Part shown: piece by piece, positions 1 to 64,000 of the stretch
How the letters are laid out: every line of letters begins with the position of its first letter
Position numbering within the stretch: the first letter of the stretch is position 1
From: Acidimicrobiales bacterium
GTDB lineage: Bacteria; Actinomycetota; Acidimicrobiia; Acidimicrobiales; Aldehydirespiratoraceae
DNA: 64,000 nucleotides
Assembly (NCBI GenBank): GCA_040219515.1
Contig: JAVJSI010000009.1
Location: forward strand, 124,001 to 188,000
Reading direction: 5' to 3'
Program-made: the position numbers and the translations under genes
Notes under the pieces: model-generated
The model's database searches: none
What the model was told of the DNA's origin: nothing
Seen by the model: only the letters and a program-made list of their open reading frames with translations

Positions 1-173
1 CCACCGAAGGCATCTTCCGCCAGACCGGACCCGTCTGGGCCGGCACCACCCGGCCCGACGGCCCCTACCCGGTCCGCGCGGGAACGGTCACCGACACCGC
101 CGACCTGCTCGCAGAAGCGGGCTACGAGCGGACGACCATCGACGGACTTCTCGAGAACGGAGTGATCGCGTGA
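1..173 (+). CDS. CoA-transferase family III (CaiB/BaiF), C-terminal end only
   Basis: The reading frame enters from the left edge (first full codon at base 3) and stops at TGA 171-173. The last ~56 residues end in a segment of the form LLAEAGYERTTIDGLLENGV, which matches the conserved C-terminal helix of family III CoA-transferases (LLxExGYs..xIxxLxxxGvI). These enzymes move CoA between carboxylic acids. Its stop overlaps the GTG of the MaoC-type gene by 4 nt, so it is the upstream member of an acyl-CoA catabolic operon. Only the tail is visible, so substrate and identity rest on this short motif. Confidence 0.6.
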   Translation, partial: TEGIFRQTGPVWAGTTRPDGPYPVRAGTVTDTADLLAEAGYERTTIDGLLENGVIA

Positions 174-1207
174 GCGACCTTCCCCCGTCCATTGCCGAGC
201 TCATCGACAAGCCCCAGTACCCGGTCACCGCCAACTTCCCGGTCGAGCTCGGCTACAGCTTCAACACGCTCGCCGCCACCGAGAACGGCAACCCGCTCTA
301 CTGGGACCCCGCGGTGGCCGACGAGCTCACCGGCGGCATGACGGTGCCGCCCACCACACTGTCGCTGTGGATGCGCCCCCACCGCTGGGAGCCGGGCGCC
401 GAAGAGGAACTCGTCGCCCTCAAGGTCCACTTCGACCTGAAGGAGATGCTCGAACTCCCTGAGGCGATCATGAGCGACAACACGCTGATCCTCCACGAGC
501 CGGTGCGCCCCGGCGACGTGATCAGCCACCACCAGGTACTCCGCTCGGTGAGCGACGAGAAGACCACCAAGCTCGGCTCCGGCCGTTTCTGGTCGATCGA
601 CATCGTCTACACCAACCAGGACGACGAGCTCGTCGGCATCGAGAGCTACACCGGTTTCGGATACTCCAAATCGCTGCGAGATCGCGACGCCTCCGGCGTC
701 GCTCTTGCGCAGACTCCCTCTCCGGCAGCTCGTCCCTCGCCGCCTCCCGACGGCGAACGTCTACCCGAGCTGATCTACGACGTCACCGCGACCACGGTGG
801 TGCTCGGTGCGCTGGCCAGCCGCGACTGGCGGCCGATGCACCACGACTTCAAGTTCGCCACCGAACGCAACGGCACCCAGGACATCTTCCTCAACACACC
901 CAACCTCGCCGCCTGGTTCGAGCGCTACATCACCGACTGGACCGGCCCTCGCGGCCGCATCGGCCGCATGACGTTCCGCATGCGCGACTCGATCTTCCCC
1001 GACGACCGCATGGTGTTCACCGGCACCGTGACCGGCGTGACCACCGACGACCAGGGCTGCGCCTGGGCCGAGCTCGACATCACCGTCGCCGTGCGCAACG
1101 ACGGCGAGCCCGAACGGCTCTGCTGCACCTGCAACGCCCGAGTGGCGATCCCGACCGACGAATCTGACAACCCGTGGGCCCGCAAGGGCCAGAACTGGAC
1201 TCCCTGA
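170..1207 (+). CDS. MaoC/FAS1-type double-hotdog dehydratase
   Basis: A 345-residue protein starting at GTG 170, inside the upstream stop (GTGA). The length and two similar halves (about 10-160 and 195-340) fit the FAS1-like dehydratase/MaoC family, in which two hotdog folds form one active enoyl-CoA or hydroxyacyl hydratase. The second half has the hydratase-like segment ASRDWRPMHHDFKFA, with the D/H residues expected near the active site. It lies between a CoA-transferase and an acyl-CoA dehydrogenase, so it probably hydrates the enoyl-CoA made by the latter. The substrate (branched, aromatic or steroid-derived acyl-CoA) cannot be told. Confidence 0.8.
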   Translation: MSDLPPSIAELIDKPQYPVTANFPVELGYSFNTLAATENGNPLYWDPAVADELTGGMTVPPTTLSLWMRPHRWEPGAEEELVALKVHFDLKEMLELPEAIMSDNTLILHEPVRPGDVISHHQVLRSVSDEKTTKLGSGRFWSIDIVYTNQDDELVGIESYTGFGYSKSLRDRDASGVALAQTPSPAARPSPPPDGERLPELIYDVTATTVVLGALASRDWRPMHHDFKFATERNGTQDIFLNTPNLAAWFERYITDWTGPRGRIGRMTFRMRDSIFPDDRMVFTGTVTGVTTDDQGCAWAELDITVAVRNDGEPERLCCTCNARVAIPTDESDNPWARKGQNWTP

Positions 1208-2334
1208 TGCTGAATCTCGATTTCTCCGAAGAACAGGAAATGCTGCGCGACATGGTGCGCGGCGTCTGCGCGCAGCACGCGCCGTTCGAGAAGGTACGCG
1301 AGCTCGAGGACGACCCCGACGGCATCGCCACCGAGCTGTGGGACCAGCTGGGCGAGCTGGGTGTCACCGGGCTGATGCTGCCCGAGGAGTACGGCGGGTC
1401 GGGCATGAGCCTCATCGAAGGCGTCATCGTCTACGAGGAGCTCGGCCGTTCGCTGGCGCCGGTGCCCCACTTCGTGAGCAGTGTCCTCAGCGCCGGCGCG
1501 ATCCTGCGCGGCGGGACCGACGAGCAGAAGTCGAGCCTGCTCCCCGAGCTCGCCGCCGGGTCCACCATCATCACCCCCGCCTGGCTGGAGCCCGACAACG
1601 GCTACTCGCCGAAGGGCGTCCAGCTGACCGCGACCGTCGATGGCGACCACGCGGTGCTCAACGGTTCGAAGATGCACGTCTACTTCGCCCGGGCCGCCGA
1701 CCAGATGCTCGTGCTCGCCCGTACCGGCGACGCCCCGACCGACATCGACCTCTTCCTCGTGCCCACCGACACCACCGGCGTCACCCTCGAGCAACGAATG
1801 TCGATCTCGTCCGACACCCAGTACCGGGTCGAGTTCGCCGACGTTTCCGTGCCCGTGGCCAACCGCATCGGCGCAGCCGGCACCGGTTGGGCCACATGGG
1901 ACGACGTGATGCTCGAAGCCGTGATCCTCGCCTCGGCCCAGGCCATGGGCGGCGCCGACTACGCCCTGGAGATCACCGCCCAGTACTCGAAGGACCGTGA
2001 GCAGTTCGACAAGGCCCTCGCCGAGTTCCAGGCGATCTCGCATGGCCTGGCCGATGCCCGCACCGAGCTCGACGGCGGCAAGATCCTGGTCTACGAAGCC
2101 GCGTGGGCCCAGTCGCAGGGCAAGGACATCAGCCGCCTCGCACCGATGGCCAAGCTCTTCACCGGCACGGTCTACCGCGACCTCACCGCCATGGCGCAGC
2201 AGATCTTCGGCGGCGTCGGCTTCACCCTCGAGTACGACATCCAGCTCTACTTCCGCCGGGCCAAGCAGCTCCAGATCAGCTGGTGGGACAAGGCCACCTG
2301 CGAAGAGCGCGTCGCCGAGAGCGTGCTGGGCTAG
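1207..2334 (+). CDS. Acyl-CoA dehydrogenase (FadE-like)
   Basis: A 375-residue FAD-dependent acyl-CoA dehydrogenase. I start it at ATG 1207, which shares one base with the previous stop (TGATG). The N-terminal helical domain contains LMLPEEYGGSG (about 58-68); the middle beta domain follows; the C-terminal helical domain has YSKDREQFDKALAEFQA and the QQIFGGVGFTLEYDIQLYFR type sequence near 335-355, typical of ACADs acting on unusual acyl-CoAs. It is the last gene of the operon. Its TAG and the TAG of the convergent xylB share the four bases CTAG. No strand-specific terminator is visible between them. Confidence 0.88.
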   Translation: MLNLDFSEEQEMLRDMVRGVCAQHAPFEKVRELEDDPDGIATELWDQLGELGVTGLMLPEEYGGSGMSLIEGVIVYEELGRSLAPVPHFVSSVLSAGAILRGGTDEQKSSLLPELAAGSTIITPAWLEPDNGYSPKGVQLTATVDGDHAVLNGSKMHVYFARAADQMLVLARTGDAPTDIDLFLVPTDTTGVTLEQRMSISSDTQYRVEFADVSVPVANRIGAAGTGWATWDDVMLEAVILASAQAMGGADYALEITAQYSKDREQFDKALAEFQAISHGLADARTELDGGKILVYEAAWAQSQGKDISRLAPMAKLFTGTVYRDLTAMAQQIFGGVGFTLEYDIQLYFRRAKQLQISWWDKATCEERVAESVLG

Positions 2335-3695
2335 AGCTCGTCGCCGGCGCCGAGCGTCCACCCCGCGGTGGCGGCGCGGCCGCCATGGGCCCACGCGGCC
2401 TGCACACAGGCCCCCGTGGCGACGGTCTCGTCGTCGTGGGGCACGACGACCGATCCGTCGAACAGGTCGGCTACGACCCCTCGATAGGCGCGGCTCTGCG
2501 CGCCGCCACCGACCAGGTGCAATCGTCCATCGGTCGCCGCGCCCGCGGCAGTCAGCGCGTCGAGTCCGTGGAGAAGTCCCCGAACCACCCCCTCGTGGGC
2601 GGCGCGAGCGAGGTCGGCCGGGACGGTCGAATTGCGGAGCCCCTCGAAGGTGCCGGTGGCGTGGGGTAGGTCCGGGGTGCGCTCGCCGTCGAAATAGGGC
2701 GTGAGCGAGACCCCGTTGGCCCCCGACGGCGCGGTGAGGGCCAATCGGGCGAACTGGTCGCGATCGACGCCCAGCCAGGACGCCACCGTGTCGGTCACCC
2801 GGGTCGCGTTGAGTGTGCACACCAGCGGCAGATGGTTCCCGGTTGCGTCGCAGAACCCGGCCACCGCTCCTGACCGGTCGCAGGTGGGCGTCGTCGAGAC
2901 GGCGTAGACCGTGCCGGAGGTGCCCAGTGACATTGCGATGTCACCCGGCCGCAGATCGAGGCCGAGGGCGCCGGCCATGTTGTCGCCGGTGCCCGGCCCC
3001 ACCACGATCCCGGGGCGGAGGCCGAGCGCGTCGGCCGCGGCCGGCAGCAGTGGGCCGGCCGGTTCCTCGGGGCGGAGGACCCGCGGCAGCAGGTGGGCCC
3101 AGTCGTCGCGCCCGCCGACCAACGCGAGCAGGTCGTCCCGGTAGGCGCCGGTGGCGCGATCGAACCATCCCCCACCCGACGCGTCGCCCCGATCCGTGAC
3201 CGCTGCGCCGGTGAGCCGCCAGGTCAGGTAGTCGTGGGGCAGGAGCAGCCGGGCGATCCGGGGAACGAGCGTCGGTTCGGTCTCGACCAGCCACCTGAGC
3301 TTGGTGATGGTGAAGGACGCGACCGGCACGGAACCGCACGCATCTGCCCACGCGTCGGCGCCGATGGCGGCGACCAGTCGGGTCGCCTGGTCCGCCGACT
3401 CGGTGTCGTTCCAGAGCTTGGCCGGGCGCAACGGCTCGCCGTCGTCACCCAACACCACGAGGCCGTGTTGTTGCCCGGCGACCGAGACCGCCACCACCTC
3501 GTCGCGATGGGCGCCGGTTGCCGAGAACGCCTCGATCAGGGCGTCCCACCAGGCGCGCGGGTCCTGCTCACTGCGCGGCGGCGCGGTGGGCGGGTGCGAG
3601 GCCCGGCCGGTGGCGACGACGTCACCGGTGTCGAGGTCGCGCAGTTCGACCTTGGTGGACTGGGTCGACGAGTCGATCCCGGCGACCAGCGGCAT
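2331..3695 (-). CDS. xylB: Xylulokinase
   Basis: A 454-residue FGGY-family carbohydrate kinase that phosphorylates D-xylulose to xylulose 5-phosphate. Start ATG 3695 overlaps the xylA stop by one base (TGATG), which implies translational coupling, and gives the usual N-terminus [20 protein letters not shown], with the first phosphate-binding loop at about 6-13. Further family marks are VAGQQHGLVVL, LWND (sugar site, about 85), a second phosphate motif GDIAMSLGTSGTVYA (about 260) and LVGGGAQSRAYRGVVAD (about 400). Pairing with xylose isomerase makes xylulokinase more likely than other FGGY kinases. Confidence 0.92.
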   Translation of the reverse strand: MPLVAGIDSSTQSTKVELRDLDTGDVVATGRASHPPTAPPRSEQDPRAWWDALIEAFSATGAHRDEVVAVSVAGQQHGLVVLGDDGEPLRPAKLWNDTESADQATRLVAAIGADAWADACGSVPVASFTITKLRWLVETEPTLVPRIARLLLPHDYLTWRLTGAAVTDRGDASGGGWFDRATGAYRDDLLALVGGRDDWAHLLPRVLRPEEPAGPLLPAAADALGLRPGIVVGPGTGDNMAGALGLDLRPGDIAMSLGTSGTVYAVSTTPTCDRSGAVAGFCDATGNHLPLVCTLNATRVTDTVASWLGVDRDQFARLALTAPSGANGVSLTPYFDGERTPDLPHATGTFEGLRNSTVPADLARAAHEGVVRGLLHGLDALTAAGAATDGRLHLVGGGAQSRAYRGVVADLFDGSVVVPHDDETVATGACVQAAWAHGGRAATAGWTLGAGDEL

Positions 3696-5023
3696 CAGGC
3701 GACACGCTCGATGTAGCGGTTGACGAGGTCCTCGAGCGCTTCCTGCGCCCCCGACACCGGCGCCGGGTCGAGGTCGGCGGCCGTCACCCGGGTGCGCAGA
3801 TCCTCCAGGGTGCGCTGGCCGTCGAGGATCGCGCGGCCTTCGTCGCCGGCCCACCCGGCGTAGCGAGCGGAGCGCAGATCCTCGAGGGCACCGTCGTCGA
3901 CCATCGCGTGGGCGACCAGGAATGCCTTGGCGAGTGTGTCGATGCCGCCCACGTGGCCGTGGAAGAGGTCACTGCGATCGATCGACGTGCGCCGGAGCTT
4001 GGTGTCGAACATGAAGCCGCCGGTCTCGAAGCCGCCGCCGCGAATGATCTCGTAGACCGCGGGCACCAGCGAGTCGACCGAGTTCGGGAACTGGTCGGTG
4101 TCCCAGCCCAGGCGATCGTCGCCCCGGTTGGCGTCGACCGATCCGAAGATGCCGTGCGACTGGGCCACGGCCACCTCGTGGGCGAAGTCGTGGCCCGACA
4201 GGGTGGCGTGGTTGACCTCGATGTTGACCTTGATCTCGTTCTCGAGCCCGTACTTCTGGAGGAATCCGAACACCGTCGCCGAGTCGTAGTCGTACTGATG
4301 TTTGGTGGGTTCCTGGGGCTTGGGCTCGATCAGCAGGGTCCCCTGGAAACCGATCTGGTGCTTGTGCTCGACGACCATCGAGAGGAACCGTCCGAGCTGG
4401 TCCATCTCGCGAGGCAGGTCCGTGTTGAGCAGCGTCTCGTAGCCTTCACGACCGCCCCAGAGCACATAATTGGCACCCCCCATCTCGTGCGTGACATCCA
4501 GGCAGTTCGCCACCTGGGCGGCGGCCCGGGCGAACACGTCGGGATCGGGGTTGGTGGCGGCCCCGGCCAGGTAGCGCGGGTGGTGGAAGAGCCGGGCCGT
4601 GCCCCACAGCAGCTTGATCCCGGTGCGATCCATGTGGGCCATCGCCTCGTCGGCCAGCTCGTGCAGCGCCGCGGTCTCCTCGGCGAAGGTTCCGCCGTAG
4701 GGCGCCATGTCGTGGTCGTGGAACGAGAAGAACGGCACCCCGAGCTTCTCGATGAACTCGAACGCAGCCGCCATCTTCGTGCGGGCCGCCGTCATCGGAT
4801 CGAGCGACGGGTCGAGCCATGGGCGGTCGAAGGTGCCGTCGCCGAACACGTCGTTGCCGGGCCAGTTGAACGAGTGCCAGTAGCAGACGGCCAGCCGCAG
4901 ATGCTCGGCCAGGGTCTTGTCGCCCACCACTCGGTCCTTGTCGTACCAGCGGTACGTGAGCGGATCGTCGCTGGCGGGCCCGGCGTAGGTGATCGCGTCG
5001 ACATCGGTGAAGAACTCGGCCAT
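3695..5023 (-). CDS. xylA: Xylose isomerase, long (class II) type
   Basis: A 442-residue TIM-barrel enzyme interconverting D-xylose and D-xylulose with two divalent metals. Visible signatures include [20 protein letters not shown] (about 45-65), [12 protein letters not shown] (catalytic His region, about 100), [16 protein letters not shown] (metal ligand Glu, about 230) and [16 protein letters not shown] (about 270). The length and N-terminal extension fit class II, whereas well-known Streptomyces enzymes are the shorter class I (about 388 residues). It is the first gene of xylA-xylB. A TAGGTT element six bases before ATG 5023 suggests a leaderless mRNA; no Shine-Dalgarno is present. Confidence 0.93.
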
Positions 5024-5029
5024 GGCCAG

Positions 5030-5035
5030 AACCTA
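5030..5035 (-). promoter_or_regulatory. -10 element for leaderless xylAB mRNA
   Basis: On the minus strand TAGGTT is followed by six bases (CTGGCC) and the xylA ATG. Transcription would start at or next to the A of the start codon. The same TANNNT-N6 spacing recurs upstream of several other genes in the window. Confidence 0.5.
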
Positions 5036-5067
5036 GCCCCGCCGCCGGCACCGATCAGTTGCCGTTG

Positions 5068-5119
5068 CAACGGGGATCTGACCCCAACTGCAACGGGGGT
5101 CTGACCCCAACTGCAACGG
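5068..5119. repeat. 23-bp tandem repeat with GGGGTCnGACCCC palindrome
   Basis: Two full copies of a 23-bp unit (5068-5090 and 5091-5113, CAACGGGG-A/G-TCTGACCCCAACTG) and a partial third copy fill the gap between the 3' end of the macroglobulin-like gene and xylA. Each unit holds the dyad GGGGTC-T-GACCCC, perfect in copy 2 and with one change in copy 1. It could terminate the upstream gene, act as a protein-binding site, or belong to a dispersed repeat family. Nothing else is seen in this ~95-bp gap apart from the xylA -10. Confidence 0.7.
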
Positions 5120-8100
5120 TTATTCGACGATGACGAGGTCGGAGCCGGATCGGCCGAAGACCTCGGGGGCGTAGATCTCCTCGGCTCGAGCCGGCGGCAC
5201 GACGAAGGTGCCGGGCGTGGTCGCCCGGGCGACGTAGGAGTACTCGTGGGTGCCCGCGTTCAGGTAGCCGGAGAAGGCTTCGGCCCGGTCGTCGCGCAGG
5301 TTCTGGTGGTCGTACCAGGGGCCCCACCACCAGGAGTCGTCGAACGACACCGAACGGCCGATCGAGTCGTCCGCCGAATCGTCGGAGAACTCTTCCTCCT
5401 GCTCGGGTGCCGCCGCGGTCACTGCCAGGTCGGGGTTCGACGGTTCGAGACCGGCCGGCAACGGATCGAGCAGCGCCATGTTGGTGCGGCGGCTGTCGTT
5501 CACCATCGTGAGGTTGACCCGCACCTCGGCGCCGGCCTTCACGTGCCAGACCCCATCGTCGTCGAGCCACACGTCGCCGTCGTCGCCGACGGCCTCGTAG
5601 GTCCGCTCGACCACGAACCCTCGATCGAGGGGGTCGAGATCGAAGTCGTCGGGGGCGTAGCGCAGGCCGAGGCGGTAGTAGAGGCGACCCTCGCCCTCCT
5701 TGGCGAGCACCAGGTCGGTGTCGCCCGTGTCGATCAGGTCCTGCATCGGGACCACCGTCTCCTGGCTGTCGACGCTGCGGCCCTCGAAGGCGTGCTCGGC
5801 CGCATAGAGATCGCCGAGCCACACCCGGGCCACGAAGTCGGGGGTGATGGCCTCGAACGTGTCGAAGTAGTTGTTGAGGGCCAACAGGATGAAGGCGTTC
5901 TCCTGGCTGTTGTTCCAACGGCCCTGGCGCTGGTTGCCGATCAGTCCGGTGACGATCTTGGGGATCAGATCGTTGCCCGGATCCATCAGCATCATCGCGT
6001 CGAGGACGATGCCGTCGGTGCGCCGGTCGGATTGCAGGAGGAGGTAGGCCTCCTCGCCGTAGTCGGTCGTGAACGTCGCCGCGCTCGGGGTCTCGGTCAC
6101 CCGGTTCGAGAAGTTGCGGCCGATCTCGGTGGCGATCGCCTCGTCGTCGATGACGGGCCACAGCCACGCGAGTGCGTCGAGACCGAAGTCGAGACCATGG
6201 CGACGCCAGACCTCGTCGGCCTTGCCCGAGTCGAGGTCGCCGTCGAGACGCCGGACGAACAGCGAGTAGGCGATGAGCGTGTCCCGCGCGTCGGTGCCCC
6301 AGGTCTGGGGGATGTAGCTCTCGACGTTGCGGATGAACTGACGCCCCTGGTCGAGCATCGTGGCGGGCACGTCGTAGCCGTTGGCCTCGGCCTCGTAGAG
6401 CGCGTGCATCACGTGGACCGAGCGGTACGGCGACGTGTCGTAGTTCCGACGCCACGTCGACCAGCCGCCGTTGGAGTTCTGGAGCGCGGCCAGCGCGGCG
6501 AGGTCGTCGGCCACGATCCGGTCGAACTCGGCCGGCGTGGGGATGCCCTCGGCCTCGAAGGCCTCGAGCACATCACGCAGCGCCGCGATGGCCAGGATGC
6601 GCGACGCGTAGGCATCGGCACTCGAATATTCGTACTCGGTCAGATAGAGCACCGCGTCGGTGAGCGCCTGCACCGCGGTGGACGAGGTGGTCACCTCGAG
6701 CCCACCGAACTGTGGCACGACACCCTCGGGGGCCAGCAGCGGCTGGATCGTCGCACCGGCATCGACGACGCCGTAGGTGGCGAACGCCTCGGCCGTGGCC
6801 GGGGTGTAGACGGGCAACGAGACGGTCGCCGCGTCGGCATGATCGGTGCTCACGGCGACCGCTCGGAAGCGAGCGGTGCCGGCCGACTCGGTGGTGACCG
6901 GAAAGCGCACCTCGACCCGGTTGTTGGCGGGAACGGTGACCATCTGGCCGGCCGGGCCGTTCATGGTGAGATTCGAGGTCTGCAGCACGACCTCGACGTC
7001 CATGTCGTCGTCGGTCTGGTTCTGCACGACGACCGGAAGCTCGAAGTCGTCGCCGAAGTTCAGGAAACGGGGGGCCGACGGGCGCACCTGCAACGGCAGA
7101 CGGGCGGTGAGGTTCGACTCGGTCGAGCCGAAACGATCGACGCCGTCGACGGCCACCACCATCACCCGGTAGCGGGTGAGGGAATCGGGCAGATCGAAGT
7201 CGATCGTGGCGCGGCCCTCGGCATCGGTGGTGACCTCGGGATCCCACAACGCGAGGGCGTCGAAGTTCGACCGCACCTCGATCGGCGCATCGCCGCCGAT
7301 GGCCTGGTTGTAGGCGGAGCGGCCCGAGAACGCCTCATCCTCGCCTGCGCCGTCGGACTCGGCCATGTCGTCGGCCGACGTGTCGGAATCATCCGGAGAG
7401 GGTGCTGCCCCTGGCGACGTGGTGGTTGCCTGGATCGACTCCTCGATCTGTCGGGCCAGGTCGACCAGTGCCTGAGGGTCGGCCAGCTGGATCGACGAGC
7501 GACCCCGGAAGTCGAGGCCCCGCTCGCCGAACGAGCGGTAGAAGACCTCGATCGGATCGAGCAGTTCGTAACCCGTCAGCGCGAGCACGGCCTCGTCGAC
7601 CGCGATCACCAGCATCTCGGCGTCGGCCACCGGCGCCCCGGTGGCGTCGTTCACCTCGACGGTGACCGCGGTGGCGGCCCCGGGCTCGACGAATTCGTCG
7701 GCCGGCACGGCCTCGACCGACAGCGTGCGCGAGGCGGGCGGTACGCGCAGCTCGGTGCCACCCGTGGCGAACGCCGGCCGGGGGGCCACATCGGGCAGCA
7801 CGGTGCCGTCGTCGGCCGCCCGGTCGGTGATACCGACCAGTTCGATGCCGATGGTGAGGCCGGGCACGTGTTCGTCGACGATGTCGACCTCGAGGATGGT
7901 GTCGGCCCCTTCGATCTCGAACGCCTCGACCGCCACGATGCCGTTGCGTTCGATCGTCATCAGTCCGTGCGCGGGCCCGAACGGCGAGGCGACGAAGATC
8001 TCCGCCGTGTCGCCGGCTGCATAGTCGGTGGCGTCGGGAATGACCGTCGCCTCCTGGAGCTCGAGCCGACGGCTCGGCAGCGAATCGCCCCCGCTGACCC

Positions 8101-11100
8101 ACACCGTCATCTCGGTGCGGTTCTCGCGACCGCGGTCATCGACGACGGTGCCCGTGACGCGGTAGCGCCCGCCCTCGGCCATCGCGAACGTGCAGGTCTC
8201 TGCCTCACCGCTGGAGCTGACCTCGCACGACTCCGAATCGAGAACGACGTCGGTCCACTCGCCGTCGACGTACTCCGACCGCAACCGCTCGGCCACCACC
8301 TCGGCCGCCCGGTCCGGCACCGCGTTGCCGTCGATGTCGGTGACGATCACCTCGACCGGCAGCGGGTCGCCCGCCTTCACGAACGGACGCGTGGCCTGGA
8401 GCCCCACGTAGAGGTCGGCCGAGTGGACCAGCAGATCGGTGGTCGACGACCACGTCTGCCGATTCACGTCGGTCACCGACGCAGTGGCGGTCACCGAGGT
8501 CGCGCGCCCTTCGCCGTCGCCGTCGAAGGCCATCTCCAGATAGTTGCTGCCGCTCGCATCGGTCGTGCTCGAGAACGTCTCGGTCGTCGTCTCCGGCTCG
8601 TAGGGGCCGAACCCGTCGTCGCCGAAGCCACCCCGGCTCCACCACGGAATCCAGACACCGAACGCGAAGCCGTCCCAGCCTGGAGGCGCATACGACGTGG
8701 GTCGGGTGGTGACCCACCAGTCGACCGGCGCGTCGGGCAGCGGACCACCCGAGAAGTAGGTGGCGTCGACGGCCACGGTCGCCGGATCGTCCACGAGGTA
8801 GGGACCCGGGGTCTCGGCGCGGGCCGTGACCTCGAACTCGGGCCGCCGGAACTCCTCGATGCCGAACGAGTGGGTGTGGTTGAAACGCGGCTCGGTCGGG
8901 TGGCGGAATTCGATCCATGCGCCGCCGAGATTCGCACCGAGGGGGATGTCGACCGTGAAGTCGAAGCCGCCGGTGTCGCTCAGGGTCACCTCGCCGGCAG
9001 AGATCTCGTTGCCGAACGAGTCGTTGACCGAATAGGTGAAGGTCGACCCGTCGGGGAACGCCTCGATCGTGGCATCGCCGGAGAGTTCCAGGCGCCGGAC
9101 CCAACCCTTGACGCTCATCGTCTCGCCGGGCCGGTAGAGGCCGCGATCGTCGATGACGTACCAGAGGCCCTGATCGACCCGCTCGCTCGCGTCGGCCCAG
9201 CCGTCGGTGAGGGCGACGTCGTCGCCGGACGACACCACGACCGGACCCGTCGGCGTCAGGCTGGGCGGGAGGGTGAACCTGGTCAGGCCGTCGGGCCCGG
9301 TTGCGTCGATGGCCTGCACGCCCTCCATGGCCACGGTTGCCCCCTCGACCGGCGCGCCCGTGGCGAGATCGGTCACCCACACATAGCCGTCGGTGCTGTC
9401 GGCGAACAGATCACCGGCGAGCGAGGTGGACTGCACCCACTGGACCACCGGCTGGTTCTCCCAGCCGCGCTCGCTCTGCCTGCTGATGTCGGCGAACTCG
9501 CCGACACCCTCGATGACGACGACGGCCATGCCCGGCTCACCGGCGAACACCGGTTCCAGGTCGATGCGGGCCTCGAACCGTTGGTTCTCCGGTGCGCCGG
9601 TGGGTTGCACCTCGTCGTAGATCTCCGTGAACGGCGGTGGCGAGAGCCGGTCCTCGTCCCAGCGGCGGTCCCAGTACGTCGCGAACGCACCCCAGTCCGA
9701 CGGCTCGACGGCATACGCCCGTACCCGCACCTCGTCGTGGTTGCGAAGTTGCAGCGGCAGCGTCTGGGAGTCGACGAGGGGATCGAGCGTGACGAGACGA
9801 CCGCGATCGCCGTCGAGGAACGGGTAGGCGTCGTCGACATGGAACTCGATCACTTCGTCCGCGCCCAGGGTCTGCCCGAACGTGTCGCTGAGACCGGCGG
9901 GCACGGTCATCTCGTAGACGGTGCCACCCACGATCGGGCCCTCGACCTGGATGCCGTTGCCCTGCACGCGTATGAACGCGCCGGGCAGTTCCGGCGAGAA
10001 TCCGAGGTCATCGGCCGCCAGTGATTCGGCATCGAGCTCGTTGTTGAACGACACCCAGAAACCCCACTCGGGCTGACAATCGTCGCCGGGCTGACACGAT
10101 TGGCTCTCGACCCGGAGCGGTGCGTAGGTGCGGGCCGACTCCCGGAACACCTCGTCGGTGGTGTTCGGGCCCTCCTGCGACGGGACCTCGGGGCCGATGG
10201 CGATCCGGATCGGCGTGTCGGGCGCGAAGGCGTCGACCGCCCGGAAGGCGACCCAGGTGCCGTCGAGTGCCTGGTCGACCACTCGGGCGATGTTCTCGTC
10301 GCCCTCGATCTCGTTGTCGGTGGCGAGCCGAACCGACACTTCCCGGTCGCCCGCCTCGATGGTGGTGACGGCGAGGACGGCGTCGGGGTCGACCCGCTGG
10401 TCGAAGGTGGCCACGAAGACCGGCTCGAGATCGAGCGAGTCGCTGGTCGGGGTGAGCCACTGCAACGACGGCGACGGCGTCTCGAACGTGAACGTCTCGG
10501 CCGTCTCGAGCACCCCACCGGATGCCGACTCGGTGCCGGCCGGCACTTCCACGGAATAGGTCGTCGCCATCGGCAGTCGGTCGAAGATGTCGGGATCGTG
10601 CTCGAAGCGCAGTGTGCGGGTGCCGATCCACTGCCAGCGGCCAGGCAGTTCGGGGGTCATCACCACGGGGATGTCGGCCGCGTCGCTCTGGTCGACGGTG
10701 CCGAGGGCGATCATCGGCTGACTGAACGTGACGCTGAAGAACGGGGCCAGGCCGACCTCGCCGTCGGGTTGGTGGCGCAGCACTTCGAGCGGACCATCGT
10801 CGACCTCGGGCTGCGGGTCGTCGGTCTCAGCGGGGAACGCAACATCGATCGTGTCACCGGAGATCGGCGGCGAGAGCGATTCGGTGGGCCGGTTGAAGTC
10901 GACCCTGTCGCCGTCGGCCTCCGCCCACTCGGGCAGGCGGTCGAGCACATCCTCGACGGCCGGGGCCTCGAGCGGGGTGCCCTCGACGAAGGTCGCGGGC
11001 GCGGCGGTCGCCCCGTCGTCGGGTTGTCCGGCGCTCAGCGAGACACCGACCGGTCCCGGTTCGCGATCGCCGGCGGGAGCCGGCGCGGCCCCAACCTCGT

Positions 11101-11215
11101 CGTCCTCGTCGCCGTCGTCGGGAGTCGCAGGGTCGTCGGATCCCGCGTCGTCACCAGAACACGACCCCGCCACCATGGCCAGAACCAGCAGCAGCAAGAT
11201 CAGTCTGTGTCGCAT
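5120..11215 (-). CDS. Alpha-2-macroglobulin-family lipoprotein without thioester cysteine
   Basis: A 2031-residue secreted protein. Residues 1-19 are a basic N-end, a Leu-rich core and VAGSC, a plausible but not ideal lipobox, so it is probably lipid-anchored outside the membrane. A linker rich in Asp, Gly and Pro follows. Next come an Ig-like region, repeated macroglobulin domains (MG2-type RPGETMSVKGWVR at about 700) and an A2M domain around 1285-1400 (ALALWDPEVTTDAEGRATID). A terpenoid-cyclase-like helical domain with GGWSTWRRN lies at about 1595, and a C-terminal receptor-like domain at about 1860-2031. Where thioester members carry GCxEQ, this one reads YSSADAY (about 1525-1533), so it cannot form the covalent bond. 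It is probably a protease-trapping or envelope-protection factor, like the thioester-less bacterial members. ATG is preceded by GGGGAGG. Confidence 0.85.
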   Translation of the reverse strand: MRHRLILLLLVLAMVAGSCSGDDAGSDDPATPDDGDEDDEVGAAPAPAGDREPGPVGVSLSAGQPDDGATAAPATFVEGTPLEAPAVEDVLDRLPEWAEADGDRVDFNRPTESLSPPISGDTIDVAFPAETDDPQPEVDDGPLEVLRHQPDGEVGLAPFFSVTFSQPMIALGTVDQSDAADIPVVMTPELPGRWQWIGTRTLRFEHDPDIFDRLPMATTYSVEVPAGTESASGGVLETAETFTFETPSPSLQWLTPTSDSLDLEPVFVATFDQRVDPDAVLAVTTIEAGDREVSVRLATDNEIEGDENIARVVDQALDGTWVAFRAVDAFAPDTPIRIAIGPEVPSQEGPNTTDEVFRESARTYAPLRVESQSCQPGDDCQPEWGFWVSFNNELDAESLAADDLGFSPELPGAFIRVQGNGIQVEGPIVGGTVYEMTVPAGLSDTFGQTLGADEVIEFHVDDAYPFLDGDRGRLVTLDPLVDSQTLPLQLRNHDEVRVRAYAVEPSDWGAFATYWDRRWDEDRLSPPPFTEIYDEVQPTGAPENQRFEARIDLEPVFAGEPGMAVVVIEGVGEFADISRQSERGWENQPVVQWVQSTSLAGDLFADSTDGYVWVTDLATGAPVEGATVAMEGVQAIDATGPDGLTRFTLPPSLTPTGPVVVSSGDDVALTDGWADASERVDQGLWYVIDDRGLYRPGETMSVKGWVRRLELSGDATIEAFPDGSTFTYSVNDSFGNEISAGEVTLSDTGGFDFTVDIPLGANLGGAWIEFRHPTEPRFNHTHSFGIEEFRRPEFEVTARAETPGPYLVDDPATVAVDATYFSGGPLPDAPVDWWVTTRPTSYAPPGWDGFAFGVWIPWWSRGGFGDDGFGPYEPETTTETFSSTTDASGSNYLEMAFDGDGEGRATSVTATASVTDVNRQTWSSTTDLLVHSADLYVGLQATRPFVKAGDPLPVEVIVTDIDGNAVPDRAAEVVAERLRSEYVDGEWTDVVLDSESCEVSSSGEAETCTFAMAEGGRYRVTGTVVDDRGRENRTEMTVWVSGGDSLPSRRLELQEATVIPDATDYAAGDTAEIFVASPFGPAHGLMTIERNGIVAVEAFEIEGADTILEVDIVDEHVPGLTIGIELVGITDRAADDGTVLPDVAPRPAFATGGTELRVPPASRTLSVEAVPADEFVEPGAATAVTVEVNDATGAPVADAEMLVIAVDEAVLALTGYELLDPIEVFYRSFGERGLDFRGRSSIQLADPQALVDLARQIEESIQATTTSPGAAPSPDDSDTSADDMAESDGAGEDEAFSGRSAYNQAIGGDAPIEVRSNFDALALWDPEVTTDAEGRATIDFDLPDSLTRYRVMVVAVDGVDRFGSTESNLTARLPLQVRPSAPRFLNFGDDFELPVVVQNQTDDDMDVEVVLQTSNLTMNGPAGQMVTVPANNRVEVRFPVTTESAGTARFRAVAVSTDHADAATVSLPVYTPATAEAFATYGVVDAGATIQPLLAPEGVVPQFGGLEVTTSSTAVQALTDAVLYLTEYEYSSADAYASRILAIAALRDVLEAFEAEGIPTPAEFDRIVADDLAALAALQNSNGGWSTWRRNYDTSPYRSVHVMHALYEAEANGYDVPATMLDQGRQFIRNVESYIPQTWGTDARDTLIAYSLFVRRLDGDLDSGKADEVWRRHGLDFGLDALAWLWPVIDDEAIATEIGRNFSNRVTETPSAATFTTDYGEEAYLLLQSDRRTDGIVLDAMMLMDPGNDLIPKIVTGLIGNQRQGRWNNSQENAFILLALNNYFDTFEAITPDFVARVWLGDLYAAEHAFEGRSVDSQETVVPMQDLIDTGDTDLVLAKEGEGRLYYRLGLRYAPDDFDLDPLDRGFVVERTYEAVGDDGDVWLDDDGVWHVKAGAEVRVNLTMVNDSRRTNMALLDPLPAGLEPSNPDLAVTAAAPEQEEEFSDDSADDSIGRSVSFDDSWWWGPWYDHQNLRDDRAEAFSGYLNAGTHEYSYVARATTPGTFVVPPARAEEIYAPEVFGRSGSDLVIVE

Positions 11216-11296
11216 TCTCGGCGAACCTCCCCGGGTGGTGACGAGACTACGACGTCGCGAACCCCCGCTCCGGTTCCCGAGAACGCGGGTACTCGC

Positions 11297-12415
11297 CTAC
11301 CCCGCGGCGAGCGAACGGCCCAGGGCGGCGAGATGTTCTTCGCCGTTGCCGAGGGTCAGTTCCATCTGGCGGGCCATCAGGAAGTAGCGGTGCAGCGGAT
11401 AGTCGCGGTCGACACCGACGCCGCCGTGCACGTGCACGGCCGCGTGGACCACGCGGAAGCCGCCGTCGGCCGCCCACCACTTGGCGATGGCCACGGCATC
11501 ATCGGCCGGGAGTCCCTGGTCGATCCGCCATGCCGCCTGCCAGGCCGTGAGGGTGATCGCTTCGGTGTCGATGTAGCTGTCCCCGGCCCGGGTGCTCACC
11601 GCCTGGAACGTGGCGATCGGCCGGTCGAACTGCTGGCGCTCCTTGGTGTAGGCCGCGGCCAACTCGATCGACGAGCGGGCCGCGCCCGCCATGATCATGC
11701 ACATCGCTGCTTGGGCGCGGAGTTCGATCCACTGCACGATCTCGGCACCACCGGTCCCGCCGTCACCGAGCAGGGCATCGGCGGGCACCTGCACACCGGC
11801 GAGGTCGACGCGAGCGACGGGGCGCCGGGTGGTGACCTCGACGCGGGTGAGCGACAGGCCGTCGGTGTCGGCGGACACCAGGAACACGCCGCAGGAACCG
11901 TCGGGCAGGGCGGCCGGCACCACGAACAGACCGGCGTCGAGTCCCGCCTCGACCATCGGCTTGACCCCGTCGAGGCGATAGCCGTCGCCGTCGGCCACCG
12001 CGATCGTGGTCGGTTCGGAAGGGGTCGTGCCCTCTTCGTAGAGAGCGGCCGCGACGATGAGCGAGCCATCGGCGATCGAGGGAAGGTAGGCCGCCTGCTG
12101 GGCATCGGTGCCGAACTCGGCGATGGGCATGGCGCCCATGACCGCGGTGGACAGCAGGGGCACGGGGGAGGCCGTTGCCCCGACCTGCTGGAGGGCCATG
12201 GCCGTGGCCAGGAAACCGAGTCCGATGCCACCGTGGGCCTCGGGCACGGCGGCCCCGAGCACGCCGGCCTCGGCCAGCGCGGCCCAGGCCTCGGCATCGA
12301 CACGGTCGTCGTCGGCCGTCAGCTGACGCAGCCGCTCGTGGGTGGACTTGTCGCCCAGGATCTGGCCGGCAAGATCGTAGATCGCCTGCTCTTCGTCGTT
12401 CAGGTCGAAGTCCAT
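11297..12415 (-). CDS. Acyl-CoA dehydrogenase, second subunit of an adjacent pair
   Basis: A 372-residue acyl-CoA dehydrogenase starting at ATG 12415, which overlaps the stop of the upstream paralogue by one base. It shows EAHGGIGLGFLATAM (about 65-80), the KERQQFDRPIATFQAVS stretch of the C-terminal helical domain (about 240-260), and VHVHGGVGVDRDYPLHRYF near the C-terminus (FAD/dimer contacts). Two adjacent, coupled, unequal ACADs resemble the alpha2beta2 dehydrogenases of actinobacterial sterol side-chain oxidation, where each subunit contributes part of the active site. That this pair is heteromeric is inferred from arrangement only. Confidence 0.85.
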   Translation of the reverse strand: MDFDLNDEEQAIYDLAGQILGDKSTHERLRQLTADDDRVDAEAWAALAEAGVLGAAVPEAHGGIGLGFLATAMALQQVGATASPVPLLSTAVMGAMPIAEFGTDAQQAAYLPSIADGSLIVAAALYEEGTTPSEPTTIAVADGDGYRLDGVKPMVEAGLDAGLFVVPAALPDGSCGVFLVSADTDGLSLTRVEVTTRRPVARVDLAGVQVPADALLGDGGTGGAEIVQWIELRAQAAMCMIMAGAARSSIELAAAYTKERQQFDRPIATFQAVSTRAGDSYIDTEAITLTAWQAAWRIDQGLPADDAVAIAKWWAADGGFRVVHAAVHVHGGVGVDRDYPLHRYFLMARQMELTLGNGEEHLAALGRSLAAG

Positions 12416-13617
12416 CAGCGGTCCGCCTTGGGGTAGCCGAGTCCGAATTGGGAGACGAGGTCGCGCTGCATCTCGTTGGTTCCGCCGCCGAAGGTGAGGA
12501 TCACCGTGGAGCGGTACTGCATCTCGAGCCGGGTCAGGTGGCCGATCTGGCCCTTGCTGATCGCGGCCTGGGGTCCGTAGACCTCCATCAGCTTCCGGTA
12601 GGCGCGGGTGTAGAACTCGGTGCCGTAGACCTTCACGCCGGACGAATCGGCGATGAAGCCCGTCATGGTGTCCATGTCGGGTTGCTGATCGTCGATCTTG
12701 GTGGCGACGGTCCAGGCGACCTTCCAGTTGGCGAGCCGGAGATATTCGAGTCCGGCCTTCACCTCGGCGAGGTTGCGTTGCACCCACGGCTGATCGATCA
12801 CCCGGGTGCCGTCGGCTCGCTTGGTGTTCTTCGCGAAGTCGATCGTCTCCTGAAGGGCGGTGGTGACCATACCCGAGGAACAGATCGTGACCCGCTCTCG
12901 GTTGAGCTGGCTGGTGATGAGCCCCCAACCACCGTTCTCCTCGCCGATCATCGTCGAGGCCGGCACCCGCACGTCGTCGAAGAACGTGTGGTTGATGTTG
13001 TGGCTCGACAGCAGGTCGAGCGGTTCGATCGACAGGCCCGGCGTGTCCATCGGGATGCAGAAGAGCGAGATGCCCTTGTGCTTCTTGACCTCGGTGTTGG
13101 TGCGGGCGGCGAGCCAGATGTAGTCGGCGTCCTTGGCCAACGACGTCCAGGTCTTCTGGCCGTTGATGACGTATTCGTCGCCGTCCTTCACCGCGCGGCA
13201 CTGAAGGGCGGCGAGATCGGTACCGGCATCGGGTTCGGAGTAGCCGATGCAGAAGGTGATCTCGCCCTTGGAGATCTTCGGCAGGAAGAAGTTCTTCTGC
13301 TCCTCGGTGCCGTACTGCATCAGCGTCGGGCCGACGGTGTTGATGGTGAGCATCGGGATCGGGGCGCCGATGCCGACCGACTCGTCGAACATCACGAACT
13401 GCTCGACCGCGCTGTAGCCGCGGCCGCCGTATTCCTCGGGCCAACCCACCGTGAGCCAGCCGTCGCTGCCCATCTTCCCCACGATCTCGCGGTGGACGGG
13501 GCCGCAGCCGTCCTCCTCGCCGAGGGCCTCCCGGACCTCGTCGGTCAGCAGGTCGGTGTAGTAGGCGCGGAGCTCGGCTCGCAGCGCTTCCTGGTTCTCG
13601 TCGTACCCGATGTACAT
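12415..13617 (-). CDS. Acyl-CoA dehydrogenase, first subunit of an adjacent pair
   Basis: A 400-residue acyl-CoA dehydrogenase; start chosen at ATG 13617 (MYIGYDENQEALRAEL). It has WPEEYGGRGYSAVEQFV (about 56-72), the FAD-binding motif CIGYSEPDAGTDLAALQCRA (about 118-137) and NGQKTWTS (about 147). The C-terminus reads TFGGGTNEMQRDLVSQFGLG. There the usual catalytic Glu of the YEGT motif is replaced by Gly, as in many FadE proteins of paired type. It is coupled by TGATG to the next ACAD. The operon is divergent from the acyl-CoA synthetase at 13720. Confidence 0.87.
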   Translation of the reverse strand: MYIGYDENQEALRAELRAYYTDLLTDEVREALGEEDGCGPVHREIVGKMGSDGWLTVGWPEEYGGRGYSAVEQFVMFDESVGIGAPIPMLTINTVGPTLMQYGTEEQKNFFLPKISKGEITFCIGYSEPDAGTDLAALQCRAVKDGDEYVINGQKTWTSLAKDADYIWLAARTNTEVKKHKGISLFCIPMDTPGLSIEPLDLLSSHNINHTFFDDVRVPASTMIGEENGGWGLITSQLNRERVTICSSGMVTTALQETIDFAKNTKRADGTRVIDQPWVQRNLAEVKAGLEYLRLANWKVAWTVATKIDDQQPDMDTMTGFIADSSGVKVYGTEFYTRAYRKLMEVYGPQAAISKGQIGHLTRLEMQYRSTVILTFGGGTNEMQRDLVSQFGLGYPKADR

Positions 13618-13719
13618 GTCACCGTTTCTAACGCAATCGCCCGGGTGAGTGGTAACCGCGGCTGGGTGCATTTCCGGCGGTGCGAATAGCATTGTCCACC
13701 CGACCGACTGGAAGCACCG

Positions 13720-15324
13720 ATGGCACCGGCAATCACGAGACGCGTGTCGCCGGGCGAACTCGTGCGGACCACCTGGAACCTGGGCCTGTTCGACCCCACC
13801 ACGGCGTGGGCCGTGGCCGGTGGGATGGTCCGCTCCGGGCCGTCGTTGGCCCTTCCCTACGCCGCCGCGGCGTTGCGGTTTCCCCGGCGGGTCGCGATCG
13901 CCGACGACCACGGCACCATCACGTATGCCCAGTTGTCACGACGAATCGAACGGCTGGCCGGATCACTGGGCCGGGCCGGTGTCCTCCCCGGTGATCGCGT
14001 GGGCCTGCTGTGCCGAAATCATCGTGGCTTCGTCGAACTCAACGCCGCCATCAGCCGCGCTCGTGCGGTTCCCGTCTACCTGAACACCGGATTCGGCGTC
14101 GACCAGCTCGCCGAGGTTGTCGCCCGCGAGGGGGTGGTCGCCGTCTTCCACGACGAGGAGTTCTCCGACGTCGTGGCCAGAGCCCGCACCGACTCCTACC
14201 TGGTCGCGCCCGAGCGGGACACCGACTGGAGCGTGCCGGGAATGCCACCCGCGTCGACCCGCTGGAACCCACCCGTCCTGGCCCCGTCGGTGGCCAGCGT
14301 GGTGATGACCTCGGGCACCACCGGCACCCCGAAGGGCGCACAGCGGGCCGGGGCCAACGTCGGACTCGCCGCCCTCGGGCCCCTGTTCGCGCTCCGGCAC
14401 CGGCGGGGCGCCCGCACCAACATCGCCGCTCCCCTCTTTCATGCGTGGGGGCTCAGCCAGCTCGGCATCGCCGCCGTGTATGCCCAGACGGTGCATCTGC
14501 GTCGGGAGTTCGACGCCTCGCGTCTGGTCGCCGACCTCGGTCATCAGCGGACGGAGATCCTCGTCGCCGTGCCGGTGATGCTCGAGCGGATCCTCGACGC
14601 TGCCCCTGACGGGGACGCCTTCGTCGCCCGCCATCTGCGCATGACGGCCACGAGTGGGTCCGCGCTCGCCGGGGGGCTCGCCACCCGGTGGATGGACGCA
14701 TTCGGCGACAACCTCCACAACTTCTACGGGTCCACCGAGGTCGGTCAGGTCGCCGTCGCCTCCCCCGCCGACCTCCGGCGCTCACCCGACAGCGCAGGGC
14801 GGCCCACGCCGGGCACCGTCGTCCGCATCGTCGACGACACCGGCCGCGATGCCGAACCCCGGGTCACCGGCCGCATCGTGGTGCGCAACGGCGCGCACTT
14901 CGACGGCTACACCGGCGGCGGCTCGAAGCCGATGATCGACGGGTTCATGGAGACGGGCGATCTCGGTTGCTTCGACGCCGACGGATTGCTCCATGTCACC
15001 GGCCGGGTCGACGACATGATCATCAGCGGCGGCGAGAACCTCTTTCCCGGCGAGGTCGAGGAGTACCTGCTGGCCATCGACGGCGTGGCCGACGCGGCTG
15101 CCGTGGGCCTCGACGATCCCGACTTCGGACAGGTCGTGGGTGCGATCGTCGTCACCGAACCCGGCAGCACGGTCGATGTGGCGTCGATCCGCAAGGCGGT
15201 GAAGGACGGGTTGGCGAGCTTCAAGGCTCCGAAGCACCTTCGTCTCGTCGACGAGATCCCCCGCAACCCGGCCGGGAAGATCATTCGTCGGGAGGTCGTC
15301 GCCCTCCTCGGCCCCGTCAGGTAG
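13720..15324 (+). CDS. Acyl-CoA synthetase (AMP-forming)
   Basis: A 534-residue ANL-superfamily ligase that activates a carboxylic acid with ATP and CoA. Visible motifs are the ATP loop VVMTSGTTGTPKGAQRAG (about 191-208), FHAWG (about 242), the adenine-site motif NFYGSTEVGQ (about 334), GDLGCF (about 411) and the hinge GRVDDMIISGGENLFPGEVE (about 427-446). A C-terminal catalytic Lys lies in NPAGKIIRRE near residue 522. The gene is divergent from the paired acyl-CoA dehydrogenases, which suggests fatty or sterol-derived acid activation for the same pathway. The exact substrate is unknown. Confidence 0.9.
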   Translation: MAPAITRRVSPGELVRTTWNLGLFDPTTAWAVAGGMVRSGPSLALPYAAAALRFPRRVAIADDHGTITYAQLSRRIERLAGSLGRAGVLPGDRVGLLCRNHRGFVELNAAISRARAVPVYLNTGFGVDQLAEVVAREGVVAVFHDEEFSDVVARARTDSYLVAPERDTDWSVPGMPPASTRWNPPVLAPSVASVVMTSGTTGTPKGAQRAGANVGLAALGPLFALRHRRGARTNIAAPLFHAWGLSQLGIAAVYAQTVHLRREFDASRLVADLGHQRTEILVAVPVMLERILDAAPDGDAFVARHLRMTATSGSALAGGLATRWMDAFGDNLHNFYGSTEVGQVAVASPADLRRSPDSAGRPTPGTVVRIVDDTGRDAEPRVTGRIVVRNGAHFDGYTGGGSKPMIDGFMETGDLGCFDADGLLHVTGRVDDMIISGGENLFPGEVEEYLLAIDGVADAAAVGLDDPDFGQVVGAIVVTEPGSTVDVASIRKAVKDGLASFKAPKHLRLVDEIPRNPAGKIIRREVVALLGPVR

Positions 15325-15404
15325 CCCGAACGGTTCATCGACCCGATGCGGCAAACCCACTACCGTGAGTGATCGTGGGGCGATTCCTGTTGAGGGCGAG
15401 CAGC

Positions 15405-15452
15405 ATGCGTAAGGGCGATCATGCGTAGGGGCGATCATGCGTGAAGGCGATG
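15405..15452 (+). repeat. Three tandem 16-bp copies, each containing ATGCGT
   Basis: Copies begin at 15405, 15421 and 15437. The third supplies the start codon and first codons of the hydrolase gene. The first two form short reading frames (7 codons each, ending at TAG 15426-15428 and TGA 15442-15444) that are out of frame with the gene, because 16 is not a multiple of 3. This looks like a recent slippage duplication of the translation start. It may lower or tune initiation by offering decoy ATGs. Confidence 0.75.
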
Positions 15453-16402
15453 ACGGACGGCTGCCGATCCCGGCCGGGCACCGGGTGCTCCTTCCCGGTC
15501 GCGGCACCACCTTCGTGCGCGAGCTGAACGAGGTGGGCGACGGGCCCTCGGTGCTGCTCGTCCACGGATGGGTGGCGTCGGGCGGACTCAACTGGCTGAC
15601 GGCCTTCGAGCCCCTCGGGCGCGACTTCCACGTCCTGGCCGCCGACAACCGGGGCCATGGCCGGGGCATCCAGTCCCGCCGTCGCTTCACCATCGCCGAC
15701 GCAGCCGACGATCTGGCCGCCCTGCTCGACGTGCTCGGCATCGAGAACGTCGTGGTCGTGGGCTACTCGCTGGGCGGTCCGATCGCCCAGATGTTGTGGC
15801 GACGCCACCCCGAGCGGGTGGCCGGGCTCGTTTTCTGTGCCACCGGCTTCGACCTCATCGAAGGAGGCGGCACCCGCATGGCGATGGCCGGCGCGGCGAC
15901 GATGCTGGCCGCCGGGCTCCGGGCCGGCGCCCTCCCCTCGTCGTTCCCGAGTGCGCTGGCCCGTCAGGTCACCCGCGAGGCCCGCGGCGCGAACCGTCCC
16001 CAGACGTTGTCCAAATGGGCCCGCGCCGAGATGCAACGCCACTCCTGGCGGATGGTCTCCGAGGCGGGCCTGGCCATCGGCACCTACTCGTCTCGCGCGT
16101 GGGTCGGTGAGATCGACGTCCCGACGTCGGTGATCGTCACCCAGCGCGACCGCGCCGTGCCGCCGCAGGCCCAGTACGGGCTGGCATCCCACATCCCCGG
16201 CGCCCGCATCCACCGCTACGACGGCGGACATGTCAGCTGCCTCGAACCCGAGTTCGGCGAGACGGTTCGTGACGCGGTCACCGGCGTCGTCGACCGAGCC
16301 GGCACTGCGCCGGCGCTCGACGTGACCGTCGACGGACTCCCCCCGACCGACGTGATCGATCTGCGCACGAAGCGACGAGCCGCCGTCCGCACCGCCTCGT
16401 GA
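15437..16402 (+). CDS. Alpha/beta-hydrolase
   Basis: A 321-residue alpha/beta-hydrolase-fold protein. It shows the oxyanion motif LLVHGWVASGG (about 38-48), an NRGHGRG turn (about 74), the nucleophile elbow VVGYSLGGPIAQ (Ser at about 113), and a C-terminal GGHVSCLEPE supplying the catalytic His (about 263). A lipase or esterase acting on a lipid is likely, since the next two genes are also hydrolase-fold proteins and WS/DGAT genes follow. It overlaps the next gene by 4 nt (GTGA). The start is the third ATG of a 16-bp tandem repeat, so exact start usage is uncertain. Confidence 0.82.
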   Translation: MREGDDGRLPIPAGHRVLLPGRGTTFVRELNEVGDGPSVLLVHGWVASGGLNWLTAFEPLGRDFHVLAADNRGHGRGIQSRRRFTIADAADDLAALLDVLGIENVVVVGYSLGGPIAQMLWRRHPERVAGLVFCATGFDLIEGGGTRMAMAGAATMLAAGLRAGALPSSFPSALARQVTREARGANRPQTLSKWARAEMQRHSWRMVSEAGLAIGTYSSRAWVGEIDVPTSVIVTQRDRAVPPQAQYGLASHIPGARIHRYDGGHVSCLEPEFGETVRDAVTGVVDRAGTAPALDVTVDGLPPTDVIDLRTKRRAAVRTAS

Positions 16403-17571
16403 CACCGGCGCTCTTCGCGATCGTCGCCGGCGCGGCCCTGTTGGCGTCGGTCATCGCCAATGTCCGCCCACGGCCGGTGATCATCGGGTTGCCCACGACG
16501 ATCATCGGTTTCTTCACCGCCGAACTCGCGCGTGTGCATCTCGTCTTCCAGGTGCTGGCCACGATCGTGTGGATCGCTCTCGGGGCACTGGCCGAGCCGG
16601 TCGGACTCGTCGGTGTCGTCATGGCGGCCGCCAGCGTGGCCCTGCTCGAGATCGCGCACCGTCGAGGGGTCGCGGCGCGAGACGTCATCCGCGCGGCCCT
16701 CCCGGCTGCGCTCGAGGCCACGAGCCCGACGCCGTTGATCGGCGTCTCCCGACCGGACTTCGAGGGCATCGAGATCCGCCGGGACCTCGAGTACGGTCCC
16801 CACAAGCGCAACCGCGCCGACCTCTACCTTCCGGCCGAACGGCGAGGTGCGCCCATCGTCCTGCAGGTCCACGGTGGCGGCTGGGTGATCGGCAACAACC
16901 GCCAGCAGGGCCAACCGCTGCTCGCCCACTTCGCCCAGGCAGGCTGGATCGGGGTGGCCATCAACTATCGGCTGGGTCCCACGCATCGTCTGCCCGCCGC
17001 GATCCACGACACGAAGCAGGCGATCGCCTGGGTCAGGGCCAACGCGGGCGAATGGGGCGGCGATCCCGACCGGATCCTGCTCACCGGGGGCAGCGCCGGC
17101 GGGCACCTGACCGCGCTCTGCGCCCTGACCGCCGACGACGCGTCGCTGCAGCCCGGGTTCGAGGAGGCCGACTGCTCGGTCGCCGCCGCCGCGCCGATGT
17201 ACGGCGTGTTCGACCTGACCGACCGCAACCGTCGGCGCGGCCGCTCGGCCATGACGCCGTTCCTGCATGCACTGGTGATGGGCACCAAGCTCGGCGACGA
17301 CGCCGAAGGCTGGGACGCGCTGTCACCCATCGCCCGGGTCCGGCCCGACGCACCCCCCATGCTGATCGTGAACGGCACCTACGACACTCTCGTCCCGATC
17401 GAGGAGGCGCGCGACTTCGCCGACGCGATGAGCGCCGTCTCGCCTGCGGCCACGTTCGTCGAGCTCCCCCACGCCCACCACGCCTTCGACGTCATCAACA
17501 GCCCGCGTACCCGAGCAGTGATCGAGGCCCTCGAGGGCTGGGCCGGCGCGGCGATGGGGAACCGTGTCTGA
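16399..17571 (+). CDS. Membrane-anchored HSL-type esterase/lipase
   Basis: A 390-residue protein with two parts. Residues 1-90 hold about three hydrophobic segments, so the enzyme is probably membrane-anchored. The rest is an alpha/beta-hydrolase of the hormone-sensitive-lipase group: HGGGWVIGN (oxyanion hole, about 155), INYRLGPTHRLPAAIHD (about 192), the elbow LTGGSAGGHLTALCAL (Ser at about 234), NGTYDTLVP (Asp, about 325) and PHAHHAFDV (His, about 357). GTG 16399 overlaps the previous stop. It probably hydrolyses acyl esters at the membrane; the substrate is unknown. Confidence 0.85.
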   Translation: MTPALFAIVAGAALLASVIANVRPRPVIIGLPTTIIGFFTAELARVHLVFQVLATIVWIALGALAEPVGLVGVVMAAASVALLEIAHRRGVAARDVIRAALPAALEATSPTPLIGVSRPDFEGIEIRRDLEYGPHKRNRADLYLPAERRGAPIVLQVHGGGWVIGNNRQQGQPLLAHFAQAGWIGVAINYRLGPTHRLPAAIHDTKQAIAWVRANAGEWGGDPDRILLTGGSAGGHLTALCALTADDASLQPGFEEADCSVAAAAPMYGVFDLTDRNRRRGRSAMTPFLHALVMGTKLGDDAEGWDALSPIARVRPDAPPMLIVNGTYDTLVPIEEARDFADAMSAVSPAATFVELPHAHHAFDVINSPRTRAVIEALEGWAGAAMGNRV

Positions 17572-18376
17572 TCGGGTCGAGGATCGGGTCGAACTCGTCC
17601 ACGGCTACGGACTCCGTGTCGTCTCCCGGGGATCGGGTGACCCGTTCGTCTGGGCCCACGACACGTTCCTCAGCATCGACGACGACGACGTCCACTCCGT
17701 CATCGACTTCGCGCGGCTGGCGCCCTCGCGCCGACTGATCCGCTACGACGCGGTCGGGCACGGTCGGTCACCGGGTGTCGCCCACCCCGGTGATCACACC
17801 TGGGACTCCCGCGCCGACGACCTGCTCCAGCTCTGCGAGCGCATGCGGCTGCCGTCCGCCACCCTCGGCGGGTTCTCCACCGGGGCGGCCACCGCACTCT
17901 GGGCCGCACACATGGCGCCCGAACGCGTCGACCGCCTCGTGCTGGCCGCGCTGCCCAACGGCTGGACCTGGAGGGCACCGGCCGCCGGTATCCAGGGGCT
18001 GCTCGGGGCCAGCGCCCTCATCGGGGCCACCGAACCCCTGCGCTACCTGTCCCGCTGTCTCCGCCTCCCGCATCGGCCCGCCGGCACGATCGGCGCTTAC
18101 CACATCGCCCACTACCGGCGAATCGTCAGCACACCGCGGCAGCGCTACGTCGCCGCGCTCGTGGGCGCGGCACGCAGCAATCTTCCTTCGCCCGACGAAC
18201 TCCGGGCGCTCGACATCCCGACGCTGATCCTCGCCTATCCGGGCGACGTCCTCCGGCCGATCGGCACCGCGGTGCGGGTGGCCGACGCGCTGCCCCGCGC
18301 CGAACTCGTCGTCGCCCAGAGCTGGGATGAGGTCGCCACGTGGACCGATCTGATCCGCGACTTCACGGCCGGGTGA
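17564..18376 (+). CDS. Alpha/beta-hydrolase-fold protein
   Basis: A 270-residue alpha/beta-hydrolase homologue starting at GTG 17564, overlapping the previous gene by 8 nt. It has GHGRSPG (about 66-72) and the nucleophile elbow GGFSTGAATALWAAH (Ser at about 105). The C-terminal part where a catalytic His is expected reads AQSWDEVATWTDLI and shows no obvious GH pair. The triad may therefore be incomplete, or the His may sit elsewhere. Third of three adjacent hydrolase-fold genes. Its 3' end overlaps the convergent WS/DGAT gene by 14 nt. Confidence 0.72.
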   Translation: MSDRVEDRVELVHGYGLRVVSRGSGDPFVWAHDTFLSIDDDDVHSVIDFARLAPSRRLIRYDAVGHGRSPGVAHPGDHTWDSRADDLLQLCERMRLPSATLGGFSTGAATALWAAHMAPERVDRLVLAALPNGWTWRAPAAGIQGLLGASALIGATEPLRYLSRCLRLPHRPAGTIGAYHIAHYRRIVSTPRQRYVAALVGAARSNLPSPDELRALDIPTLILAYPGDVLRPIGTAVRVADALPRAELVVAQSWDEVATWTDLIRDFTAG

Positions 18377-19793
18377 AGCCCAGCGGGTCCTCGACCACCG
18401 ACGGATCACCCAACCCGGCCGCCGTCATGAGTTCGGCCAGCGCCACCGGGAATCCCTCGGCGATGTCCCCGACGTCGGGTACGAGCAGCGGGTCGACGTG
18501 CAGGCCGAAATCGAGCCGATCCATGTAGCTGAAGAGCGTGATGTTCAGGCCCATCCCCTCGACGATCACGCTCGAAGAGAAGATGCCGGTCACCCGTGCA
18601 CCCGAGAAGTACAGCGGGAACGGTGGACCCGGTACGTTCGAGATCAGCGTGTTCATCACTGTCGGCATGTGGGCGATCAGCCCCGTCGCCGCCATGGTGC
18701 GCAGCGCCGTGTTGAGCAGGGCCGGCGGTGCGATCTCTCCCACCGAGGGAATCCGGGTCGTCCGCACGGCGGCCGTCACCTCCTTGGCCCCCTGGCTGCT
18801 CGCGTGGATCGCGATGAGGCGCTCGCCTGCGTCGTCGACATCGGTCGCAAGGGAGACGATCATGCTGGCGAGCTTGTTCTCCTGACTCTCGTCGCCCGCC
18901 GCCCGGGTCGACACCGGAACACCCGTGATCAGGGACCCGGCGGGAAGCGCATCCCGGTCCAGCAGATAGTTGCGAAGCGCCCCGCTGCAGATGGCGAGGA
19001 CGACATCGTTGACCTTGACGCCGTAGTGGGCCTTGACCGCTTTCACGTCGTCCATGGCCACCGAGGCGAACGCCATCCGCCGCTTGGGGCCGATCGAGCC
19101 GTTGAAGATGGTGGACGGCACCGAACGCGGGACCACGCCCTTTCCCTCACGGGCCATGGCCACCACGGTCGCGCCCCGTTGTGCGGCCCGGCCGACGTAG
19201 TCCGCCACCCGCATCACAGTGGTGACAGTGGGCACCACGGCCCGAGCCATCAGCTCGAAGTCACTCGGCGCGGGGCCGGCCATCTCGACGGTGTCGGGCA
19301 GGTCGGGCGGCGGTGCGTCGGCGGCGAAGTCGAACATGACCGCCGCGAGGCTGGCGCTCGCCATGCCGTCGAGCAGGCAGTGGTGATACTTCAGGAGCAA
19401 CGCGACACGGTCGTTGGGGAGCCCCTCGATGAACCACATCTCCCACAACGGCCGTCGTCGATTCAGCTGGCGGCCGAGGATGTCACCGACGAGGTCGGCC
19501 AGTTCGTTCGGTCCGCCCGGCGCCGGCAGCGCCACATGGAAGAGATGCCGGTCGATGTCGAAATGCGGGTCGTCGACCCACACGGCCCGGTCGAGACGCA
19601 GCGGCACCTCCTTGAGGCGCCACATGAACTTCGGGGTCAGCGGCAGCCGGTGCACCATCGACGCCCGCATCGACAGGAACGTGCAGTCCGGGGCATCGCT
19701 GCGATCGAGGATGGTGAGACCGCCGATGTGCTGATGCCAGTTCGGTTGCTCCATCGAGAGGAACAGCGCATCGGTGCCGGAAAGACGCTTCAT
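18363..19793 (-). CDS. Wax ester synthase/diacylglycerol acyltransferase (WS/DGAT)
   Basis: A 476-residue acyltransferase transferring acyl-CoA to a long-chain alcohol or diacylglycerol for neutral-lipid storage. It begins MKRLSGTDALFLSMEQPNW, the family's classic start. It carries the catalytic HHCLLDG motif (about 134), NDVVLAICSGALRNYLL (about 275) and ISNVPGPPFPLYFSGARV (about 390). An in-frame GTG at 19805 lies inside a TAGTGT -10 element eight bases before ATG 19793, so I start at 19793 and infer a leaderless transcript. It is divergent from a second WS/DGAT. Members of the family can also have other O-acyl acceptors. Confidence 0.9.
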   Translation of the reverse strand: MKRLSGTDALFLSMEQPNWHQHIGGLTILDRSDAPDCTFLSMRASMVHRLPLTPKFMWRLKEVPLRLDRAVWVDDPHFDIDRHLFHVALPAPGGPNELADLVGDILGRQLNRRRPLWEMWFIEGLPNDRVALLLKYHHCLLDGMASASLAAVMFDFAADAPPPDLPDTVEMAGPAPSDFELMARAVVPTVTTVMRVADYVGRAAQRGATVVAMAREGKGVVPRSVPSTIFNGSIGPKRRMAFASVAMDDVKAVKAHYGVKVNDVVLAICSGALRNYLLDRDALPAGSLITGVPVSTRAAGDESQENKLASMIVSLATDVDDAGERLIAIHASSQGAKEVTAAVRTTRIPSVGEIAPPALLNTALRTMAATGLIAHMPTVMNTLISNVPGPPFPLYFSGARVTGIFSSSVIVEGMGLNITLFSYMDRLDFGLHVDPLLVPDVGDIAEGFPVALAELMTAAGLGDPSVVEDPLGFTRP

Positions 19794-19801
19794 GTCGGGG
19801 G

Positions 19802-19807
19802 ACACTA
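19802..19807 (-). promoter_or_regulatory. -10 element for leaderless WS/DGAT mRNA
   Basis: Minus-strand TAGTGT ends eight bases upstream of ATG 19793. It overlaps the alternative GTG start at 19805, which argues against that longer start. Confidence 0.42.
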
Positions 19808-19901
19808 GATCCGCTCGGTCGGAGGTGCGCCCGTACGGTCCCGTCTCACGGTCGCGCCCCGACCGCTACTGTCAGAGGCCCGACGGGAGAAAGCGGACAC
19901 C

Positions 19902-21317
19902 ATGGGACTCACACAGCTCTCGGGACTCGACGCCAGCTTCCTGTATCTGGAGACGGGCCGGAGCTTCGGCCACGTCAGCAGCATTCTCATCCTCGATCGG
20001 CCCGACGACCCGGACTTCGATCCCTACTCGGAGTACCGGGCCCGCATCGAACGCGCCGTCGTCGACTTCGTGCCCTTGCGTCGTCGCCTCGTCGAGGTGC
20101 CGTTCGGACTCGACCACCCGTACTGGGCCGATGACCCGGACTTCGATCTCGACTTCCACGTGCGCCACGTCGCGGTGCCGCCCCCCGGTGGCGCCGCCGA
20201 ACTCGACGCGCTGATCTCACGGTCGATCGGACGGCCCCTCGATCGCAGCAAGCCGTTGTGGGAGGCCTATGTCATCGAGGGGCTCGAGAACGACCGGTTC
20301 GCCATCTTCACGAAGATGCACCACTCGACCATCGACGGCGTCGCGGGGGCGATGCTGACCCAGCAGGTCTTCAGCGAGAGCGCCGTGGTCGATCTGCGCG
20401 AGGCGGCGCCCTCTCTCCCCCACGCCGACCCGATTCCCCGTGCCAACGAGGTGCTCAACAAGGCCATGTTCGATCTGGCCCGACGACCACGGCGAATGCT
20501 GCGATGGCAGCGCCGACTGGCCGGCGAGCTCCTGCGGGTCGGCCGGTCGGAGCATCGCCGGGACCTGACCGCCGGCCTGCACGGGGTGCCGCGCACGCCA
20601 TTCAATGCCTCGATCAGCCCGAATCGTCGCTTCACCTGGAGGGCCATCCCTCTCGCCGAGGTGAAGGCCGTCAAGGCGGCACTGGGCTGCACCGTCAACG
20701 ACGTCGTCATGGCGATGTGTGCAGGTGCGCTGCGCAACTATCTGCTCGAACACGATGCACTCCCCGATGATCCGTTGGTCGCCATGATCCCGGTGTCGAT
20801 TCGCACCGGCGACGAGGCCGACCCGTGGACCAATCGCGTGTCGAGCCTCTTCGTCACCATCCCCACCGACCTCGACGACCCGACCTCCCGTATCGCCGCC
20901 ATCGGGGCCACGATGGCCGAGGGCAAGCAGCGCCACGATCTCCTGTCCGCCGACCTCATCGTGGAGGCGGCGTCGCTGGCGCCCGGGCTGATCGCCCAGC
21001 AGGCCGCCCGCATCGCCATGAATCCGCGTATCACCAACAACGGCCTCACCCCTGCCAACGTCACCATCAGCAACGTGCCGGGTCCCCGCGACCTCCTGTC
21101 GCTCGGCGGTGCGCCCGTGCGCCACTATGTGCCGGTGTCCACCGTGGTCGACGGCCAGGGGCTCAACATCACCGTCCAGAGCTATCGCGACACGCTCGAC
21201 CTGGGGCTGGTCTCCTGCCGGGAGCTGGTGCCGGATCTCGACCGGCTCGCCGATCTCCACACCGAAGAGTTCGCCGCGCTCAAGGCACTCGCCGGAATCG
21301 ACTCGCCCACCGGCTGA
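19902..21317 (+). CDS. Wax ester synthase/diacylglycerol acyltransferase (WS/DGAT), second copy
   Basis: A 471-residue paralogue of the divergent gene at 18363-19793. N-terminus MGLTQLSGLDASFLYLETG, catalytic HHSTIDGVAGAML (about 142), NDVVMAMCAGALRNYLLEHD (about 267) and ISNVPGPRDLLSLGGAPV (about 388) are all family marks. A GGGAG Shine-Dalgarno precedes ATG 19902, so this gene is leadered, unlike its neighbour. Two divergent WS/DGATs beside lipases and acyl-CoA enzymes suggest storage and turnover of wax esters or triacylglycerol. Coupled by TGATG to the next gene. Confidence 0.9.
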   Translation: MGLTQLSGLDASFLYLETGRSFGHVSSILILDRPDDPDFDPYSEYRARIERAVVDFVPLRRRLVEVPFGLDHPYWADDPDFDLDFHVRHVAVPPPGGAAELDALISRSIGRPLDRSKPLWEAYVIEGLENDRFAIFTKMHHSTIDGVAGAMLTQQVFSESAVVDLREAAPSLPHADPIPRANEVLNKAMFDLARRPRRMLRWQRRLAGELLRVGRSEHRRDLTAGLHGVPRTPFNASISPNRRFTWRAIPLAEVKAVKAALGCTVNDVVMAMCAGALRNYLLEHDALPDDPLVAMIPVSIRTGDEADPWTNRVSSLFVTIPTDLDDPTSRIAAIGATMAEGKQRHDLLSADLIVEAASLAPGLIAQQAARIAMNPRITNNGLTPANVTISNVPGPRDLLSLGGAPVRHYVPVSTVVDGQGLNITVQSYRDTLDLGLVSCRELVPDLDRLADLHTEEFAALKALAGIDSPTG

Positions 21318-22024
21318 TGAGCGCGCTGCGCGACGAGCTCGTCGCCCGGCTCGAGGCGGTGGCCGATCCCGGGCGGGCGTCCGGCCAACAGGACTACATG
21401 AAGTCGGAGATGCCGTTCCACGGCGTCGCGATGCCCGACGTACGGCGCATCACCGCGTCTCTCGCCCGCGATTTTCCTTTCGCCGATCGTGCGAACTGGG
21501 AAGCGACGGTGCTCGAGGTCTGGAGACACGCCACTCATCGCGAGCAGATGTACGTCGCCACCCAACTCGCCGCCCACCGGCCGTATCGACGTTGGCTCGA
21601 CGGCGGGTGCCTGCCGATGATCGAGGAGATGATCGTCACCGGCGCCTGGTGGGACCACGTCGATGCACTGGCCTCGGACCACATGGGGGCGATGCTGGCG
21701 AGCGATCCCGACACCGTGCACCCCGTGATGTGGCAGTGGGCCACCGACGACCTCGAACGCGACGGGGCGATGTGGCGACGGCGGACTTCGATCATCTGCC
21801 AGTTGTCCTTCAAGGATGACACCGACCTCGACCTGCTCTTCCACGCGATCGAGGCGTCGATGGACTCCAAGGAGTTCTTCCTTCGCAAGGCCATCGGGTG
21901 GGCCTTGCGCCAGTACGCCCGCACCGACGCCGACGAGGTCATCGCCTTCGTCGACCGCTTCGAGGATCGACTGTCGGGCCTCTCGAAACGCGAGGCGCTC
22001 AAACACCTTCACTCGGGGAAGTGA
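21317..22024 (+). CDS. AlkD-like DNA alkylation repair glycosylase
   Basis: A 235-residue HEAT-repeat protein of the AlkD/AlkC DNA alkylation repair family, which removes alkylated purines. Family features are the N-terminal [17 protein letters not shown] (about 26-42), AHREQMYVA-like helices, and [17 protein letters not shown] (about 110-126), the WWD-VD segment at the catalytic groove. A later helix pair reads [15 protein letters not shown] (about 185-199). It starts one base inside the stop of the WS/DGAT gene (TGATG) and may be co-transcribed, with no obvious functional link. Its last 16 bases overlap an antisense transporter remnant. Confidence 0.88.
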
Positions 22025-22175
22025 CAGGCGACGGGGTGCCCGGCCCCACGATCGATGAGCGCCGGGACCTCGTGAGCGCACTTCTCCTGCGCCTTCCAGC
22101 AGCGGGTGCGGAAGCGGCAGCCCGACGGCGGATCGGCGGGCGACGGCACGTCGCCCTCGAGCATGCGAAACCGGC
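22009..22175 (-). pseudogene. C-terminal remnant of an oligopeptide/dipeptide ABC-transporter ATPase (OppD/DppF type)
   Basis: The minus-strand frame ending at TGA 22009-22011 encodes [18 protein letters not shown], then [11 protein letters not shown], then [12 protein letters not shown]. This is the characteristic oligo_HPY tail (ExPSPxxPPxGCxFxxRC...C......G..VACHF) that follows the ATPase domain in Opp/Dpp ATP-binding proteins. The ~270 residues of the ATPase domain with Walker A and B are absent upstream: 22176-22384 has no recognisable coding sequence. No Opp/Dpp genes adjoin it. I read it as the leftover of a deleted transporter operon. It lies in the only gene-free stretch over 300 bases; the rest of that stretch shows nothing. 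Confidence 0.75.
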
Positions 22176-22384
22176 GGCTGGAAACGGTGTCGCGACGCCT
22201 CGTGGGCCATCCGGGTCGGACCGTTGCGAGTCGGCGTCCGGCACGATACCCCCACTCGGTCGCCGCCTCCCGCAGAATCAAGCCGAAAAGGGCGGGTCGA
22301 CACGGCGTCGTCCACGCGGGACCGCTCGCGCCCGTACCGATTTCGGAACGGAAAGAAAATCTCCGGTGAACGGCGGGTGGCGGG

Positions 22385-24718
22385 CTATTCGTAGCGGGTT
22401 CCCGTTTCCTTCATGTAGCTCAGGAAACGGCTGCCGGCGTCGGCTGCCAGCTCGCCCGGCACGTAGGTCGCGCCGTGAAGGGTTCCCGTGTAGGCGAACA
22501 CCCCGTGGCGTCGGTACACGTCCCAGCTCACGGGCGACCGCCGATCGATCCCGACATCGATGCCCTCGAACGGCGCCATCGCCATGAGCACCGGAAGATC
22601 GAGGGCCTCGCCGACCTCGGTGTCGCCCATCGTCAACCGGGCGTTCCATCGGAAGTTGCCGGCGACCTCCATGTGGAGGGCCACCCGCTCGGTGCCGATG
22701 GCGACCGGCCCACCCTCGACCACGGTCATGTCGCCGTACGCGTTGAAGGCGAAGAAGAGCGTGCCGTGCTCGATGTACATCGCATAGCCGCCGCCCTGAT
22801 CGCCGTGGGCGAACAACATGCCCTCGTCACCGTCGGCGTAGTCGAGGTCGACCAGCACGTCGAAGCTTCGAGAGAACGTCAGCTGCAGCGACCGCCACCG
22901 TTCGAGCGTGGGGGTTCGCGGGCGAATGCGCACGTCGGCGACGAACTCCTCGTCACTCGGTGGTTTCTCGACCATCTTCACGTAGTTGCCCTCGTCGAGG
23001 GGATACACCTGGTTCGCCCAGGCGGCATCGTCGAACGCCTCGACCAGTTCGGCCAGCTTCTCGGGATGATCGGCCGCGAGATCACGCGACTCCGACGGGT
23101 CCTCGGCGAGATGATGGAGCTCCCATTCCTCCTCCGAGAACGGGGTGGCCACCTGGCGCAGGGTCACCGCCGACCAGCCGTCACGATAGAAGCCACGGTT
23201 GCCGATCATCTCGTAGTACTGCTCGCGATGGGTCGACTCGGCGTGGGCTTCGGTAAGGCTGTCGATGAAGCTCGCGCCGGCCGGCGCCGGTACCGGTCGC
23301 CCGTGCTTGTCGGTCGGGACCGTCACCCCGGTCATGTCGGCGAGGGTCGGCAGCAGGTCGGTGATGTGCTGATACTGGGTGCGGATCTCGCCCTCGGTCG
23401 CCAACCCCTCGGGCCAGTGGACGATGAACGGCACCTGGTGGCCACCCTGATGGGTGTTGATCTTGTACATCCGCAGCGGAGTGTTGGACACCATCGCCCA
23501 GCCCAGGGGATAGTGCGGCAGCGTCTGCGGGCCGCCCATGATGTCGAGCCGCCCGTGGTCGATCTCGATGGCCTCCATGCCGCTGTCCCGGGTCTGCATG
23601 AGCAGGGTGCGGAAGTACTGCGACGTGCCGTCGTACTGCCCTTCCCGCGAGCCGCCGTTGTCAGAGGTGAACACGATGATGGTGTTCTCCCACTCCCCGA
23701 TCGCCTCGAGGTGGGCCCGCAGTCGGCCGACACTCTGGTCGACCGAGTCGACCATGCCCGCGAAGATCTCCATGTAGCGAGCAAAGGTCTCGCGCTGCAT
23801 GTCGGAGAGGTCGTCCCACGCGGTGACCGCATGGTTCTCCTCGTGGTTGCGTGGCGGCAGCACCGTGTCGGCCGGCACCACGCCGAGCTCGAGCTGACGA
23901 GCGAAACGCTGCTCGCGGATCTCGTCCCAGCCCGCGTCGTACATGCCCCGGTACTTCTCCATGTCCTCCTGCTTCGCCTGGAGCGGCGCGTGCACCGCGC
24001 CGTGCGCGTAGTAGAGGAAGAAGGGCTTTGTGGGGTGCGACGACCGCACCTCGTCGATCATCGTGATCGCGTGGTCGGTCAGGTCGTCGGTGAAGTAGTA
24101 GTCGTCGGGGTACTGGTCGACCTGGACGTGGTGGTTGTCCTCGTAGAGCCGATGGGGCTGGTGGAAGTTGGTGAAGCCGTCGAGGATGCCGTAGTAGCGC
24201 TCGAACCCCTTCTGTAACGGCCAGCTGTGGCGGGGCCCCGCCTCGCTCAGGTTCGAGTCCTTGCACAGGTGCCATTTCCCGACCATCAGCGAGGCCCACC
24301 CCTGGTCGCGATAGATCTCGGCCATCGTCACCGCATCGTCGCGGATCTCGTGGGCGTAGCCGGGAAACCCCGGGTCGCTGTGGGCGACGTGACCCATGCC
24401 CGCCATGTGGTGGTTGAGCCCGGTCAGCATCGAGGCCCGCGTCGGTGAACACATCGGGTTGACGTGGAAGTTCGTGTAGCGGACACCCCCGGCCGCCAGC
24501 GCGTCGAGCTCGGGCGTGTCGATCTCGCTGCCGTAGCAACCGAGGTCGGCGAAGCCGAGGTCGTCGGCCAGCATCACGATGATGTTGGGGGCCCCGGCCG
24601 GTGCGGTCGGCTTCAACGGCCAGTCGGGCTCGGAGGTGGAGAAGATCTTCCCCACCTTGCCGCCGAATCCGGCGTAGGGGGCAGTGGGGTCATCGTGGGG
24701 GGAGGGCTCGTTCGTCAC
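22385..24718 (-). CDS. Type I sulfatase (arylsulfatase A family), with C-terminal extension
   Basis: A 777-residue formylglycine-dependent sulfatase. [18 protein letters not shown] (about 45-62) carries the Ca-binding Asp pair, and [12 protein letters not shown] (Cys at about 94) is the CxPxR signature converted to formylglycine. KWHLCK (about 147) and [11 protein letters not shown] (about 352) complete the metal and sulfate site. After the catalytic domain (to about 530) comes a ~200-residue beta-rich region shared with the paralogue at 55483-57756. No signal peptide is evident, so it is likely cytoplasmic. It starts at GTG 24718, seven bases after a TAATAC element, so leaderless mRNA is likely. 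The substrate could be a steroid, aryl or alkyl sulfate. Confidence 0.9.
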
Positions 24719-24725
24719 GTCGCCA

Positions 24726-24731
24726 GTATTA
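24726..24731 (-). promoter_or_regulatory. -10 element for leaderless sulfatase mRNA
   Basis: Minus-strand TAATAC, then seven bases (TGGCGAC), then GTG 24718. No Shine-Dalgarno lies upstream of the GTG. Confidence 0.45.
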
Positions 24732-24744
24732 GCCCGGACACGAC

Positions 24745-24772
24745 GATGGCGCCTCCCGTGGGAAGCGCCATC
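24745..24772. terminator. Hairpin between amidohydrolase and sulfatase genes
   Basis: GATGGCGC and GCGCCATC pair perfectly over eight bases, with an inner TCCC/GGGA stem around a GT loop. The hairpin lies ~60 bases after the stop of the amidohydrolase on the minus strand. No U-run follows, as is common for high-GC actinobacterial terminators. Confidence 0.55.
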
Positions 24773-24829
24773 GACGTCCGATCCCCCAATCGGAGTGAGG
24801 TGGTCAGACTACCGCAGTCCGCGGTTTCT

Positions 24830-26050
24830 TCACTTCTTGAAGAACGCGGGGCTCGTCGCCTTCTTCGGGATCTCGGCCAACGGGGTGGCCACCGTCTCGG
24901 CGGTGGGCCCGTGCTCGGCGGCGATCGGTGCCAGCGCATCGAGGTCGAAGCGGTAGACCTCGGCCGCGTTCTGGCTGAGCACCTTGCGCATGTCGTCCTC
25001 GCTCCACTCGTGGAACGCGCGCTGCAGCGACTCGACCGAGTACGGATACGTGCCCTCGTGATGGGGGTAATCGGAACCCCACATCACCTTGTGCACGCCG
25101 AGCGACCTGATCGCCTCGGCCTCCGCGGGCGACGGGAACGACGCGCCGATCCAGACGTTGCGATCGAAGTACTCGCTGGGCTTCATCGGCAGGACGATGT
25201 CGGCCGAGAAGCCGAGTTCACCGACACGGCCACCCGAGATCTGCATGTGGTACATGTCCATCCGGTGGAGCTCGTCGACGGCCCACGCCGTGCCCTGCTC
25301 GGTCATCACGTACTTCAGGTTCGGGAAGCGCTCGAAGACACCGCTCATGATGAGGTGCGACAGGTTGCGGTGGGCGAAGAACGGCACCTCCATCAAGAAG
25401 ATGAGGCCCGACGCCGGGTCGCTGCCGTAGTTCGGGGTGCCGTTGCCACCGTGCTGGGTCATCACGAGGTCGAGGTCCTGCACCGCCGCCCACAGCCGGT
25501 CCCAGTGCGGCGACCAGAGACCGGGAAGGTCCACGTCGGGTGCGACGTGGGGCATCATGAACGAGCGGAAACCCTCGGCGGCCGCCCACTCCAGCGTGGT
25601 GATCGCGTCGTCGATGTCCTCGAGGAAGATCTGGGGCAGACCGCAGCGTTGAGCCGGGTACTCGCCACACCAGTCCTTGAGCCAACGGTTGTGGGCGTCG
25701 ATGCCGGCCCGGCGCCGCTGATACTCCTCGTCGTTCTTCGGCGGATACGCGATGAGCATGCCGGTCGGGTAGAAGGGCGGCACGGTGTTGGGAAACGTGA
25801 TCTCCGCGACCACGCCGTCGTCGTACTGCTCCTGCACACGCCGCTCGTTGTCCCAGTTGCGGGTGCGGCCGTCGTCCTGGAGATCCCGGTAGGGGTTCTT
25901 GTAGGCCCCGCGCCATTCGTGGAATGCGTCCTTCCACTCGTCGGCCAGATACTCCTCGTACATGGCCATGTTGCCACCGGCGTGGCTGTCGGCGGAGATG
26001 ATCGTGTAGCGCTCGGACACTGTTTGTTCGGACACGGCTTGTTCAGACAC
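24830..26050 (-). CDS. Amidohydrolase-2 family metal-dependent hydrolase
   Basis: A 406-residue TIM-barrel hydrolase of the ACMSD/amidohydrolase-2 family. ISADSHAGG near the N-terminus supplies the first metal-binding positions, VMTQHGGNG (about 205) and YVMTEQGTAWAVDEL (about 258) follow, and MWGSDYPHHEGTYPYS (about 335) carries the conserved Asp. I start at GTG 26050, after GAGAACGAGG. Two further in-frame GTGs follow in a VSEQ/VSEQ/VSER repeat (26050, 26035, 26020), so the exact start is open. Relatives often serve in aromatic or steroid catabolism. It is divergent from a TetR gene, which is its likely regulator. Confidence 0.82.
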   Translation of the reverse strand: MSEQAVSEQTVSERYTIISADSHAGGNMAMYEEYLADEWKDAFHEWRGAYKNPYRDLQDDGRTRNWDNERRVQEQYDDGVVAEITFPNTVPPFYPTGMLIAYPPKNDEEYQRRRAGIDAHNRWLKDWCGEYPAQRCGLPQIFLEDIDDAITTLEWAAAEGFRSFMMPHVAPDVDLPGLWSPHWDRLWAAVQDLDLVMTQHGGNGTPNYGSDPASGLIFLMEVPFFAHRNLSHLIMSGVFERFPNLKYVMTEQGTAWAVDELHRMDMYHMQISGGRVGELGFSADIVLPMKPSEYFDRNVWIGASFPSPAEAEAIRSLGVHKVMWGSDYPHHEGTYPYSVESLQRAFHEWSEDDMRKVLSQNAAEVYRFDLDALAPIAAEHGPTAETVATPLAEIPKKATSPAFFKK

Positions 26051-26074
26051 GGTTGCCTCGTTCTCGGGAGGGTA

Positions 26075-26101
26075 CCTAAGTATCTTAGGCATAGACCTAT
26101 G
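26075..26101. promoter_or_regulatory. Double palindrome, candidate TetR operator
   Basis: Two dyads lie back to back in the 76-bp divergent intergenic region: CCTAAG-TAT-CTTAGG (26075-26089) and CATAG-AC-CTATG (26090-26101). Both are perfect. Their position between the amidohydrolase start and the TetR start is where a TetR protein would repress both promoters. Confidence 0.6.
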
Positions 26102-26114
26102 GGAATTCAACAGC

Positions 26115-26120
26115 TAGGGT
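26115..26120 (+). promoter_or_regulatory. -10 element for leaderless tetR mRNA
   Basis: TAGGGT, then six bases (CGTCTC), then ATG 26127. It is identical in sequence and spacing to the element before the candidate selenoprotein at 30455. Confidence 0.5.
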
Positions 26121-26126
26121 CGTCTC

Positions 26127-26699
26127 ATGGCCCGACGACGAGGAATCGACCGCGACGACGTGATCGCCGCGGCGCTGGCGATCGTGGACCGCGACGGACT
26201 CGACGCACTGTCGCTGCGGGCGGTGGCCGACGCGCTCGAGGTGCAGTCGCCGTCGCTCTACAGCCATGTCGACGGTCTCAACGGACTGCTCGATGCACTT
26301 GCGGTGGCGGTGACGGCCGAGTTCGGAGAAACGCTGCGCGACTCCGTGGTCGGCGTGGCCGGTGACGAGGCCGTCGCCGCCTTCGCTCGCGCCTACCGGC
26401 GCTGGGCCACGTCCCGGCCCGGGCGCTACGAGCTGTCGTTGCGCAAGGTGGGCTCGGCCGAGAAGCGCAGCGCCGGCCGCGGCGCGATCGAGACGATGGA
26501 CCGGGTCCTCGCCGCCTACGGACTCACCGGCGCCGAGGCGACGGCCGCGGGACGAACGCTGCGGGCCGCGCTGCACGGGTTCAGCACCCTCGAGGCCGCG
26601 GACGCCCTGGGCCGGGGTCGCAACGACGAGAGTTTCGAGTACCTCGTGGATCTGTATCTGCGCGGCATCCGGGCGGGAAGCCTCGGTCGGACTGGCTGA
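26127..26699 (+). CDS. TetR-family transcriptional regulator
   Basis: A 190-residue regulator. The N-terminal helix-turn-helix (about 8-55) reads DRDDVIAAALAIVDRDGLDA, followed by LSLRAVADALEVQSPSLYSH, a standard TetR recognition region. The C-terminal part (about 80-185) with ATSRPGRYELS and ALHGFSTLEA resembles the WHG/TetR_C ligand domain. It is divergent from the amidohydrolase and 28 bp upstream of a substrate-binding lipoprotein, so it may control both. The intergenic double palindrome is its likely operator. The ligand is unknown, possibly a catabolic acyl-CoA or aromatic compound. Confidence 0.88.
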   Translation: MARRRGIDRDDVIAAALAIVDRDGLDALSLRAVADALEVQSPSLYSHVDGLNGLLDALAVAVTAEFGETLRDSVVGVAGDEAVAAFARAYRRWATSRPGRYELSLRKVGSAEKRSAGRGAIETMDRVLAAYGLTGAEATAAGRTLRAALHGFSTLEAADALGRGRNDESFEYLVDLYLRGIRAGSLGRTG

Positions 26700-26727
26700 C
26701 ATCGCGACCACGGACAAGGATGCAGCC

Positions 26728-28098
26728 ATGTCGCAGACCGTGTCCCGTCGCCGCATTGCCGTCATCGTCCTGATGGTCCTGAGCCTCGTCGCCGCTGCGT
26801 GCGGCGACGACGCGGCCAGTACGAACGACGAAACCACGACGACCACGGCGGAGCCCGATGCCACGACGACCGAGCCGGGCGAATCCTCGACCACCACGCC
26901 ACCCGAGACGACCGGATCCGTCCCGCTGACGGCATCGTTTCGCGGCGTCACCGAGGACACGATCAAGGTCGGTGTGATGGCCTACGACTTCGACCGACTC
27001 GCCGACATCGGCGTCGACCTCGGCGTCTCCAACAGCGGCGATCTCTACGTGGCGGCGCTCGAGGCGATCAACGACCGTGGCGGGATCCACGGGCGCATGC
27101 TGGAGGCCGTCATCACCGAGTTCCTCCCCGTCGGATCGACCGAAGCCGACGAAGCCTGCGTGCGCCTGACCGAGGACGAGGAGGTGTTCGTCGTCGTCGG
27201 CACCACGCTCAACGAACAGATCCTTTGCGTCACCGATCTCCACGAGACCGCTGCCGTCGTCGCCGCAGGGATGAACGAGGAACGCCTCTCCCGGGCCCGA
27301 GCGCCCTACGTCACCGTGGGGGCGACACAGGCGGACCGCGCCGCGATGTTCCTCGACCTGATGACGGACGCCGGCATTCTCGACGGCCAGAACGTGGGGG
27401 TGATCGGCTCGGTCGACGTGAGTGAGACGAACTTCCGCACGATCGTCGAGGCGTTCCGCACCGCCGGCTACGACCCGGTCGAGGGGCTCATCGGCGGCAA
27501 CGCCGAGGACCTCACCGAGTCCGCTCGCGAGCAGGGCATCATCTACCAGCGCATGGACGAGGCCGGAGTGGAGATCGCCGTCTCGACCACCGGGATACCG
27601 CTCGAGATCGCCAACGCCTACGACGCCGGGTACGAGCCCGAACAGTGGCTGCTCGCCACGTCGATGAGTGGTCGCGGTCTCACCAGCGAGGGAGTGCCGC
27701 ACGACTACCTCGACGGGGCCTACTCGGTCAACGACACCCCCGTCGGAACCACGGGCCAACCCACGATGGACGACGATCCACTCGTCGCCACGTGCATCGA
27801 CGACCTGCGAGAGCGCACCGACCACGAACTCCCCTACTCGCTCGACGTGCCGGTCAACAACATCTTGTCGGCGCTCTACGCGTGTTCGATCGCCACCATT
27901 CTCGAGACGGCGATGACCGCCGCCGGACCCGACCTCACCAACGACTCGTTCCAGGCCGGGCTCGAAACGATGGGCGCGTTCCAGCTCCCCGGTTTCGGCG
28001 ACGCGACGCTCGGCCCTGACGACTACGGCGCATCCACGAGTCTGACCCCGGTCCGATTCGATGCCTCGACCGGTACCTGGGTGCCGCTCGACGGCTGA
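26728..28098 (+). CDS. Branched-chain-amino-acid-type ABC substrate-binding lipoprotein (copy 1)
   Basis: A 456-residue periplasmic-binding-protein type I (LivJ-like) protein. A signal peptide with core AVIVLMVLSLVAAAC gives a lipid-anchored Cys at 25, and a Thr/Glu-rich linker (about 26-65) follows. The mature domain contains DTIKVGVMAYDFDRLADIGV, then INDRGGIHGRMLEAV (about 112) typical of receptor-family ligand-binding proteins. AAGG A Shine-Dalgarno (AAGGA) precedes ATG 26728. It is immediately followed by a paralogue. No permease or ATPase genes are nearby, so it may partner a distant transporter or act as a sensor. Confidence 0.85.
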   Translation: MSQTVSRRRIAVIVLMVLSLVAAACGDDAASTNDETTTTTAEPDATTTEPGESSTTTPPETTGSVPLTASFRGVTEDTIKVGVMAYDFDRLADIGVDLGVSNSGDLYVAALEAINDRGGIHGRMLEAVITEFLPVGSTEADEACVRLTEDEEVFVVVGTTLNEQILCVTDLHETAAVVAAGMNEERLSRARAPYVTVGATQADRAAMFLDLMTDAGILDGQNVGVIGSVDVSETNFRTIVEAFRTAGYDPVEGLIGGNAEDLTESAREQGIIYQRMDEAGVEIAVSTTGIPLEIANAYDAGYEPEQWLLATSMSGRGLTSEGVPHDYLDGAYSVNDTPVGTTGQPTMDDDPLVATCIDDLRERTDHELPYSLDVPVNNILSALYACSIATILETAMTAAGPDLTNDSFQAGLETMGAFQLPGFGDATLGPDDYGASTSLTPVRFDASTGTWVPLDG

Positions 28099-28131
28099 CC
28101 CGAGCCGACGACTCCCTCACGAGCCGGCATT

Positions 28132-28149
28132 GCCTACCGATGGGTAGGC
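28132..28149 (+). promoter_or_regulatory. Perfect hairpin covering the ribosome-binding site of copy 2
   Basis: GCCTACC-GATG-GGTAGGC forms a seven-base-pair stem ending one base before ATG 28151. The 3' arm contains GGTAGG, the only Shine-Dalgarno-like sequence. Folding would hide the ribosome-binding site. As DNA it could equally be an operator half-site pair. Confidence 0.55.
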
Positions 28150-28150
28150 C

Positions 28151-29533
28151 ATGACCTGTCGAGCCGCGATCGTTCTTGCCCGCACCGGCCTGCTCGCGTT
28201 CGCGCTGTTCGCGGCCGGTTGTGCCGGCGGAGCCGCGCCCGCACCCTCCGACGACGGCGCCCCTCGCGTCGTCGACGACTCGGGCGATCCGGCGACCTCA
28301 CCCGCCACCACCGGCGATGCGACCGACAGCGACAACACCGACGGCAGCACCCCTGGAGCCGAGCTCACTGCCTCGTTCCGTGGGGTCACCCCCGAGGTCA
28401 TCAGAGTGGGTATCACCACCGTGGACTGGGACACGCTTGCCGCCGCCGGGGTGGACTTCGGACGGACCAACGACCTCGATCTCTGGCAGGCCGCCCTCGA
28501 GGACATCAACTCCCGCGGCGGCATTCACGGTCGACAGATCGAGGTCCACGGTCGGGAGTTCCTGCCTCTGGGCAGCGAGCAGTTCGACCAGGCCTGCGTG
28601 GAACTCACCGAGGACGAAGAGGTGTTCGTGGCCATCGGCCAGGCGCTCGAGGATCAGGTCCTCTGCTTCACGGAGGCGAACGACACCGCAGCGGTCATGG
28701 TGTCCGGTATGACCGAGTCGCTCCTCACCCGCAGCACGGCGCCCTACGCCACGTTGTGGGCGTCCTTCGAGACCCAGGCCGCCAACATGGTCGCCCTGGC
28801 CGAGGAAGAGGGAGTGCTCGACGGTGCCACGATCGGTGTCGTCGGTTCGGCCGATGTCGGCGTTCTCGAGTACCAGAGCATCGTGGACGCGTTCGGTGAC
28901 GCCGGCTACGACGTGGTCGAGGGCCTCATCGGGGCCAACGACACCGACCTCGCCGAGACCGCCCGCGACCAGGCCATCGTCTTCGAGCGCATGCGTGAGG
29001 CCGGCGTGGACCTGACGGTGTCCACCACCGGCGTGCCGCTGGAGATCTTCAACGCCCAGTCGGAGGGATACGAGAGCGAGCAGTGGTTGCTCAACGTCGC
29101 CATGACGCCGTCGGCGCTCGCCGATGCCGGGGTCGATCTCGCCTATCTCGACGGCGCCCTCGCGATCGTCAACACCCCCGTGGGCACCACCCAGCAGGAA
29201 GCCATGGCCGATGATCCGGCGGTGTCCGCCTGTGTCGACATGCTCGAGGCGGGCAGCGACCACGAGCTGTCCTACGCACTCGACGCCGAGGCGAACGATC
29301 TCGCGTCGGCCCTCTACGCCTGTGCGATCACCTCGATTCTCGAGACCGCGCTGACGGCGGCGGGTCCCGACCTCACCAACGACTCGTTCGCCGCGGCCCT
29401 CGGTGCGATCGGCCCGATCGATCTCGCCGGCTACTTCGGCGCCTCGCTCGAGTCCGACGACCTCGGTGCGGCGAAGACGCTGCGGATGGCCAGCTTCGAC
29501 AGCGCCGCCGGCGGCTGGGAACTCCTCGACTGA
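28151..29533 (+). CDS. Branched-chain-amino-acid-type ABC substrate-binding lipoprotein (copy 2)
   Basis: A 460-residue paralogue of the preceding gene. A lipobox-like LFAAGC ends the signal peptide at Cys 24, and a Pro/Thr/Asp linker runs to about 70. Shared blocks include ASFRGVTPEVIRVGI, DINSRGGIHGRQIEV (about 117), LTEDEEVF, and the C-terminal AAGPDLTNDSF. Conservation is clear across the whole mature protein, so this is a tandem duplication, but residues along the ligand cleft differ and the specificities may too. A perfect hairpin overlaps its ribosome-binding site, so its expression may be set separately from copy 1. Confidence 0.85.
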   Translation: MTCRAAIVLARTGLLAFALFAAGCAGGAAPAPSDDGAPRVVDDSGDPATSPATTGDATDSDNTDGSTPGAELTASFRGVTPEVIRVGITTVDWDTLAAAGVDFGRTNDLDLWQAALEDINSRGGIHGRQIEVHGREFLPLGSEQFDQACVELTEDEEVFVAIGQALEDQVLCFTEANDTAAVMVSGMTESLLTRSTAPYATLWASFETQAANMVALAEEEGVLDGATIGVVGSADVGVLEYQSIVDAFGDAGYDVVEGLIGANDTDLAETARDQAIVFERMREAGVDLTVSTTGVPLEIFNAQSEGYESEQWLLNVAMTPSALADAGVDLAYLDGALAIVNTPVGTTQQEAMADDPAVSACVDMLEAGSDHELSYALDAEANDLASALYACAITSILETALTAAGPDLTNDSFAAALGAIGPIDLAGYFGASLESDDLGAAKTLRMASFDSAAGGWELLD

Positions 29534-29550
29534 GCGCCGCCGCGGGTGGC

Positions 29551-30414
29551 CTACTCGGACAGCAGCGCGATCAGCGCGCTCGTGTCGAGACGGCCGTGGC
29601 CCTGGCGCTGGAGCCGCGAGTAGAACTGGTCGACCAACGCGGTCACCGGCAGCGAGGCGCCGACCCGGTCGCCTTCACGCAGACAGATGCCGAGATCCTT
29701 GCGCATCCAGTCGAGCGCAAAACCGAAGTCGAACTCCCCCTTTGCCATGGTCGTCGCCCGATTCTCCATCTGCCACGAACCGGCTGCGCCCTTGGAGATC
29801 GTGTCGACCACCCGCTCCACGTCGAGTCCGGCCCGTCCTGCGAAGTCGATCGCTTCGGCGAGGCCCTGGAGCAGTCCGGCGATGGCGATCTGGTTCACCA
29901 TCTTGCAGAGCTGACCGGCGCCCGAGTCGCCGAGGAGGGTGCAGGCCCGGGCGTAGGCGTTGATCACCGGCGCCGCCCGGTCGAAGTCCTCGGCGTCGCC
30001 GCCGCACATGACCGTGAGCACGCCGTTCTGCGCTCCCGCCTGGCCGCCGGAGATGGGCGCATCGACGAAGCCGACGCCGAGCGCACGCGCCGCGGCATGG
30101 ACCTCACGGGCCACATCGGCCGACGCGGTGGTGTGGTCGACGAGGACGGTGCCGGCCGCCATCGTCTCCAGCACTCCCCCGTCGCCCGTGGTGACCGCTC
30201 GCACATCGGGGTCGTCGCCCACGCAGAGGAACACCATGTCGGCGCCGACGGCCGCGGTGGCCGGGCTGTCGGCCCGTCGGCCGCCGTGTGCAGCCACCCA
30301 CGCGTCCGCTCTCGCGCCGGTGCGATTGAAGACGGTCATCTCGTGACCTGCCTCGGCGAGATGACCCGCCATCGGATATCCCATGACTCCGAGCCCGACG
30401 AATGCACATTTCAT
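29551..30414 (-). CDS. 3-hydroxyisobutyrate dehydrogenase-family NAD(P)-dependent oxidoreductase
   Basis: A 287-residue beta-hydroxyacid dehydrogenase. MKCAFVGLGVMGYPMAGHLA (1-20) is the Rossmann GxGxMG nucleotide loop. FVDAPISGGQAGAQNGVLTV (about 116-135) is the substrate-binding signature, and GAGQLCKMVNQ (Lys at about 171) carries the catalytic Lys. I start at ATG 30414 because it opens directly on the Rossmann fold. Substrates in this family include 3-hydroxyisobutyrate, tartronate semialdehyde and succinic semialdehyde; which applies here is not visible. Divergent from the DsbA-type gene with 40 bp between starts. Confidence 0.88.
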   Translation of the reverse strand: MKCAFVGLGVMGYPMAGHLAEAGHEMTVFNRTGARADAWVAAHGGRRADSPATAAVGADMVFLCVGDDPDVRAVTTGDGGVLETMAAGTVLVDHTTASADVAREVHAAARALGVGFVDAPISGGQAGAQNGVLTVMCGGDAEDFDRAAPVINAYARACTLLGDSGAGQLCKMVNQIAIAGLLQGLAEAIDFAGRAGLDVERVVDTISKGAAGSWQMENRATTMAKGEFDFGFALDWMRKDLGICLREGDRVGASLPVTALVDQFYSRLQRQGHGRLDTSALIALLSE

Positions 30415-30442
30415 GACGCTGATTGTGGCCTGAATTCGTCGG

Positions 30443-30448
30443 TAGGGT
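30443..30448 (+). promoter_or_regulatory. -10 element for leaderless mRNA of the DsbA-type selenoprotein
   Basis: TAGGGT, then six bases (CGAAGT), then ATG 30455. It fixes ATG 30455, upstream of the in-frame TGA, as the real start rather than the internal GTG at 30566. Confidence 0.5.
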
Positions 30449-30454
30449 CGAAGT

Positions 30455-31087
30455 ATGCACGACCCCGTCCGCATCGTCGCCTGGTCCGACTTCCTTTGAC
30501 CGTGGTGCTACGTCGGGACAGTTCGTCTCGATGAACTGAAACGCCGCTTCGGCGATCAGATCGACGTGTCGTGGAAGGCCTTCCTCCTGCGCACCGAGTC
30601 CAAGGCCACCGACCAGGAGAAGTTCGTCGCCTACACCCGGTCGTGGTTGCGGGCGGCGCAGGTCGAGCCGGCCGCGGTGTTCAACGTGTGGTCGACCGAC
30701 GAGGCCCAACCGACCAGCAGCGTCCCCGCCCACGTCGCGGCCAGATCGCTCGCTCTGCTCGAACCGGCAGCGAGCGATGCGTTCCACCATCGCCTGCTGA
30801 CGGCGTACTTCACCGAGAACCGCACGATCTCGGACTGGGCGGTGCTCGCCGACCTGGCCGCCGACGTGGGCATCGACCGCAACGAGTTCCTCAGCATCAC
30901 GGCCGAGCGAGAACGCGCCCTCGCGGAAGAGGTGATCGCGGAACACAACGAGGCGATCCAGCAGGGCGTCACCGCCGTACCGACCATGGTCATCGACGAG
31001 GTTCTCCCGGTGCAGGGCGCCCAGGAGGTCGACACCATCTCGCGATGGATCGAGCGACTTCTCGAACGACGCCTCGGCGGTGCCTGA
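30455..31087 (+). CDS. DsbA/FrnE-family oxidoreductase, candidate selenoprotein (UGA = Sec15)
   Basis: Read through one in-frame TGA (30497-30499), the gene encodes 210 residues. The start, MHDPVRIVAWSDFL, runs into U-PWCYVG, where the family has CPWCYVG. The TGA therefore replaces exactly the first, nucleophilic Cys of CxxC (Sec15, Cys18). The rest is intact: a helical insertion (about 40-150) and GVTAVPTMVID (cis-Pro loop, about 172-182) as in DsbA/FrnE thiol oxidoreductases. A 9-bp hairpin starts 11 nt after the UGA with a G in loop position 2, as bacterial SECIS elements do. It is probably a cytoplasmic disulfide or peroxide-linked redox enzyme. The alternative is a simple nonsense mutation with reinitiation at GTG 30566, which would lose the active site. 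SelA, SelB and SelC are not in the window. Confidence 0.8.
30511..30533 (+). promoter_or_regulatory. SECIS-like hairpin downstream of the in-frame UGA
   Basis: RNA bases 30511-30519 (CGUCGGGAC) pair with 30525-30533 (GUCUCGAUG), nine pairs including two G-U, around the loop AGUUC. The stem begins 11 nt after the UGA and the loop 20 nt after it. Bacterial SECIS elements lie directly 3' of the UGA, with the apical loop about 16-37 nt away and a G in the first two loop positions; this one fits. Confidence 0.65.
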
Positions 31088-31442
31088 CACGTCGCCGCCG
31101 ACCCGCGTCCCCACCTTGGTGGCGCTCGTCGCGGTTCTCGTGCTCGTGGCCGTCGCACTCATCGCAAGCTGGGCCGTCTTCGCCCCCGCGGGAAACGACG
31201 ACGCCGTGAGACCGACGCGGTTCGTGGTGCGGTCGGTCACCGTGGAACTCGATGGGGAGGTCGTGCGGCTCTACGGCACCGCCCCGTCCGACGAGGCGAC
31301 GCAGGAACTCGTCGACGCGCTGTTCGCCCGCGACGACATCGCAGTGGTGATCAGCGCGCTGGTCGCCGATGCGACAGCACCGGCAGTCGCCATCTCGACC
31401 ATCGACACCACCATCGACATCGCGCGAGAGACCGGGAACTAG
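31080..31442 (+). CDS. Small membrane-anchored protein, BON-like domain
   Basis: A 120-residue protein starting at GTG 31080, overlapping the selenoprotein gene by 8 nt, so probably co-transcribed. A single membrane segment (about 11-35, LVALVAVLVLVAVALIASWA) is followed by an extracytoplasmic stretch. There VTVELDGEVVRLYGTAPSDE and an amphipathic helix TQELVDALF resemble half of a BON or OmpA-like periplasmic domain (beta-alpha-beta, often binding lipid or peptidoglycan). The match is structural impression only. No clear orthologue family comes to mind. Confidence 0.6.
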   Translation: MPDTSPPTRVPTLVALVAVLVLVAVALIASWAVFAPAGNDDAVRPTRFVVRSVTVELDGEVVRLYGTAPSDEATQELVDALFARDDIAVVISALVADATAPAVAISTIDTTIDIARETGN

Positions 31443-31951
31443 CCCGCGTCACCGCGCCGGCGGGTGCGACAGACCACGACGCCCTGAACCTCGCTCGCCC
31501 CCGCTGCTCGCAACAGTGCAGCGAGGTGGCGCACCGTGGTCCCGGTCAGGATGACGTCGTCGACCAACAGCACCCGCTGCGCCGTCACGTCACCGGTGAC
31601 GTGATACCCCGCGGCGTCGACCATCCGCGGTCGGTCGGCGACCGGCGTGTCGCGAAGCCGGGGGGTGTCGTGGCGACGCCCGGCGGCGGCCACCGGGACG
31701 CCGATGGAGGCCGCCACGGCGCCGGCGAGCGCCGGTACCGGGTGGGCCTCGCGGCGTGGTCCGGGCGGCACTGCGACCACGAGGGTCGGCGCCCAGTCGA
31801 GCGTGCGAGCGAACTCGGCGAACGTGCCGCAGAGCGTCGAGAGGGCTTCGCCGTCCCGGCGGTCCTTCGCCGCCGCGAACAGGAGACCCAGCTCGGACGG
31901 CGAGTCGTCGTCCCGCCAGTACTCGCCCATCACGTGGAGGGCACTCAACAC
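31439..31951 (-). CDS. ComF-like phosphoribosyltransferase-fold protein
   Basis: A 170-residue type I phosphoribosyltransferase-fold protein. VLLVDDVILTGTTVRHLA (about 130-147) is the PRPP-binding loop, and VAVPPGPRREAHPVPALAG (about 60) matches the substrate-side region of ComF (competence-associated) proteins. ComF usually has an N-terminal four-Cys zinc finger before residue 50; none is present, so this is a short form. The first residues (MLSALHVMGEYW) contain a second possible ATG eight codons in. Its 3' end overlaps the small membrane-protein gene by 4 nt (convergent). Role in DNA uptake versus nucleotide salvage is unresolved. Confidence 0.75.
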   Translation of the reverse strand: MLSALHVMGEYWRDDDSPSELGLLFAAAKDRRDGEALSTLCGTFAEFARTLDWAPTLVVAVPPGPRREAHPVPALAGAVAASIGVPVAAAGRRHDTPRLRDTPVADRPRMVDAAGYHVTGDVTAQRVLLVDDVILTGTTVRHLAALLRAAGASEVQGVVVCRTRRRGDAG

Positions 31952-31979
31952 CGGTGCGCACTTTTGTTAGCGAAAATGG

Positions 31980-32007
31980 TTGACATCGATTCGATGCTAG
32001 TTATAGT
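31980..32007 (+). promoter_or_regulatory. Strong housekeeping-type promoter
   Basis: TTGACA (31980-31985), a 16-base spacer, and TATAGT (32002-32007), embedded in an unusually AT-rich patch beginning around 31970. This is the only near-consensus -35/-10 pair I found in the window. It leaves a ~70-nt leader before ATG 32085. Confidence 0.8.
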
Positions 32008-32084
32008 AAGCACATCCGACGACGCCAGTGCGCAGTCGGCCCGAATCCCCCGAGATTTCCCCCGAACCCATCAGGAGTCGAACA

Positions 32085-32474
32085 ATGACTGCAGTACTCG
32101 ATCAGGTCAAGGACGCTGCGTACGCCGCGGTTGGCGTCAACCTTCTCGTCACCGACGCCATCGTCGGCCACGAGGTCACCACCCCGGACTTCGTCGGTGA
32201 ACACTCCGCCATCGCCCGCAAGCAGGCCACCGAGGCCCTGACCGGCTTCCGTGCCCGCACCGAGCCCCAGGCCGTGAAGTTCGAAGGCCGCCTCCCCGGC
32301 CAGGTCGCCGAGGTCATGGCCACCAACCGCACCAAGGCGTGGAGCTTCATCGGCATCGACGCTCCCAAGGCCGCGGCTCCCAAGGCCGCGGCTCCCAAGA
32401 GCAGCGCTTCCAAGACCAGTGCCAAGAAGCGCACCGCCAAGCGGACCACCCGCAAGGCCACGACCACGTCGTGA
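32085..32474 (+). CDS. Small protein with basic Ala/Lys/Pro-rich tail (histone- or HbhA-like)
   Basis: A 129-residue protein starting at ATG 32085 after AGGAG. Residues 1-85 look helical and mildly acidic (MTAVLDQVKDAAYAAVGVNL; FEGRLPGQVAEVMATNRTKA). The tail (about 90-129) is built of KAAAPKAAAPK, SSASKTSAKK and RTAKRTTRKA, as in actinobacterial HupB or histone H1-like tails and the heparin-binding haemagglutinin. The N-domain is not an HU fold that I recognise. A near-consensus promoter 75 bp upstream predicts high constitutive expression, fitting a structural or nucleoid-binding role, or a phasin-like granule protein given the neighbouring lipid genes. Function unproven. Confidence 0.78.
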   Translation: MTAVLDQVKDAAYAAVGVNLLVTDAIVGHEVTTPDFVGEHSAIARKQATEALTGFRARTEPQAVKFEGRLPGQVAEVMATNRTKAWSFIGIDAPKAAAPKAAAPKSSASKTSAKKRTAKRTTRKATTTS

Positions 32475-32581
32475 TTCGTCGGGGAATCCCCCATTCCCCG
32501 ATCCCGCGCTACCCGTTCCCCCCAAATGCGACCGGGTCACCCATTGGTGGCCCGGTCGCTTCGCGTCCACACTGGAGTGTG

Positions 32582-32938
32582 ATGGTTGAAAAGGACCCCC
32601 GCGAGGCATGGTCGGAGCTCGGCGACTACATCCGCGAGCAACGACGCCAGGCCGAGCTCAGCGTGCGCAAGCTCGCGGATCTCGCCAACGTCTCCAACCC
32701 CTACCTCTCGCAGATCGAACGCGGTCTCAAGCGGCCGTCGGCGGAGATCCTCCAGCAGATCGCGCGCGCCCTCGAGGTCTCGTCCGAATCGCTGTACGTG
32801 CGAGCCGGCATCCTCGACGAGGATCGGGAGAGCGATCTGATGGCCACCATCCGGGCCCAGTCGGATCTCAGCACCGATCAGAAACAGGTGCTGATCCGCA
32901 TCTACGAATCCTTCCTGCTGGAGAACGACAACTCCTGA
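32582..32938 (+). CDS. XRE-family helix-turn-helix regulator
   Basis: A 118-residue DNA-binding protein. Residues 10-70 are a Cro/C1-type HTH: LGDYIREQRRQAELSVRKLA, then VSNPYLSQIERGLKRPSAEI, then LEVSSESLYVRAG. A short C-terminal helical region (STDQKQVLIRIYESFL) may mediate dimerisation. ATG 32582 follows GGAG; an in-frame GTG at 32579 is an alternative. It lies ~110 bp after the basic-tail protein gene, a pairing that suggests it could regulate that gene, but this is inference. Its stop abuts the convergent DUF2993 stop (TGATCA). Confidence 0.85.
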   Translation: MVEKDPREAWSELGDYIREQRRQAELSVRKLADLANVSNPYLSQIERGLKRPSAEILQQIARALEVSSESLYVRAGILDEDRESDLMATIRAQSDLSTDQKQVLIRIYESFLLENDNS

Positions 32939-33754
32939 TCAGCGGCCGCCGATGGCGATCCGCAACACCGACCTCGTGCTCTCCGTACCGAGGTCGACGA
33001 GCAGCTTCGTCATGTCCACCGGCACGTCGGTGGCCGTCACCCGACCCGTCGCCACCAGGTCGTCGCCGTCGGACTCGATGCCGATGATCTGCACCTCGGT
33101 CGGGAGCCACGGTGCGGGACGAACGACATCTCGTTGCCAGCGCGGCGGCAGAGGGACCGTGCGGCCGAACGCCGTGAGGTGCCGGGGCCTGACCACGACC
33201 GTCTGATCTCGAGCGGTGACCGCCACGGTCACCCAGACCCAGCGTTCGAGCCGCCGGTCACTCACCTCGAGCATGCCCTCGCGCACCCGGACCCGCCGCT
33301 CCCCGGCGATCGCCTCGGCCCAGCGGACCACTTCCCCCGGCTTCACGGTGGCGGTGAAGTCGGCGCCGCCGATACGGATCGCCTTGGCCGCTGCACCGAC
33401 GAGTCGGATGTCGTGGACATCGAGTGTGGCGCGGGCCAACCGCCATTCACCGAGCTCGATCCGCTGCAGTCGAACCCGTACCCGTTCCCACATCGGCACC
33501 TCGACGGCACCGGTGGGCACCGCGGCGAGGGGGGCCGGCGGCCGAGCCTCGTCGACGCCGGCCACGGTTGCGGTGATCTTCACGCCTGCATCGACGCTGA
33601 CGGTGCGACCCACCAGTCGCCGCGCCATCGTGGTGGCGATCACCTCGGCCGACTGACCGGCGGGGCCCTGGCCTCGCAAGGCGTTCGTGAACAGTGTGAA
33701 CGGGTCGAGCCGGCTGCCCCGAATGCCCAACGGGTCGAACCAATCCCTGCTCAC
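32939..33754 (-). CDS. DUF2993 (LmeA-like) phospholipid-binding protein
   Basis: A 271-residue protein with the DUF2993/LmeA pattern: AEVIATTMARRLVGRTVSVD near 38-57, a repeated long beta-structure, LGEWRLARATLDVHDIRLVG (about 110), and a C-terminal beta region (VQIIGIESDGDDLVATGRVT). LmeA-type proteins in mycobacteria bind phospholipid and aid mannan/lipomannan maturation at the cell envelope. No convincing signal peptide is visible here, which differs from LmeA. It starts at GTG 33754, six bases after TAGGGT on the minus strand, so it is probably leaderless. Confidence 0.7.
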   Translation of the reverse strand: MSRDWFDPLGIRGSRLDPFTLFTNALRGQGPAGQSAEVIATTMARRLVGRTVSVDAGVKITATVAGVDEARPPAPLAAVPTGAVEVPMWERVRVRLQRIELGEWRLARATLDVHDIRLVGAAAKAIRIGGADFTATVKPGEVVRWAEAIAGERRVRVREGMLEVSDRRLERWVWVTVAVTARDQTVVVRPRHLTAFGRTVPLPPRWQRDVVRPAPWLPTEVQIIGIESDGDDLVATGRVTATDVPVDMTKLLVDLGTESTRSVLRIAIGGR

Positions 33755-33760
33755 CTTGCG

Positions 33761-33766
33761 ACCCTA
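33761..33766 (-). promoter_or_regulatory. -10 element for leaderless DUF2993 mRNA
   Basis: Minus-strand TAGGGT, six bases (CGCAAG), then GTG 33754. It supports that GTG as the start. Confidence 0.48.
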
Positions 33767-33817
33767 CTTCGAGACCCTCCTTCCGGCGGCGGTTCGTCGG
33801 CCGAGCGCCGACCTCCC

Positions 33818-33823
33818 TAAGCT
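33818..33823 (+). promoter_or_regulatory. -10 element for leaderless enoyl-CoA hydratase mRNA
   Basis: TAAGCT, six bases (CGCCGG), then ATG 33830. No Shine-Dalgarno is present. Confidence 0.48.
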
Positions 33824-33829
33824 CGCCGG

Positions 33830-34600
33830 ATGATCGAGGTCACCAACGACGGCCGGGTCCGCATCATCACGTTGCAGCGACCCGAAGCGAAGAACGCGAT
33901 GAACACGGCCATGTGGGACGGCACCGCCGCCGCGTTGCTCGACGCACAGGACGATCCGACCGTGGCGGTGGTCGTGCTGACCGGCAGCGGCGATTCGTTC
34001 TCGGCCGGCCAGGACGTGATCGAGATGGGCCGCCTCGCCATGGGCGAGTCGATCGAGTCCACCCACGGCTTCGCCGGACTCACCCGCGTTCTCATCGACT
34101 TTGCGAAGCCTCTGATCCTCGCGGTCAACGGCATGGGCCTCGGGTTCGGCGCCACCGTCCTGGGCGTGGCCGATCTCGTGTTCATGGCCTCGACGGCCCG
34201 ACTCAAGTGCCCGTTCACCACCCTCGGTGTGGCGCCGGAACTGGCCAGCAGCGCGACGTTCCCGGCGCTCATCGGCCGCCAGAACGCCACCTGGGCACTG
34301 ATGAGCGCCGAATGGCTCACGGCCGACGAGTGCAAGGAGATGGGCCTCGCATTCAAGGTCTGCGCACCCGAGCTCCTCATGGACGTCACCATGCAACACG
34401 CCCGCACACTGGCGTCGCGACCGATCAGCTCGCTGATGGCCTGCAAGCGGACGATCGTCGAGCCGATCCGCCCACTGCTCCACGAAGCGCACGAACGAGA
34501 GAACGGCGAGTTCGCCGTGCTCATGGGCGCGCCGGCCAACATCGAAGCGATGACCGCCTTCGCCGAGAAGCGCCCCGCCGACTTCAGCAACATCGATTGA
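33830..34600 (+). CDS. Enoyl-CoA hydratase/isomerase (crotonase family)
   Basis: A 256-residue crotonase-fold enzyme. RPEAKNAMNTAMWDG (about 15-29), SAGQDVIEM (CoA/acidic site, about 58) and NGMGLGFGATVLGVADLVFM (about 99-118, oxyanion hole Gly) are family marks. Catalytic Glu positions in the AxSxxxFxxPxxxLGVAPELAS block are partly altered (TTLGVAPELASSATFPALIG), so hydratase, isomerase or another crotonase activity is possible. It is followed after 14 bp by a thiolase in the same direction, which makes a beta-oxidation pair. Probably leaderless. Confidence 0.87.
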   Translation: MIEVTNDGRVRIITLQRPEAKNAMNTAMWDGTAAALLDAQDDPTVAVVVLTGSGDSFSAGQDVIEMGRLAMGESIESTHGFAGLTRVLIDFAKPLILAVNGMGLGFGATVLGVADLVFMASTARLKCPFTTLGVAPELASSATFPALIGRQNATWALMSAEWLTADECKEMGLAFKVCAPELLMDVTMQHARTLASRPISSLMACKRTIVEPIRPLLHEAHERENGEFAVLMGAPANIEAMTAFAEKRPADFSNID

Positions 34601-34614
34601 GAGAGGACCGACTG

Positions 34615-35838
34615 ATGGCCGACGCCTTCATCATCGACGCCTGCCGAACCCCTCGCGGGATCGGCAAGCAGGGCAAGGGGGCGCTCTCGCACCTCCACCC
34701 CCAACATCTCGGACGCACGGTGCTCGAAGCCCTGCGCGACCGCAACGGTTTCGACACCCCAGATGTCGACGACGTCGTGTGGGGCACCAGTTCACAGGTG
34801 TCCGAGCAGTCGGGCGACCTCGGCCGCATGGCGGCCCTCGATGCCGGGTACGACGTGACCGCGAGCGGGGTCACTCTCGATCGATTCTGCGGATCGGGCA
34901 TCACCGCCGCCAACTTCGCCGCCAACGCCATCATGGCCGGGATGGAGGACCTCGTGGTCGCCGGCGGCACCGAGATGATGTCCCTGCCGAAGAAGGGGTT
35001 GCTGCCGATGGGCGCCAACAACGCCCACCTCCAGGAGCTGCATCCCCAGAGCCATCAGGGCGTGTGTGCCGATGCCATCGCCACCATCGAGGGCATCGGC
35101 CGCGAGGCGCTCGACGTCCACGCCGCCGAGTCACAGAGGCGGGCCGACATCGCCATCCGCGAGGGCCGCTTCGACCGGAGCCTGATTCCCGTCCGCAACC
35201 TGGATGGCTCGATCGCCCTCGACCACGAGGAGTTTCCGCGGCCCGGCACCACGGCCGAATCGCTCGCGGCGCTCGCCCCGAGCTTCACCGCCGTCGCCGA
35301 CTACCGCCACACCGACGACGCGATGACGTTCCGGGAGCTGATCAACCAGAAGTACCCCGACGTCGACATCGCCCACGTGCACCACGCGGGCAACTCCTCG
35401 GGCGTGGTCGACGGCGCCGCCGCCATCCTCATGGCCGGTTCCGACTACGCCAGGGCCCACGGGCTGACGCCACGGGCCCGGGTCGTTGCCACTGCGAACA
35501 TGGGTGACGATCCCACCCTGATGCTCAATGCCCCCGTGCCCGCGGCACGAAAGGTGCTCGAACGAGCCGGCATGACGTTGACCGACATCGATCTCTTCGA
35601 GGTCAACGAAGCGTTCGCCGTCGTGTCCGAGAAATTCCAACGCGACCTCGACCTCGACCGCGACAAGGTCAACGTGAACGGCGGGGCCATGGCCCTCGGC
35701 CATCCCATCGGGGCGACCGGCGCAATCCTCATCGGCACCGTGCTCGACGAGCTCGAGCGTCGCGATCAGCAGGTCGGGCTCATCACCATGTGCGCGGGCG
35801 GCGGAATGGCCCCCGCGATCATCATCGAACGGGTGTGA
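34615..35838 (+). CDS. Thiolase (acetyl-CoA acyltransferase)
   Basis: A 407-residue thiolase that cleaves 3-ketoacyl-CoA or condenses acetyl-CoA units. The reactive Cys is in VTLDRFCGSGITAANFAAN (about 86-104); NEAFAVVSEKFQRD (about 342) carries the NEAF motif; GGAMALGHPIGATGAILIGT (about 361-380) holds the His; and MCAGGGMAPAIIIE at the C-terminus has the second Cys. Start ATG 34615 lies 14 bp after the hydratase and follows GAGAGGA. Together with the hydratase it would complete beta-oxidation of acyl-CoAs produced by dehydrogenases encoded elsewhere in the window. Confidence 0.92.
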   Translation: MADAFIIDACRTPRGIGKQGKGALSHLHPQHLGRTVLEALRDRNGFDTPDVDDVVWGTSSQVSEQSGDLGRMAALDAGYDVTASGVTLDRFCGSGITAANFAANAIMAGMEDLVVAGGTEMMSLPKKGLLPMGANNAHLQELHPQSHQGVCADAIATIEGIGREALDVHAAESQRRADIAIREGRFDRSLIPVRNLDGSIALDHEEFPRPGTTAESLAALAPSFTAVADYRHTDDAMTFRELINQKYPDVDIAHVHHAGNSSGVVDGAAAILMAGSDYARAHGLTPRARVVATANMGDDPTLMLNAPVPAARKVLERAGMTLTDIDLFEVNEAFAVVSEKFQRDLDLDRDKVNVNGGAMALGHPIGATGAILIGTVLDELERRDQQVGLITMCAGGGMAPAIIIERV

Positions 35839-35895
35839 CGTGGCCGGGCCGTCGACAGCGCCGATCGCCCGTAACGAATTTGTAACATTTCGCCG

Positions 35896-35920
35896 GGTTG
35901 GGAGCACCGAGAGTGGGTAG
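35896..35920 (+). promoter_or_regulatory. Possible SigF-type promoter of the rsbW-usfX-sigF operon
   Basis: GGTTG (35896-35900), 14 bases, GGGTAG (35915-35920). The -10 matches the stress-promoter set listed below, but the spacer is two bases shorter and the -35 has one change, so it is weaker evidence than the others. Autoregulation of sigF operons is common. Confidence 0.35.
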
Positions 35921-35951
35921 ACCGACCTCTGCGCCCACCAATCGGAGTCCT

Positions 35952-36065
35952 GTGACCACTCGCCTCGAGCCCTCTGCGACCACCGCAACGGTGCCCCCGT
36001 GCCGTGCCGAGGCCGCCTTCATGGACTCGATTTCCATGGCAGCCATGCCGCATGGGCGCTGGTAG
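35952..36065 (+). CDS. Possible 37-residue leader peptide ahead of the anti-sigma gene
   Basis: GTG 35952, four bases after GGAG, opens a 37-codon frame (MTTRLEPSATTATVPPCRAE then AAFMDSISMAAMPHGRW) that stops at TAG 36063-36065, two bases before the GTG of the ATPase gene. No homologue comes to mind and codon content is not decisive. It may be a translational-coupling leader or chance. Confidence 0.3.
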   Translation: MTTRLEPSATTATVPPCRAEAAFMDSISMAAMPHGRW

Positions 36066-36067
36066 CA

Positions 36068-36481
36068 GTGCCGCACACCGTCACGCTGCTCCACCGAACC
36101 TTCGCCCTGTCATCGGCGGCTGTCACCGAAGCCCGCCTGGCGGTGGTCGACGCGCTGCGGCGCCAAGGCGTCAGCGCGGAACTGGTCGACGTCGTCGCCC
36201 TGGCCACCAGCGAGTTGTGTGCCAATGCGGTGCAGGCCGGAAAGGGCTCGACCTTCGACGTGCAGGCCCACGCATCCGAGGACGGTTCACGGGTTGCGAT
36301 GCAAGTGCGCAGCGCCGGGGTGCTCGACGACATTCCCGATCGTTCGACCTGGAAGTCCGAGGATCCACTCGCTCATCGAGGGCGTGGTCTGGCCATCGTC
36401 GACACGATCGCCGAAACCCTCGATTTCGACAGCGACCACGAGGGGCTCACGGTCAGCGCCACATTCGGTGACGACCGATGA
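36068..36481 (+). CDS. RsbW-like GHKL ATPase/anti-sigma factor homologue
   Basis: A 137-residue histidine-kinase-like ATPase of the anti-sigma/serine kinase family. It has the N-box ATSELCANAVQAGKG (Asn at about 56) and a G-box HRGRGLAIVDTIAE (about 105-118), both needed to bind ATP. It could therefore phosphorylate a STAS antagonist such as the one at 38188. I start at GTG 36068; a longer form from GTG 35999 is possible but adds non-conserved residues. It sits just upstream of the UsfX-SigF pair, giving two ATPase-like proteins in one locus. Confidence 0.82.
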   Translation: MPHTVTLLHRTFALSSAAVTEARLAVVDALRRQGVSAELVDVVALATSELCANAVQAGKGSTFDVQAHASEDGSRVAMQVRSAGVLDDIPDRSTWKSEDPLAHRGRGLAIVDTIAETLDFDSDHEGLTVSATFGDDR

Positions 36482-36527
36482 ACGTCGCTCTTGGCACCGG
36501 CCGACGGCGACGTGGGAGGCTGCGCCC

Positions 36528-36896
36528 ATGACGATTACGGGCGCATCCGCGCAGGTGACCCTCGGCATCCCGGCGGCAACCCGACACATTCGGGTCGCTC
36601 GCACGGTCGCGGCGACCATCGCCGCCGACCTCGATTTCTCCGCCGACCAGATCGAAGAACTCCGCATCGCCGTCGACGAAGTGGTCTCGCTGCTGGTCGA
36701 CGGCGCCCGGGCCGACGGCGAAGTCACGATCCGCTTCGGAATCGTCGACGACCGCTGCATCGAGATGCACGCGGCGATCGAGCACGGTTCGATCGCCGAC
36801 GTGCCGGCATTGACCGAGCAGATCATCCGTGCCGTGGTCGACGACGTTCGTCTCGACGAGCGCACCGGTTGGTTCTCCATGCAACGGGCCCAGTGA
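36528..36896 (+). CDS. UsfX-like anti-sigma factor for SigF
   Basis: A 122-residue anti-sigma homologue. Its pattern (IAADLDFSADQIEELRIAVD, EVVSLLVDGARADGEVTIRF, then IIRAVVDDVRLDERTGWFSM) parallels mycobacterial UsfX/RsbW rather than the classic ATPase. The canonical N-box Asn is absent (VDEVVSLL) and no glycine-rich G-box is visible, so ATP binding may be lost or altered. It begins at ATG 36528 after GGGAGG and overlaps sigF by 4 nt (GTGA), the usual stoichiometric coupling of an anti-sigma with its sigma factor. It probably holds SigF inactive until an antagonist binds. Confidence 0.82.
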   Translation: MTITGASAQVTLGIPAATRHIRVARTVAATIAADLDFSADQIEELRIAVDEVVSLLVDGARADGEVTIRFGIVDDRCIEMHAAIEHGSIADVPALTEQIIRAVVDDVRLDERTGWFSMQRAQ

Positions 36897-37636
36897 CCGA
36901 CACCCGCGACGAGGACGAGACCGCGGCGCGCTTCGAGGAATTCGCCGAGACCCGGTCGAAGTCACTGCGCAATCGGCTGGTCGAGGACCACATGGGCCTC
37001 GCGGTGTACCTGGCGCGTCGCTTCGTGAACCGTGGCGTGAACGACGACGATCTTCGGCAGGTGGCGATGGTCGCGCTGGTGAAGGCCGTGGACCGCTTCG
37101 ATCCGACCAACGGCGCGGCGTTCTCGACCTTCGCCGGCCGCACGATCGAGGGCGAGATCAAGCGTCACTTCCGTGACAAGACCTGGGCCGTGCGGGTGCC
37201 CCGATCATTGAAGGAGATCCACCTCCACGTCCGGTCGGCGGTCGACGAGCTCGGCCAGGAGCTCGGTCGCTCCCCGACCCCGAAGGAGATCGCGGCGCAC
37301 CTCGATGTCGATCTCGACACCGTGATCGGCGCCCTCTCCGCCTCGGCCGCACACACCGCCAACAGCCTCGACACGCGCATCGATCCCGACATGCCCACCG
37401 ATCGAACGGCGGCGCTCAGCCAGGACGATCGCGGCTACGTCGAGACGGAAGCCCGACTCGCAGTGGCGGAGCTGCTCGAGCAGCTCCCTGAGCGCGAGCA
37501 GGAGATCGTGCGGCTCCGGTTCATGGAGGGCAAGACCCAAACCGAGATCGCCGAGGTCGTCGGGATCAGCCAGATGCACGTCTCCCGCCTGCTCCGGCGG
37601 GCGATCGAGGCGATGCGCACAGACGCCGTCAGCTAG
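36893..37636 (+). CDS. sigF: RNA polymerase sigma factor, SigF/SigB general-stress type
   Basis: A 247-residue group 3 sigma factor. Region 2 includes HMGLAVYLARRFVNRGVNDD (about 33-52) and VDRFDPTNGAAFSTFAGRTI (about 66-85), the -10-reading helix. EGEIKRHFRDKTWAVRVPRS follows, then region 3 with LGRSPTPKEIAAHLDVDLDT. Region 4 ends with the HTH TQTEIAEVVGISQMHVSRLL (about 215-234). Translation starts at GTG 36893, overlapping usfX. It probably recognises the (G)GTTT-N15/16-GGG(T/A)A promoters seen around 38-50 kb and directs a general stress response. Confidence 0.93.
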   Translation: MTDTRDEDETAARFEEFAETRSKSLRNRLVEDHMGLAVYLARRFVNRGVNDDDLRQVAMVALVKAVDRFDPTNGAAFSTFAGRTIEGEIKRHFRDKTWAVRVPRSLKEIHLHVRSAVDELGQELGRSPTPKEIAAHLDVDLDTVIGALSASAAHTANSLDTRIDPDMPTDRTAALSQDDRGYVETEARLAVAELLEQLPEREQEIVRLRFMEGKTQTEIAEVVGISQMHVSRLLRRAIEAMRTDAVS

Positions 37637-37643
37637 ATACAGA

Positions 37644-37661
37644 CGCCGTCAGCTGACGGCG
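37644..37661. terminator. 18-bp perfect palindrome at convergent gene ends
   Basis: CGCCGTCAG-CTGACGGCG straddles the 3' end of the hemerythrin gene, 8 bp past the sigF stop. A 16-bp direct repeat (ACAGACGCCGTCAGCT at 37619-37634 and 37639-37654) links the sigF 3' end to it. It probably acts as a bidirectional terminator; both proteins end in AVS because of the shared sequence. Confidence 0.55.
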
Positions 37662-38098
37662 CTACGGGCCTCGTTCATCTCGTTCTCGTAGGCGGAGGCG
37701 AGGCTGGTCTTCTGGTCGTCGGAAAGCACCTTCCCGGCCATCTGGAAGACCTCGCGCTCCTCCTCCTCGAGGTGATGGCGCAGCCGGTGGGCCATCTCTT
37801 CGGCGGTGATCAGCCATTGCGGCGCGGCGAGGTCGTAGCCCTCGAGCTGCTCGACGAAGTCGTCGAGTTCCTTGTGCTCGGCCACACTGTGACGGGCCTT
37901 CTCCTGGGTGAGGTCGTCACCCATCAGCGGTACGTAGAAATGTCGTTCCTCCGCCATTGCGTGCGCCTGAAGCTCCGCGGTGAGTTCCTCGAACAGTTCA
38001 CGGCGATCGCCGTCGCCGCCCGTCGTGTCGAGGAGCGCATCGAGGAGTCGGCGCTGGCGCTCGTGGTCGGCTCGGAGTGCTTCGAAGATGTTCTGCAT
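37649..38098 (-). CDS. Hemerythrin HHE-domain protein
   Basis: A 149-residue four-helix protein. His and Glu iron ligands are spaced as in hemerythrin: DHERQ (about 11), HAMAEERHFYVPLM (about 45-58), ARHSVAEHKELDDF (about 68-81) and HRLRHHLEEEEREVF (about 105-119). Such proteins bind a di-iron centre and sense or handle O2, NO or peroxide. Start ATG 38098 (MQNIFEALRADHE) lies ten bases after a GGGTAG -10, so its mRNA has almost no leader and is probably SigF-driven. Convergent with sigF. Confidence 0.87.
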   Translation of the reverse strand: MQNIFEALRADHERQRRLLDALLDTTGGDGDRRELFEELTAELQAHAMAEERHFYVPLMGDDLTQEKARHSVAEHKELDDFVEQLEGYDLAAPQWLITAEEMAHRLRHHLEEEEREVFQMAGKVLSDDQKTSLASAYENEMNEARSAVS

Positions 38099-38108
38099 GG
38101 GCAGTGCT

Positions 38109-38133
38109 CTACCCATCGGAGACCGAGCCAAAC
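38109..38133 (-). promoter_or_regulatory. SigF-type promoter of the hemerythrin gene
   Basis: Minus strand: GTTT (38133-38130), 15-base spacer, GGGTAG (38114-38109), ten bases before ATG 38098. It matches the set at 38505, 41307, 46813, 46847, 47609 and 49909. Confidence 0.62.
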
Positions 38134-38175
38134 GTCGCCGAACCACGGACCCGTCGCGCACCGTCGTCGGGCGCA

Positions 38176-38181
38176 TATGAT
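38176..38181 (+). promoter_or_regulatory. -10 element for leaderless STAS-gene mRNA
   Basis: TATGAT, six bases (TGTGGG), ATG 38188. It is a near-perfect housekeeping -10, so the antagonist would be made independently of SigF. Confidence 0.5.
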
Positions 38182-38187
38182 TGTGGG

Positions 38188-38499
38188 ATGACAGAGCTCC
38201 CGGCCCGCCTCGACATCGAGGTGATCGAACCACGGCGCCTCGCGTTGCACGGTGACCTCGATGCCCACACGGCCTCGGTACTGGAAACAGAGCTCGATCA
38301 GCTGGGCACTTCGAGCCCGGTGCACCTGATGATGGCCGGCGTCACGTTCATGGATTCGACCGGCATCCGCGGCGTGGTCTCCGCCCATGGCCGCCACGCC
38401 GAAGCCGGTTCCTGCCTGCTTCTCGTCGACCCGAGCGACGCGGTGCTGCGAATCCTCGAGATCACCGGTCTGACCGACGTTCTGACCCTCGAGCGCTGA
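38188..38499 (+). CDS. STAS-domain anti-sigma factor antagonist (RsbV-like)
   Basis: A 103-residue single STAS domain. GVTFMDSTGIRGVVSAHGRH (about 51-70) contains the Asp-Ser pair; the Ser is the residue phosphorylated by RsbW-type kinases. LALHGDLDAHTASVLETELD (about 20-39) is the first beta-helix unit. When dephosphorylated it would bind an anti-sigma factor and free SigF. Kinase candidate: the ATPase at 36068. Phosphatase candidate: the GAF-PP2C protein at 41334. The upstream TATGAT suggests constitutive leaderless transcription. Confidence 0.88.
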   Translation: MTELPARLDIEVIEPRRLALHGDLDAHTASVLETELDQLGTSSPVHLMMAGVTFMDSTGIRGVVSAHGRHAEAGSCLLLVDPSDAVLRILEITGLTDVLTLER

Positions 38500-38504
38500 A
38501 TCCC

Positions 38505-38531
38505 GGTTTAGCGCGCCAGCGGGCCGGGAAC
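38505..38531 (+). promoter_or_regulatory. SigF-type promoter of the 133-residue protein gene
   Basis: GGTTT (38505-38509), 16-base spacer, GGGAAC (38526-38531), ten bases before ATG 38542. The same -10 variant GGGAAC occurs at 46868. Confidence 0.6.
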
Positions 38532-38541
38532 GTACTGCCCG

Positions 38542-38943
38542 ATGCCGAACGACGAGATCATCGATGCCGTCGGAAAGGTCACCGAGGCCCTCGAGACCAT
38601 CGAGCGTGCGCGCGGTCGCCTCTACGACTTCCACCAGCTCACCGGCCATGCCGACGCCCAGTTGGGTGAGGCCGCCGACCGTCTCGAAGATGCAGGGGCA
38701 ACCGACCTGGCCGAGGAACTCCGAGAGTCGATCGTGGGCCGCAACGTGATCGAGGGGCGGTGGACGTTCCAGATCGTCGAGGAGTACGACGAGACCTACT
38801 GGGAGGAAGTGCGGGCGTTCGAACGGCGGACCCGCGACGAACTCCTCGACGGCACGCCGCATCTCCACGAGTCGAACATGAAGGAGCGCCGCCGCACCCA
38901 CGGTCGGCGACATCACGAAGCGCAACCCGGTCCCGGACACTGA
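38542..38943 (+). CDS. Conserved actinobacterial protein of unknown function
   Basis: A 133-residue, charged, probably cytoplasmic protein. The N-half is two helices (IDAVGKVTEALETIERARGR and HADAQLGEAADRLEDAGATD). A conserved-looking core follows, ESIVGRNVIEGRWTFQIVEE, then YDETYWEEVRAFERRTRDEL. The tail is basic and His-rich (MKERRRTHGRRHHEAQ). I have the impression that the GRNVIEGRWTFQIVEEYD block recurs in actinobacteria, but no function is known to me. A SigF-type promoter ends ten bases before the ATG, so it is a likely stress-regulon member. Confidence 0.75.
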   Translation: MPNDEIIDAVGKVTEALETIERARGRLYDFHQLTGHADAQLGEAADRLEDAGATDLAEELRESIVGRNVIEGRWTFQIVEEYDETYWEEVRAFERRTRDELLDGTPHLHESNMKERRRTHGRRHHEAQPGPGH

Positions 38944-38981
38944 GTTCCTTGGAGATACTGAGTTGTGCGGGCCCGGCGTGG

Positions 38982-39905
38982 TCAGCGCCGTACCGAACCA
39001 CCCGGCGTCACTTCGACGTCGCCGCTGAGGGCGGCCTTGAAGCTCGGCGTCGCCTGCAGCGCCACGATGTCGGCCGGCATCTCGATGCCGTTCTCGTCGA
39101 GCGCGCGTTTCGCAGCGATGATCGCCCGGTCGAGCATGCGGCGCGTGTCGAGTTGGCGCGTGGAGGTCCAGAACCGGGCTTCGATGTCCACCGTGGACAC
39201 GCCGAGTTCGCGTACCAGGGCCTCGGGCGCCGGATCGGCGGCGATTCCCTCCACCCCCTCGAGCGCAGACACGATGAGTCCCGCCGCCTCGTCGGGATCG
39301 TTCTCGTAGGCGATGCCCACCGTGAACGCCACGCGATGGATGTCGTAGTGGGTCTGCACGAGCAGCGCGCTCTTGTAGACGTCACGATTGGGGATCAGCA
39401 CGAGTTCACCGTCGAACGTCGTGATTCTCGTCTCGCGGATGGTGATGGCATCGACGGTGCCGCGCCACTCCCCGACCCTGATCTGGTCGCCGCTGGCGAA
39501 GGGTTGACGAAACAGCAGGAGTACACCGGAGAAGCTGTTCTCGAGGATGTCCTGGAACGCGAAGCCGATGGCCAACGAGAAGAAGCCGAGGCCGGCCAGG
39601 AGGTCGACCGGCTTCACGGACGGGAAGGCGGCGGCCATTGCGGCCAGCACGCTCAGGAAGAGCAGGATCCAGCCGCCGACCTTGCTCATGACGCGCACGA
39701 AGCTGGGCGTCTGACGACGGGCCAGGATCCGGGCGAGAACCGCCCGCAACACGCGGGAGGCGCCATAGCCCACCACGATGATGATGAGCGCCGCCCCGAG
39801 ACGGGGTAGCGCATCGCCGATGGATTCGACGATCGATCCGGTCGATTCGGTGACGGCGTCGGCGACGGACTGAGAGCCGTCGTCCGGTTCCGCGCCGAGG
39901 ATCAT
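38982..39905 (-). CDS. Small-conductance mechanosensitive channel (MscS family)
   Basis: A 307-residue membrane protein. Three hydrophobic segments (about 35-60, 76-96 and 101-130) end in the pore helix GLGFFSLAIGFAFQDILENS. The beta domain QPFASGDQIRVGEWRGTVDA (about 137-156) and ETRITTFDGELVLIPNRDVY (about 161-180) are the MscS cytosolic-cage hallmarks. It releases solutes on osmotic down-shock. Its ATG overlaps the previous stop (ATGA), making it the last gene of the CsbD-SRPBCC-flavodoxin-MscS operon driven by a SigF-type promoter. This fits an osmotic-stress role. Confidence 0.9.
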   Translation of the reverse strand: MILGAEPDDGSQSVADAVTESTGSIVESIGDALPRLGAALIIIVVGYGASRVLRAVLARILARRQTPSFVRVMSKVGGWILLFLSVLAAMAAAFPSVKPVDLLAGLGFFSLAIGFAFQDILENSFSGVLLLFRQPFASGDQIRVGEWRGTVDAITIRETRITTFDGELVLIPNRDVYKSALLVQTHYDIHRVAFTVGIAYENDPDEAAGLIVSALEGVEGIAADPAPEALVRELGVSTVDIEARFWTSTRQLDTRRMLDRAIIAAKRALDENGIEMPADIVALQATPSFKAALSGDVEVTPGGSVRR

Positions 39906-40621
39906 GCGGACGCCGGGCTCTGGTCTGCTGCGTTGGTGACGGCCTCCCAGTCACCGGAGTTGCCGGTGGTGGGAAAGCCACCCGCATCGCGAAGGAGCCG
40001 TGCGGTGTGCATCAGATTCCACGCCATGATCGTCGTGTTCTTGTTGGTGAACTCGCTGTCGTAGCCGGCCGGAGACTCCTGGCCGTCGACATCATCGCCG
40101 TAGCTGGGCCCCGGACCGATCTCACCCAGCCAGCCGCAGTCGGGGCCGGGAGGGATCGTGTAGCCGATGTGGGCCAGGGCGTAGAGGACATCGCGAGCAC
40201 ACGCCTTCACGCCGTCCTCGTTGCCGGTGACCACGCACCCGGCGGCTTTGCCGTAGTACTTGTACTGGCCCTTGTCGTTGGTCTCGGCGCTGCCTGCATA
40301 GAGACGCTCGATGGCCATCGTGGCCACGCTCGACTTGGCGCCGAGCCAGATCGGTGTGCCGATCACGAGAATGTCGGCGGCGTCGACGACAGCCTGGATC
40401 TGGGGCCATTCGTCGACCTCCGCTCCGTGCTCGGTCATGTCGGCGCGCATCCCGAACGCGATGTCGTGGTCGCGAGCGTGGATGACGTCGACCGACACGC
40501 CCTCGGTTTCCATGATCCCGGCCGCCCGCCGCAGCAGCCGCATCGTGTGCGACTGCGTACGGTCGGCGGTCAGGGAACAGTTGAGGAACACGGCACGCAG
40601 GCCGTCGAATCGGGTGGTCAT
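39902..40621 (-). CDS. Flavodoxin-fold NAD(P)H/FMN-dependent oxidoreductase
   Basis: A 239-residue protein of the NADPH-dependent FMN reductase/WrbA group. VFLNCSLTADRTQSHTMRLL (about 11-30) matches the phosphate loop that binds FMN, ADILVIGTPIWLGAKSSVAT (about 82-101) is the second flavin loop, and GKAAGCVVTGNEDGVKACAR (about 123-142) the third. It probably reduces quinones or other acceptors by two electrons to limit redox cycling. Middle gene of the CsbD-MscS operon, 12 bp after the SRPBCC gene and overlapping MscS by 3 nt. Confidence 0.85.
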   Translation of the reverse strand: MTTRFDGLRAVFLNCSLTADRTQSHTMRLLRRAAGIMETEGVSVDVIHARDHDIAFGMRADMTEHGAEVDEWPQIQAVVDAADILVIGTPIWLGAKSSVATMAIERLYAGSAETNDKGQYKYYGKAAGCVVTGNEDGVKACARDVLYALAHIGYTIPPGPDCGWLGEIGPGPSYGDDVDGQESPAGYDSEFTNKNTTIMAWNLMHTARLLRDAGGFPTTGNSGDWEAVTNAADQSPASA

Positions 40622-40633
40622 GGGCAGCCTGGA

Positions 40634-41092
40634 TCAGGTGATGACGCCGCGCCAGGCGCCGGACGCGAGCGTCCGATCCTGGACGAGGGTGGCGAAGCGT
40701 GCCATGTCGCCCTCGACGCGACGGCTCACGAAGCCGAGTTTCTCGGCGACGTTCTCGAGGAAGCCTTCCGGATCGAAGTCCATCTGGAGCGTCACACGAC
40801 TGCGATCGTCGTCGATCCGGTGGAACGTGACGACACCGGAGTGTGTCGGACCGGTCTCGGTGGCCCACGCGATCCGGTGATCGGGCGTCTGCTCGGTGAT
40901 CACCGTGTCGAACTCCCGGGTGACGCCGCCGATCTCGACGACCCACGAGAGCCGATCGTCGGCAACCTGGGTCACCGACTCGACGCCCTCCATGAAGCGA
41001 GGAAAATCCTCGAACTGGGTCCACTGGTTGTAGGCGACGCGCACCGGCGCGTCGACCTCGACCGTGTGCGTGTGGTCGTTGGGCTCGCTCAC
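40634..41092 (-). CDS. SRPBCC (polyketide cyclase/START-like) family protein
   Basis: A 152-residue helix-grip protein. TVEVDAPVRVAYNQWTQFED (about 10-29) and FPRFMEGVESVTQ are the first strand and helices of the SRPBCC fold. ITEQTPDHRIAWATETGPTH and SRVTLQMDFDPEGFLENVAE follow. Such proteins bind hydrophobic ligands in a deep cavity; related stress-associated versions (CYC2-like, often next to CsbD) have no known enzyme activity. It starts at GTG 41092, overlapping csbD by 4 nt. Confidence 0.83.
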   Translation of the reverse strand: MSEPNDHTHTVEVDAPVRVAYNQWTQFEDFPRFMEGVESVTQVADDRLSWVVEIGGVTREFDTVITEQTPDHRIAWATETGPTHSGVVTFHRIDDDRSRVTLQMDFDPEGFLENVAEKLGFVSRRVEGDMARFATLVQDRTLASGAWRGVIT

Positions 41093-41274
41093 GACAGCTT
41101 CTTCTTCACGGCGTCGACCGTGTCGTCGACCTTGTCCTTCACCACGCCGACGGCGTCCTTCACGGAACCGGCGGCCTTGTCAGCCCGGCCTTCGTTCTCG
41201 AGCTCTTCGTCGTCGGTGATCTCGCCGGCAGCCTTCTTCAGGCTGCCCTTGATCTTGTCCTTCTCTCCACTCAT
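41089..41274 (-). CDS. CsbD-family stress protein
   Basis: A 61-residue, lysine- and acid-rich helical protein (MSGEKDKIKGSLKKAAGEIT, then DKAAGSVKDAVGVVKDKVDD) with the standard CsbD repeat. CsbD genes belong to the SigB regulon in Bacillus and to general-stress sets elsewhere; biochemical role unknown. ATG 41274 follows GAGGAG. First gene of a four-gene minus-strand operon. A textbook SigF-type promoter lies 33 bp upstream. Confidence 0.92.
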   Translation of the reverse strand: MSGEKDKIKGSLKKAAGEITDDEELENEGRADKAAGSVKDAVGVVKDKVDDTVDAVKKKLS

Positions 41275-41306
41275 GAGTGCTCCTCGGCTCGTCGGGTGTA
41301 CCAGAC

Positions 41307-41333
41307 GTACCCGTCCCCCACGACCGGCAAACC
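41307..41333 (-). promoter_or_regulatory. SigF-type promoter of the csbD-mscS operon
   Basis: Minus strand: GGTTT (41333-41329), 16-base spacer, GGGTAC (41312-41307). It is the best match to the SigF consensus here, placed before a gene class known to be SigB-dependent. It directly abuts the stop of the phosphatase gene. Confidence 0.75.
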
Positions 41334-43106
41334 TCAGCGTGGAATGAGGACCATCACCGCGACGTCGTCGCTTCCATTGCCGCGCGGCAGCGCCGCCAGC
41401 AGGTGATTGCACAACCACGCGGCCGACTCAGGACGATCGATCTCGCTCAGCACGTGGGCCAGGTTGTCGAGGCTCTCGTCGATGTTCTCACCCCGCCGCT
41501 CGACGAGACCGTCGGTGTAGAACACGACGATGTCGCCGGCGTCCAACGACACGGTGTGCACCGCCCGCGCCTCGGAGGGCACGAGACCGAGCGGGAGGTC
41601 GCCAGTGGGAACCATGTCGACACGACCGTCGGTTCGACGGATCATCACCGGGAGATGGCCGGCCGTGACGATGTTCAGCTCGCTTGCGTCGACATCGTAC
41701 GCGGCGACGACCGCCGTCGTCAGCATCGCACCCTCCAGCTCCGACGCCACGAGATCGATCCCCTCGATCAGGGCGGGGAGTTCCGAGCTGCCGGCGGCAA
41801 GTCCGGCGAACGCGTGTCGAAGCTGGGCCATCGTCACCGCGGCATCCAGGCCCTGGCCGACGACGTCACCCATGGCCAACACGAACCGCCCGTCGGGTAG
41901 CGGGCGACCGTCGTACCAGTCGCCCCCGACGTCGATGTCGTCGACCGCCGCCTCGTAGCGAGCTGCGAGGTCGGCGCCCGGAATCTGGAGCAGACGTTGG
42001 GGCAGCAACACCCGCTGGAGGACTCGAGCGATCTGTCGGTTCCGGTCGGCCACCGCCGCCCGATCGAGCGCCTGGTCGCAGAGTTCGGCGACCGTCTCGA
42101 GGGAGTGCAGCGCCGCGTCCTCGAACGACTGGGCGCTTCTCCACGCGAAACCCAGCGCCCCACCCCGGCGGGGGAGCGGCAGTGCGACGAGGGCGGCGAA
42201 GCCGGCGGCGGCAGCGTCGGCCGCGCCCGACGGGAACCTCTCCTTCATCGTCGCCGGATCCTCGATCAGCACGCGTGTGCCGTCGAGCGCGGCCGCGCCG
42301 AGCGGCGTCTCACGGTCGAGGGGAACCGTCATCCATCGCTTCGCGATCGCGTCGCTCAGATCGGCACCGTGCCAGACATCGAGCGATTCGCCGTCGCGGG
42401 TGACGGCGAGATTCGAGAAGTCGGCGCCGACCGCCGCGCCCGCGAACCGGGCGACGGCCGCGGCCACCGAGTCGAACCCGGAACTCGTGGCCAGCGCCTG
42501 CGTGAGCGCGAACATCGACTCGGCTTCGGTGCGCCGGAGTGCCTCGATGTAGGAGAGCTTCTCGAGCGCGGTGTTGAGCGACTCTCGGCTCCGGATCATC
42601 TCCAACAGCTCGATCTCGGACATGACCGATGCGCTGAGCTTCTCGAGCAGATCGGTCTCGGCCTCCGTCCAACGCCGGGTGACGTGATCCATCACGCAGA
42701 AGCTCCCGAGTACGTTGCCGCCGGCATCGACGAGAGGAACGCCCAGGTACGACCGAGCGCGCAGATCGCGAATGGCGAGATTGTCGACAAGTCGGGGGTC
42801 GAGGGTCGTGTCCTCGATTCGCAGCGGCTCGGCCGACACGAGCGCGTGCTGACAGATCGAGTGCGACAGCGGGGTCTCGCGCTCGGTCGCGACCGGTTCG
42901 GGCAGGCCCGCAGCGCCGGGGAGGAACTGACGATCGGGCTCCACCAGGGAGACCAGCGCCAGTGGCGCGTCCAGTACGCGGCACGCCATCGCACAGAGGC
43001 GATCGAAGGGCTCGGCGGTAGCCGAGTCGGACAGCTCGGTCCGCCGCACCGCGTCGACACGAGCCGGATCGGTGAGCGGATCGACCACGTTGTCGGGCAC
43101 GGCCAC
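41334..43106 (-). CDS. GAF-GAF-PP2C (RsbU/SpoIIE-type) serine phosphatase
   Basis: A 590-residue signal-responsive phosphatase. GAF1 spans about 25-170 (LSHSICQHALVSAEPLRIED, SYLGVPLVDAGGNVLGSFCV), GAF2 about 195-340, and the PP2C/SpoIIE domain about 365-588. In the PP2C domain VGGDWYDGRPLPDGRFVLAM, GDVVGQGLDAAVTMAQLRHA, VFYTDGLVERRGENID and GSDDVAVMVL carry the metal-binding Asp residues. It would dephosphorylate a STAS protein such as that at 38188, switching on SigF in response to a GAF-sensed cue (redox, light or ligand). Start GTG 43106; GTG 43100 lies eight bases after TATCGT and could be a leaderless start. It is 18 bp after DUF1206, so probably also part of the upstream operon. Confidence 0.9.
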   Translation of the reverse strand: MAVPDNVVDPLTDPARVDAVRRTELSDSATAEPFDRLCAMACRVLDAPLALVSLVEPDRQFLPGAAGLPEPVATERETPLSHSICQHALVSAEPLRIEDTTLDPRLVDNLAIRDLRARSYLGVPLVDAGGNVLGSFCVMDHVTRRWTEAETDLLEKLSASVMSEIELLEMIRSRESLNTALEKLSYIEALRRTEAESMFALTQALATSSGFDSVAAAVARFAGAAVGADFSNLAVTRDGESLDVWHGADLSDAIAKRWMTVPLDRETPLGAAALDGTRVLIEDPATMKERFPSGAADAAAAGFAALVALPLPRRGGALGFAWRSAQSFEDAALHSLETVAELCDQALDRAAVADRNRQIARVLQRVLLPQRLLQIPGADLAARYEAAVDDIDVGGDWYDGRPLPDGRFVLAMGDVVGQGLDAAVTMAQLRHAFAGLAAGSSELPALIEGIDLVASELEGAMLTTAVVAAYDVDASELNIVTAGHLPVMIRRTDGRVDMVPTGDLPLGLVPSEARAVHTVSLDAGDIVVFYTDGLVERRGENIDESLDNLAHVLSEIDRPESAAWLCNHLLAALPRGNGSDDVAVMVLIPR

Positions 43107-43124
43107 AGACGATATCAGTGCGCG

Positions 43125-43937
43125 TCAGTCCAGCCGCTGGCGACGAAAGGTGACCATGTCGTACACGCCGGCGCAGAAGAGGCCGATGGCGGTCACCCAC
43201 AGCAGCGCCGCGCCCCACGGGGCCTCACGTAGCGATCGCAACGCGTCGTCGAGGCCGGCTGCCTTCTCGGGATCACGGCCGATGGCGGCATCGACGAACA
43301 ACAGGCCCACCACGGCGAGAGCGATCGCACGAGCGGTGAACCCGGCCAGACCGAGCGCAGTCAGGCCCGCGCGTTCCCGCTCGTCCAGATCGCCGGTGTC
43401 GATGTCGTCGAGAAACTCCCGGCGAAGTCCCTTCTGCAGGTGGTAGCCGGCCACGGCCAGGGTCCCGATGCCCACCGCGGCGACGAGCCACGGGCCGAGC
43501 GGCCAATCGAGCAGCCGCGCGCTGATCTCGTCGGGACTCGAAGCCGACTCGTCACCGGCCGAGCGATCGGCACGGCCCTTGACGGCAATACGGAAAGCCG
43601 TCACCGCCAGCAGTCCGTAAGCAAGGCCGAGGCCGAAGGACCCCACCCGCTTCAGAACATCCAACACGTCGACCTCGTCGCTGAGCAACGCGGAGGCGAT
43701 CTGCCAGAGCGCGAAGAGTCCGAGGCCGATGGAGACGACGAGAACCAGAACGCGACCGAACGGCTGTTGCACGAGATTTGCGAGCGCGCCGCGCTGGTCA
43801 GCGTCCTCTCCGCCGGCACCGCTGCCTCTCGCGACCTGCAGCGCGAGCAGTCCGATGATCACGAACAACAGTCCCTTGGCCAGCCAGCCGGCCCGGGTGA
43901 CACGCTCCGGCACCAGCGTCGACGTCCACGAGCTCAC
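43125..43937 (-). CDS. DUF1206 membrane protein
   Basis: A 270-residue integral membrane protein with about six hydrophobic segments arranged as three repeats of a two-helix unit: ARAGWLAKGLLFVIIGLLAL-like (about 15-35), VGSFGLGLAYGLLAVTAF (about 95-112) and LAGFTARAIALAVVGLLF (about 195-212). The recurring pattern R-x-G-x-x-A-x-G-x-x-(F/Y)-x-x-(I/V)-G is diagnostic of DUF1206. Function unknown. GTG 43937 overlaps the fumarase stop by 4 nt. Its place between fumarase and the RsbU-type phosphatase makes it part of a stress operon. Confidence 0.85.
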   Translation of the reverse strand: MSSWTSTLVPERVTRAGWLAKGLLFVIIGLLALQVARGSGAGGEDADQRGALANLVQQPFGRVLVLVVSIGLGLFALWQIASALLSDEVDVLDVLKRVGSFGLGLAYGLLAVTAFRIAVKGRADRSAGDESASSPDEISARLLDWPLGPWLVAAVGIGTLAVAGYHLQKGLRREFLDDIDTGDLDERERAGLTALGLAGFTARAIALAVVGLLFVDAAIGRDPEKAAGLDDALRSLREAPWGAALLWVTAIGLFCAGVYDMVTFRRQRLD

Positions 43938-45373
43938 GGTCCTTTCGGCCCGATCGTGCCGGTGTCCGACGGGGGGTCGTCGACAGACGGTGATTCGTCC
44001 TTCTCGAACGGGAGTTCCGGCCGGGATACCTCGATGCTGCCCTGAGCCATGGTCAGCAGATCGAGCTCCGCCTCGAGGACCGACGCATCGATGTCGTGGC
44101 GACGGGCGACGAGGTCGACGATGGACTCGCCCGATGCCTGCGCTCGATGATGGGCATCGGCCGCGGCGTCGTAGCCGATCAGGGGGGCGAGCGCCGTCAC
44201 CAGGGCCGCCGAGTCGGCGGCGTAGGCACGGCAGCGCTCGACGTCGGGCTGGAGCGGCGCCACGCATTTCGACGCGAGCAGGTCGGCGGCGGCGGTCAGG
44301 AGTTGCAGCGAATCCAGCAGGTCATGGGCGATCACGGGGAGATACGTGTTGAGCTCCAGGATCCCCTGCGTGCCGGCGAACGCGATCGTGGCATCGTTGC
44401 CGATCACCCGAGCGACGACCTGATTCACCACTTCGATCACCACCGGATTCACCTTGCCGGGCATGATCGACGAGCCGGGTTGGAGCGCAGGGATGCGCAG
44501 TTCCCCGAGCCCCGCGGTGGGACCACTCGCCATGAGGCGGATGTCGTTGCTGATCTTCTGCATCGCCACGGCGACCGTCCGCGCCCGCGCCGAGAGGTCC
44601 ACGAGGTCGTCGTGGGACCCCTGGACGGCGAACCGGTCGGGGGCCGGCGTCAGGTGCAGGCCCGTGGCGTCGGCCAACGCCTCGATCGCGCGATCGGCGA
44701 AACCGGGGGGCGCGTTCAGCCCGTTGCCGACGGCGGTGCCGCCGAGCGGCAACCGGCCCACGGCAGGCACGATCTCCTCGATTCGGGCGCCGGCGTCGGC
44801 GATTTGTTGTCGGTAGCCACCGAACTCCTGGCCGAGCGTGACGGGAACGGCGTCCTGGAGGTGGGTGCGACCGGCTTTCACGACGTGCTTCAGATTCCGT
44901 TCCTGGAGGCCCAGTTCTCGTTCCAGGCGCAACAGCGCCGAGCGGAGTCCGACCGCCGCGACGACCGCGGCCAACCGCACCGCGCTCGGCATCACGTCGT
45001 TGCTCGACTGTCCGAGGTTCACATGGTCGTTCGGGTGAACCGACGTGCCGGGGAGCAGTTCCTCGGCTCGTGCCGCCAGCACCTCGTTGACGTTCATGTG
45101 GCTCGACGTCGCCGAGCCGGTCTGGAAGACGTCGACCACGAACTGGTCGTCCCACTTGCCGTCCAACACTTCGTCGGTGGCCCGCTCTATCGCGCGCGCC
45201 ATCTCGCCGGGCAGCCGATCGGGTACGAGGTCGGTCAGCACGAGTGCCGCAGCCTTCTTGATCCTGGCCACCTCGTGGATCACGGCCAAGGGGAACCGGA
45301 CCCCGGATATCGGGAAGTTCTCGACCGCGAGCCGCGTCTGGTCGCCGAAGAGCTCCGCCGCTCCGGCGTTCAT
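43934..45373 (-). CDS. fumC: Class II fumarate hydratase (or aspartase-like lyase)
   Basis: A 479-residue member of the fumarase/aspartase superfamily. FQTGSATSSHMNVNEVLAAR (about 95-114), HPNDHVNLGQSSNDVMPSAV (about 124-143), AGRTHLQDAVPVTLGQEFGG (about 175) and the signature GSSIMPGKVNPVVIEVVNQV (about 302) are present. GSATSSHMNVNE is typical of class II fumarase, but aspartase is not excluded. A charged ~35-residue C-terminal tail (PELPFEKDESPSVDDPPSDT) exceeds the usual length. ATG 45373 overlaps the stop of the NuoF-like gene (ATGA). Presence in a SigF-driven operon suggests a stress-condition isozyme. Confidence 0.85.
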   Translation of the reverse strand: MNAGAAELFGDQTRLAVENFPISGVRFPLAVIHEVARIKKAAALVLTDLVPDRLPGEMARAIERATDEVLDGKWDDQFVVDVFQTGSATSSHMNVNEVLAARAEELLPGTSVHPNDHVNLGQSSNDVMPSAVRLAAVVAAVGLRSALLRLERELGLQERNLKHVVKAGRTHLQDAVPVTLGQEFGGYRQQIADAGARIEEIVPAVGRLPLGGTAVGNGLNAPPGFADRAIEALADATGLHLTPAPDRFAVQGSHDDLVDLSARARTVAVAMQKISNDIRLMASGPTAGLGELRIPALQPGSSIMPGKVNPVVIEVVNQVVARVIGNDATIAFAGTQGILELNTYLPVIAHDLLDSLQLLTAAADLLASKCVAPLQPDVERCRAYAADSAALVTALAPLIGYDAAADAHHRAQASGESIVDLVARRHDIDASVLEAELDLLTMAQGSIEVSRPELPFEKDESPSVDDPPSDTGTIGPKGP

Positions 45374-46803
45374 CGGCTCGCTTCCTGCGCGACGTCCTCC
45401 ACGGCAGCAGGGTAGCGACCCGACCAGACCGGCGTAGTCCTCCAGTCGGGTTGGACGTCGCCATGTTCGGTGTCGAACACGGCGCGGCCGTCGACGATGT
45501 CGAGCAGTGGCGCGAGCCGCAGTGGCACGCCGGGACCGGAACCGGTTCTCGCCAGCGCGTCGGGGAAGTAGGCGAGCAGGCCCTCCACGACATCGCGCTG
45601 CTGGGCTGCGAGCCCACACCGAGCGCCCTCCGTGACGGTGCCGGCCCGGCGGGCGAGTGCCGCCGCCGCATCCGCGGCGTGGTCTCCTGCGCCACCATCG
45701 GGATTCGCGAGGTCGACGAGGATCTCGCTGATCGCCAACCCGTCCGACTTGCACGGCTCACACTGTCCGCAGCTCTCCGTGCTCAGGAAGCGAGCGGCCG
45801 CCGCGGCGATCGAGCGCGGATCGGTCGCTGCGGAGAAGGCCTGGAAGGCGCCGGCGCCGATCGGAATGCTCTCGTCGGGCTCTCCGCCGGGAAGGAGCGG
45901 AAGGTCGAACCGATCCGGATCGATGATGGGGTAGGTCACGCCGTTGAGGACCGCAGCGGCCGCGTCGGCGTCGTCGCCGAGGACATCCCGCATCGAGACG
46001 CCGATCGGAATCTCGACCACGCGTGTCCGCTCGACATCGCCGGAGACCGTCGCGAGAAACGTGCGAGCGACCATGCCGGGCGAGTCGGGCTGCCGGACGA
46101 TGTGCGCCGCACGCGCCAGTGTCTCCACGTTCTGGACCAGCGCCGGCGGTGGGAGTTGCCCGCCGTCCTCCATCCCCTCGGTCCTTCCCTCGCCCGACAG
46201 CGCGGTGGACGCAGGAGCGCCGCGACTGCCGAGATCGAGCGCGCCATGGCGCCATGGCGGACTCAATCGCGGGAAGGGCGGACGGCCCGCGACGACCTCC
46301 AGCAACGCCGACTCCTCGCCGAAGAGATAGCGATCCGGTCCTTCCACGACTTCGAAGGCGGGCATCGGCACCGTCGTAGTCGATCGAACCGATCGCAGCG
46401 CGGCTTGCAGCGAGGCGATCTCCGTGCGAGCGCGACGTTTGACGGCGAACACGACGGTGTCCGCGCCGATCACGCCTGCGGCTATCACCGCACCCTCGAT
46501 GACCGAGTACGGGTCACGGCGCAGGAGCCATCGGTCCTTGAACGATCCCGGTTCTCCTTCGGCGGCGTTGACGACGAGGGTGGGCGTGGTGTCGGCACCG
46601 GCGAATCGGCGCGTCGTGCGCCACTTGGTCGCCGTCGGGAACCAGGCGCCGCCGCGGCCGCGGAGGTCGGCGGTCTCGATGATCGAGAGAATCCCGTCGG
46701 CTCCCAGCGTCGACGACACGGCCAACGCGTCGCCGCCTCGGGCCTCGCGGTGGTGTGCGTAGGAACTGACGTTGCGGTCCGGGAGGACGAGAGATTGGTC
46801 CAT
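45370..46803 (-). CDS. NuoF-like NADH-binding flavoprotein (51-kDa subunit family), stand-alone
   Basis: A 477-residue homologue of the NADH/FMN-binding subunit of complex I. LRGRGGAWFPTATKW (about 47-61) is the glycine-rich NADH loop, NAAEGEPGSFKDRWLLRRDP (about 79-98) binds FMN, ESALLEVVAGRPPFPRLSPP (about 162) follows, and TESCGQCEPCKSDG (about 340) gives three of the four [4Fe-4S] Cys. Upstream in-frame ATGs (to 46836) are covered by a SigF-type promoter, so I start at ATG 46803, nine bases after the -10. No other nuo genes are near; it may feed electrons to a soluble partner. It heads an operon with fumarase, DUF1206 and probably the phosphatase. Confidence 0.83.
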   Translation of the reverse strand: MDQSLVLPDRNVSSYAHHREARGGDALAVSSTLGADGILSIIETADLRGRGGAWFPTATKWRTTRRFAGADTTPTLVVNAAEGEPGSFKDRWLLRRDPYSVIEGAVIAAGVIGADTVVFAVKRRARTEIASLQAALRSVRSTTTVPMPAFEVVEGPDRYLFGEESALLEVVAGRPPFPRLSPPWRHGALDLGSRGAPASTALSGEGRTEGMEDGGQLPPPALVQNVETLARAAHIVRQPDSPGMVARTFLATVSGDVERTRVVEIPIGVSMRDVLGDDADAAAAVLNGVTYPIIDPDRFDLPLLPGGEPDESIPIGAGAFQAFSAATDPRSIAAAAARFLSTESCGQCEPCKSDGLAISEILVDLANPDGGAGDHAADAAAALARRAGTVTEGARCGLAAQQRDVVEGLLAYFPDALARTGSGPGVPLRLAPLLDIVDGRAVFDTEHGDVQPDWRTTPVWSGRYPAAVEDVAQEASR

Positions 46804-46812
46804 GGCGGGGAC

Positions 46813-46839
46813 GTACCCTCCACGCCACAGCATCAAACT
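46813..46839 (-). promoter_or_regulatory. SigF-type promoter of the nuoF-like/fumarase/DUF1206 operon
   Basis: Minus strand: AGTTT (46839-46835), 16-base spacer, GGGTAC (46818-46813), nine bases before ATG 46803. The transcript would be leaderless and could not include the upstream in-frame ATGs. Confidence 0.68.
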
Positions 46840-46846
46840 CCCGCGG

Positions 46847-46873
46847 GGTTTGCCGGCGCCGCGTTCGGGGAAC
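46847..46873 (+). promoter_or_regulatory. SigF-type promoter of the DsbA-like gene
   Basis: GGTTT (46847-46851), 16-base spacer, GGGAAC (46868-46873). It is divergent from, and only eight bases away from, the promoter of the NuoF-like operon. Confidence 0.58.
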
Positions 46874-46917
46874 GTTCATCTCGAAGGAATCCACGAGTAG
46901 TGAACGAGGAGTCGATG

Positions 46918-47580
46918 ATGGCCAACGGCACGGGGACCACGACACCGCAGAGACTCGAGCCTCCCGCGGCCGGCGCCATCATCTTCTACAGCAACATCGG
47001 GTGCCCGTACGCGCACGCAGCCCTCCATCGCCTGCTCGAGATTCGACGTGACCACGGCGTCGACTCACTCGTCGCAATCGACCATCGCCCGCTCCACAGC
47101 ACCTCGATCCGCCTTCTGCGCAACGGTGACATCGATCGGTGGGCGGCAACCGTGGATGCCCAGGCCCGCGAGGAGCCGGGTGCAGGCTGGGCGGCCCATG
47201 CCCCCGCGCACCGTCCCGAGACACAGCTCGCCCACGAGATGGTGCAGTCGGCCAAGGCCCAAGGGGCCGAAGCGAGCGTCGAACTCGACCGTCGACTCCG
47301 CGTCGGCTTCTTCAGGGATCATCTCGACCTCGACACCGTGGCCGCAGTCATGTCCGTCGCTGCCGATGTCGACGGGCTCGACCCCGACGAACTCGAGACA
47401 GAGTTCGCCAGCGGACGCGGCGCCACCGAGGTCGACCATCACACCGAGGTGGCTCGCGAAGCCGGCATCGTGAGCGGACCCGCCCTCGCCACCGCCGCCG
47501 GCGAGGTGGTTGCGGCGCTCGACGTCGACACTCTCGAGGACCTCGTGTGCCGTGCCGCGGCATCGAGTCCGGCCGAATGA
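46918..47580 (+). CDS. DsbA-family thioredoxin-fold protein with CPYA active site
   Basis: A 220-residue DsbA/FrnE/HCCA-isomerase-type protein. IIFYSNIGCPYAHAALHRLL (about 21-40) is the first strand and active-site helix; the CxxC has become CPYA, keeping only the nucleophilic Cys. A helical insert follows, and EAGIVSGPALATAAGEVVAA (about 180) is the cis-Pro loop region, with SGPAL in place of the usual VPT. A single Cys fits a glutathione/mycothiol-transferase or peroxidase-like activity better than disulfide formation. ATG 46918 lies six bases after AGGAG; ATG 46915 and GTG 46900 are in frame. Driven by a SigF-type promoter. Confidence 0.8.
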   Translation: MANGTGTTTPQRLEPPAAGAIIFYSNIGCPYAHAALHRLLEIRRDHGVDSLVAIDHRPLHSTSIRLLRNGDIDRWAATVDAQAREEPGAGWAAHAPAHRPETQLAHEMVQSAKAQGAEASVELDRRLRVGFFRDHLDLDTVAAVMSVAADVDGLDPDELETEFASGRGATEVDHHTEVAREAGIVSGPALATAAGEVVAALDVDTLEDLVCRAAASSPAE

Positions 47581-47608
47581 TCAACCGAACCCGACCGGTT
47601 CGCTGACG

Positions 47609-47635
47609 GGTTTGTCGGGGACCGGGGCCGGGTAG
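47609..47635 (+). promoter_or_regulatory. SigF-type promoter of the uspA/release-factor-like operon
   Basis: GGTTT (47609-47613), 16-base spacer, GGGTAG (47630-47635), 55 bases before ATG 47690. Confidence 0.66.
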
Positions 47636-47689
47636 GTCCACTTCGTGGTCGTCCCCGCGGCCGCACGACTCGAAAAGGGACACCGTGAA

Positions 47690-48160
47690 ATGAAGATCTT
47701 GCTCGCAGTAGACGACGATGCCGCCAGCTACGAAGCTGCGTTGGTGGTTGCCGACTGGTTCGACGACGAAACCTCCGTGGTCGCGTTGCACGTCGGCTCG
47801 ATCACGCTGCCCGCATCGCTCACCACGCCGGTGGTCATGGGCGGACTCGGATACCCCATCGTCTCCCTCCCCGCGCTCAAAGAAGAGCGCCGTGAAGTCT
47901 TTCGCCAGGCCCGAGAGATCGCCGAGAACGCCGCGGCCGTCACCGACGGTTCGCCCCGCACCGAAGCGGGCGATCCCGCCGAGAAGATCGTCGACGTGGC
48001 GGTCGAGATCGATGCCGATCTGATCGTCGTGGGCACCGGCGACCGGTCCTGGCTCTCCCGTGTCGTTTCACCGTCCGTATCCGAGGAAGTGATCCACCAC
48101 GCCCCGTGTCCCGTCCTCGTGGTCCGGCCCGCCGACACCCGCCGGTCGGAAGTGTCGTGA
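47690..48160 (+). CDS. Universal stress protein (UspA family)
   Basis: A 156-residue single Usp domain. MKILLAVDDDAASYEAALVV (1-20) is the first strand with the ATP-contacting Asp. Near the end, LIVVGTGDRSWLSRVVSPSV (about 108-127) corresponds to the GxRGxxGxxxxGS nucleotide loop, here degenerate (GTGDRSWLSRVVSPS), so ATP binding is doubtful. HHAPCPVLVVRP closes the fold. It sits behind a SigF-type promoter and is coupled (TGATG) to a release-factor-like gene, a combination resembling parts of the mycobacterial dormancy regulon. Confidence 0.9.
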   Translation: MKILLAVDDDAASYEAALVVADWFDDETSVVALHVGSITLPASLTTPVVMGGLGYPIVSLPALKEERREVFRQAREIAENAAAVTDGSPRTEAGDPAEKIVDVAVEIDADLIVVGTGDRSWLSRVVSPSVSEEVIHHAPCPVLVVRPADTRRSEVS

Positions 48161-49221
48161 TGCACCATCCCTCCGTTCGCCGCTCCGACCTCCAACATCT
48201 TGTCGAAGGTCGACCACCTTTCGTGTCGATCTATGTCGACATGAGCGAGAACCGGCGAGACTCACTGGTCGCACGCGTGGCCGCGATCGCCGATGGTCTC
48301 GAAGCCCTGGGTACCCCGACCGAACTCGTCCGCACTTCGACCACTCCTCTGCTCGCCCCACCGCCGGGTCGATCAGCGATGGCCGTCCTCGCATCGAGCG
48401 ACGATCGCGTTCTCGTGGCCTCGTCACCCGACCCGCTGCACGAAGACGTCGGCGAGTTCGGCGCCGTACCTCGGCTCGGGCCCGCCATCGAGTGGAGCCA
48501 GCAGATGATCACTCACGCAGTGGTCCGCGAGGTCGATGGCGATCGAGCAGACGTGATGGTGTTCGGCGCCGACGGCACGACGACGTCGCTCCCCTCCCTG
48601 ACTGCAGTCGACGGCGCCGCGACAGCCGGCGACCCTGCAGCAGCCGACAACGCGTTCGGAGAGTTTCTCACCGCGCACGATCCTGCGGCCGTCTTCGTCG
48701 TCGGTGGAGGGCTCTCCGCGATCTGGAAGTCGCTCCAAGACCTCGTTCTGAGCGAGCACCTCCGTCCTGACTGCCATCTCGAACGGCTCGAGTCCGGCGA
48801 TGATGCCGACGTCGCCGAAGCCGTCGTGCGCCACACCGCCAGTGTGGTGGCCACCCGCAAGGTCCGGTTGCTGCAGGACTTCCGTTTCGAACTCTCCCAC
48901 GAGCGTGCGGTCGAAGGCTTCGAGGGTGTGGTCGCAGCCGTGAACGACGGCCGCGTTGCCACCCTGCTGCTCCACGACGACCCCGACGACCACCGCCGGG
49001 CGATCGTCCACCCCGACGGCTCGATGGTCGCCGTACCACCCGACGAGATCGCCGCCGCCGGCGACGGGCAGGAAGTGCGGCTCGCCGACGCACTCATCTG
49101 TGCGACCCTGCAGCGCGGCGGCGCCCCCGTCATCCTGCCGTCGACCGGCGAGAAGGGGCCGGCCGACGATCTCGGCGCGCTCCTGCTTCCCCGGCCGCCC
49201 GCCGGCCTGATCGACAACTAG
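48160..49221 (+). CDS. Bacterial release-factor-1-like protein (Rv2629/baeRF type)
   Basis: A 353-residue protein resembling the bacterial/archaeal eRF1-like family that includes mycobacterial Rv2629: PPFVSIYVDMSENRRDSLVA near the start, a central LPRLGPAIEWSQ-like region (VPRLGPAIEWSQQMITHAVV, about 105-124), and FVVGGGLSAIWKSLQDLVLS (about 178-197). The C-terminal third has LHDDPDDHRRAIVHPDGSMV and ADALICATLQRGGAPVILPS (about 308-327), an L7Ae-like ending. Such proteins are proposed to act on stalled ribosomes or peptidyl-tRNA under stress. Translationally coupled to uspA. Function inferred from family resemblance only. Confidence 0.7.
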   Translation: MHHPSVRRSDLQHLVEGRPPFVSIYVDMSENRRDSLVARVAAIADGLEALGTPTELVRTSTTPLLAPPPGRSAMAVLASSDDRVLVASSPDPLHEDVGEFGAVPRLGPAIEWSQQMITHAVVREVDGDRADVMVFGADGTTTSLPSLTAVDGAATAGDPAAADNAFGEFLTAHDPAAVFVVGGGLSAIWKSLQDLVLSEHLRPDCHLERLESGDDADVAEAVVRHTASVVATRKVRLLQDFRFELSHERAVEGFEGVVAAVNDGRVATLLLHDDPDDHRRAIVHPDGSMVAVPPDEIAAAGDGQEVRLADALICATLQRGGAPVILPSTGEKGPADDLGALLLPRPPAGLIDN

Positions 49222-49242
49222 CTCGACGAGGAGATACCACCC

Positions 49243-49611
49243 ATGACCGACCCCACCGACACCACCCCGGATCCGGACTTCGCCCAGGGCGCCGACACCC
49301 TCGTCGGGGTGCTGGCCGCAGCCGCGAACGACGGCTATCGAGCCGAGCTCCGCATCGACCGCGACGCAACCGTCGTGTGCAGCGTCTGCGACGCGCGCAC
49401 ACCGGCCGACGAACTGACGGTGGAGCGATATCGGCGCCTCGAAGGCGCGAGCGACGCGGCCGACATGATGCTCGTCGCCCGTTCCCACTGCCCGGCCTGC
49501 GGATCCGCAGGCATGATCACGATGGGATACGGCCCCAACGCCGGCGAACACGACGAGGAGTTCCTGGCCGCACTCGATCTGCGCGAGGTGCCCTCCGGGC
49601 CCACCGACTGA
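49243..49611 (+). CDS. Small zinc-ribbon-type protein of unknown function
   Basis: A 122-residue acidic protein. Two knuckles, CSVC (Cys 46 and 49) and CPAC (Cys 83 and 86), spaced by 33 residues, suggest one structural zinc site. The flanks (TLVGVLAAAANDGYRAELRI and GYGPNAGEHDEEFLAALDLR) are not familiar to me. It lies 21 bp after the release-factor-like gene with GAGGAG before ATG 49243, so it is third in the UspA operon and likely SigF-controlled. A strong terminator follows. A role in RNA or ribosome binding is possible given its neighbours, but is a guess. Confidence 0.75.
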   Translation: MTDPTDTTPDPDFAQGADTLVGVLAAAANDGYRAELRIDRDATVVCSVCDARTPADELTVERYRRLEGASDAADMMLVARSHCPACGSAGMITMGYGPNAGEHDEEFLAALDLREVPSGPTD

Positions 49612-49620
49612 CACTCCCGA

Positions 49621-49666
49621 GAACGCGTAGGACCCCTCCCCGATCCGGGGAGGGGCCCAAGCGTTC
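49621..49666. terminator. Large bidirectional terminator hairpin
   Basis: GAACGC (49621-49626) pairs with GCGTTC (49661-49666), and inside it CCCCTCCCC faces GGGGAGGGG across a short GATC-centred loop. It lies 10 bp after the zinc-ribbon gene and ~40 bp beyond the convergent 52-residue gene, and would serve both. Confidence 0.82.
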
Positions 49667-49705
49667 TTCGGGGCTCGCGTTGGGGGAGGCGAGCGAAACG
49701 GCGGT

Positions 49706-49864
49706 TCAGTCTTCGTCGACCTTCATCTTCCGACGGACTTCGTCGACAGCATCCTTGTCGTACTTCGTGCCGTCGGGGCCGGTCATGTCGGGGTCGCCGT
49801 CGGGGGTGTCGGGGCTCTTCGGGCCGTCGGTCACACCGGACTCGTTCTTCGGATCGCTGTTCAT
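49706..49864 (-). CDS. 52-residue Asp/Pro/Gly-rich stress-associated small protein
   Basis: A 52-codon gene (MNSDPKNESGVTDGPKSPDT, ending in DAVDEVRRKMKVDED). It is highly polar and probably disordered with a short C-terminal helix. Evidence that it is real: GGAAGGGA six bases before ATG 49864, a consensus SigF-type promoter 45 bp upstream, and a strong terminator behind it. I recognise no family. It could be a small stress or hydrophilin-like protein. Confidence 0.7.
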   Translation of the reverse strand: MNSDPKNESGVTDGPKSPDTPDGDPDMTGPDGTKYDKDAVDEVRRKMKVDED

Positions 49865-49908
49865 ATCGGTCCCTTCCGGCGGGGTCGTCCCCGCGCTCGA
49901 CAGGAGGT

Positions 49909-49935
49909 GTACCCACCGGCAGGGCAACCGAAACC
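49909..49935 (-). promoter_or_regulatory. SigF-type promoter of the 52-residue protein gene
   Basis: Minus strand: GGTTT (49935-49931), 16-base spacer, GGGTAC (49914-49909). It overlaps the region just upstream of the divergent YibE/F-like gene. Confidence 0.7.
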
Positions 49936-49941
49936 AGCGAC

Positions 49942-49947
49942 TAGCCT
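49942..49947 (+). promoter_or_regulatory. -10 element for leaderless yibE/F-like mRNA
   Basis: TAGCCT, six bases (CACGAC), ATG 49954. No Shine-Dalgarno. Confidence 0.47.
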
Positions 49948-49953
49948 CACGAC

Positions 49954-51282
49954 ATGGATTCCCCCTCGGCGCAGGACCCTGCCCCGGGTGGCGACCACCG
50001 CTCCCACGGCCATTCCCACGCCCACGGTCTCCCTGGCGGGTGGCAAGTCTGGCTCCGCCGACCGATGCTGCGGGGCGTGCTCGTCGCCATCGCGTTCGCC
50101 GCGGTGGCCACGATGGTCGGCGTCGTCGCCATGTGGCCATCGGGTGAAGGCCGGCGAATCGCCATCGAGAACGCCGACGACATCGGACTCGTCACCGACC
50201 GGCTGAGCGCCACGGTCGAGGAGATCGTCGATCGGCGTTGCAGCTACGCGACCGACGAGGACCCGCAACAATGCCGGGCGATCACCCTGATCGTGCACGA
50301 GGGACCGGAGGCCGGGGCGATCGTCTCACTGCCGGAGATCAACCTCCGCGACCGCTCGGCGCCGAGTCTCTCCATCGGCGACGATGTCATCCTCGGCTAC
50401 GAGGACTCGACGAACTTCTACTTCTACGCCGACCAGGACCGACGCGGCACCCTGCTCGTCCTCACCATCGTTTTTGCCGGTGTCGTGATCGCCCTCGGAC
50501 GATTCCGCGGCCTCCTCGCGCTCGTCGGCATGGCCGCGACGCTCGTGGTGCTGGTCGCGTTCGTGGCCCCTTCGGTCCTCGACGGCAACGATCCACTGCT
50601 CGTGTCGGTGGTCGCGGCCGCCGCCATCGCCTTCATCAGCCTCTATCTCACCCACGGGTTCTCACCGACGACGACGGTGGCCCTGGCCGGAACCCTCGCC
50701 GCGCTCGGTCTCACGCTGGGGTTGACGTGGGTCTTCTTCGAGTTCGCTTCGTTCACCGGCCTCGCCACGGAAGAGGCGTTGATCCTCCCCTTCCTGGCCG
50801 AGAACCTCGATGTGAGCGGACTGCTCCTCGGCGGTGCCGTGATCGGCGCGCTCGGCGCACTCGACGACGTCACCGTCACCCAGGTGGCCACGGTCGCGGA
50901 ACTGCGCCATCGGAACCCCGACCTCAGCCGTACCGAACTCGTCACCTCGGGCATTCGCGTGGGCCGCGAACACATCGCGTCGACGGTGAACACCCTGCTC
51001 CTGGCCTACGCCGGAGCCAGCATGCCGCTGCTGCTGCTGTTCGCCGTGTCGAACCAGTCATTGGAGATGGTCGCGAACTCCGAACTGATCGCCGTCGAGA
51101 TCGTGCGGACGCTCTGCGGTTCGATCGGCCTGGTCGCCGCCGTCCCCATCACCACGACACTGGCCGCAGTCATCGTTTCCGGATCACCGGGATCCCCGCC
51201 GAGCGACGAGCCCATCGAGCCGCCACCCGAGGAACCTCCGGCTGCTCGCTGGGAGGACTTCTCACCCGACGGTCTCGCTTGA
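49954..51282 (+). CDS. YibE/F-like multi-pass membrane protein with His-rich N-terminus
   Basis: A 442-residue membrane protein. Residues 15-24 hold five His (HRSHGHSHAH), a likely metal-binding tail. One membrane segment (about 40-60) precedes an extracytoplasmic beta domain (about 65-160, EGPEAGAIVSLPEINLRDRS). About seven helices follow, with conserved-looking LYLTHGFSPTTTVALAGTLA and GALGALDDVTVTQVATVAEL (about 300-319), the YibE/F hallmark. A Pro/Glu-rich cytoplasmic tail ends the protein. The function of YibE/F is not established; transport has been proposed. Leaderless start predicted by TAGCCT-N6-ATG. Confidence 0.83.
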   Translation: MDSPSAQDPAPGGDHRSHGHSHAHGLPGGWQVWLRRPMLRGVLVAIAFAAVATMVGVVAMWPSGEGRRIAIENADDIGLVTDRLSATVEEIVDRRCSYATDEDPQQCRAITLIVHEGPEAGAIVSLPEINLRDRSAPSLSIGDDVILGYEDSTNFYFYADQDRRGTLLVLTIVFAGVVIALGRFRGLLALVGMAATLVVLVAFVAPSVLDGNDPLLVSVVAAAAIAFISLYLTHGFSPTTTVALAGTLAALGLTLGLTWVFFEFASFTGLATEEALILPFLAENLDVSGLLLGGAVIGALGALDDVTVTQVATVAELRHRNPDLSRTELVTSGIRVGREHIASTVNTLLLAYAGASMPLLLLFAVSNQSLEMVANSELIAVEIVRTLCGSIGLVAAVPITTTLAAVIVSGSPGSPPSDEPIEPPPEEPPAARWEDFSPDGLA

Positions 51283-51355
51283 GACCGAGACCGAGGCCAC
51301 TCGCTGACGAGGGTTCCTCGCCCACCGTCGGTTTGGTCGACCGATCGGGCCGACG

Positions 51356-51361
51356 TAGCGT
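51356..51361 (+). promoter_or_regulatory. -10 element for leaderless aminoacylase mRNA
   Basis: TAGCGT, six bases (TCGCCC), ATG 51368. Confidence 0.48.
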
Positions 51362-51367
51362 TCGCCC

Positions 51368-53095
51368 ATGTTCGATCTCCTGATCTCTGGCGGCACCATC
51401 GTCGACGGCACCGGCGGTACCCCCTTCGTGGGCGATGTCGCCGTCACCGACGGCAGGATCGTGGCGGTGGGCGCCACCCTCGACGGCGAGGCCGCCGAAA
51501 TCATCGACGCCACGGGGTTGTTGGTCACCCCCGGGTTCGTCGACATCCACACCCACTACGACGGTCAGGCCACGTGGGATCCGGTGCTCGACCCCTCGGC
51601 CAGCCACGGCGTCACCACCGTGGTCGCCGGCAACTGTGGCGTCGGGTTCGCGCCCGTGCGCCCCGGTCAGGAGGCATGGCTGGTCGAACTCATGGAGGGG
51701 GTCGAGGACATCCCCGGCACGGCGTTGCACGAGGGCATCCAGTGGGAGTGGGAGACCTTCCCCGAGTACCTCGATGCGCTCGGGCGCCGCGAGTACGCCA
51801 TGGACATCGCCGTGTTCATGCCGCACGCACCGCTGCGCGTCTACGTGATGGGCGACCGGGGTGCGAACAACGAGGACGCCACCACGGACGACATCGCCGA
51901 GATGGCCCGACTCGTGCGCGAGGGCGTCGAGGCCGGCGCCATCGGCTTCTCGACCTCGAGATCTCTCAACCACACGTCACTCGCCGGCGACCTCGTGCCC
52001 GGCACCTACGCGGGCGTCGACGAGCTGTCCGGTCTCGCCGCGGCGGTCGTCGACGCAGGCGGCGGCATGTTCGAGGTCGTGCCCATGGGCGAGACCGGCG
52101 CCGACCACGACATGACACTCGGTGAGATCTCGCTGCTCGCCGATGTGTCGCGGCGCACCGGACTGGCGGTGTCGTTCCTGATGGTCCAGTCGATGGGTGC
52201 ACCGGAGCTGTGGCGAGATCAGCTCGCAATGGTGACCGAGCAGAACGCCGCCGGCGCGAAGCTGATTCCCCAGGTCGGCGCACGGCCCGGCGGCATGCTG
52301 CTGGGCGCGGCGTCCTACCACGGCCTCATGCGTCGCCCCACGTATCGCCGCCTCGAGGAGGAACTGTCGCTCGACGACCTCCTGGCCGAGTTGAGAAAGC
52401 CCGAGGTGAAGGCCGCGATCCTCGCCGAGGACGACCTTCCCCAGGATCCCGGCCGCCAGTTCGAGGGACTCACCGACTCGACGGCACACATGTGGCACCT
52501 GATCTTCCCGTTCGACGGCGAGCCGGACTACGAGCCGACCGCCGAACAATCGGTCGCCGGTATCGCCGCGGCCACGGGCACCGACCCGTGGGAGGTCCTC
52601 TACGACCACCTGGCGTCGGGGCAGTACCTGCTCGGGGCGTTCACGAACTACCCGCAGATCACCCAGGACCCCCTGGCTGAGATGATGATGCACCCCGAGA
52701 CCGTCATCGGCCTCTCCGACGGCGGCGCCCACGTGAAGATGATCTGTGATGCGTCGGTGCCGACCTACCTGCTCACCCATTGGGCGCGCGACCGCTCGCG
52801 GGGTGCCACCCTTCCGCTCGAGACGATGGTCAAGAAGCAGACGGCTGACACCGCAGCGGCGGTCGGCCTCACCGACCGGGGTCTGGTCGAAGTGGGCCGA
52901 CGAGCCGATCTCAACCTCATCGATTTCGAGGGACTGACGCTGCACGCGCCGCGGCCGGTCGACGACCTTCCCGCCGGCGGCCGGCGCATTCTCCAGGATG
53001 CGACCGGCTACACCGCCACCATCGTCAACGGGGTGGTCACCCGTCGCAACGGAGCCGACACCGGCGCCCGGCCAGGGCGCCTCATCCGCACCTGA
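51368..53095 (+). CDS. D-aminoacylase/N-acyl-D-amino-acid deacylase-like amidohydrolase
   Basis: A 575-residue metal-dependent amidohydrolase. MFDLLISGGTIVDGTGGTPF starts the small beta domain. PGFVDIHTHYDGQATWDPVL (about 56-75) has the HxH metal pair, VVAGNCGVGFAP (about 85-96) the bridging-Cys region of D-aminoacylases, and GLSDGGAHVKMICDAS (about 446-461) the conserved Asp. GLVEVGRRADLNLIDFEGLT closes the barrel. It probably hydrolyses an N-acyl or cyclic amide; relatives also include dihydropyrimidinase-like enzymes of xenobiotic breakdown. Single-gene transcription unit with a leaderless start. Confidence 0.85.
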   Translation: MFDLLISGGTIVDGTGGTPFVGDVAVTDGRIVAVGATLDGEAAEIIDATGLLVTPGFVDIHTHYDGQATWDPVLDPSASHGVTTVVAGNCGVGFAPVRPGQEAWLVELMEGVEDIPGTALHEGIQWEWETFPEYLDALGRREYAMDIAVFMPHAPLRVYVMGDRGANNEDATTDDIAEMARLVREGVEAGAIGFSTSRSLNHTSLAGDLVPGTYAGVDELSGLAAAVVDAGGGMFEVVPMGETGADHDMTLGEISLLADVSRRTGLAVSFLMVQSMGAPELWRDQLAMVTEQNAAGAKLIPQVGARPGGMLLGAASYHGLMRRPTYRRLEEELSLDDLLAELRKPEVKAAILAEDDLPQDPGRQFEGLTDSTAHMWHLIFPFDGEPDYEPTAEQSVAGIAAATGTDPWEVLYDHLASGQYLLGAFTNYPQITQDPLAEMMMHPETVIGLSDGGAHVKMICDASVPTYLLTHWARDRSRGATLPLETMVKKQTADTAAAVGLTDRGLVEVGRRADLNLIDFEGLTLHAPRPVDDLPAGGRRILQDATGYTATIVNGVVTRRNGADTGARPGRLIRT

Positions 53096-53102
53096 CGGAC
53101 CG

Positions 53103-53537
53103 TCAGCGGGATTCGGCGGCCCGGCGGATGACGTCGTCGATCCACCACTGGGGGGCGTTGTCGTAGATGTTGCCGATGTGGCTGTAGTCGTGCCAGCGAC
53201 AGATCTTGCCGTCACGCAGCTGGGTGACCGAGACGAACGAGTGGTCGATCTGCTCGCCGGTGTGGAAGTGCCATTGCTCGGTGTGTTCGGTCATCACGAG
53301 ATCGCCCTCGGCGATCATGTTCGTGCCCGGCAGATGGCGGTAGTCCGACAACGATTCGAGGCCGATCCTGAGGCGGGCGATGACGCCGTCGGGGCCGATA
53401 CCGGGACTTCCACCCACGCCGACGTCGGTGTACTCCGCGTCGTCGGTGAGCAGCAGCTTCATCGCCTCCCAGTCACGGTCGGCCAGGGCATCCCAGTACC
53501 GCTGGACGATTGCCTTGTTCTCCTCGGTACCGCTCAT
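53103..53537 (-). CDS. SnoaL/NTF2-like protein
   Basis: A 144-residue cone-fold protein. ENKAIVQRYWDALADRDWEA (about 5-24) is the first helix pair of SnoaL-like domains. MLLLTDDAEYTDVGVGGSPG-like residues follow, then SFVSVTQLRDGKICRWHDYS (about 104) with the WHDY motif seen in limonene-epoxide-hydrolase-like members. Enzymatic role (hydrolase, cyclase or steroid isomerase-like) is undetermined. ATG 53537 follows GAGGAG. Convergent with the aminoacylase gene, 7 bp apart. Confidence 0.82.
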   Translation of the reverse strand: MSGTEENKAIVQRYWDALADRDWEAMKLLLTDDAEYTDVGVGGSPGIGPDGVIARLRIGLESLSDYRHLPGTNMIAEGDLVMTEHTEQWHFHTGEQIDHSFVSVTQLRDGKICRWHDYSHIGNIYDNAPQWWIDDVIRRAAESR

Positions 53538-53631
53538 GGTTTGTTCTCCTCGATCGGCTCCCGAACCTAGCAATGGCGCCTGCCGGCGGGCCAAAGCGCC
53601 TCCCACCCGATGGCCGGGCCATGATGGGGAC

Positions 53632-54039
53632 ATGGAGTCCGCCACCGACCTCGACGACCTGGCCGAAAACGAGCAGGTCCTCGGGTTCCTCCTCGCCATC
53701 CACGGCGGCGTCCACCTGATCGGCGCGGTGATGAGCTGGCGCCTCTTCGAGGTCCGTCGTTTCGTCTACGAGGACCTCTGGCCGACCCCCGGTACCGCGC
53801 CGGGCTACCTCGCCGGCGTGATCTGGGGTCTTGCTGCGGTGTGGGTCGGTGTCGCCGGCATCCGACTGGCGGCGCGGCGTCCGGTCAGCAGAGCACAGGT
53901 GGCCGGCGGCCTGACGTTGTCGCTCGCCATCACCTCGACCTCGGTTCCGGCCACGTTGCCGGGCGCCACGATCAGCGCCGCGATGCTGCTGGCGATGGGC
54001 GTGCTCGCGCTTCGCCGACGCCGCGTCAGTCGTCGGTAG
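53632..54039 (+). CDS. Small four-helix membrane protein, unknown function
   Basis: A 135-residue protein with about four hydrophobic segments (LGFLLAIHGGVHLIGAVMSW, YLAGVIWGLAAVWVGVAGIR, GLTLSLAITSTSVPATLPGA, ISAAMLLAMGVLALRRRR). An acidic N-terminus (MESATDLDDLAENEQ) and basic C-terminus suggest an N-out orientation question I cannot settle. No domain recognised. Start ATG 53632 follows GGGGA. Its last 14 bases overlap the convergent uspA gene. Confidence 0.62.
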   Translation: MESATDLDDLAENEQVLGFLLAIHGGVHLIGAVMSWRLFEVRRFVYEDLWPTPGTAPGYLAGVIWGLAAVWVGVAGIRLAARRPVSRAQVAGGLTLSLAITSTSVPATLPGATISAAMLLAMGVLALRRRRVSRR

Positions 54040-54454
54040 CGGGCACCACGACCACCGGGCACGGCGCGTGGTTGACCACCGCGCTCGTCACCGAGCCGAG
54101 CACGAGTCCGACGAATCCGCCGCGGCCGCGTGAGCCGAGAACGAGAAGATCTCCCTGGCCACCCGCCTCGATGAGCACCCCCGAGGCGTGGCCTTGCACC
54201 ACGCGAGCCTCCACGCGTTGCGGGTGGGCCTCGGCTTCGGCGAGTACTTCGGTGATGATCGCATCAGCGGTCTTGCGGGCACCCTCTTCGAAGACGGCCG
54301 GATCGAGAAACGCCGAGTCGAAGCCACCGGCCACCGGCAGCTGCCATACGTGGACCGCAACCAGCTTGTCCTCGGCCGCGGCGTGATCGATCGCCCAGCG
54401 AAGCGCTCGCCGGGCGTTGGGAGAATCGTCGATTCCGACAACAATCGTTTCCAT
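54026..54454 (-). CDS. Universal stress protein (UspA family), DosR-type regulation likely
   Basis: A 142-residue single Usp domain. METIVVGIDDSPNARRALRW (1-20) begins the fold. The nucleotide loop is intact, LVLGSRGRGGFVGLVLGSVT (about 108-127, GxRGxxG-x9-GS), so unlike the Usp at 47690 this one probably binds ATP. VNHAPCPVVVVP closes the domain. Upstream, three palindromes with a 21-bp period resemble mycobacterial DosR boxes, and the closest would be centred near -41.5 if the mRNA starts at or near the ATG. This suggests activation by a hypoxia/NO-type response regulator. Confidence 0.92.
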   Translation of the reverse strand: METIVVGIDDSPNARRALRWAIDHAAAEDKLVAVHVWQLPVAGGFDSAFLDPAVFEEGARKTADAIITEVLAEAEAHPQRVEARVVQGHASGVLIEAGGQGDLLVLGSRGRGGFVGLVLGSVTSAVVNHAPCPVVVVPATDD

Positions 54455-54488
54455 CGACTGATCGTTGCAGGTCCCGGGCCGGTCACCA

Positions 54489-54544
54489 AGGACGAACGTC
54501 CCGTTTGTCGGGACGAACGTCCCGTTTGTCGGGCCGAACGTCCC
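54489..54544 (-). promoter_or_regulatory. Three DosR/DevR-like boxes in tandem, 21-bp period
   Basis: GGGACGAACGTCCC (54510-54523) is perfect; the copies at 54489-54502 (first base A) and 54531-54544 (GGGCCGAACGTCCC) each carry one change. All centres are 21 bp apart (54495.5, 54516.5, 54537.5), which is two helical turns. The GGGAC-NWWN-GTCCC core agrees with the mycobacterial DosR consensus core. Relative to ATG 54454 the centres are at -41.5, -62.5 and -83.5, classical activator positions for a leaderless transcript. Confidence 0.68.
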
Positions 54545-54549
54545 GTTTC

Positions 54550-55464
54550 TCAGGCCTCGGTCACCAGCCCTTTCGACACGAATCCGCTGGGCCCGACCTG
54601 CTTGGTCCCGCGGAGGGTGATGCGCTCCATCAGTCGGTGGTAGTTGCCCGGGACGTCGGCCGGAGCGAGGTGGGCAGTGGCCCGGTTGTCCCAGAAGGCC
54701 ACGCTGCCGGGCTCCCAGTTGAAACGCACGGTGAACTCGTGGCTGGTCATGTGCTCGTAGAGGCAGGCGAGGATGTGGGCGCTCTCCTGTCGCGAGAGTT
54801 CGACGATGTGACTCGTGAAGTCGGGGTTGACGTAGATGACCGGTTCGTCGGTCTCGGGATGCACGGAGACGACGGGATGCACGGCACGGAGTTTCTTCGA
54901 CTCGAACGAGATCATCAGCGGCGTCGGCTCGCCCCGCACGAGGTGGAGCACGTTGTGGTGCACCGCAGTCAGCCCGTCGATGAGGGTACGGAGGGGCTCG
55001 GACAGCGTGCGGTAGGCCGCGGCCAGGTTGGTCCACTCGGTGTCGGCGCCGTAGGGCGGCACGTCGATCGCCCGCAGGATCGATGCCATGGGCGGCGACT
55101 CGACATAGGTGACATCGGTGTGCCAGCGATGCTGAAGCCGCGACTCGTCGTCACCGCCCGACGCGTCCTTCTCGATCAGCAGGATCTCGGGATTCTCCGG
55201 GAACTTCGAGAGCAGGGTGGGGTGGGCGCGAGGCACCTCGCCGAACCGCTTGCCGAAGGCGACATGGCTGTCGCGGTCGAGGTCCTGCCCGCGAAAGAAG
55301 ACGACCTTCCACTCGAGCAGCGCAGCCCGGATCGCCGCGACCTCGGCGTCGGTGAGGTCGCCACCGATGTCGACACCGCGGATCTCGGCCCCGATGTGCT
55401 GCGAGAGCGGCACGATCTCCACTGCGCTGTTCTCGAGGGTGGTGTCGGTTGTCGTCGTGTTCAT
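54550..55464 (-). CDS. TauD/TfdA-family Fe(II)/2-oxoglutarate dioxygenase
   Basis: A 304-residue non-heme iron oxygenase. The HxD iron ligands are in RWHTDVTYVESPPMASILRA (about 112-131); the distal His is in WDNRATAHLAPADVPGNYHR (about 255-274), and the 2-oxoglutarate-binding Arg follows in RLMERITLRG. AEIRGVDIGGDLTDAEVAAI (about 26-45) is the typical N-terminal block. TauD relatives release sulfite from taurine or alkyl sulfates; others hydroxylate. Beside a sulfatase, an alkyl-sulfate or organosulfur role is attractive. ATG 55464 follows GGAG. Confidence 0.88.
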   Translation of the reverse strand: MNTTTTDTTLENSAVEIVPLSQHIGAEIRGVDIGGDLTDAEVAAIRAALLEWKVVFFRGQDLDRDSHVAFGKRFGEVPRAHPTLLSKFPENPEILLIEKDASGGDDESRLQHRWHTDVTYVESPPMASILRAIDVPPYGADTEWTNLAAAYRTLSEPLRTLIDGLTAVHHNVLHLVRGEPTPLMISFESKKLRAVHPVVSVHPETDEPVIYVNPDFTSHIVELSRQESAHILACLYEHMTSHEFTVRFNWEPGSVAFWDNRATAHLAPADVPGNYHRLMERITLRGTKQVGPSGFVSKGLVTEA

Positions 55465-55482
55465 CGTGATCTCCAGATCCTG

Positions 55483-57756
55483 CTACTGACCGGCTCGACC
55501 GGCCGCTTGCATCGCTGTCACCATCTGCTCGGGGTCATAGGGCGCGGCGGCCCCGGGACGATAGGTCACCGATTTGAGCTCGCCGCGGTACGGGAACGGG
55601 CCGTGGGTCTCGAACACGCTCCAGATCACCGGCGAACGCCGGTCGATGCCCACATCGATGCCTTGGAACGGCGCGAAGCCGATCAGCATCGGCACGGCGA
55701 GCGTTGCCGCCTCGGTCCCGTCGACGCGCAGGGTGAAATCCCACGCGAACCACTCCCCCGCGGCTGCGTGCAGCTCGATCGTGCGGGCACCCGCCGGCAG
55801 TGGGCCGGCATCGACGATCGTCACGTCGCCGTAGTGGTTGTAGCCGAAGCGGAGCGTCCCCTCCTCGACGTACAACGAGTAGCCACCGCCCTGATCGCCA
55901 TGGGCGACGAGCACACCCTCGCCGCCGGCGGGGTGGTCGACGTCGACGACCACGGTGAAATCCCGGAACGCGATGAGCTTCTGTGAGCGGTAACGCTCGA
56001 GGGTCGGGGTGCCGGGCAGGATCCGCACGTCTTCGCAGAACCGCGCGTCGTCGGGACGGCGCAGCACCTGCAACAGACCGGTGCCGTCGTCGAGCGGGAA
56101 GACCAGGTTCTCCCCTGCGGCCTCCTCCCAGCCGTCGGCGAGTTCGCGCACTTTGTCGGGGCGTTCCGCCGCCAGATCGATCGTCTCGGTGGGATCGGCG
56201 ACGATGTCGTAGAGCTCCCACTCCTCGTCGTCGTAGGGCGCGCCTCGCGCGTGCAGGGCCACGAGCTTCCAGCCGTCGCGGTAGAAGCTGCGATTGCCGA
56301 AGCACTCCGAGTACTGCTCGAGATGGGTGCTGTCGGATGCTCCGGCGGTGACGGCGTCGGCGAAGGTGACACCGTCACGGTCCTCGAGCGCGGGCAGCCC
56401 GGCCAGATCGAGGATCGTCGGCAGGAGATCGGTCACGTACTGGTACTGCGGGCGCAGACTCCCCCGATCGCCTTCCGGAATGCCGGCCGGCCACGAGACG
56501 ATCATCGGCACCCGAACCCCGCCGGCATGGGTCGAGGTCTTGTAGAGCCGGAAGGGCGTGTTCGACGCCATCCCCCACCCGCGGGGGTAGTGCACGAGCG
56601 TCTGAGGACCGCCGATGAGGTCGGGGTCGCGGGCGACGTCGAGATCCCAGCCGGTCATGCGGGAGAAGCCACCGAACTGCTTGAAGTAGCTGCGCGAGCC
56701 GGTGGGCCCGCCCTCCTCGGTGCCGCCGTTGTCAGAGGTGAAGATCACCACGGTGTTGTCGAGGTCGCCGAGCTCCTCGATGGTCTCTAGCAGGCGGCCG
56801 AGGTTCTGGTCGACGTTGTCGACCATCGCCGCATAGACCTCCATGTAGCGGGCGAAGCGGGCCCGCTCCTCGTCGGTGTGATCGTCCCACGGCTGCACCT
56901 CGTGTCCGGCTTCGTGGTTGCGCGGCGACATCGGCGTGTCGGGGGGAAAGAGACCCTTTTCGATCTGGCGCCCGAACCGCTGCTCGCGGATGGCGTCCCA
57001 ACCCTCGTCGTAGTTGCCCCGATGGCGGGCCATGTCGTCGGCCTTGGCGTGGAGTGGTCCGTGGACGGCGCCGTGGGCCATGTAGAGGAAGAACGGCCGG
57101 TCGGCGTCGTGGGCCCGCAGGCTCTTGAGGTAGGAGATCGCCTCGTCGGTGATGTCGTCGGTGAAGTAGTAGTCGTCGGGGTACGAGTCGAGGTCGACGG
57201 GTGAGTTGTCGCGGATCAGCCGGTGGGGGTGATGGAGGTTGGTCCATCCCTCGAGCACCCCGTAGAAGCGGTCGAATCCGCGCTGCACGGGCCATGAGTC
57301 GCGCGGCGCGCCGTCGTGCATGGCCGAGTCGCGGGTGAGATGCCACTTGCCCACGGCGTAGGTCGCGTAGCCCGACGCCCGAAGGGCTTCGGGCAGCGTC
57401 TGGATCTCGGGGCTGATCTCCATCGTCCAGCCAGGGAAGCCGGGATCGAAGTTGGCCACTGCACCGAACCCGACCCGGTGCGGGTTCATGCCGGTCTGGA
57501 TCGCGGCCCGAGACGGCGAGCACAGCGGCGTGGTGTGGTAGTTCGTGAACTGAAGGCCGCCGGCCGCGAGCCGGTCGAGCGTCGGCGTGGAGATCTCGGA
57601 CCCGTACGGCCCGGTGTCGCTGAAACCCATGTCGTCGAGCAGCACCATCACCACGTTCGGCGCCGACGGCGCGGGCAGGTTCGCGGGCGGCCACCACGGG
57701 GTCGACTCCCCCGCCGTGCGGCCCACGGTGCCGCCGAACTCCCGGGGCGTGGTCAT
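55483..57756 (-). CDS. Type I sulfatase (arylsulfatase A family), paralogue of 22385-24718
   Basis: A 757-residue formylglycine sulfatase. VVMVLLDDMGFSDTGPYGSE (about 35-54) has the Ca ligands, LCSPSRAAIQTGMNPHRVGF (Cys at about 84) the CxPxR motif, GKWHLTR (about 138) and FTSDNGGTEEG (about 341) the rest of the site. The ~200-residue C-terminal beta-rich region ([35 protein letters not shown]) is shared with the other sulfatase. No signal peptide is evident. ATG 57756 overlaps the dioxygenase stop (ATGA), tying it to the extradiol gene, so it probably removes sulfate from an aromatic or steroid sulfate entering this pathway. Confidence 0.9.
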   Translation of the reverse strand: MTTPREFGGTVGRTAGESTPWWPPANLPAPSAPNVVMVLLDDMGFSDTGPYGSEISTPTLDRLAAGGLQFTNYHTTPLCSPSRAAIQTGMNPHRVGFGAVANFDPGFPGWTMEISPEIQTLPEALRASGYATYAVGKWHLTRDSAMHDGAPRDSWPVQRGFDRFYGVLEGWTNLHHPHRLIRDNSPVDLDSYPDDYYFTDDITDEAISYLKSLRAHDADRPFFLYMAHGAVHGPLHAKADDMARHRGNYDEGWDAIREQRFGRQIEKGLFPPDTPMSPRNHEAGHEVQPWDDHTDEERARFARYMEVYAAMVDNVDQNLGRLLETIEELGDLDNTVVIFTSDNGGTEEGGPTGSRSYFKQFGGFSRMTGWDLDVARDPDLIGGPQTLVHYPRGWGMASNTPFRLYKTSTHAGGVRVPMIVSWPAGIPEGDRGSLRPQYQYVTDLLPTILDLAGLPALEDRDGVTFADAVTAGASDSTHLEQYSECFGNRSFYRDGWKLVALHARGAPYDDEEWELYDIVADPTETIDLAAERPDKVRELADGWEEAAGENLVFPLDDGTGLLQVLRRPDDARFCEDVRILPGTPTLERYRSQKLIAFRDFTVVVDVDHPAGGEGVLVAHGDQGGGYSLYVEEGTLRFGYNHYGDVTIVDAGPLPAGARTIELHAAAGEWFAWDFTLRVDGTEAATLAVPMLIGFAPFQGIDVGIDRRSPVIWSVFETHGPFPYRGELKSVTYRPGAAAPYDPEQMVTAMQAAGRAGQ

Positions 57757-58619
57757 GGCTTGATCGGGCGATGGCCCCAGAAACTGGGCCGGGTGATCTG
57801 GTAGGTGCCGACCGTCGACGGATCCTCGACCCGGGCGCCGCCCCAGCCCACCTCGACCATGAAGCCGTCCGGGGTCTGGCAGTAGAACGAGATCATGTGG
57901 TCGTTGGTGTGCCGTCCGAGGCTCATGATCACCGGCACACCATTGTCGACGCAGCGATCCTGGGCCCGACCGACGTCGTCGATCGTGGCTGCCTCGACCA
58001 TGAAGTGGCGCAGCAGCCCGTCGGACGGGAAGCCGGCGGCGAAGGCCAGGGTGTGGTGGCGGGGATTGCAGCCGAGGAACGCCATCGCCATGTCACCCAG
58101 GTGCCAGGTGTTGCGGGCGTGGAAACCGAGGACGTCGCGATAGAAGTCGATCGCCGAGTCGAAGTCGGGAACGCTGACCACCACATGGCCGAGGCCCATG
58201 TCACCGGTGACGAAGCCCGACATGCGCGGGGTCACCAGCGGCACGTGATCGAGAATCGGTCCGTAGAACAGCTCGACCGGGGCGCCGGCGAGATCCACGA
58301 ACGAGGCGAATCCGCTCACGAGTCGGGCGGCAGCCTCGTCCGCCGAGCCGTGGGTGACCTCGAGCCCGGCGGCTTCGAGGACGGCAACCACCGACGCCAG
58401 GTCGCGGTCGTCGCCGACCTCGTAACCGATGGCGATCACACCGACCTCGTCGCCGGGCTCGAGCACGAGCCGGTAGGGGTAGTCGTCCCATCGGTAGTAC
58501 TGGGCGGACTCGTCGGGCCCGGATGCCGGCATCAGACCCAGCACGTCGCCGGCGAACGTGGGCCAGGCGTCGGGGTTCGGCGTGCGCAGGTGCAGATACC
58601 CGAGCGAGAGAATGGACAT
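57753..58619 (-). CDS. hsaC: Type I extradiol dioxygenase (HsaC/BphC-like)
   Basis: A 288-residue two-domain VOC enzyme that cleaves catechols next to the hydroxyl pair. In the second half the iron ligands are visible: GLGHVVVSVPDFDSAIDFYR (His, about 150), NPRHHTLAFA (His, about 204) and DGFMVEVGWGG (Glu, about 265). The N-terminal half is a degenerate copy (LGYLHLRTPNPDAWPTFAGD). Length and context with HsaD/E/F/G and HsaA-like genes suggest cleavage of a 3,4-dihydroxy-seco-steroid, though other catechols are possible. ATG 58619 follows GGAGG. First gene of an operon with sulfatase and TauD. Confidence 0.82.
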   Translation of the reverse strand: MSILSLGYLHLRTPNPDAWPTFAGDVLGLMPASGPDESAQYYRWDDYPYRLVLEPGDEVGVIAIGYEVGDDRDLASVVAVLEAAGLEVTHGSADEAAARLVSGFASFVDLAGAPVELFYGPILDHVPLVTPRMSGFVTGDMGLGHVVVSVPDFDSAIDFYRDVLGFHARNTWHLGDMAMAFLGCNPRHHTLAFAAGFPSDGLLRHFMVEAATIDDVGRAQDRCVDNGVPVIMSLGRHTNDHMISFYCQTPDGFMVEVGWGGARVEDPSTVGTYQITRPSFWGHRPIKP

Positions 58620-58650
58620 GGGAGACCTCCGGGGCCGTGCGCCGAAGCGC

Positions 58651-58656
58651 AACCTA
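58651..58656 (-). promoter_or_regulatory. Candidate -10 of the extradiol dioxygenase operon
   Basis: Minus-strand TAGGTT in the 87-bp gap between the IclR gene and the dioxygenase gene, ~30 bases before ATG 58619, which has its own GGAGG. The gap is the natural place for an operon promoter and IclR binding, but no clear palindrome was found. Confidence 0.3.
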
Positions 58657-58706
58657 CGGGATAGCGCAGGAACGGGCCGACCGCCCGTACCGCTGGGTGG
58701 AACCGG

Positions 58707-59453
58707 TCACGGACGGCGGAACCGGTCGTTCCAGATCGCCTCGGCCGTGCGCTGCACCTGCGGGGCCACGGCGTGCAGGTCGATGCGGTCGACGGGCCCC
58801 GTCACCGACACGGCGGCGATGGCACGACCGGAGCTGCGCAACGGCGCAGCCACACAGGCCAGGCCCTTGTACGCCTCCTGATGGTCGTATGCGAGCCCGG
58901 ACTCGGCGATGCGTTTGAGCTCGTTCCGCAACCCGCCGGCGGTCAGGGTCTGATCGGTGCGGGCGGGCCAGTCCTGGGCCAGGACCTCGGCCGCGGTCTC
59001 GGGGTCGAAGGCCAACATTACCTTGCCCAACGCGGTGCAGTGGGCCGGCTGGCGGCCTCCTTCGCGGGTCGGAAGGGGAAAGTCGCCCTTCACGATGCGT
59101 TCGAGATAGACGACCTCGGTGCCGTCGAGCATCCCCAGCTGTACCGCGAAGCCGGTGGCCACCGACAGCGCTTGGAGGTGGGGATAGGCCGACTCGGACA
59201 GGCGGCGCCGGCGAGTGGCGAGTCCGCCGATCTCGAACAACCGCATACCGACCCGGTAGCCGTCGAAGTCGCGTTCGAGCCAACCCATCTGGTCGAGCTG
59301 GGTGACCATCCGGTGCACGGTCGACTTCGGGATCTCGGTGCGCTCGGTGAGTTCGTGGAGGGTGAGCACACTGTCGGAGTCGTGAAACGCGCCGATGATG
59401 CGGTCGATGCGGCCGAGCACGGACCGGTCGTCCGTGTCGTCGCCCTTGCTCAT
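58707..59453 (-). CDS. IclR-family transcriptional regulator
   Basis: A 248-residue regulator. The winged HTH spans about 10-60 ([40 protein letters not shown]). The C-terminal effector domain (about 75-248) includes [32 protein letters not shown] and [20 protein letters not shown], standard for IclR. ATG 59453 overlaps the stop of the aldolase gene (ATGA), so it is co-transcribed with hsaD-E-G-F and lies before the dioxygenase-sulfatase operon. It probably senses a pathway intermediate. This differs from the TetR-type KstR control of hsa genes in mycobacteria. Confidence 0.9.
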
Positions 59454-60481
59454 GCCGCGGACTCCGCCTGGAGCTCGGCGGCGATGTCGATGATCTGGTC
59501 CTCCTGCCCCCCGATCAGCTTGCGTTCCCCACAGCGCATGAGGATCTCGGCCCCCGACACGTCGTAGCGCTCGGCCGCCCGATAGGCGTGGCGCAGGAAG
59601 CTCGAGTACACGCCGGCGTAGCCCATGATCAGGCTCATCCGGTCGAGCACACACTCGCCGTCCATCACAGGGCGCACCACGTCTTCGGCCACGTCGAACA
59701 TGCGCAGTGTGTCGATGCCGGTGCGCACACCGAGTCGGTCGAGCACCGCGGCGAGTGCCTCGGTGGGGGTGTTGCCCGAGCCGGCGCCGAAGGCCCTGGT
59801 GCAGGCATCGACCTGCACGGCACCGGCCCTGATGGCGAGCACCGTGTTGGCGACGCCGAGCGAGAGGTTCTGGTGGCCGTGGAAGCCCACCTGGGCGTCG
59901 GGGCCCAACTCGGCCACGAGGGCGGCCACGCGCTCGGCTGCCTCGTCGAGGATCATGGCCCCGGCGGAATCGACCACGTAGACACACTGGCAACCCGCAT
60001 CGACCATGATCCGCGCCTGCGAGGCCAGCGCATCGGGCGCCTGGCCGTGGGACATCATCAGGAAGCCGACGGTCTCCATGCCGATCTCGCGGGCGATGCC
60101 GAAGTGCTGGATGGAGATGTCGGCCTCGGTGCAGTGGGTGGCGATGCGCACGACGGATACGCCGATGTCGTGGGCGGCCCGGATGTCGTCGATCGTGCCC
60201 ACGCCGGGCAGCATCAGCGAGGCGATACGGGCCCGGCCGGCGGCCGCCTCGACGGCTGCGGCCATCAGCTTGCGCTCGTCGACCGCGGAGAACCCGTAGT
60301 TGAACGACGACCCGGCGAGCCCGTCGCCGTGGCTCACCTCGATCACCGGCACGCCGGCCGACGACAGTCCGTCGACCACGGCGGCGATGTGGGCCTCGGT
60401 GAACTGATGACCTTTGGCGTGGGAACCGTCGCGCAGTGACGAGTCGGTGACGCGCACGTCGAGCGAATCGGAGTAGGTCAT
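59450..60481 (-). CDS. hsaF: 4-hydroxy-2-oxovalerate aldolase
   Basis: A 343-residue HMGL-like TIM-barrel aldolase that splits 4-hydroxy-2-oxoacids to pyruvate and an aldehyde. [20 protein letters not shown] (about 11-30) holds the Arg-Asp metal/catalytic pair (R17, D18) and His21; [20 protein letters not shown] (about 198-217) provides the two metal His; [20 protein letters not shown] (about 231-250) follows. It is translationally coupled to the acetaldehyde dehydrogenase gene, matching the channeling complex these two enzymes form. Orthologous to BphI, HsaF and DmpG; the steroid name is chosen from context. Confidence 0.92.
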
Positions 60482-61380
60482 GCCGGCTCCTTCGTGGCGG
60501 CGGTGCGGGCCATCTCGTTGCCGACCTCGGCCGCGGCCGCGGTCATGATGTCGAGGTTGCCGGCGTAGGGCGGCAGGAAATCGCCGGCCCCCTCCACCTC
60601 GATGAAGATCGCCACGCGTCCTCGCCCGTCCGGCGTGAACTCACGATCGAACTGGGGTGGCAGCCGGAGCCGGTAGCCGGGCACGTACTGCTGCACCAGG
60701 GCCACGATCTCGTCGACCGATGCGGCCACTGCGGCCTCGTCGGCATCGGCCTCGAGTGAGCAGAAGATCGTGTCGCGCATGATGAGCGGCGGCTCGGCCG
60801 GGTTCATGATCACGATGGCCTTGCCCCGGCCGGCCCCGCCGACCACCTCGACAGCCGATGCCGTGGTGCGGGTGAACTCGTCGATGTTGTTGCGGGTGCC
60901 GGGGCCGGCCGACACCGAGGCCACCGTGGCCACGATCTCCGCATAGGCGACCGGCGTCACTCTCGAGACGGCGTGGACCATCGGGATCGTGGCCTGACCG
61001 CCGCAGGTGACCATGTTGACGTTGGGGACATGGAGGTTGTCGGTGAGGTTCACCGACGGCACGACATAGGGGCCGAGCGCCGCGGGGGTGAGGTCGACGG
61101 CCCGGATGCCGGCGTCGGCGTAGCGCGGGGCGTTTGCCGCGTGGACGGAGGCGGAGGTGGCCTCGAACACCACGTCGGGCAGCTCGCGCTGGGCGAGCAA
61201 CCAGTCGACACCACCGGCCGACGCCTCGACCCCCATCGAGCGGGCCCGGGCCAGTCCCTCGCTCTCGGGATCGATACCGATCATGTAGCGGGGCTCGATC
61301 AGCTCGGACCGCTGGAGCTTGCACAGCAGGTCGGTGCCGATGTTGCCCGAACCGACGATGGCGGCGACGAGCGATTTCAT
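60478..61380 (-). CDS. hsaG: Acylating acetaldehyde/propionaldehyde dehydrogenase
   Basis: A 300-residue NAD- and CoA-dependent aldehyde dehydrogenase. [20 protein letters not shown] (about 4-23) is the Rossmann loop. [20 protein letters not shown] (about 124-143) contains the acylated Cys. [20 protein letters not shown], then [20 protein letters not shown] complete the family pattern (BphJ/MhpF/HsaG). It converts the aldehyde from the aldolase into acetyl- or propionyl-CoA. ATGA overlaps join it to genes on both sides. Confidence 0.92.
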
Positions 61381-62195
61381 GCGGGGTTCTCCTCGGTGAA
61401 GACGGCGCGGACCGAGCCGAGGCCGGTGATCGTGGCTTCGTAGGTGGCGCCCGGGCGGACGGGCACGAGCGCACCGAGGCTGCCCGACAGCACGATCTCG
61501 CCGGCCTCGAGCGGCTCGCCCCGACCGGCGACCTCGTTGGCCAGCCAGACGACGGCGTTGACGGGGTGACCGAGACAGGCCGCCCCGGTCCCCGAGCTCA
61601 CGACGACGTCGTCGCAGACGATCGTCATCTCGGCATCTCGCAGGTCGCCGATGTCGCGCAGCGACCGGGGTGCGCCGCCCACGACGAACACGCCCGAGGA
61701 GGCGTTGTCGGCGACCGTGTCGAAGATGGTGATGTCCCAGTTCTCGATGCGGCTGGCGCAGACCTCGATGGCGGGAAGGACGAAGTCGACGGCCTGCAGC
61801 ACCTCGGCCGTGGTGACGGCGTGAGCGGGGAGATCGCGCCCGAGGACGAACGCCACCTCGGCCTCGATGCGGGGCTGGAGGAGCTGGTCGAACGCGATGG
61901 GTTCGGCATCGCCGAAGGCCATGTCGGCGAACAGCACCCCGAAGTCGGGGGTGTGTACGCCGAACACGTCCTGCACGGCGGCGGACGTGAGTCCGATCTT
62001 GCGACCGATGCGCCGACGACCGGCGGATGTGCGGTCGCGCACGAGTTGTTGCACCTCGTAGCCGTCGTCGAGTCCACCGTCGGGATACAGCTCGCGCAAC
62101 GGAGGGCACGGCGTGGCGCGATGGTGGGCGTCGATGAGCCGCGCCGCGGCGGCGTCGAGTGCGGTGGCCCGGTCGGTGTCGTCGCCGCTAGCCAA
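61377..62195 (-). CDS. hsaE: 2-hydroxypenta-2,4-dienoate hydratase
   Basis: A 272-residue member of the fumarylacetoacetase-like hydratase family. [20 protein letters not shown] (about 58-77) and the metal-binding [20 protein letters not shown] (about 104-123, two Glu) with [20 protein letters not shown] (about 139) match MhpD/BphH/HsaE. It adds water to 2-hydroxydienoates to give 4-hydroxy-2-oxoacids for the aldolase. The start appears to be TTG 62195, overlapping the hydrolase gene by 8 nt; no ATG or GTG alternative lies close downstream. A rare start could set a lower dose. Confidence 0.9.
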
Positions 62196-63042
62196 GATCG
62201 CGCGAGAGATAGGCGAGGACGGTGCTCTCGAACTCGTCCTTGCGTTCGATCATCGACCAGTGGCCGCAGTCGTGGAACACGTGGAGTTCGCAGTTGCGGA
62301 TCATCCGCATCGGGGCGATCGCCCCGTCGAGGGGGGTGACCCGATCGTCGCGACCCCAGGTGATCAGCGTGGGGGCCTGGATCTGGCGGAGCATGCCGAA
62401 CATCGCGGTGTTGTCGAGCATCATCGTGCGGAGGATGTCGAGCATCTCGCGGCTGTAGATCTGCTTGATGCCCTCCATGGCGGCCGGGTCGTTGGCGGCT
62501 TGCCACCGCATCTCGACGAACTCGTCGGTGAGGATCGACTGGTCGTAGACCATCGACCGCATCCACTGCACGAGCAGCTCGCGGGTGGGGTTCTCGACGA
62601 ACTCGACCAGGCGGGTGATGCCCTCCGACGGCAGCGCGCTGAAGAAGGGCACGCCGACGCCACCGATGGTGACGAGCCGGGTGATCCGATCGGGATGCGC
62701 CGCGGCCACCCGAGCGGCGACACCGCCGCCGAGCGAATTGCCGAGCAGGGCCACCTTCTCGAGACCGAGACCGTCGAGGAAACGAATGACCGCGTCGGGC
62801 GCGTCGAGCGGCGGGCTGGCGGTGGCGTGGCTGGTGCCGAAGCCGGGCATGTCGAGGGCGAGACAGCGGAAGTGCTCGCCGAACGTCTCGAGGTTGCCGG
62901 CGAAGTTCGCCCATGCGCTCACGCCCGGCCCCGATCCGTGGAGCATCACGAAGGGCGGACCCTCGCCGTGATCGTGGTAATGGAGGTCGCCCTGTTCGGT
63001 GGCGAGGGTGCGGCTCGTGGCGGCCGCGGTGATCTCGGTCAT
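62188..63042 (-). CDS. hsaD: Meta-cleavage product hydrolase (HsaD/BphD-like)
   Basis: A 284-residue C-C bond hydrolase of the alpha/beta family. HGSGPGVSAWANFAGNLETF (about 35-54) is the characteristic MCP-hydrolase oxyanion region. ALLGNSLGGGVAARVAAAHP (about 98-117) holds the nucleophile Ser, TLITWGRDDRVTPLDG (about 222) the Asp and FHDCGHWSMIERKDEF (about 255) the His. It cleaves the ring-fission product of the extradiol dioxygenase. It lies between HsaA-like and HsaE, so the set for lower-pathway conversion to pyruvate and acyl-CoA is complete here. Confidence 0.9.
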   Translation of the reverse strand: MTEITAAATSRTLATEQGDLHYHDHGEGPPFVMLHGSGPGVSAWANFAGNLETFGEHFRCLALDMPGFGTSHATASPPLDAPDAVIRFLDGLGLEKVALLGNSLGGGVAARVAAAHPDRITRLVTIGGVGVPFFSALPSEGITRLVEFVENPTRELLVQWMRSMVYDQSILTDEFVEMRWQAANDPAAMEGIKQIYSREMLDILRTMMLDNTAMFGMLRQIQAPTLITWGRDDRVTPLDGAIAPMRMIRNCELHVFHDCGHWSMIERKDEFESTVLAYLSRDLG

Positions 63043-63057
63043 CGGTGCGTCTCTCGT

Positions 63058-64000
63058 TCAGATCGTCATGGCCGAGGGGCCCGACGGCTTGAAGCCCATC
63101 AGCGCGCCGGCGGCGTCGTCATAGATCGGGCCGGCGACGAAGATGCCGTGCTGGAGACCGGCGTGCATGCCCCGCCAGAAGCGTTGCAGCGGCTTGTCGA
63201 GACGGATGGCGTTGCCACCGCAGACGGTGAAGATCTCGTCGGCGGCCTTGGCCGCCCGCCAGGCGACCCGCACCTGATCACGCCGACAGGCGACGCGCTG
63301 GGGCATCGAGATCTCGTGGCCCGCGCTGAGGGCGTCGAACATCTCGCCCACGTTGTGCACGAGCTGCACTCGGGCGCTGCGGATCTCGGAGGCGGCTTCG
63401 CCGATGACGATGCGGGAATAGGTGTCGGAGGCCTGGCTGACACCGAGGGCGCTGGTGCGGCCCATCTGGTACTCGACCGCGTGCTTGAGCACTCCTTCGG
63501 CGATGCCGACCAGACCGGCCGACACAGCGCACGGGAACATGGTCGACCAGGGCAGCCGGTAGAGCGGCTGGGTGCGGCCGGCTTCGGTCGGTGCCTCACC
63601 CGACATGACCTTGAACAGGTCGAGGGTGCGGTAGGCGGGCACGAACTGGTCGCGGATGACGATGTCCTTGCTGCCGGTGCCGTCGAGGCCGATGACGTTC
63701 CAGGAATCCTCGACGATCTCGTAGTCGGCGCGGGGCAACATCACGTGGAGCATCGCAATCGGCGAGCCGTTGTCGCCGGGCACGGACGCACCGAGCACGA
63801 CCCAGTCACAGTGATCGGTGCCCGAGGAGAACTTCCAGTGGCCGTTGACCGTGTAGCCGCCGTCGACGGGCGTCGCGGTGCCGCTCGGGGCGTAGGGCGA
63901 CGCGACCCAGGTGTCGGGGTCGTCGCCCCAGACTTCTTCCTGGAGGCGCCGGTCGTTGAACGCGAGCTCCCAGGGGTGGACACCGACGACGCCGGACACC
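63058..64000 (-). CDS. hsaA: HsaA-like flavin-dependent monooxygenase (acyl-CoA-dehydrogenase fold), N-terminus missing
   Basis: At least 314 residues; the gene runs off the right edge of the window, so the N-terminus is not seen. GYTVNGHWKFSSGTDHCDWV is the group D flavoprotein monooxygenase motif (HsaA, HpaH-type), and DTYSRIVIGEAASEIRSARV and VCGGNAIRLDKPLQRFWRGM are C-terminal helical-domain marks. HsaA hydroxylates a 3-hydroxy-seco-steroid to the catechol that HsaC opens. A p-hydroxyphenylacetate-type hydroxylase is an alternative. Its reductase partner is not in the window. Confidence 0.85.
   Translation of the reverse strand, partial: VSGVVGVHPWELAFNDRRLQEEVWGDDPDTWVASPYAPSGTATPVDGGYTVNGHWKFSSGTDHCDWVVLGASVPGDNGSPIAMLHVMLPRADYEIVEDSWNVIGLDGTGSKDIVIRDQFVPAYRTLDLFKVMSGEAPTEAGRTQPLYRLPWSTMFPCAVSAGLVGIAEGVLKHAVEYQMGRTSALGVSQASDTYSRIVIGEAASEIRSARVQLVHNVGEMFDALSAGHEISMPQRVACRRDQVRVAWRAAKAADEIFTVCGGNAIRLDKPLQRFWRGMHAGLQHGIFVAGPIYDDAAGALMGFKPSGPSAMTI

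Follow-up and report, generated by a model that had tools for sequence, protein, structure and literature searches.

DsbA-like selenoproteins carrying a UxxC motif have been described before, as far as the accessible portions of the sources go. In the Sargasso Sea study of 2005, nine such proteins assigned to COG2761 were predicted (PMC1088965), and D. radiodurans FrnE (DR0659) is listed under the same COG (PMC1978522). A survey from 2016 has the entry 'DsbA-like protein 41 45', which we take as the numbers of organisms and proteins (PMC5029168). FrnE with selenocysteine (Sec) is also recorded from eukaryotes, with green algae among them, and SelenoDB holds a family FrnE (DsbA) (PMC6627142, PMC3965025). 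A further type, DsbA-like form 2 with the motif DxxUP, is named as a crotonase/enoyl-CoA hydratase family protein in Table 1 of a review (PMC13188914, citing PMC5029168). Since UxxC proteins of COG2761 were predicted in 2005 and COG2761 corresponds to FrnE, the kind of protein described here was already known, and the first-pass annotation of this locus overstated its novelty (PMC1088965).

The window, a stretch of 64,000 nucleotides from an Acidimicrobiales genome, carries on its plus strand a reading frame that begins at an ATG start codon (30455-30457) and translates as MHDPVRIVAWSDFL*PWCYVG..., where the asterisk is a TGA in codon 15 (30497-30499). Beyond this TGA lie 195 open codons, and a second TGA (31085-31087) closes the frame. 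Translation of 30455-31087 therefore bears out the earlier description of a single frame of 210 codons interrupted at codon 15, and read-through yields a protein of 210 aa with a predicted Sec15. As that description also had it, the TGA falls on the first Cys of the CPWC active site, where homologues have TGC or TGT; an in-frame UGA thus replaces a Cys that is conserved in homologues. On the basis of the frame, the PF01323 domain, the recurrence of the TGA and the fold, we list 30455-31087 (+) as a predicted selenoprotein gene of the FrnE/DsbA family. From its sequence, we consider it highly probable that the product of the gene is a FrnE-type thiol-disulfide oxidoreductase (DsbA family), located in the cytosol and with Sec as the nucleophile (U-P-W-C). 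The last 8 bases of the FrnE gene are shared with an ORF at 31080-31442 (+), which had no Pfam match and is possibly translationally coupled to that gene.

The read-through protein matched PF01323 (DSBA) with 86.6 bits over residues 7-197, as expected of a full-length domain protein, and its AF2 model (pLDDT 93.1, pTM 0.90) had FrnE structures as the best fold match. The domain match and the model show a DSBA thioredoxin domain with an inserted helical domain and a cis-Pro loop, which places the protein in the FrnE/DsbA family. In 29 aligned UGA sequences the Pro, Trp and second Cys of the active site, present here as U-P-W-C, are invariant, as is the Pro of the TAVPT segment, which we take to be the cis-Pro. 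A profile of 29 UGA family members gave D. radiodurans FrnE as the best solved relative. Cys18 is the sole cysteine of the window protein, and the second, C-terminal cysteine pair of the D. radiodurans FrnE type is absent from its 210 aa; lacking any further Cys, the protein was not classed as a D. radiodurans-type FrnE. Its NCBIfam matches all stayed under the cut-offs, no signal peptide was seen in it by eye, and a plasmid search returned distant matches only (226 records, all <60% identity). Elsewhere in the window, positions 46978-47541 (+) gave a DSBA-domain match of 27.8 bits within a 772-aa open frame without stops.

The first-pass annotation had named the absence of selB and selC from the genome as the observation that would count against a selenoprotein. 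We found selA, selB, selD and a tRNA-Sec(UCA) in the genome (4.02 Mb, 19 contigs). In profile searches, selA (393.4 bits) and selB (276.4 bits, covering profile positions 2-342 of 581) both scored over their cut-offs and adjoin each other on contig C18, which also carries the tRNA-Sec (64 bits, anticodon TCA); selD scored 362.2 bits. The selD gene (L148, contig C16:95480-96403, minus strand) has an in-frame TGA of its own in HGAGUGCK, presumably the usual Sec site of SelD, so that SelD is itself a predicted selenoprotein. In a molybdopterin oxidoreductase gene (L153, contig C10:149123-150394, plus strand), an in-frame TGA gives the motif UHAP, in agreement with the UHxP motif that the available part of a review lists for formate dehydrogenase (PMC13188914); by its sequence the protein is probably a formate dehydrogenase alpha subunit. 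Together with the FrnE gene and an Rv2466c-like gene described below, the genome has at least four predicted Sec genes, in a search that covered PF01323, PF00384 and selD.

These findings bear on the question of whether, through code reassignment or read-through, the UGA could stand for another residue such as Trp or Cys instead of Sec. Nothing specific spoke for that alternative. The gene's own terminator is a TGA, which argues against a general reassignment of TGA; the Sec machinery is in place, the UGA occupies the position of the catalytic Cys, and the hairpin behind it is SECIS-like and kept in UGA forms. We regard decoding as Trp or Cys as very improbable. In the favoured reading, UGA codon 15 would be decoded as Sec through tRNA-Sec(UCA), SelA, SelD and SelB, with insertion directed by a bSECIS hairpin that starts about 12 nt past the UGA, and translation, probably of a leaderless mRNA, would run from ATG 30455 to the TGA at 31085-31087. 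The product would stay in the cytosol, where Sec15 may attack disulfides (or be attacked by thiols) and Cys18 may resolve the selenenylsulfide; compared with the Cys form, the Sec enzyme could work faster or be easier to reduce.

We then read the active-site codon across the order. A homologue at E<=1e-20 was present in 63/298 order genomes, and the codon was read in 62 of these, with G075 left out. It is TGA in 44/298 genomes including the present one and TGC or TGT in 18 others, one of which (G064) was counted as Cys because its active-site codon is TGC, though the match contains a TGA. Every one of the 43 matches with at least 40% identity has TGA here. Across the phylum, a profile search at E<=1e-40, a strict cut-off that leaves weaker homologues outside its scope, found 3/396 genomes with one TGA each; one of them (G470), scored for the presence of a TGA in the match, lies outside the order.

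A pseudogene or base error would make the TGA a disrupted Cys codon, and TGA is indeed one base away from a Cys codon (TGC/TGT). Since 43 further order genomes share the TGA, a base-calling error in this assembly is excluded. The 44 order genomes with TGA at the identical codon are independent assemblies, and on these grounds we rejected a sequencing error or pseudogene; purifying selection acts on both sides of the TGA (pN/pS), and the hairpin is retained in the UGA forms and not in the Cys forms. We assign this explanation next to no probability.

The Sec machinery is enriched among the genomes with a UGA form. A selA match (E<=1e-60) occurred in 43/44 UGA genomes vs 133/254 others (Fisher 3e-10), and a tRNA-Sec match (E<=1e-10) in 41/44 vs 135/254 (7e-8), both tests being uncorrected for relatedness. 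G170 (83% complete, 520 contigs) had neither match, and G195 and G286 were without a tRNA-Sec match. The machinery is also common in genomes without the FrnE-type UGA gene, and the 19 genomes with a non-UGA matched homologue (18 of them read) include 8 with selA and 9 with tRNA-Sec.

Alternation of Cys and UGA among relatives, which the first-pass annotation had proposed as a check, is present, with 44 UGA sequences vs 43 with a Cys codon (TGC/TGT; 18 from the order and 25 from a scan of named genomes). The scan found these 25 Cys relatives with the pattern LCPWC[YH]V[GA], which requires Cys and so cannot tell how frequent UGA forms are. A tree of 86 sequences (44 UGA, 42 Cys; L093 was too short to be included) has four state changes, at least two of them forced by well supported branches. 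In one clade with support 100/100, 43 UGA sequences stand together with 8 Cys sequences. Five of the eight (L083-L086 and L099) are Cys forms at 42-44% identity, titled Actinomycetota, Acidimicrobiia, Actinomycetota, Deltaproteobacteria and 'bacterium'; the other three are more distant. The remaining UGA sequence (L122, G286:C6:38950-39780, 35% identity) has its UGA in SDYLUPWCHL and belongs to a different DsbA subfamily, grouping with six Cys proteins (support 100/96). By its placement, this UGA is probably a separate gain.

If the TGA were a true stop, a shorter protein would start at GTG 30566 or another downstream codon. The ORF from GTG 30566 that the earlier description mentioned is present in the mechanical ORF list. 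Its product would have neither the first strand nor the active site, and the codons before GTG 30566 are conserved as protein. In seven same-family sequences, whose synonymous sites are close to saturation (pS 0.56-0.59), pN/pS was 0.16 over the ten codons that lead up to the UGA, 0.23 over the 22 after it (UGA to GTG) and 0.33 over the next 12 codons; 29 sequences gave 0.39 before and 0.33 after the UGA, again with nearly saturated synonymous sites. A promoter-like box also precedes the upstream ATG or GTG. In the window this is TAGGGT (30443-30448, +), separated from the ATG by 6 nt and a candidate for the -10 box of a leaderless promoter; no sigma-70 -35/-10 pair was found. Of the same-family sequences (L023-L029, which form about three near-identical groups), 7/7 have a TANNNT box 6-7 nt ahead of the start codon (ATG or GTG). 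Over all UGA sequences, TANNNT occurs 5-8 nt before the start in 21/44 and is absent in 23/44 (raw counts).

The coding-type pN/pS values and the TANNNT boxes indicate that the stretch before GTG 30566 is translated, and they support the earlier proposal of TAGGGT-N6-ATG with the upstream ATG as the start. By this sequence evidence, a start at ATG 30455, probably leaderless, is likely. A downstream start at GTG 30566 was rejected on the conserved upstream codons and the upstream box, and we think it very unlikely that the TGA is a true stop. ORF calling with TGA as a stop would lose the active site of such genes.

Published criteria for a bSECIS are a loop of 3-9 nt, a stem of 4-16 bp, a G in the first two loop positions, a spacing of 16-37 nt and an MFE <=-7.5 kcal/mol, as given in the available part of a review (PMC13188914). 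The predicted bSECIS of the window gene (30511-30533, +) has arms at 30511-30519 and 30525-30533 around the loop AGUUC (30520-30524). In line with the four published criteria, it has 9 bp, a 5-nt loop with GU at positions 2-3, a spacing of 20 nt from TGA to loop and -12.7 kcal/mol. We scored a stem of eight pairs at a fixed position (12 nt from UGA to stem, five-base loop) against a null of synonymous codon redraws (500 draws). The 42 distinct sequences among the 44 UGA sequences had 7.36/8 pairs vs 5.14 expected (0/500 as high), at a stem position picked after viewing folds of the same sequences, for which the synonymous null, the Cys homologues and a slid-partner control are a partial guard. 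At the same place, 41 Cys homologues had 3.80 pairs vs 3.99 expected (459/500 as high). The stem-loop is kept beyond the protein requirement in UGA genes and not in Cys homologues. A scan of all stem positions ranked the SECIS helix and its near variants first. L122 had 1/8 pairs at the usual stem place.

Aligning 30 of the 44 UGA sequences showed two pairs in which both sides had changed (10/224 cells). None of 500 shuffles reached the observed values for the count of these cells, the proportion of cells that pair or the covariation score; the number of pairs with both-side change (2) and that of pair types (7) were not above shuffles (272/500 and 263/500). Folding energy of the whole 51-base region was unexceptional against the synonymous null in the FrnE family (UGA sequences, mean z -0.61; Cys homologues, -0.84), and RNAalifold on the alignment recovered only the inner three pairs of the helix, plus a different outer helix. 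With neither of these in support, the case for a SECIS rests on the specific stem. Taken together, the Sec machinery, the recurrent TGA, the Cys/UGA alternation and the SECIS-like stem-loop strongly support the candidate selenoprotein of the first-pass annotation.

A second UPWC gene in this genome, with a covarying SECIS, belongs to the family of Rv2466c, a mycothiol-dependent nitroreductase (L005:1339-1950, contig C10, minus strand; protein P0003). Its product matched PF22234 with 144.2 bits, and the closest solved chains of its family include Rv2466c (PDB 5xur, E 3.9e-39). Homologues at E<=1e-20 were found in 191/298 order genomes. Among 39 sequences in which the codon was read, 31 have TGA (the 30 best-scoring and L116) and 8 have TGC or TGT; the latter (54-62% identity) were chosen for listing without a stop, and further stop-less matches with at least 50% identity were left out (G192, G252 and G170, a fragment ending short of the site).

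The SECIS of this gene is even better supported than that of the window gene. The UGA forms (25 distinct sequences) had 7.92/8 stem pairs compared with 6.42 under the null (0/500 as high), and the 8 Cys forms 5.38 vs 5.24 expected (216/500 as high). One of these Cys forms (L144, G134:C1:127130-127990) has all eight pairs intact and is possibly a recent Sec-to-Cys change. One stem pair links a Thr codon to a Val codon through their third bases. G-C, A-U, C-G, U-A and U-G all occur at it, and in four sequences both partners have changed; since both third bases are synonymous, this is covariation without amino-acid change. The whole-region folding energy had a mean z of -1.31 in UGA and -0.26 in Cys forms against synonymous redraws.

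In a tree of the 39 sequences the Cys forms are scattered. The tree has six changes (bootstraps 5-7), just one of them required by well supported branches; this family may have gained or lost Sec several times. G273 and G152 hold Sec and Cys copies of the gene together. In G235, the FrnE-type and Rv2466c-type UPWC genes lie side by side in the same orientation (L116, G235:C1:69258-70800), and this adjacency suggests that the two UGA genes are functionally linked. With somewhat less than even confidence, we propose that the lineage runs a selenium-based cytosolic thiol-redox pair of Sec-FrnE and a Sec form of the Rv2466c family, the latter of which would be an unrecognised selenoprotein family. 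No published report of a Sec protein of the Rv2466c family was found in the literature on Rv2466c with selenocysteine or on mycothiol-dependent with selenoprotein, and no paper on selenoproteins of Ilumatobacter was found.

A set of related Sec and Cys enzymes with hairpins allows a direct test of why Sec is retained and of how a bSECIS that must also encode a fixed peptide evolves. New here is a predicted FrnE Sec gene in a conserved group together with a second, related candidate Sec enzyme in the same genome.

Among known systems, D. radiodurans FrnE (PDB 5cp1, 5cnw, 5xwh) gave the best sequence-profile matches (E 4.5e-24 and 4.6e-24), and 5xwh is the best fold match of the window model (E 1.1e-10, 26% identity). 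Its solved chain has 260 aa vs 210 aa in the window protein, and it presumably has Cys where the window protein has Sec, as well as a second, C-terminal cysteine pair. Rv2466c (PF22234) represents the family of the second UPWC gene and not of the window gene; we assume that Rv2466c itself has Cys where the L005 gene has TGA. With the DsbA-like selenoproteins of the literature (PF01323, UxxC; PMC1088965 and Table 1 of PMC13188914, in their available parts), the window protein shares the domain and the UxxC motif, and the listed example NIP15863.1 is likened to it by the description of domain and motif. Eukaryotic Sec-FrnE, likened by description, is a FrnE with Sec like the window protein, but eukaryotic (PMC6627142, PMC3965025). 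Both UPWC proteins of this genome read D-x-x-U-P (DFLUP and DPIUP), as does DsbA-like form 2, so that this form, compared by motif in the accessible part of the review (PMC13188914), could be the Rv2466c-like selenoprotein.
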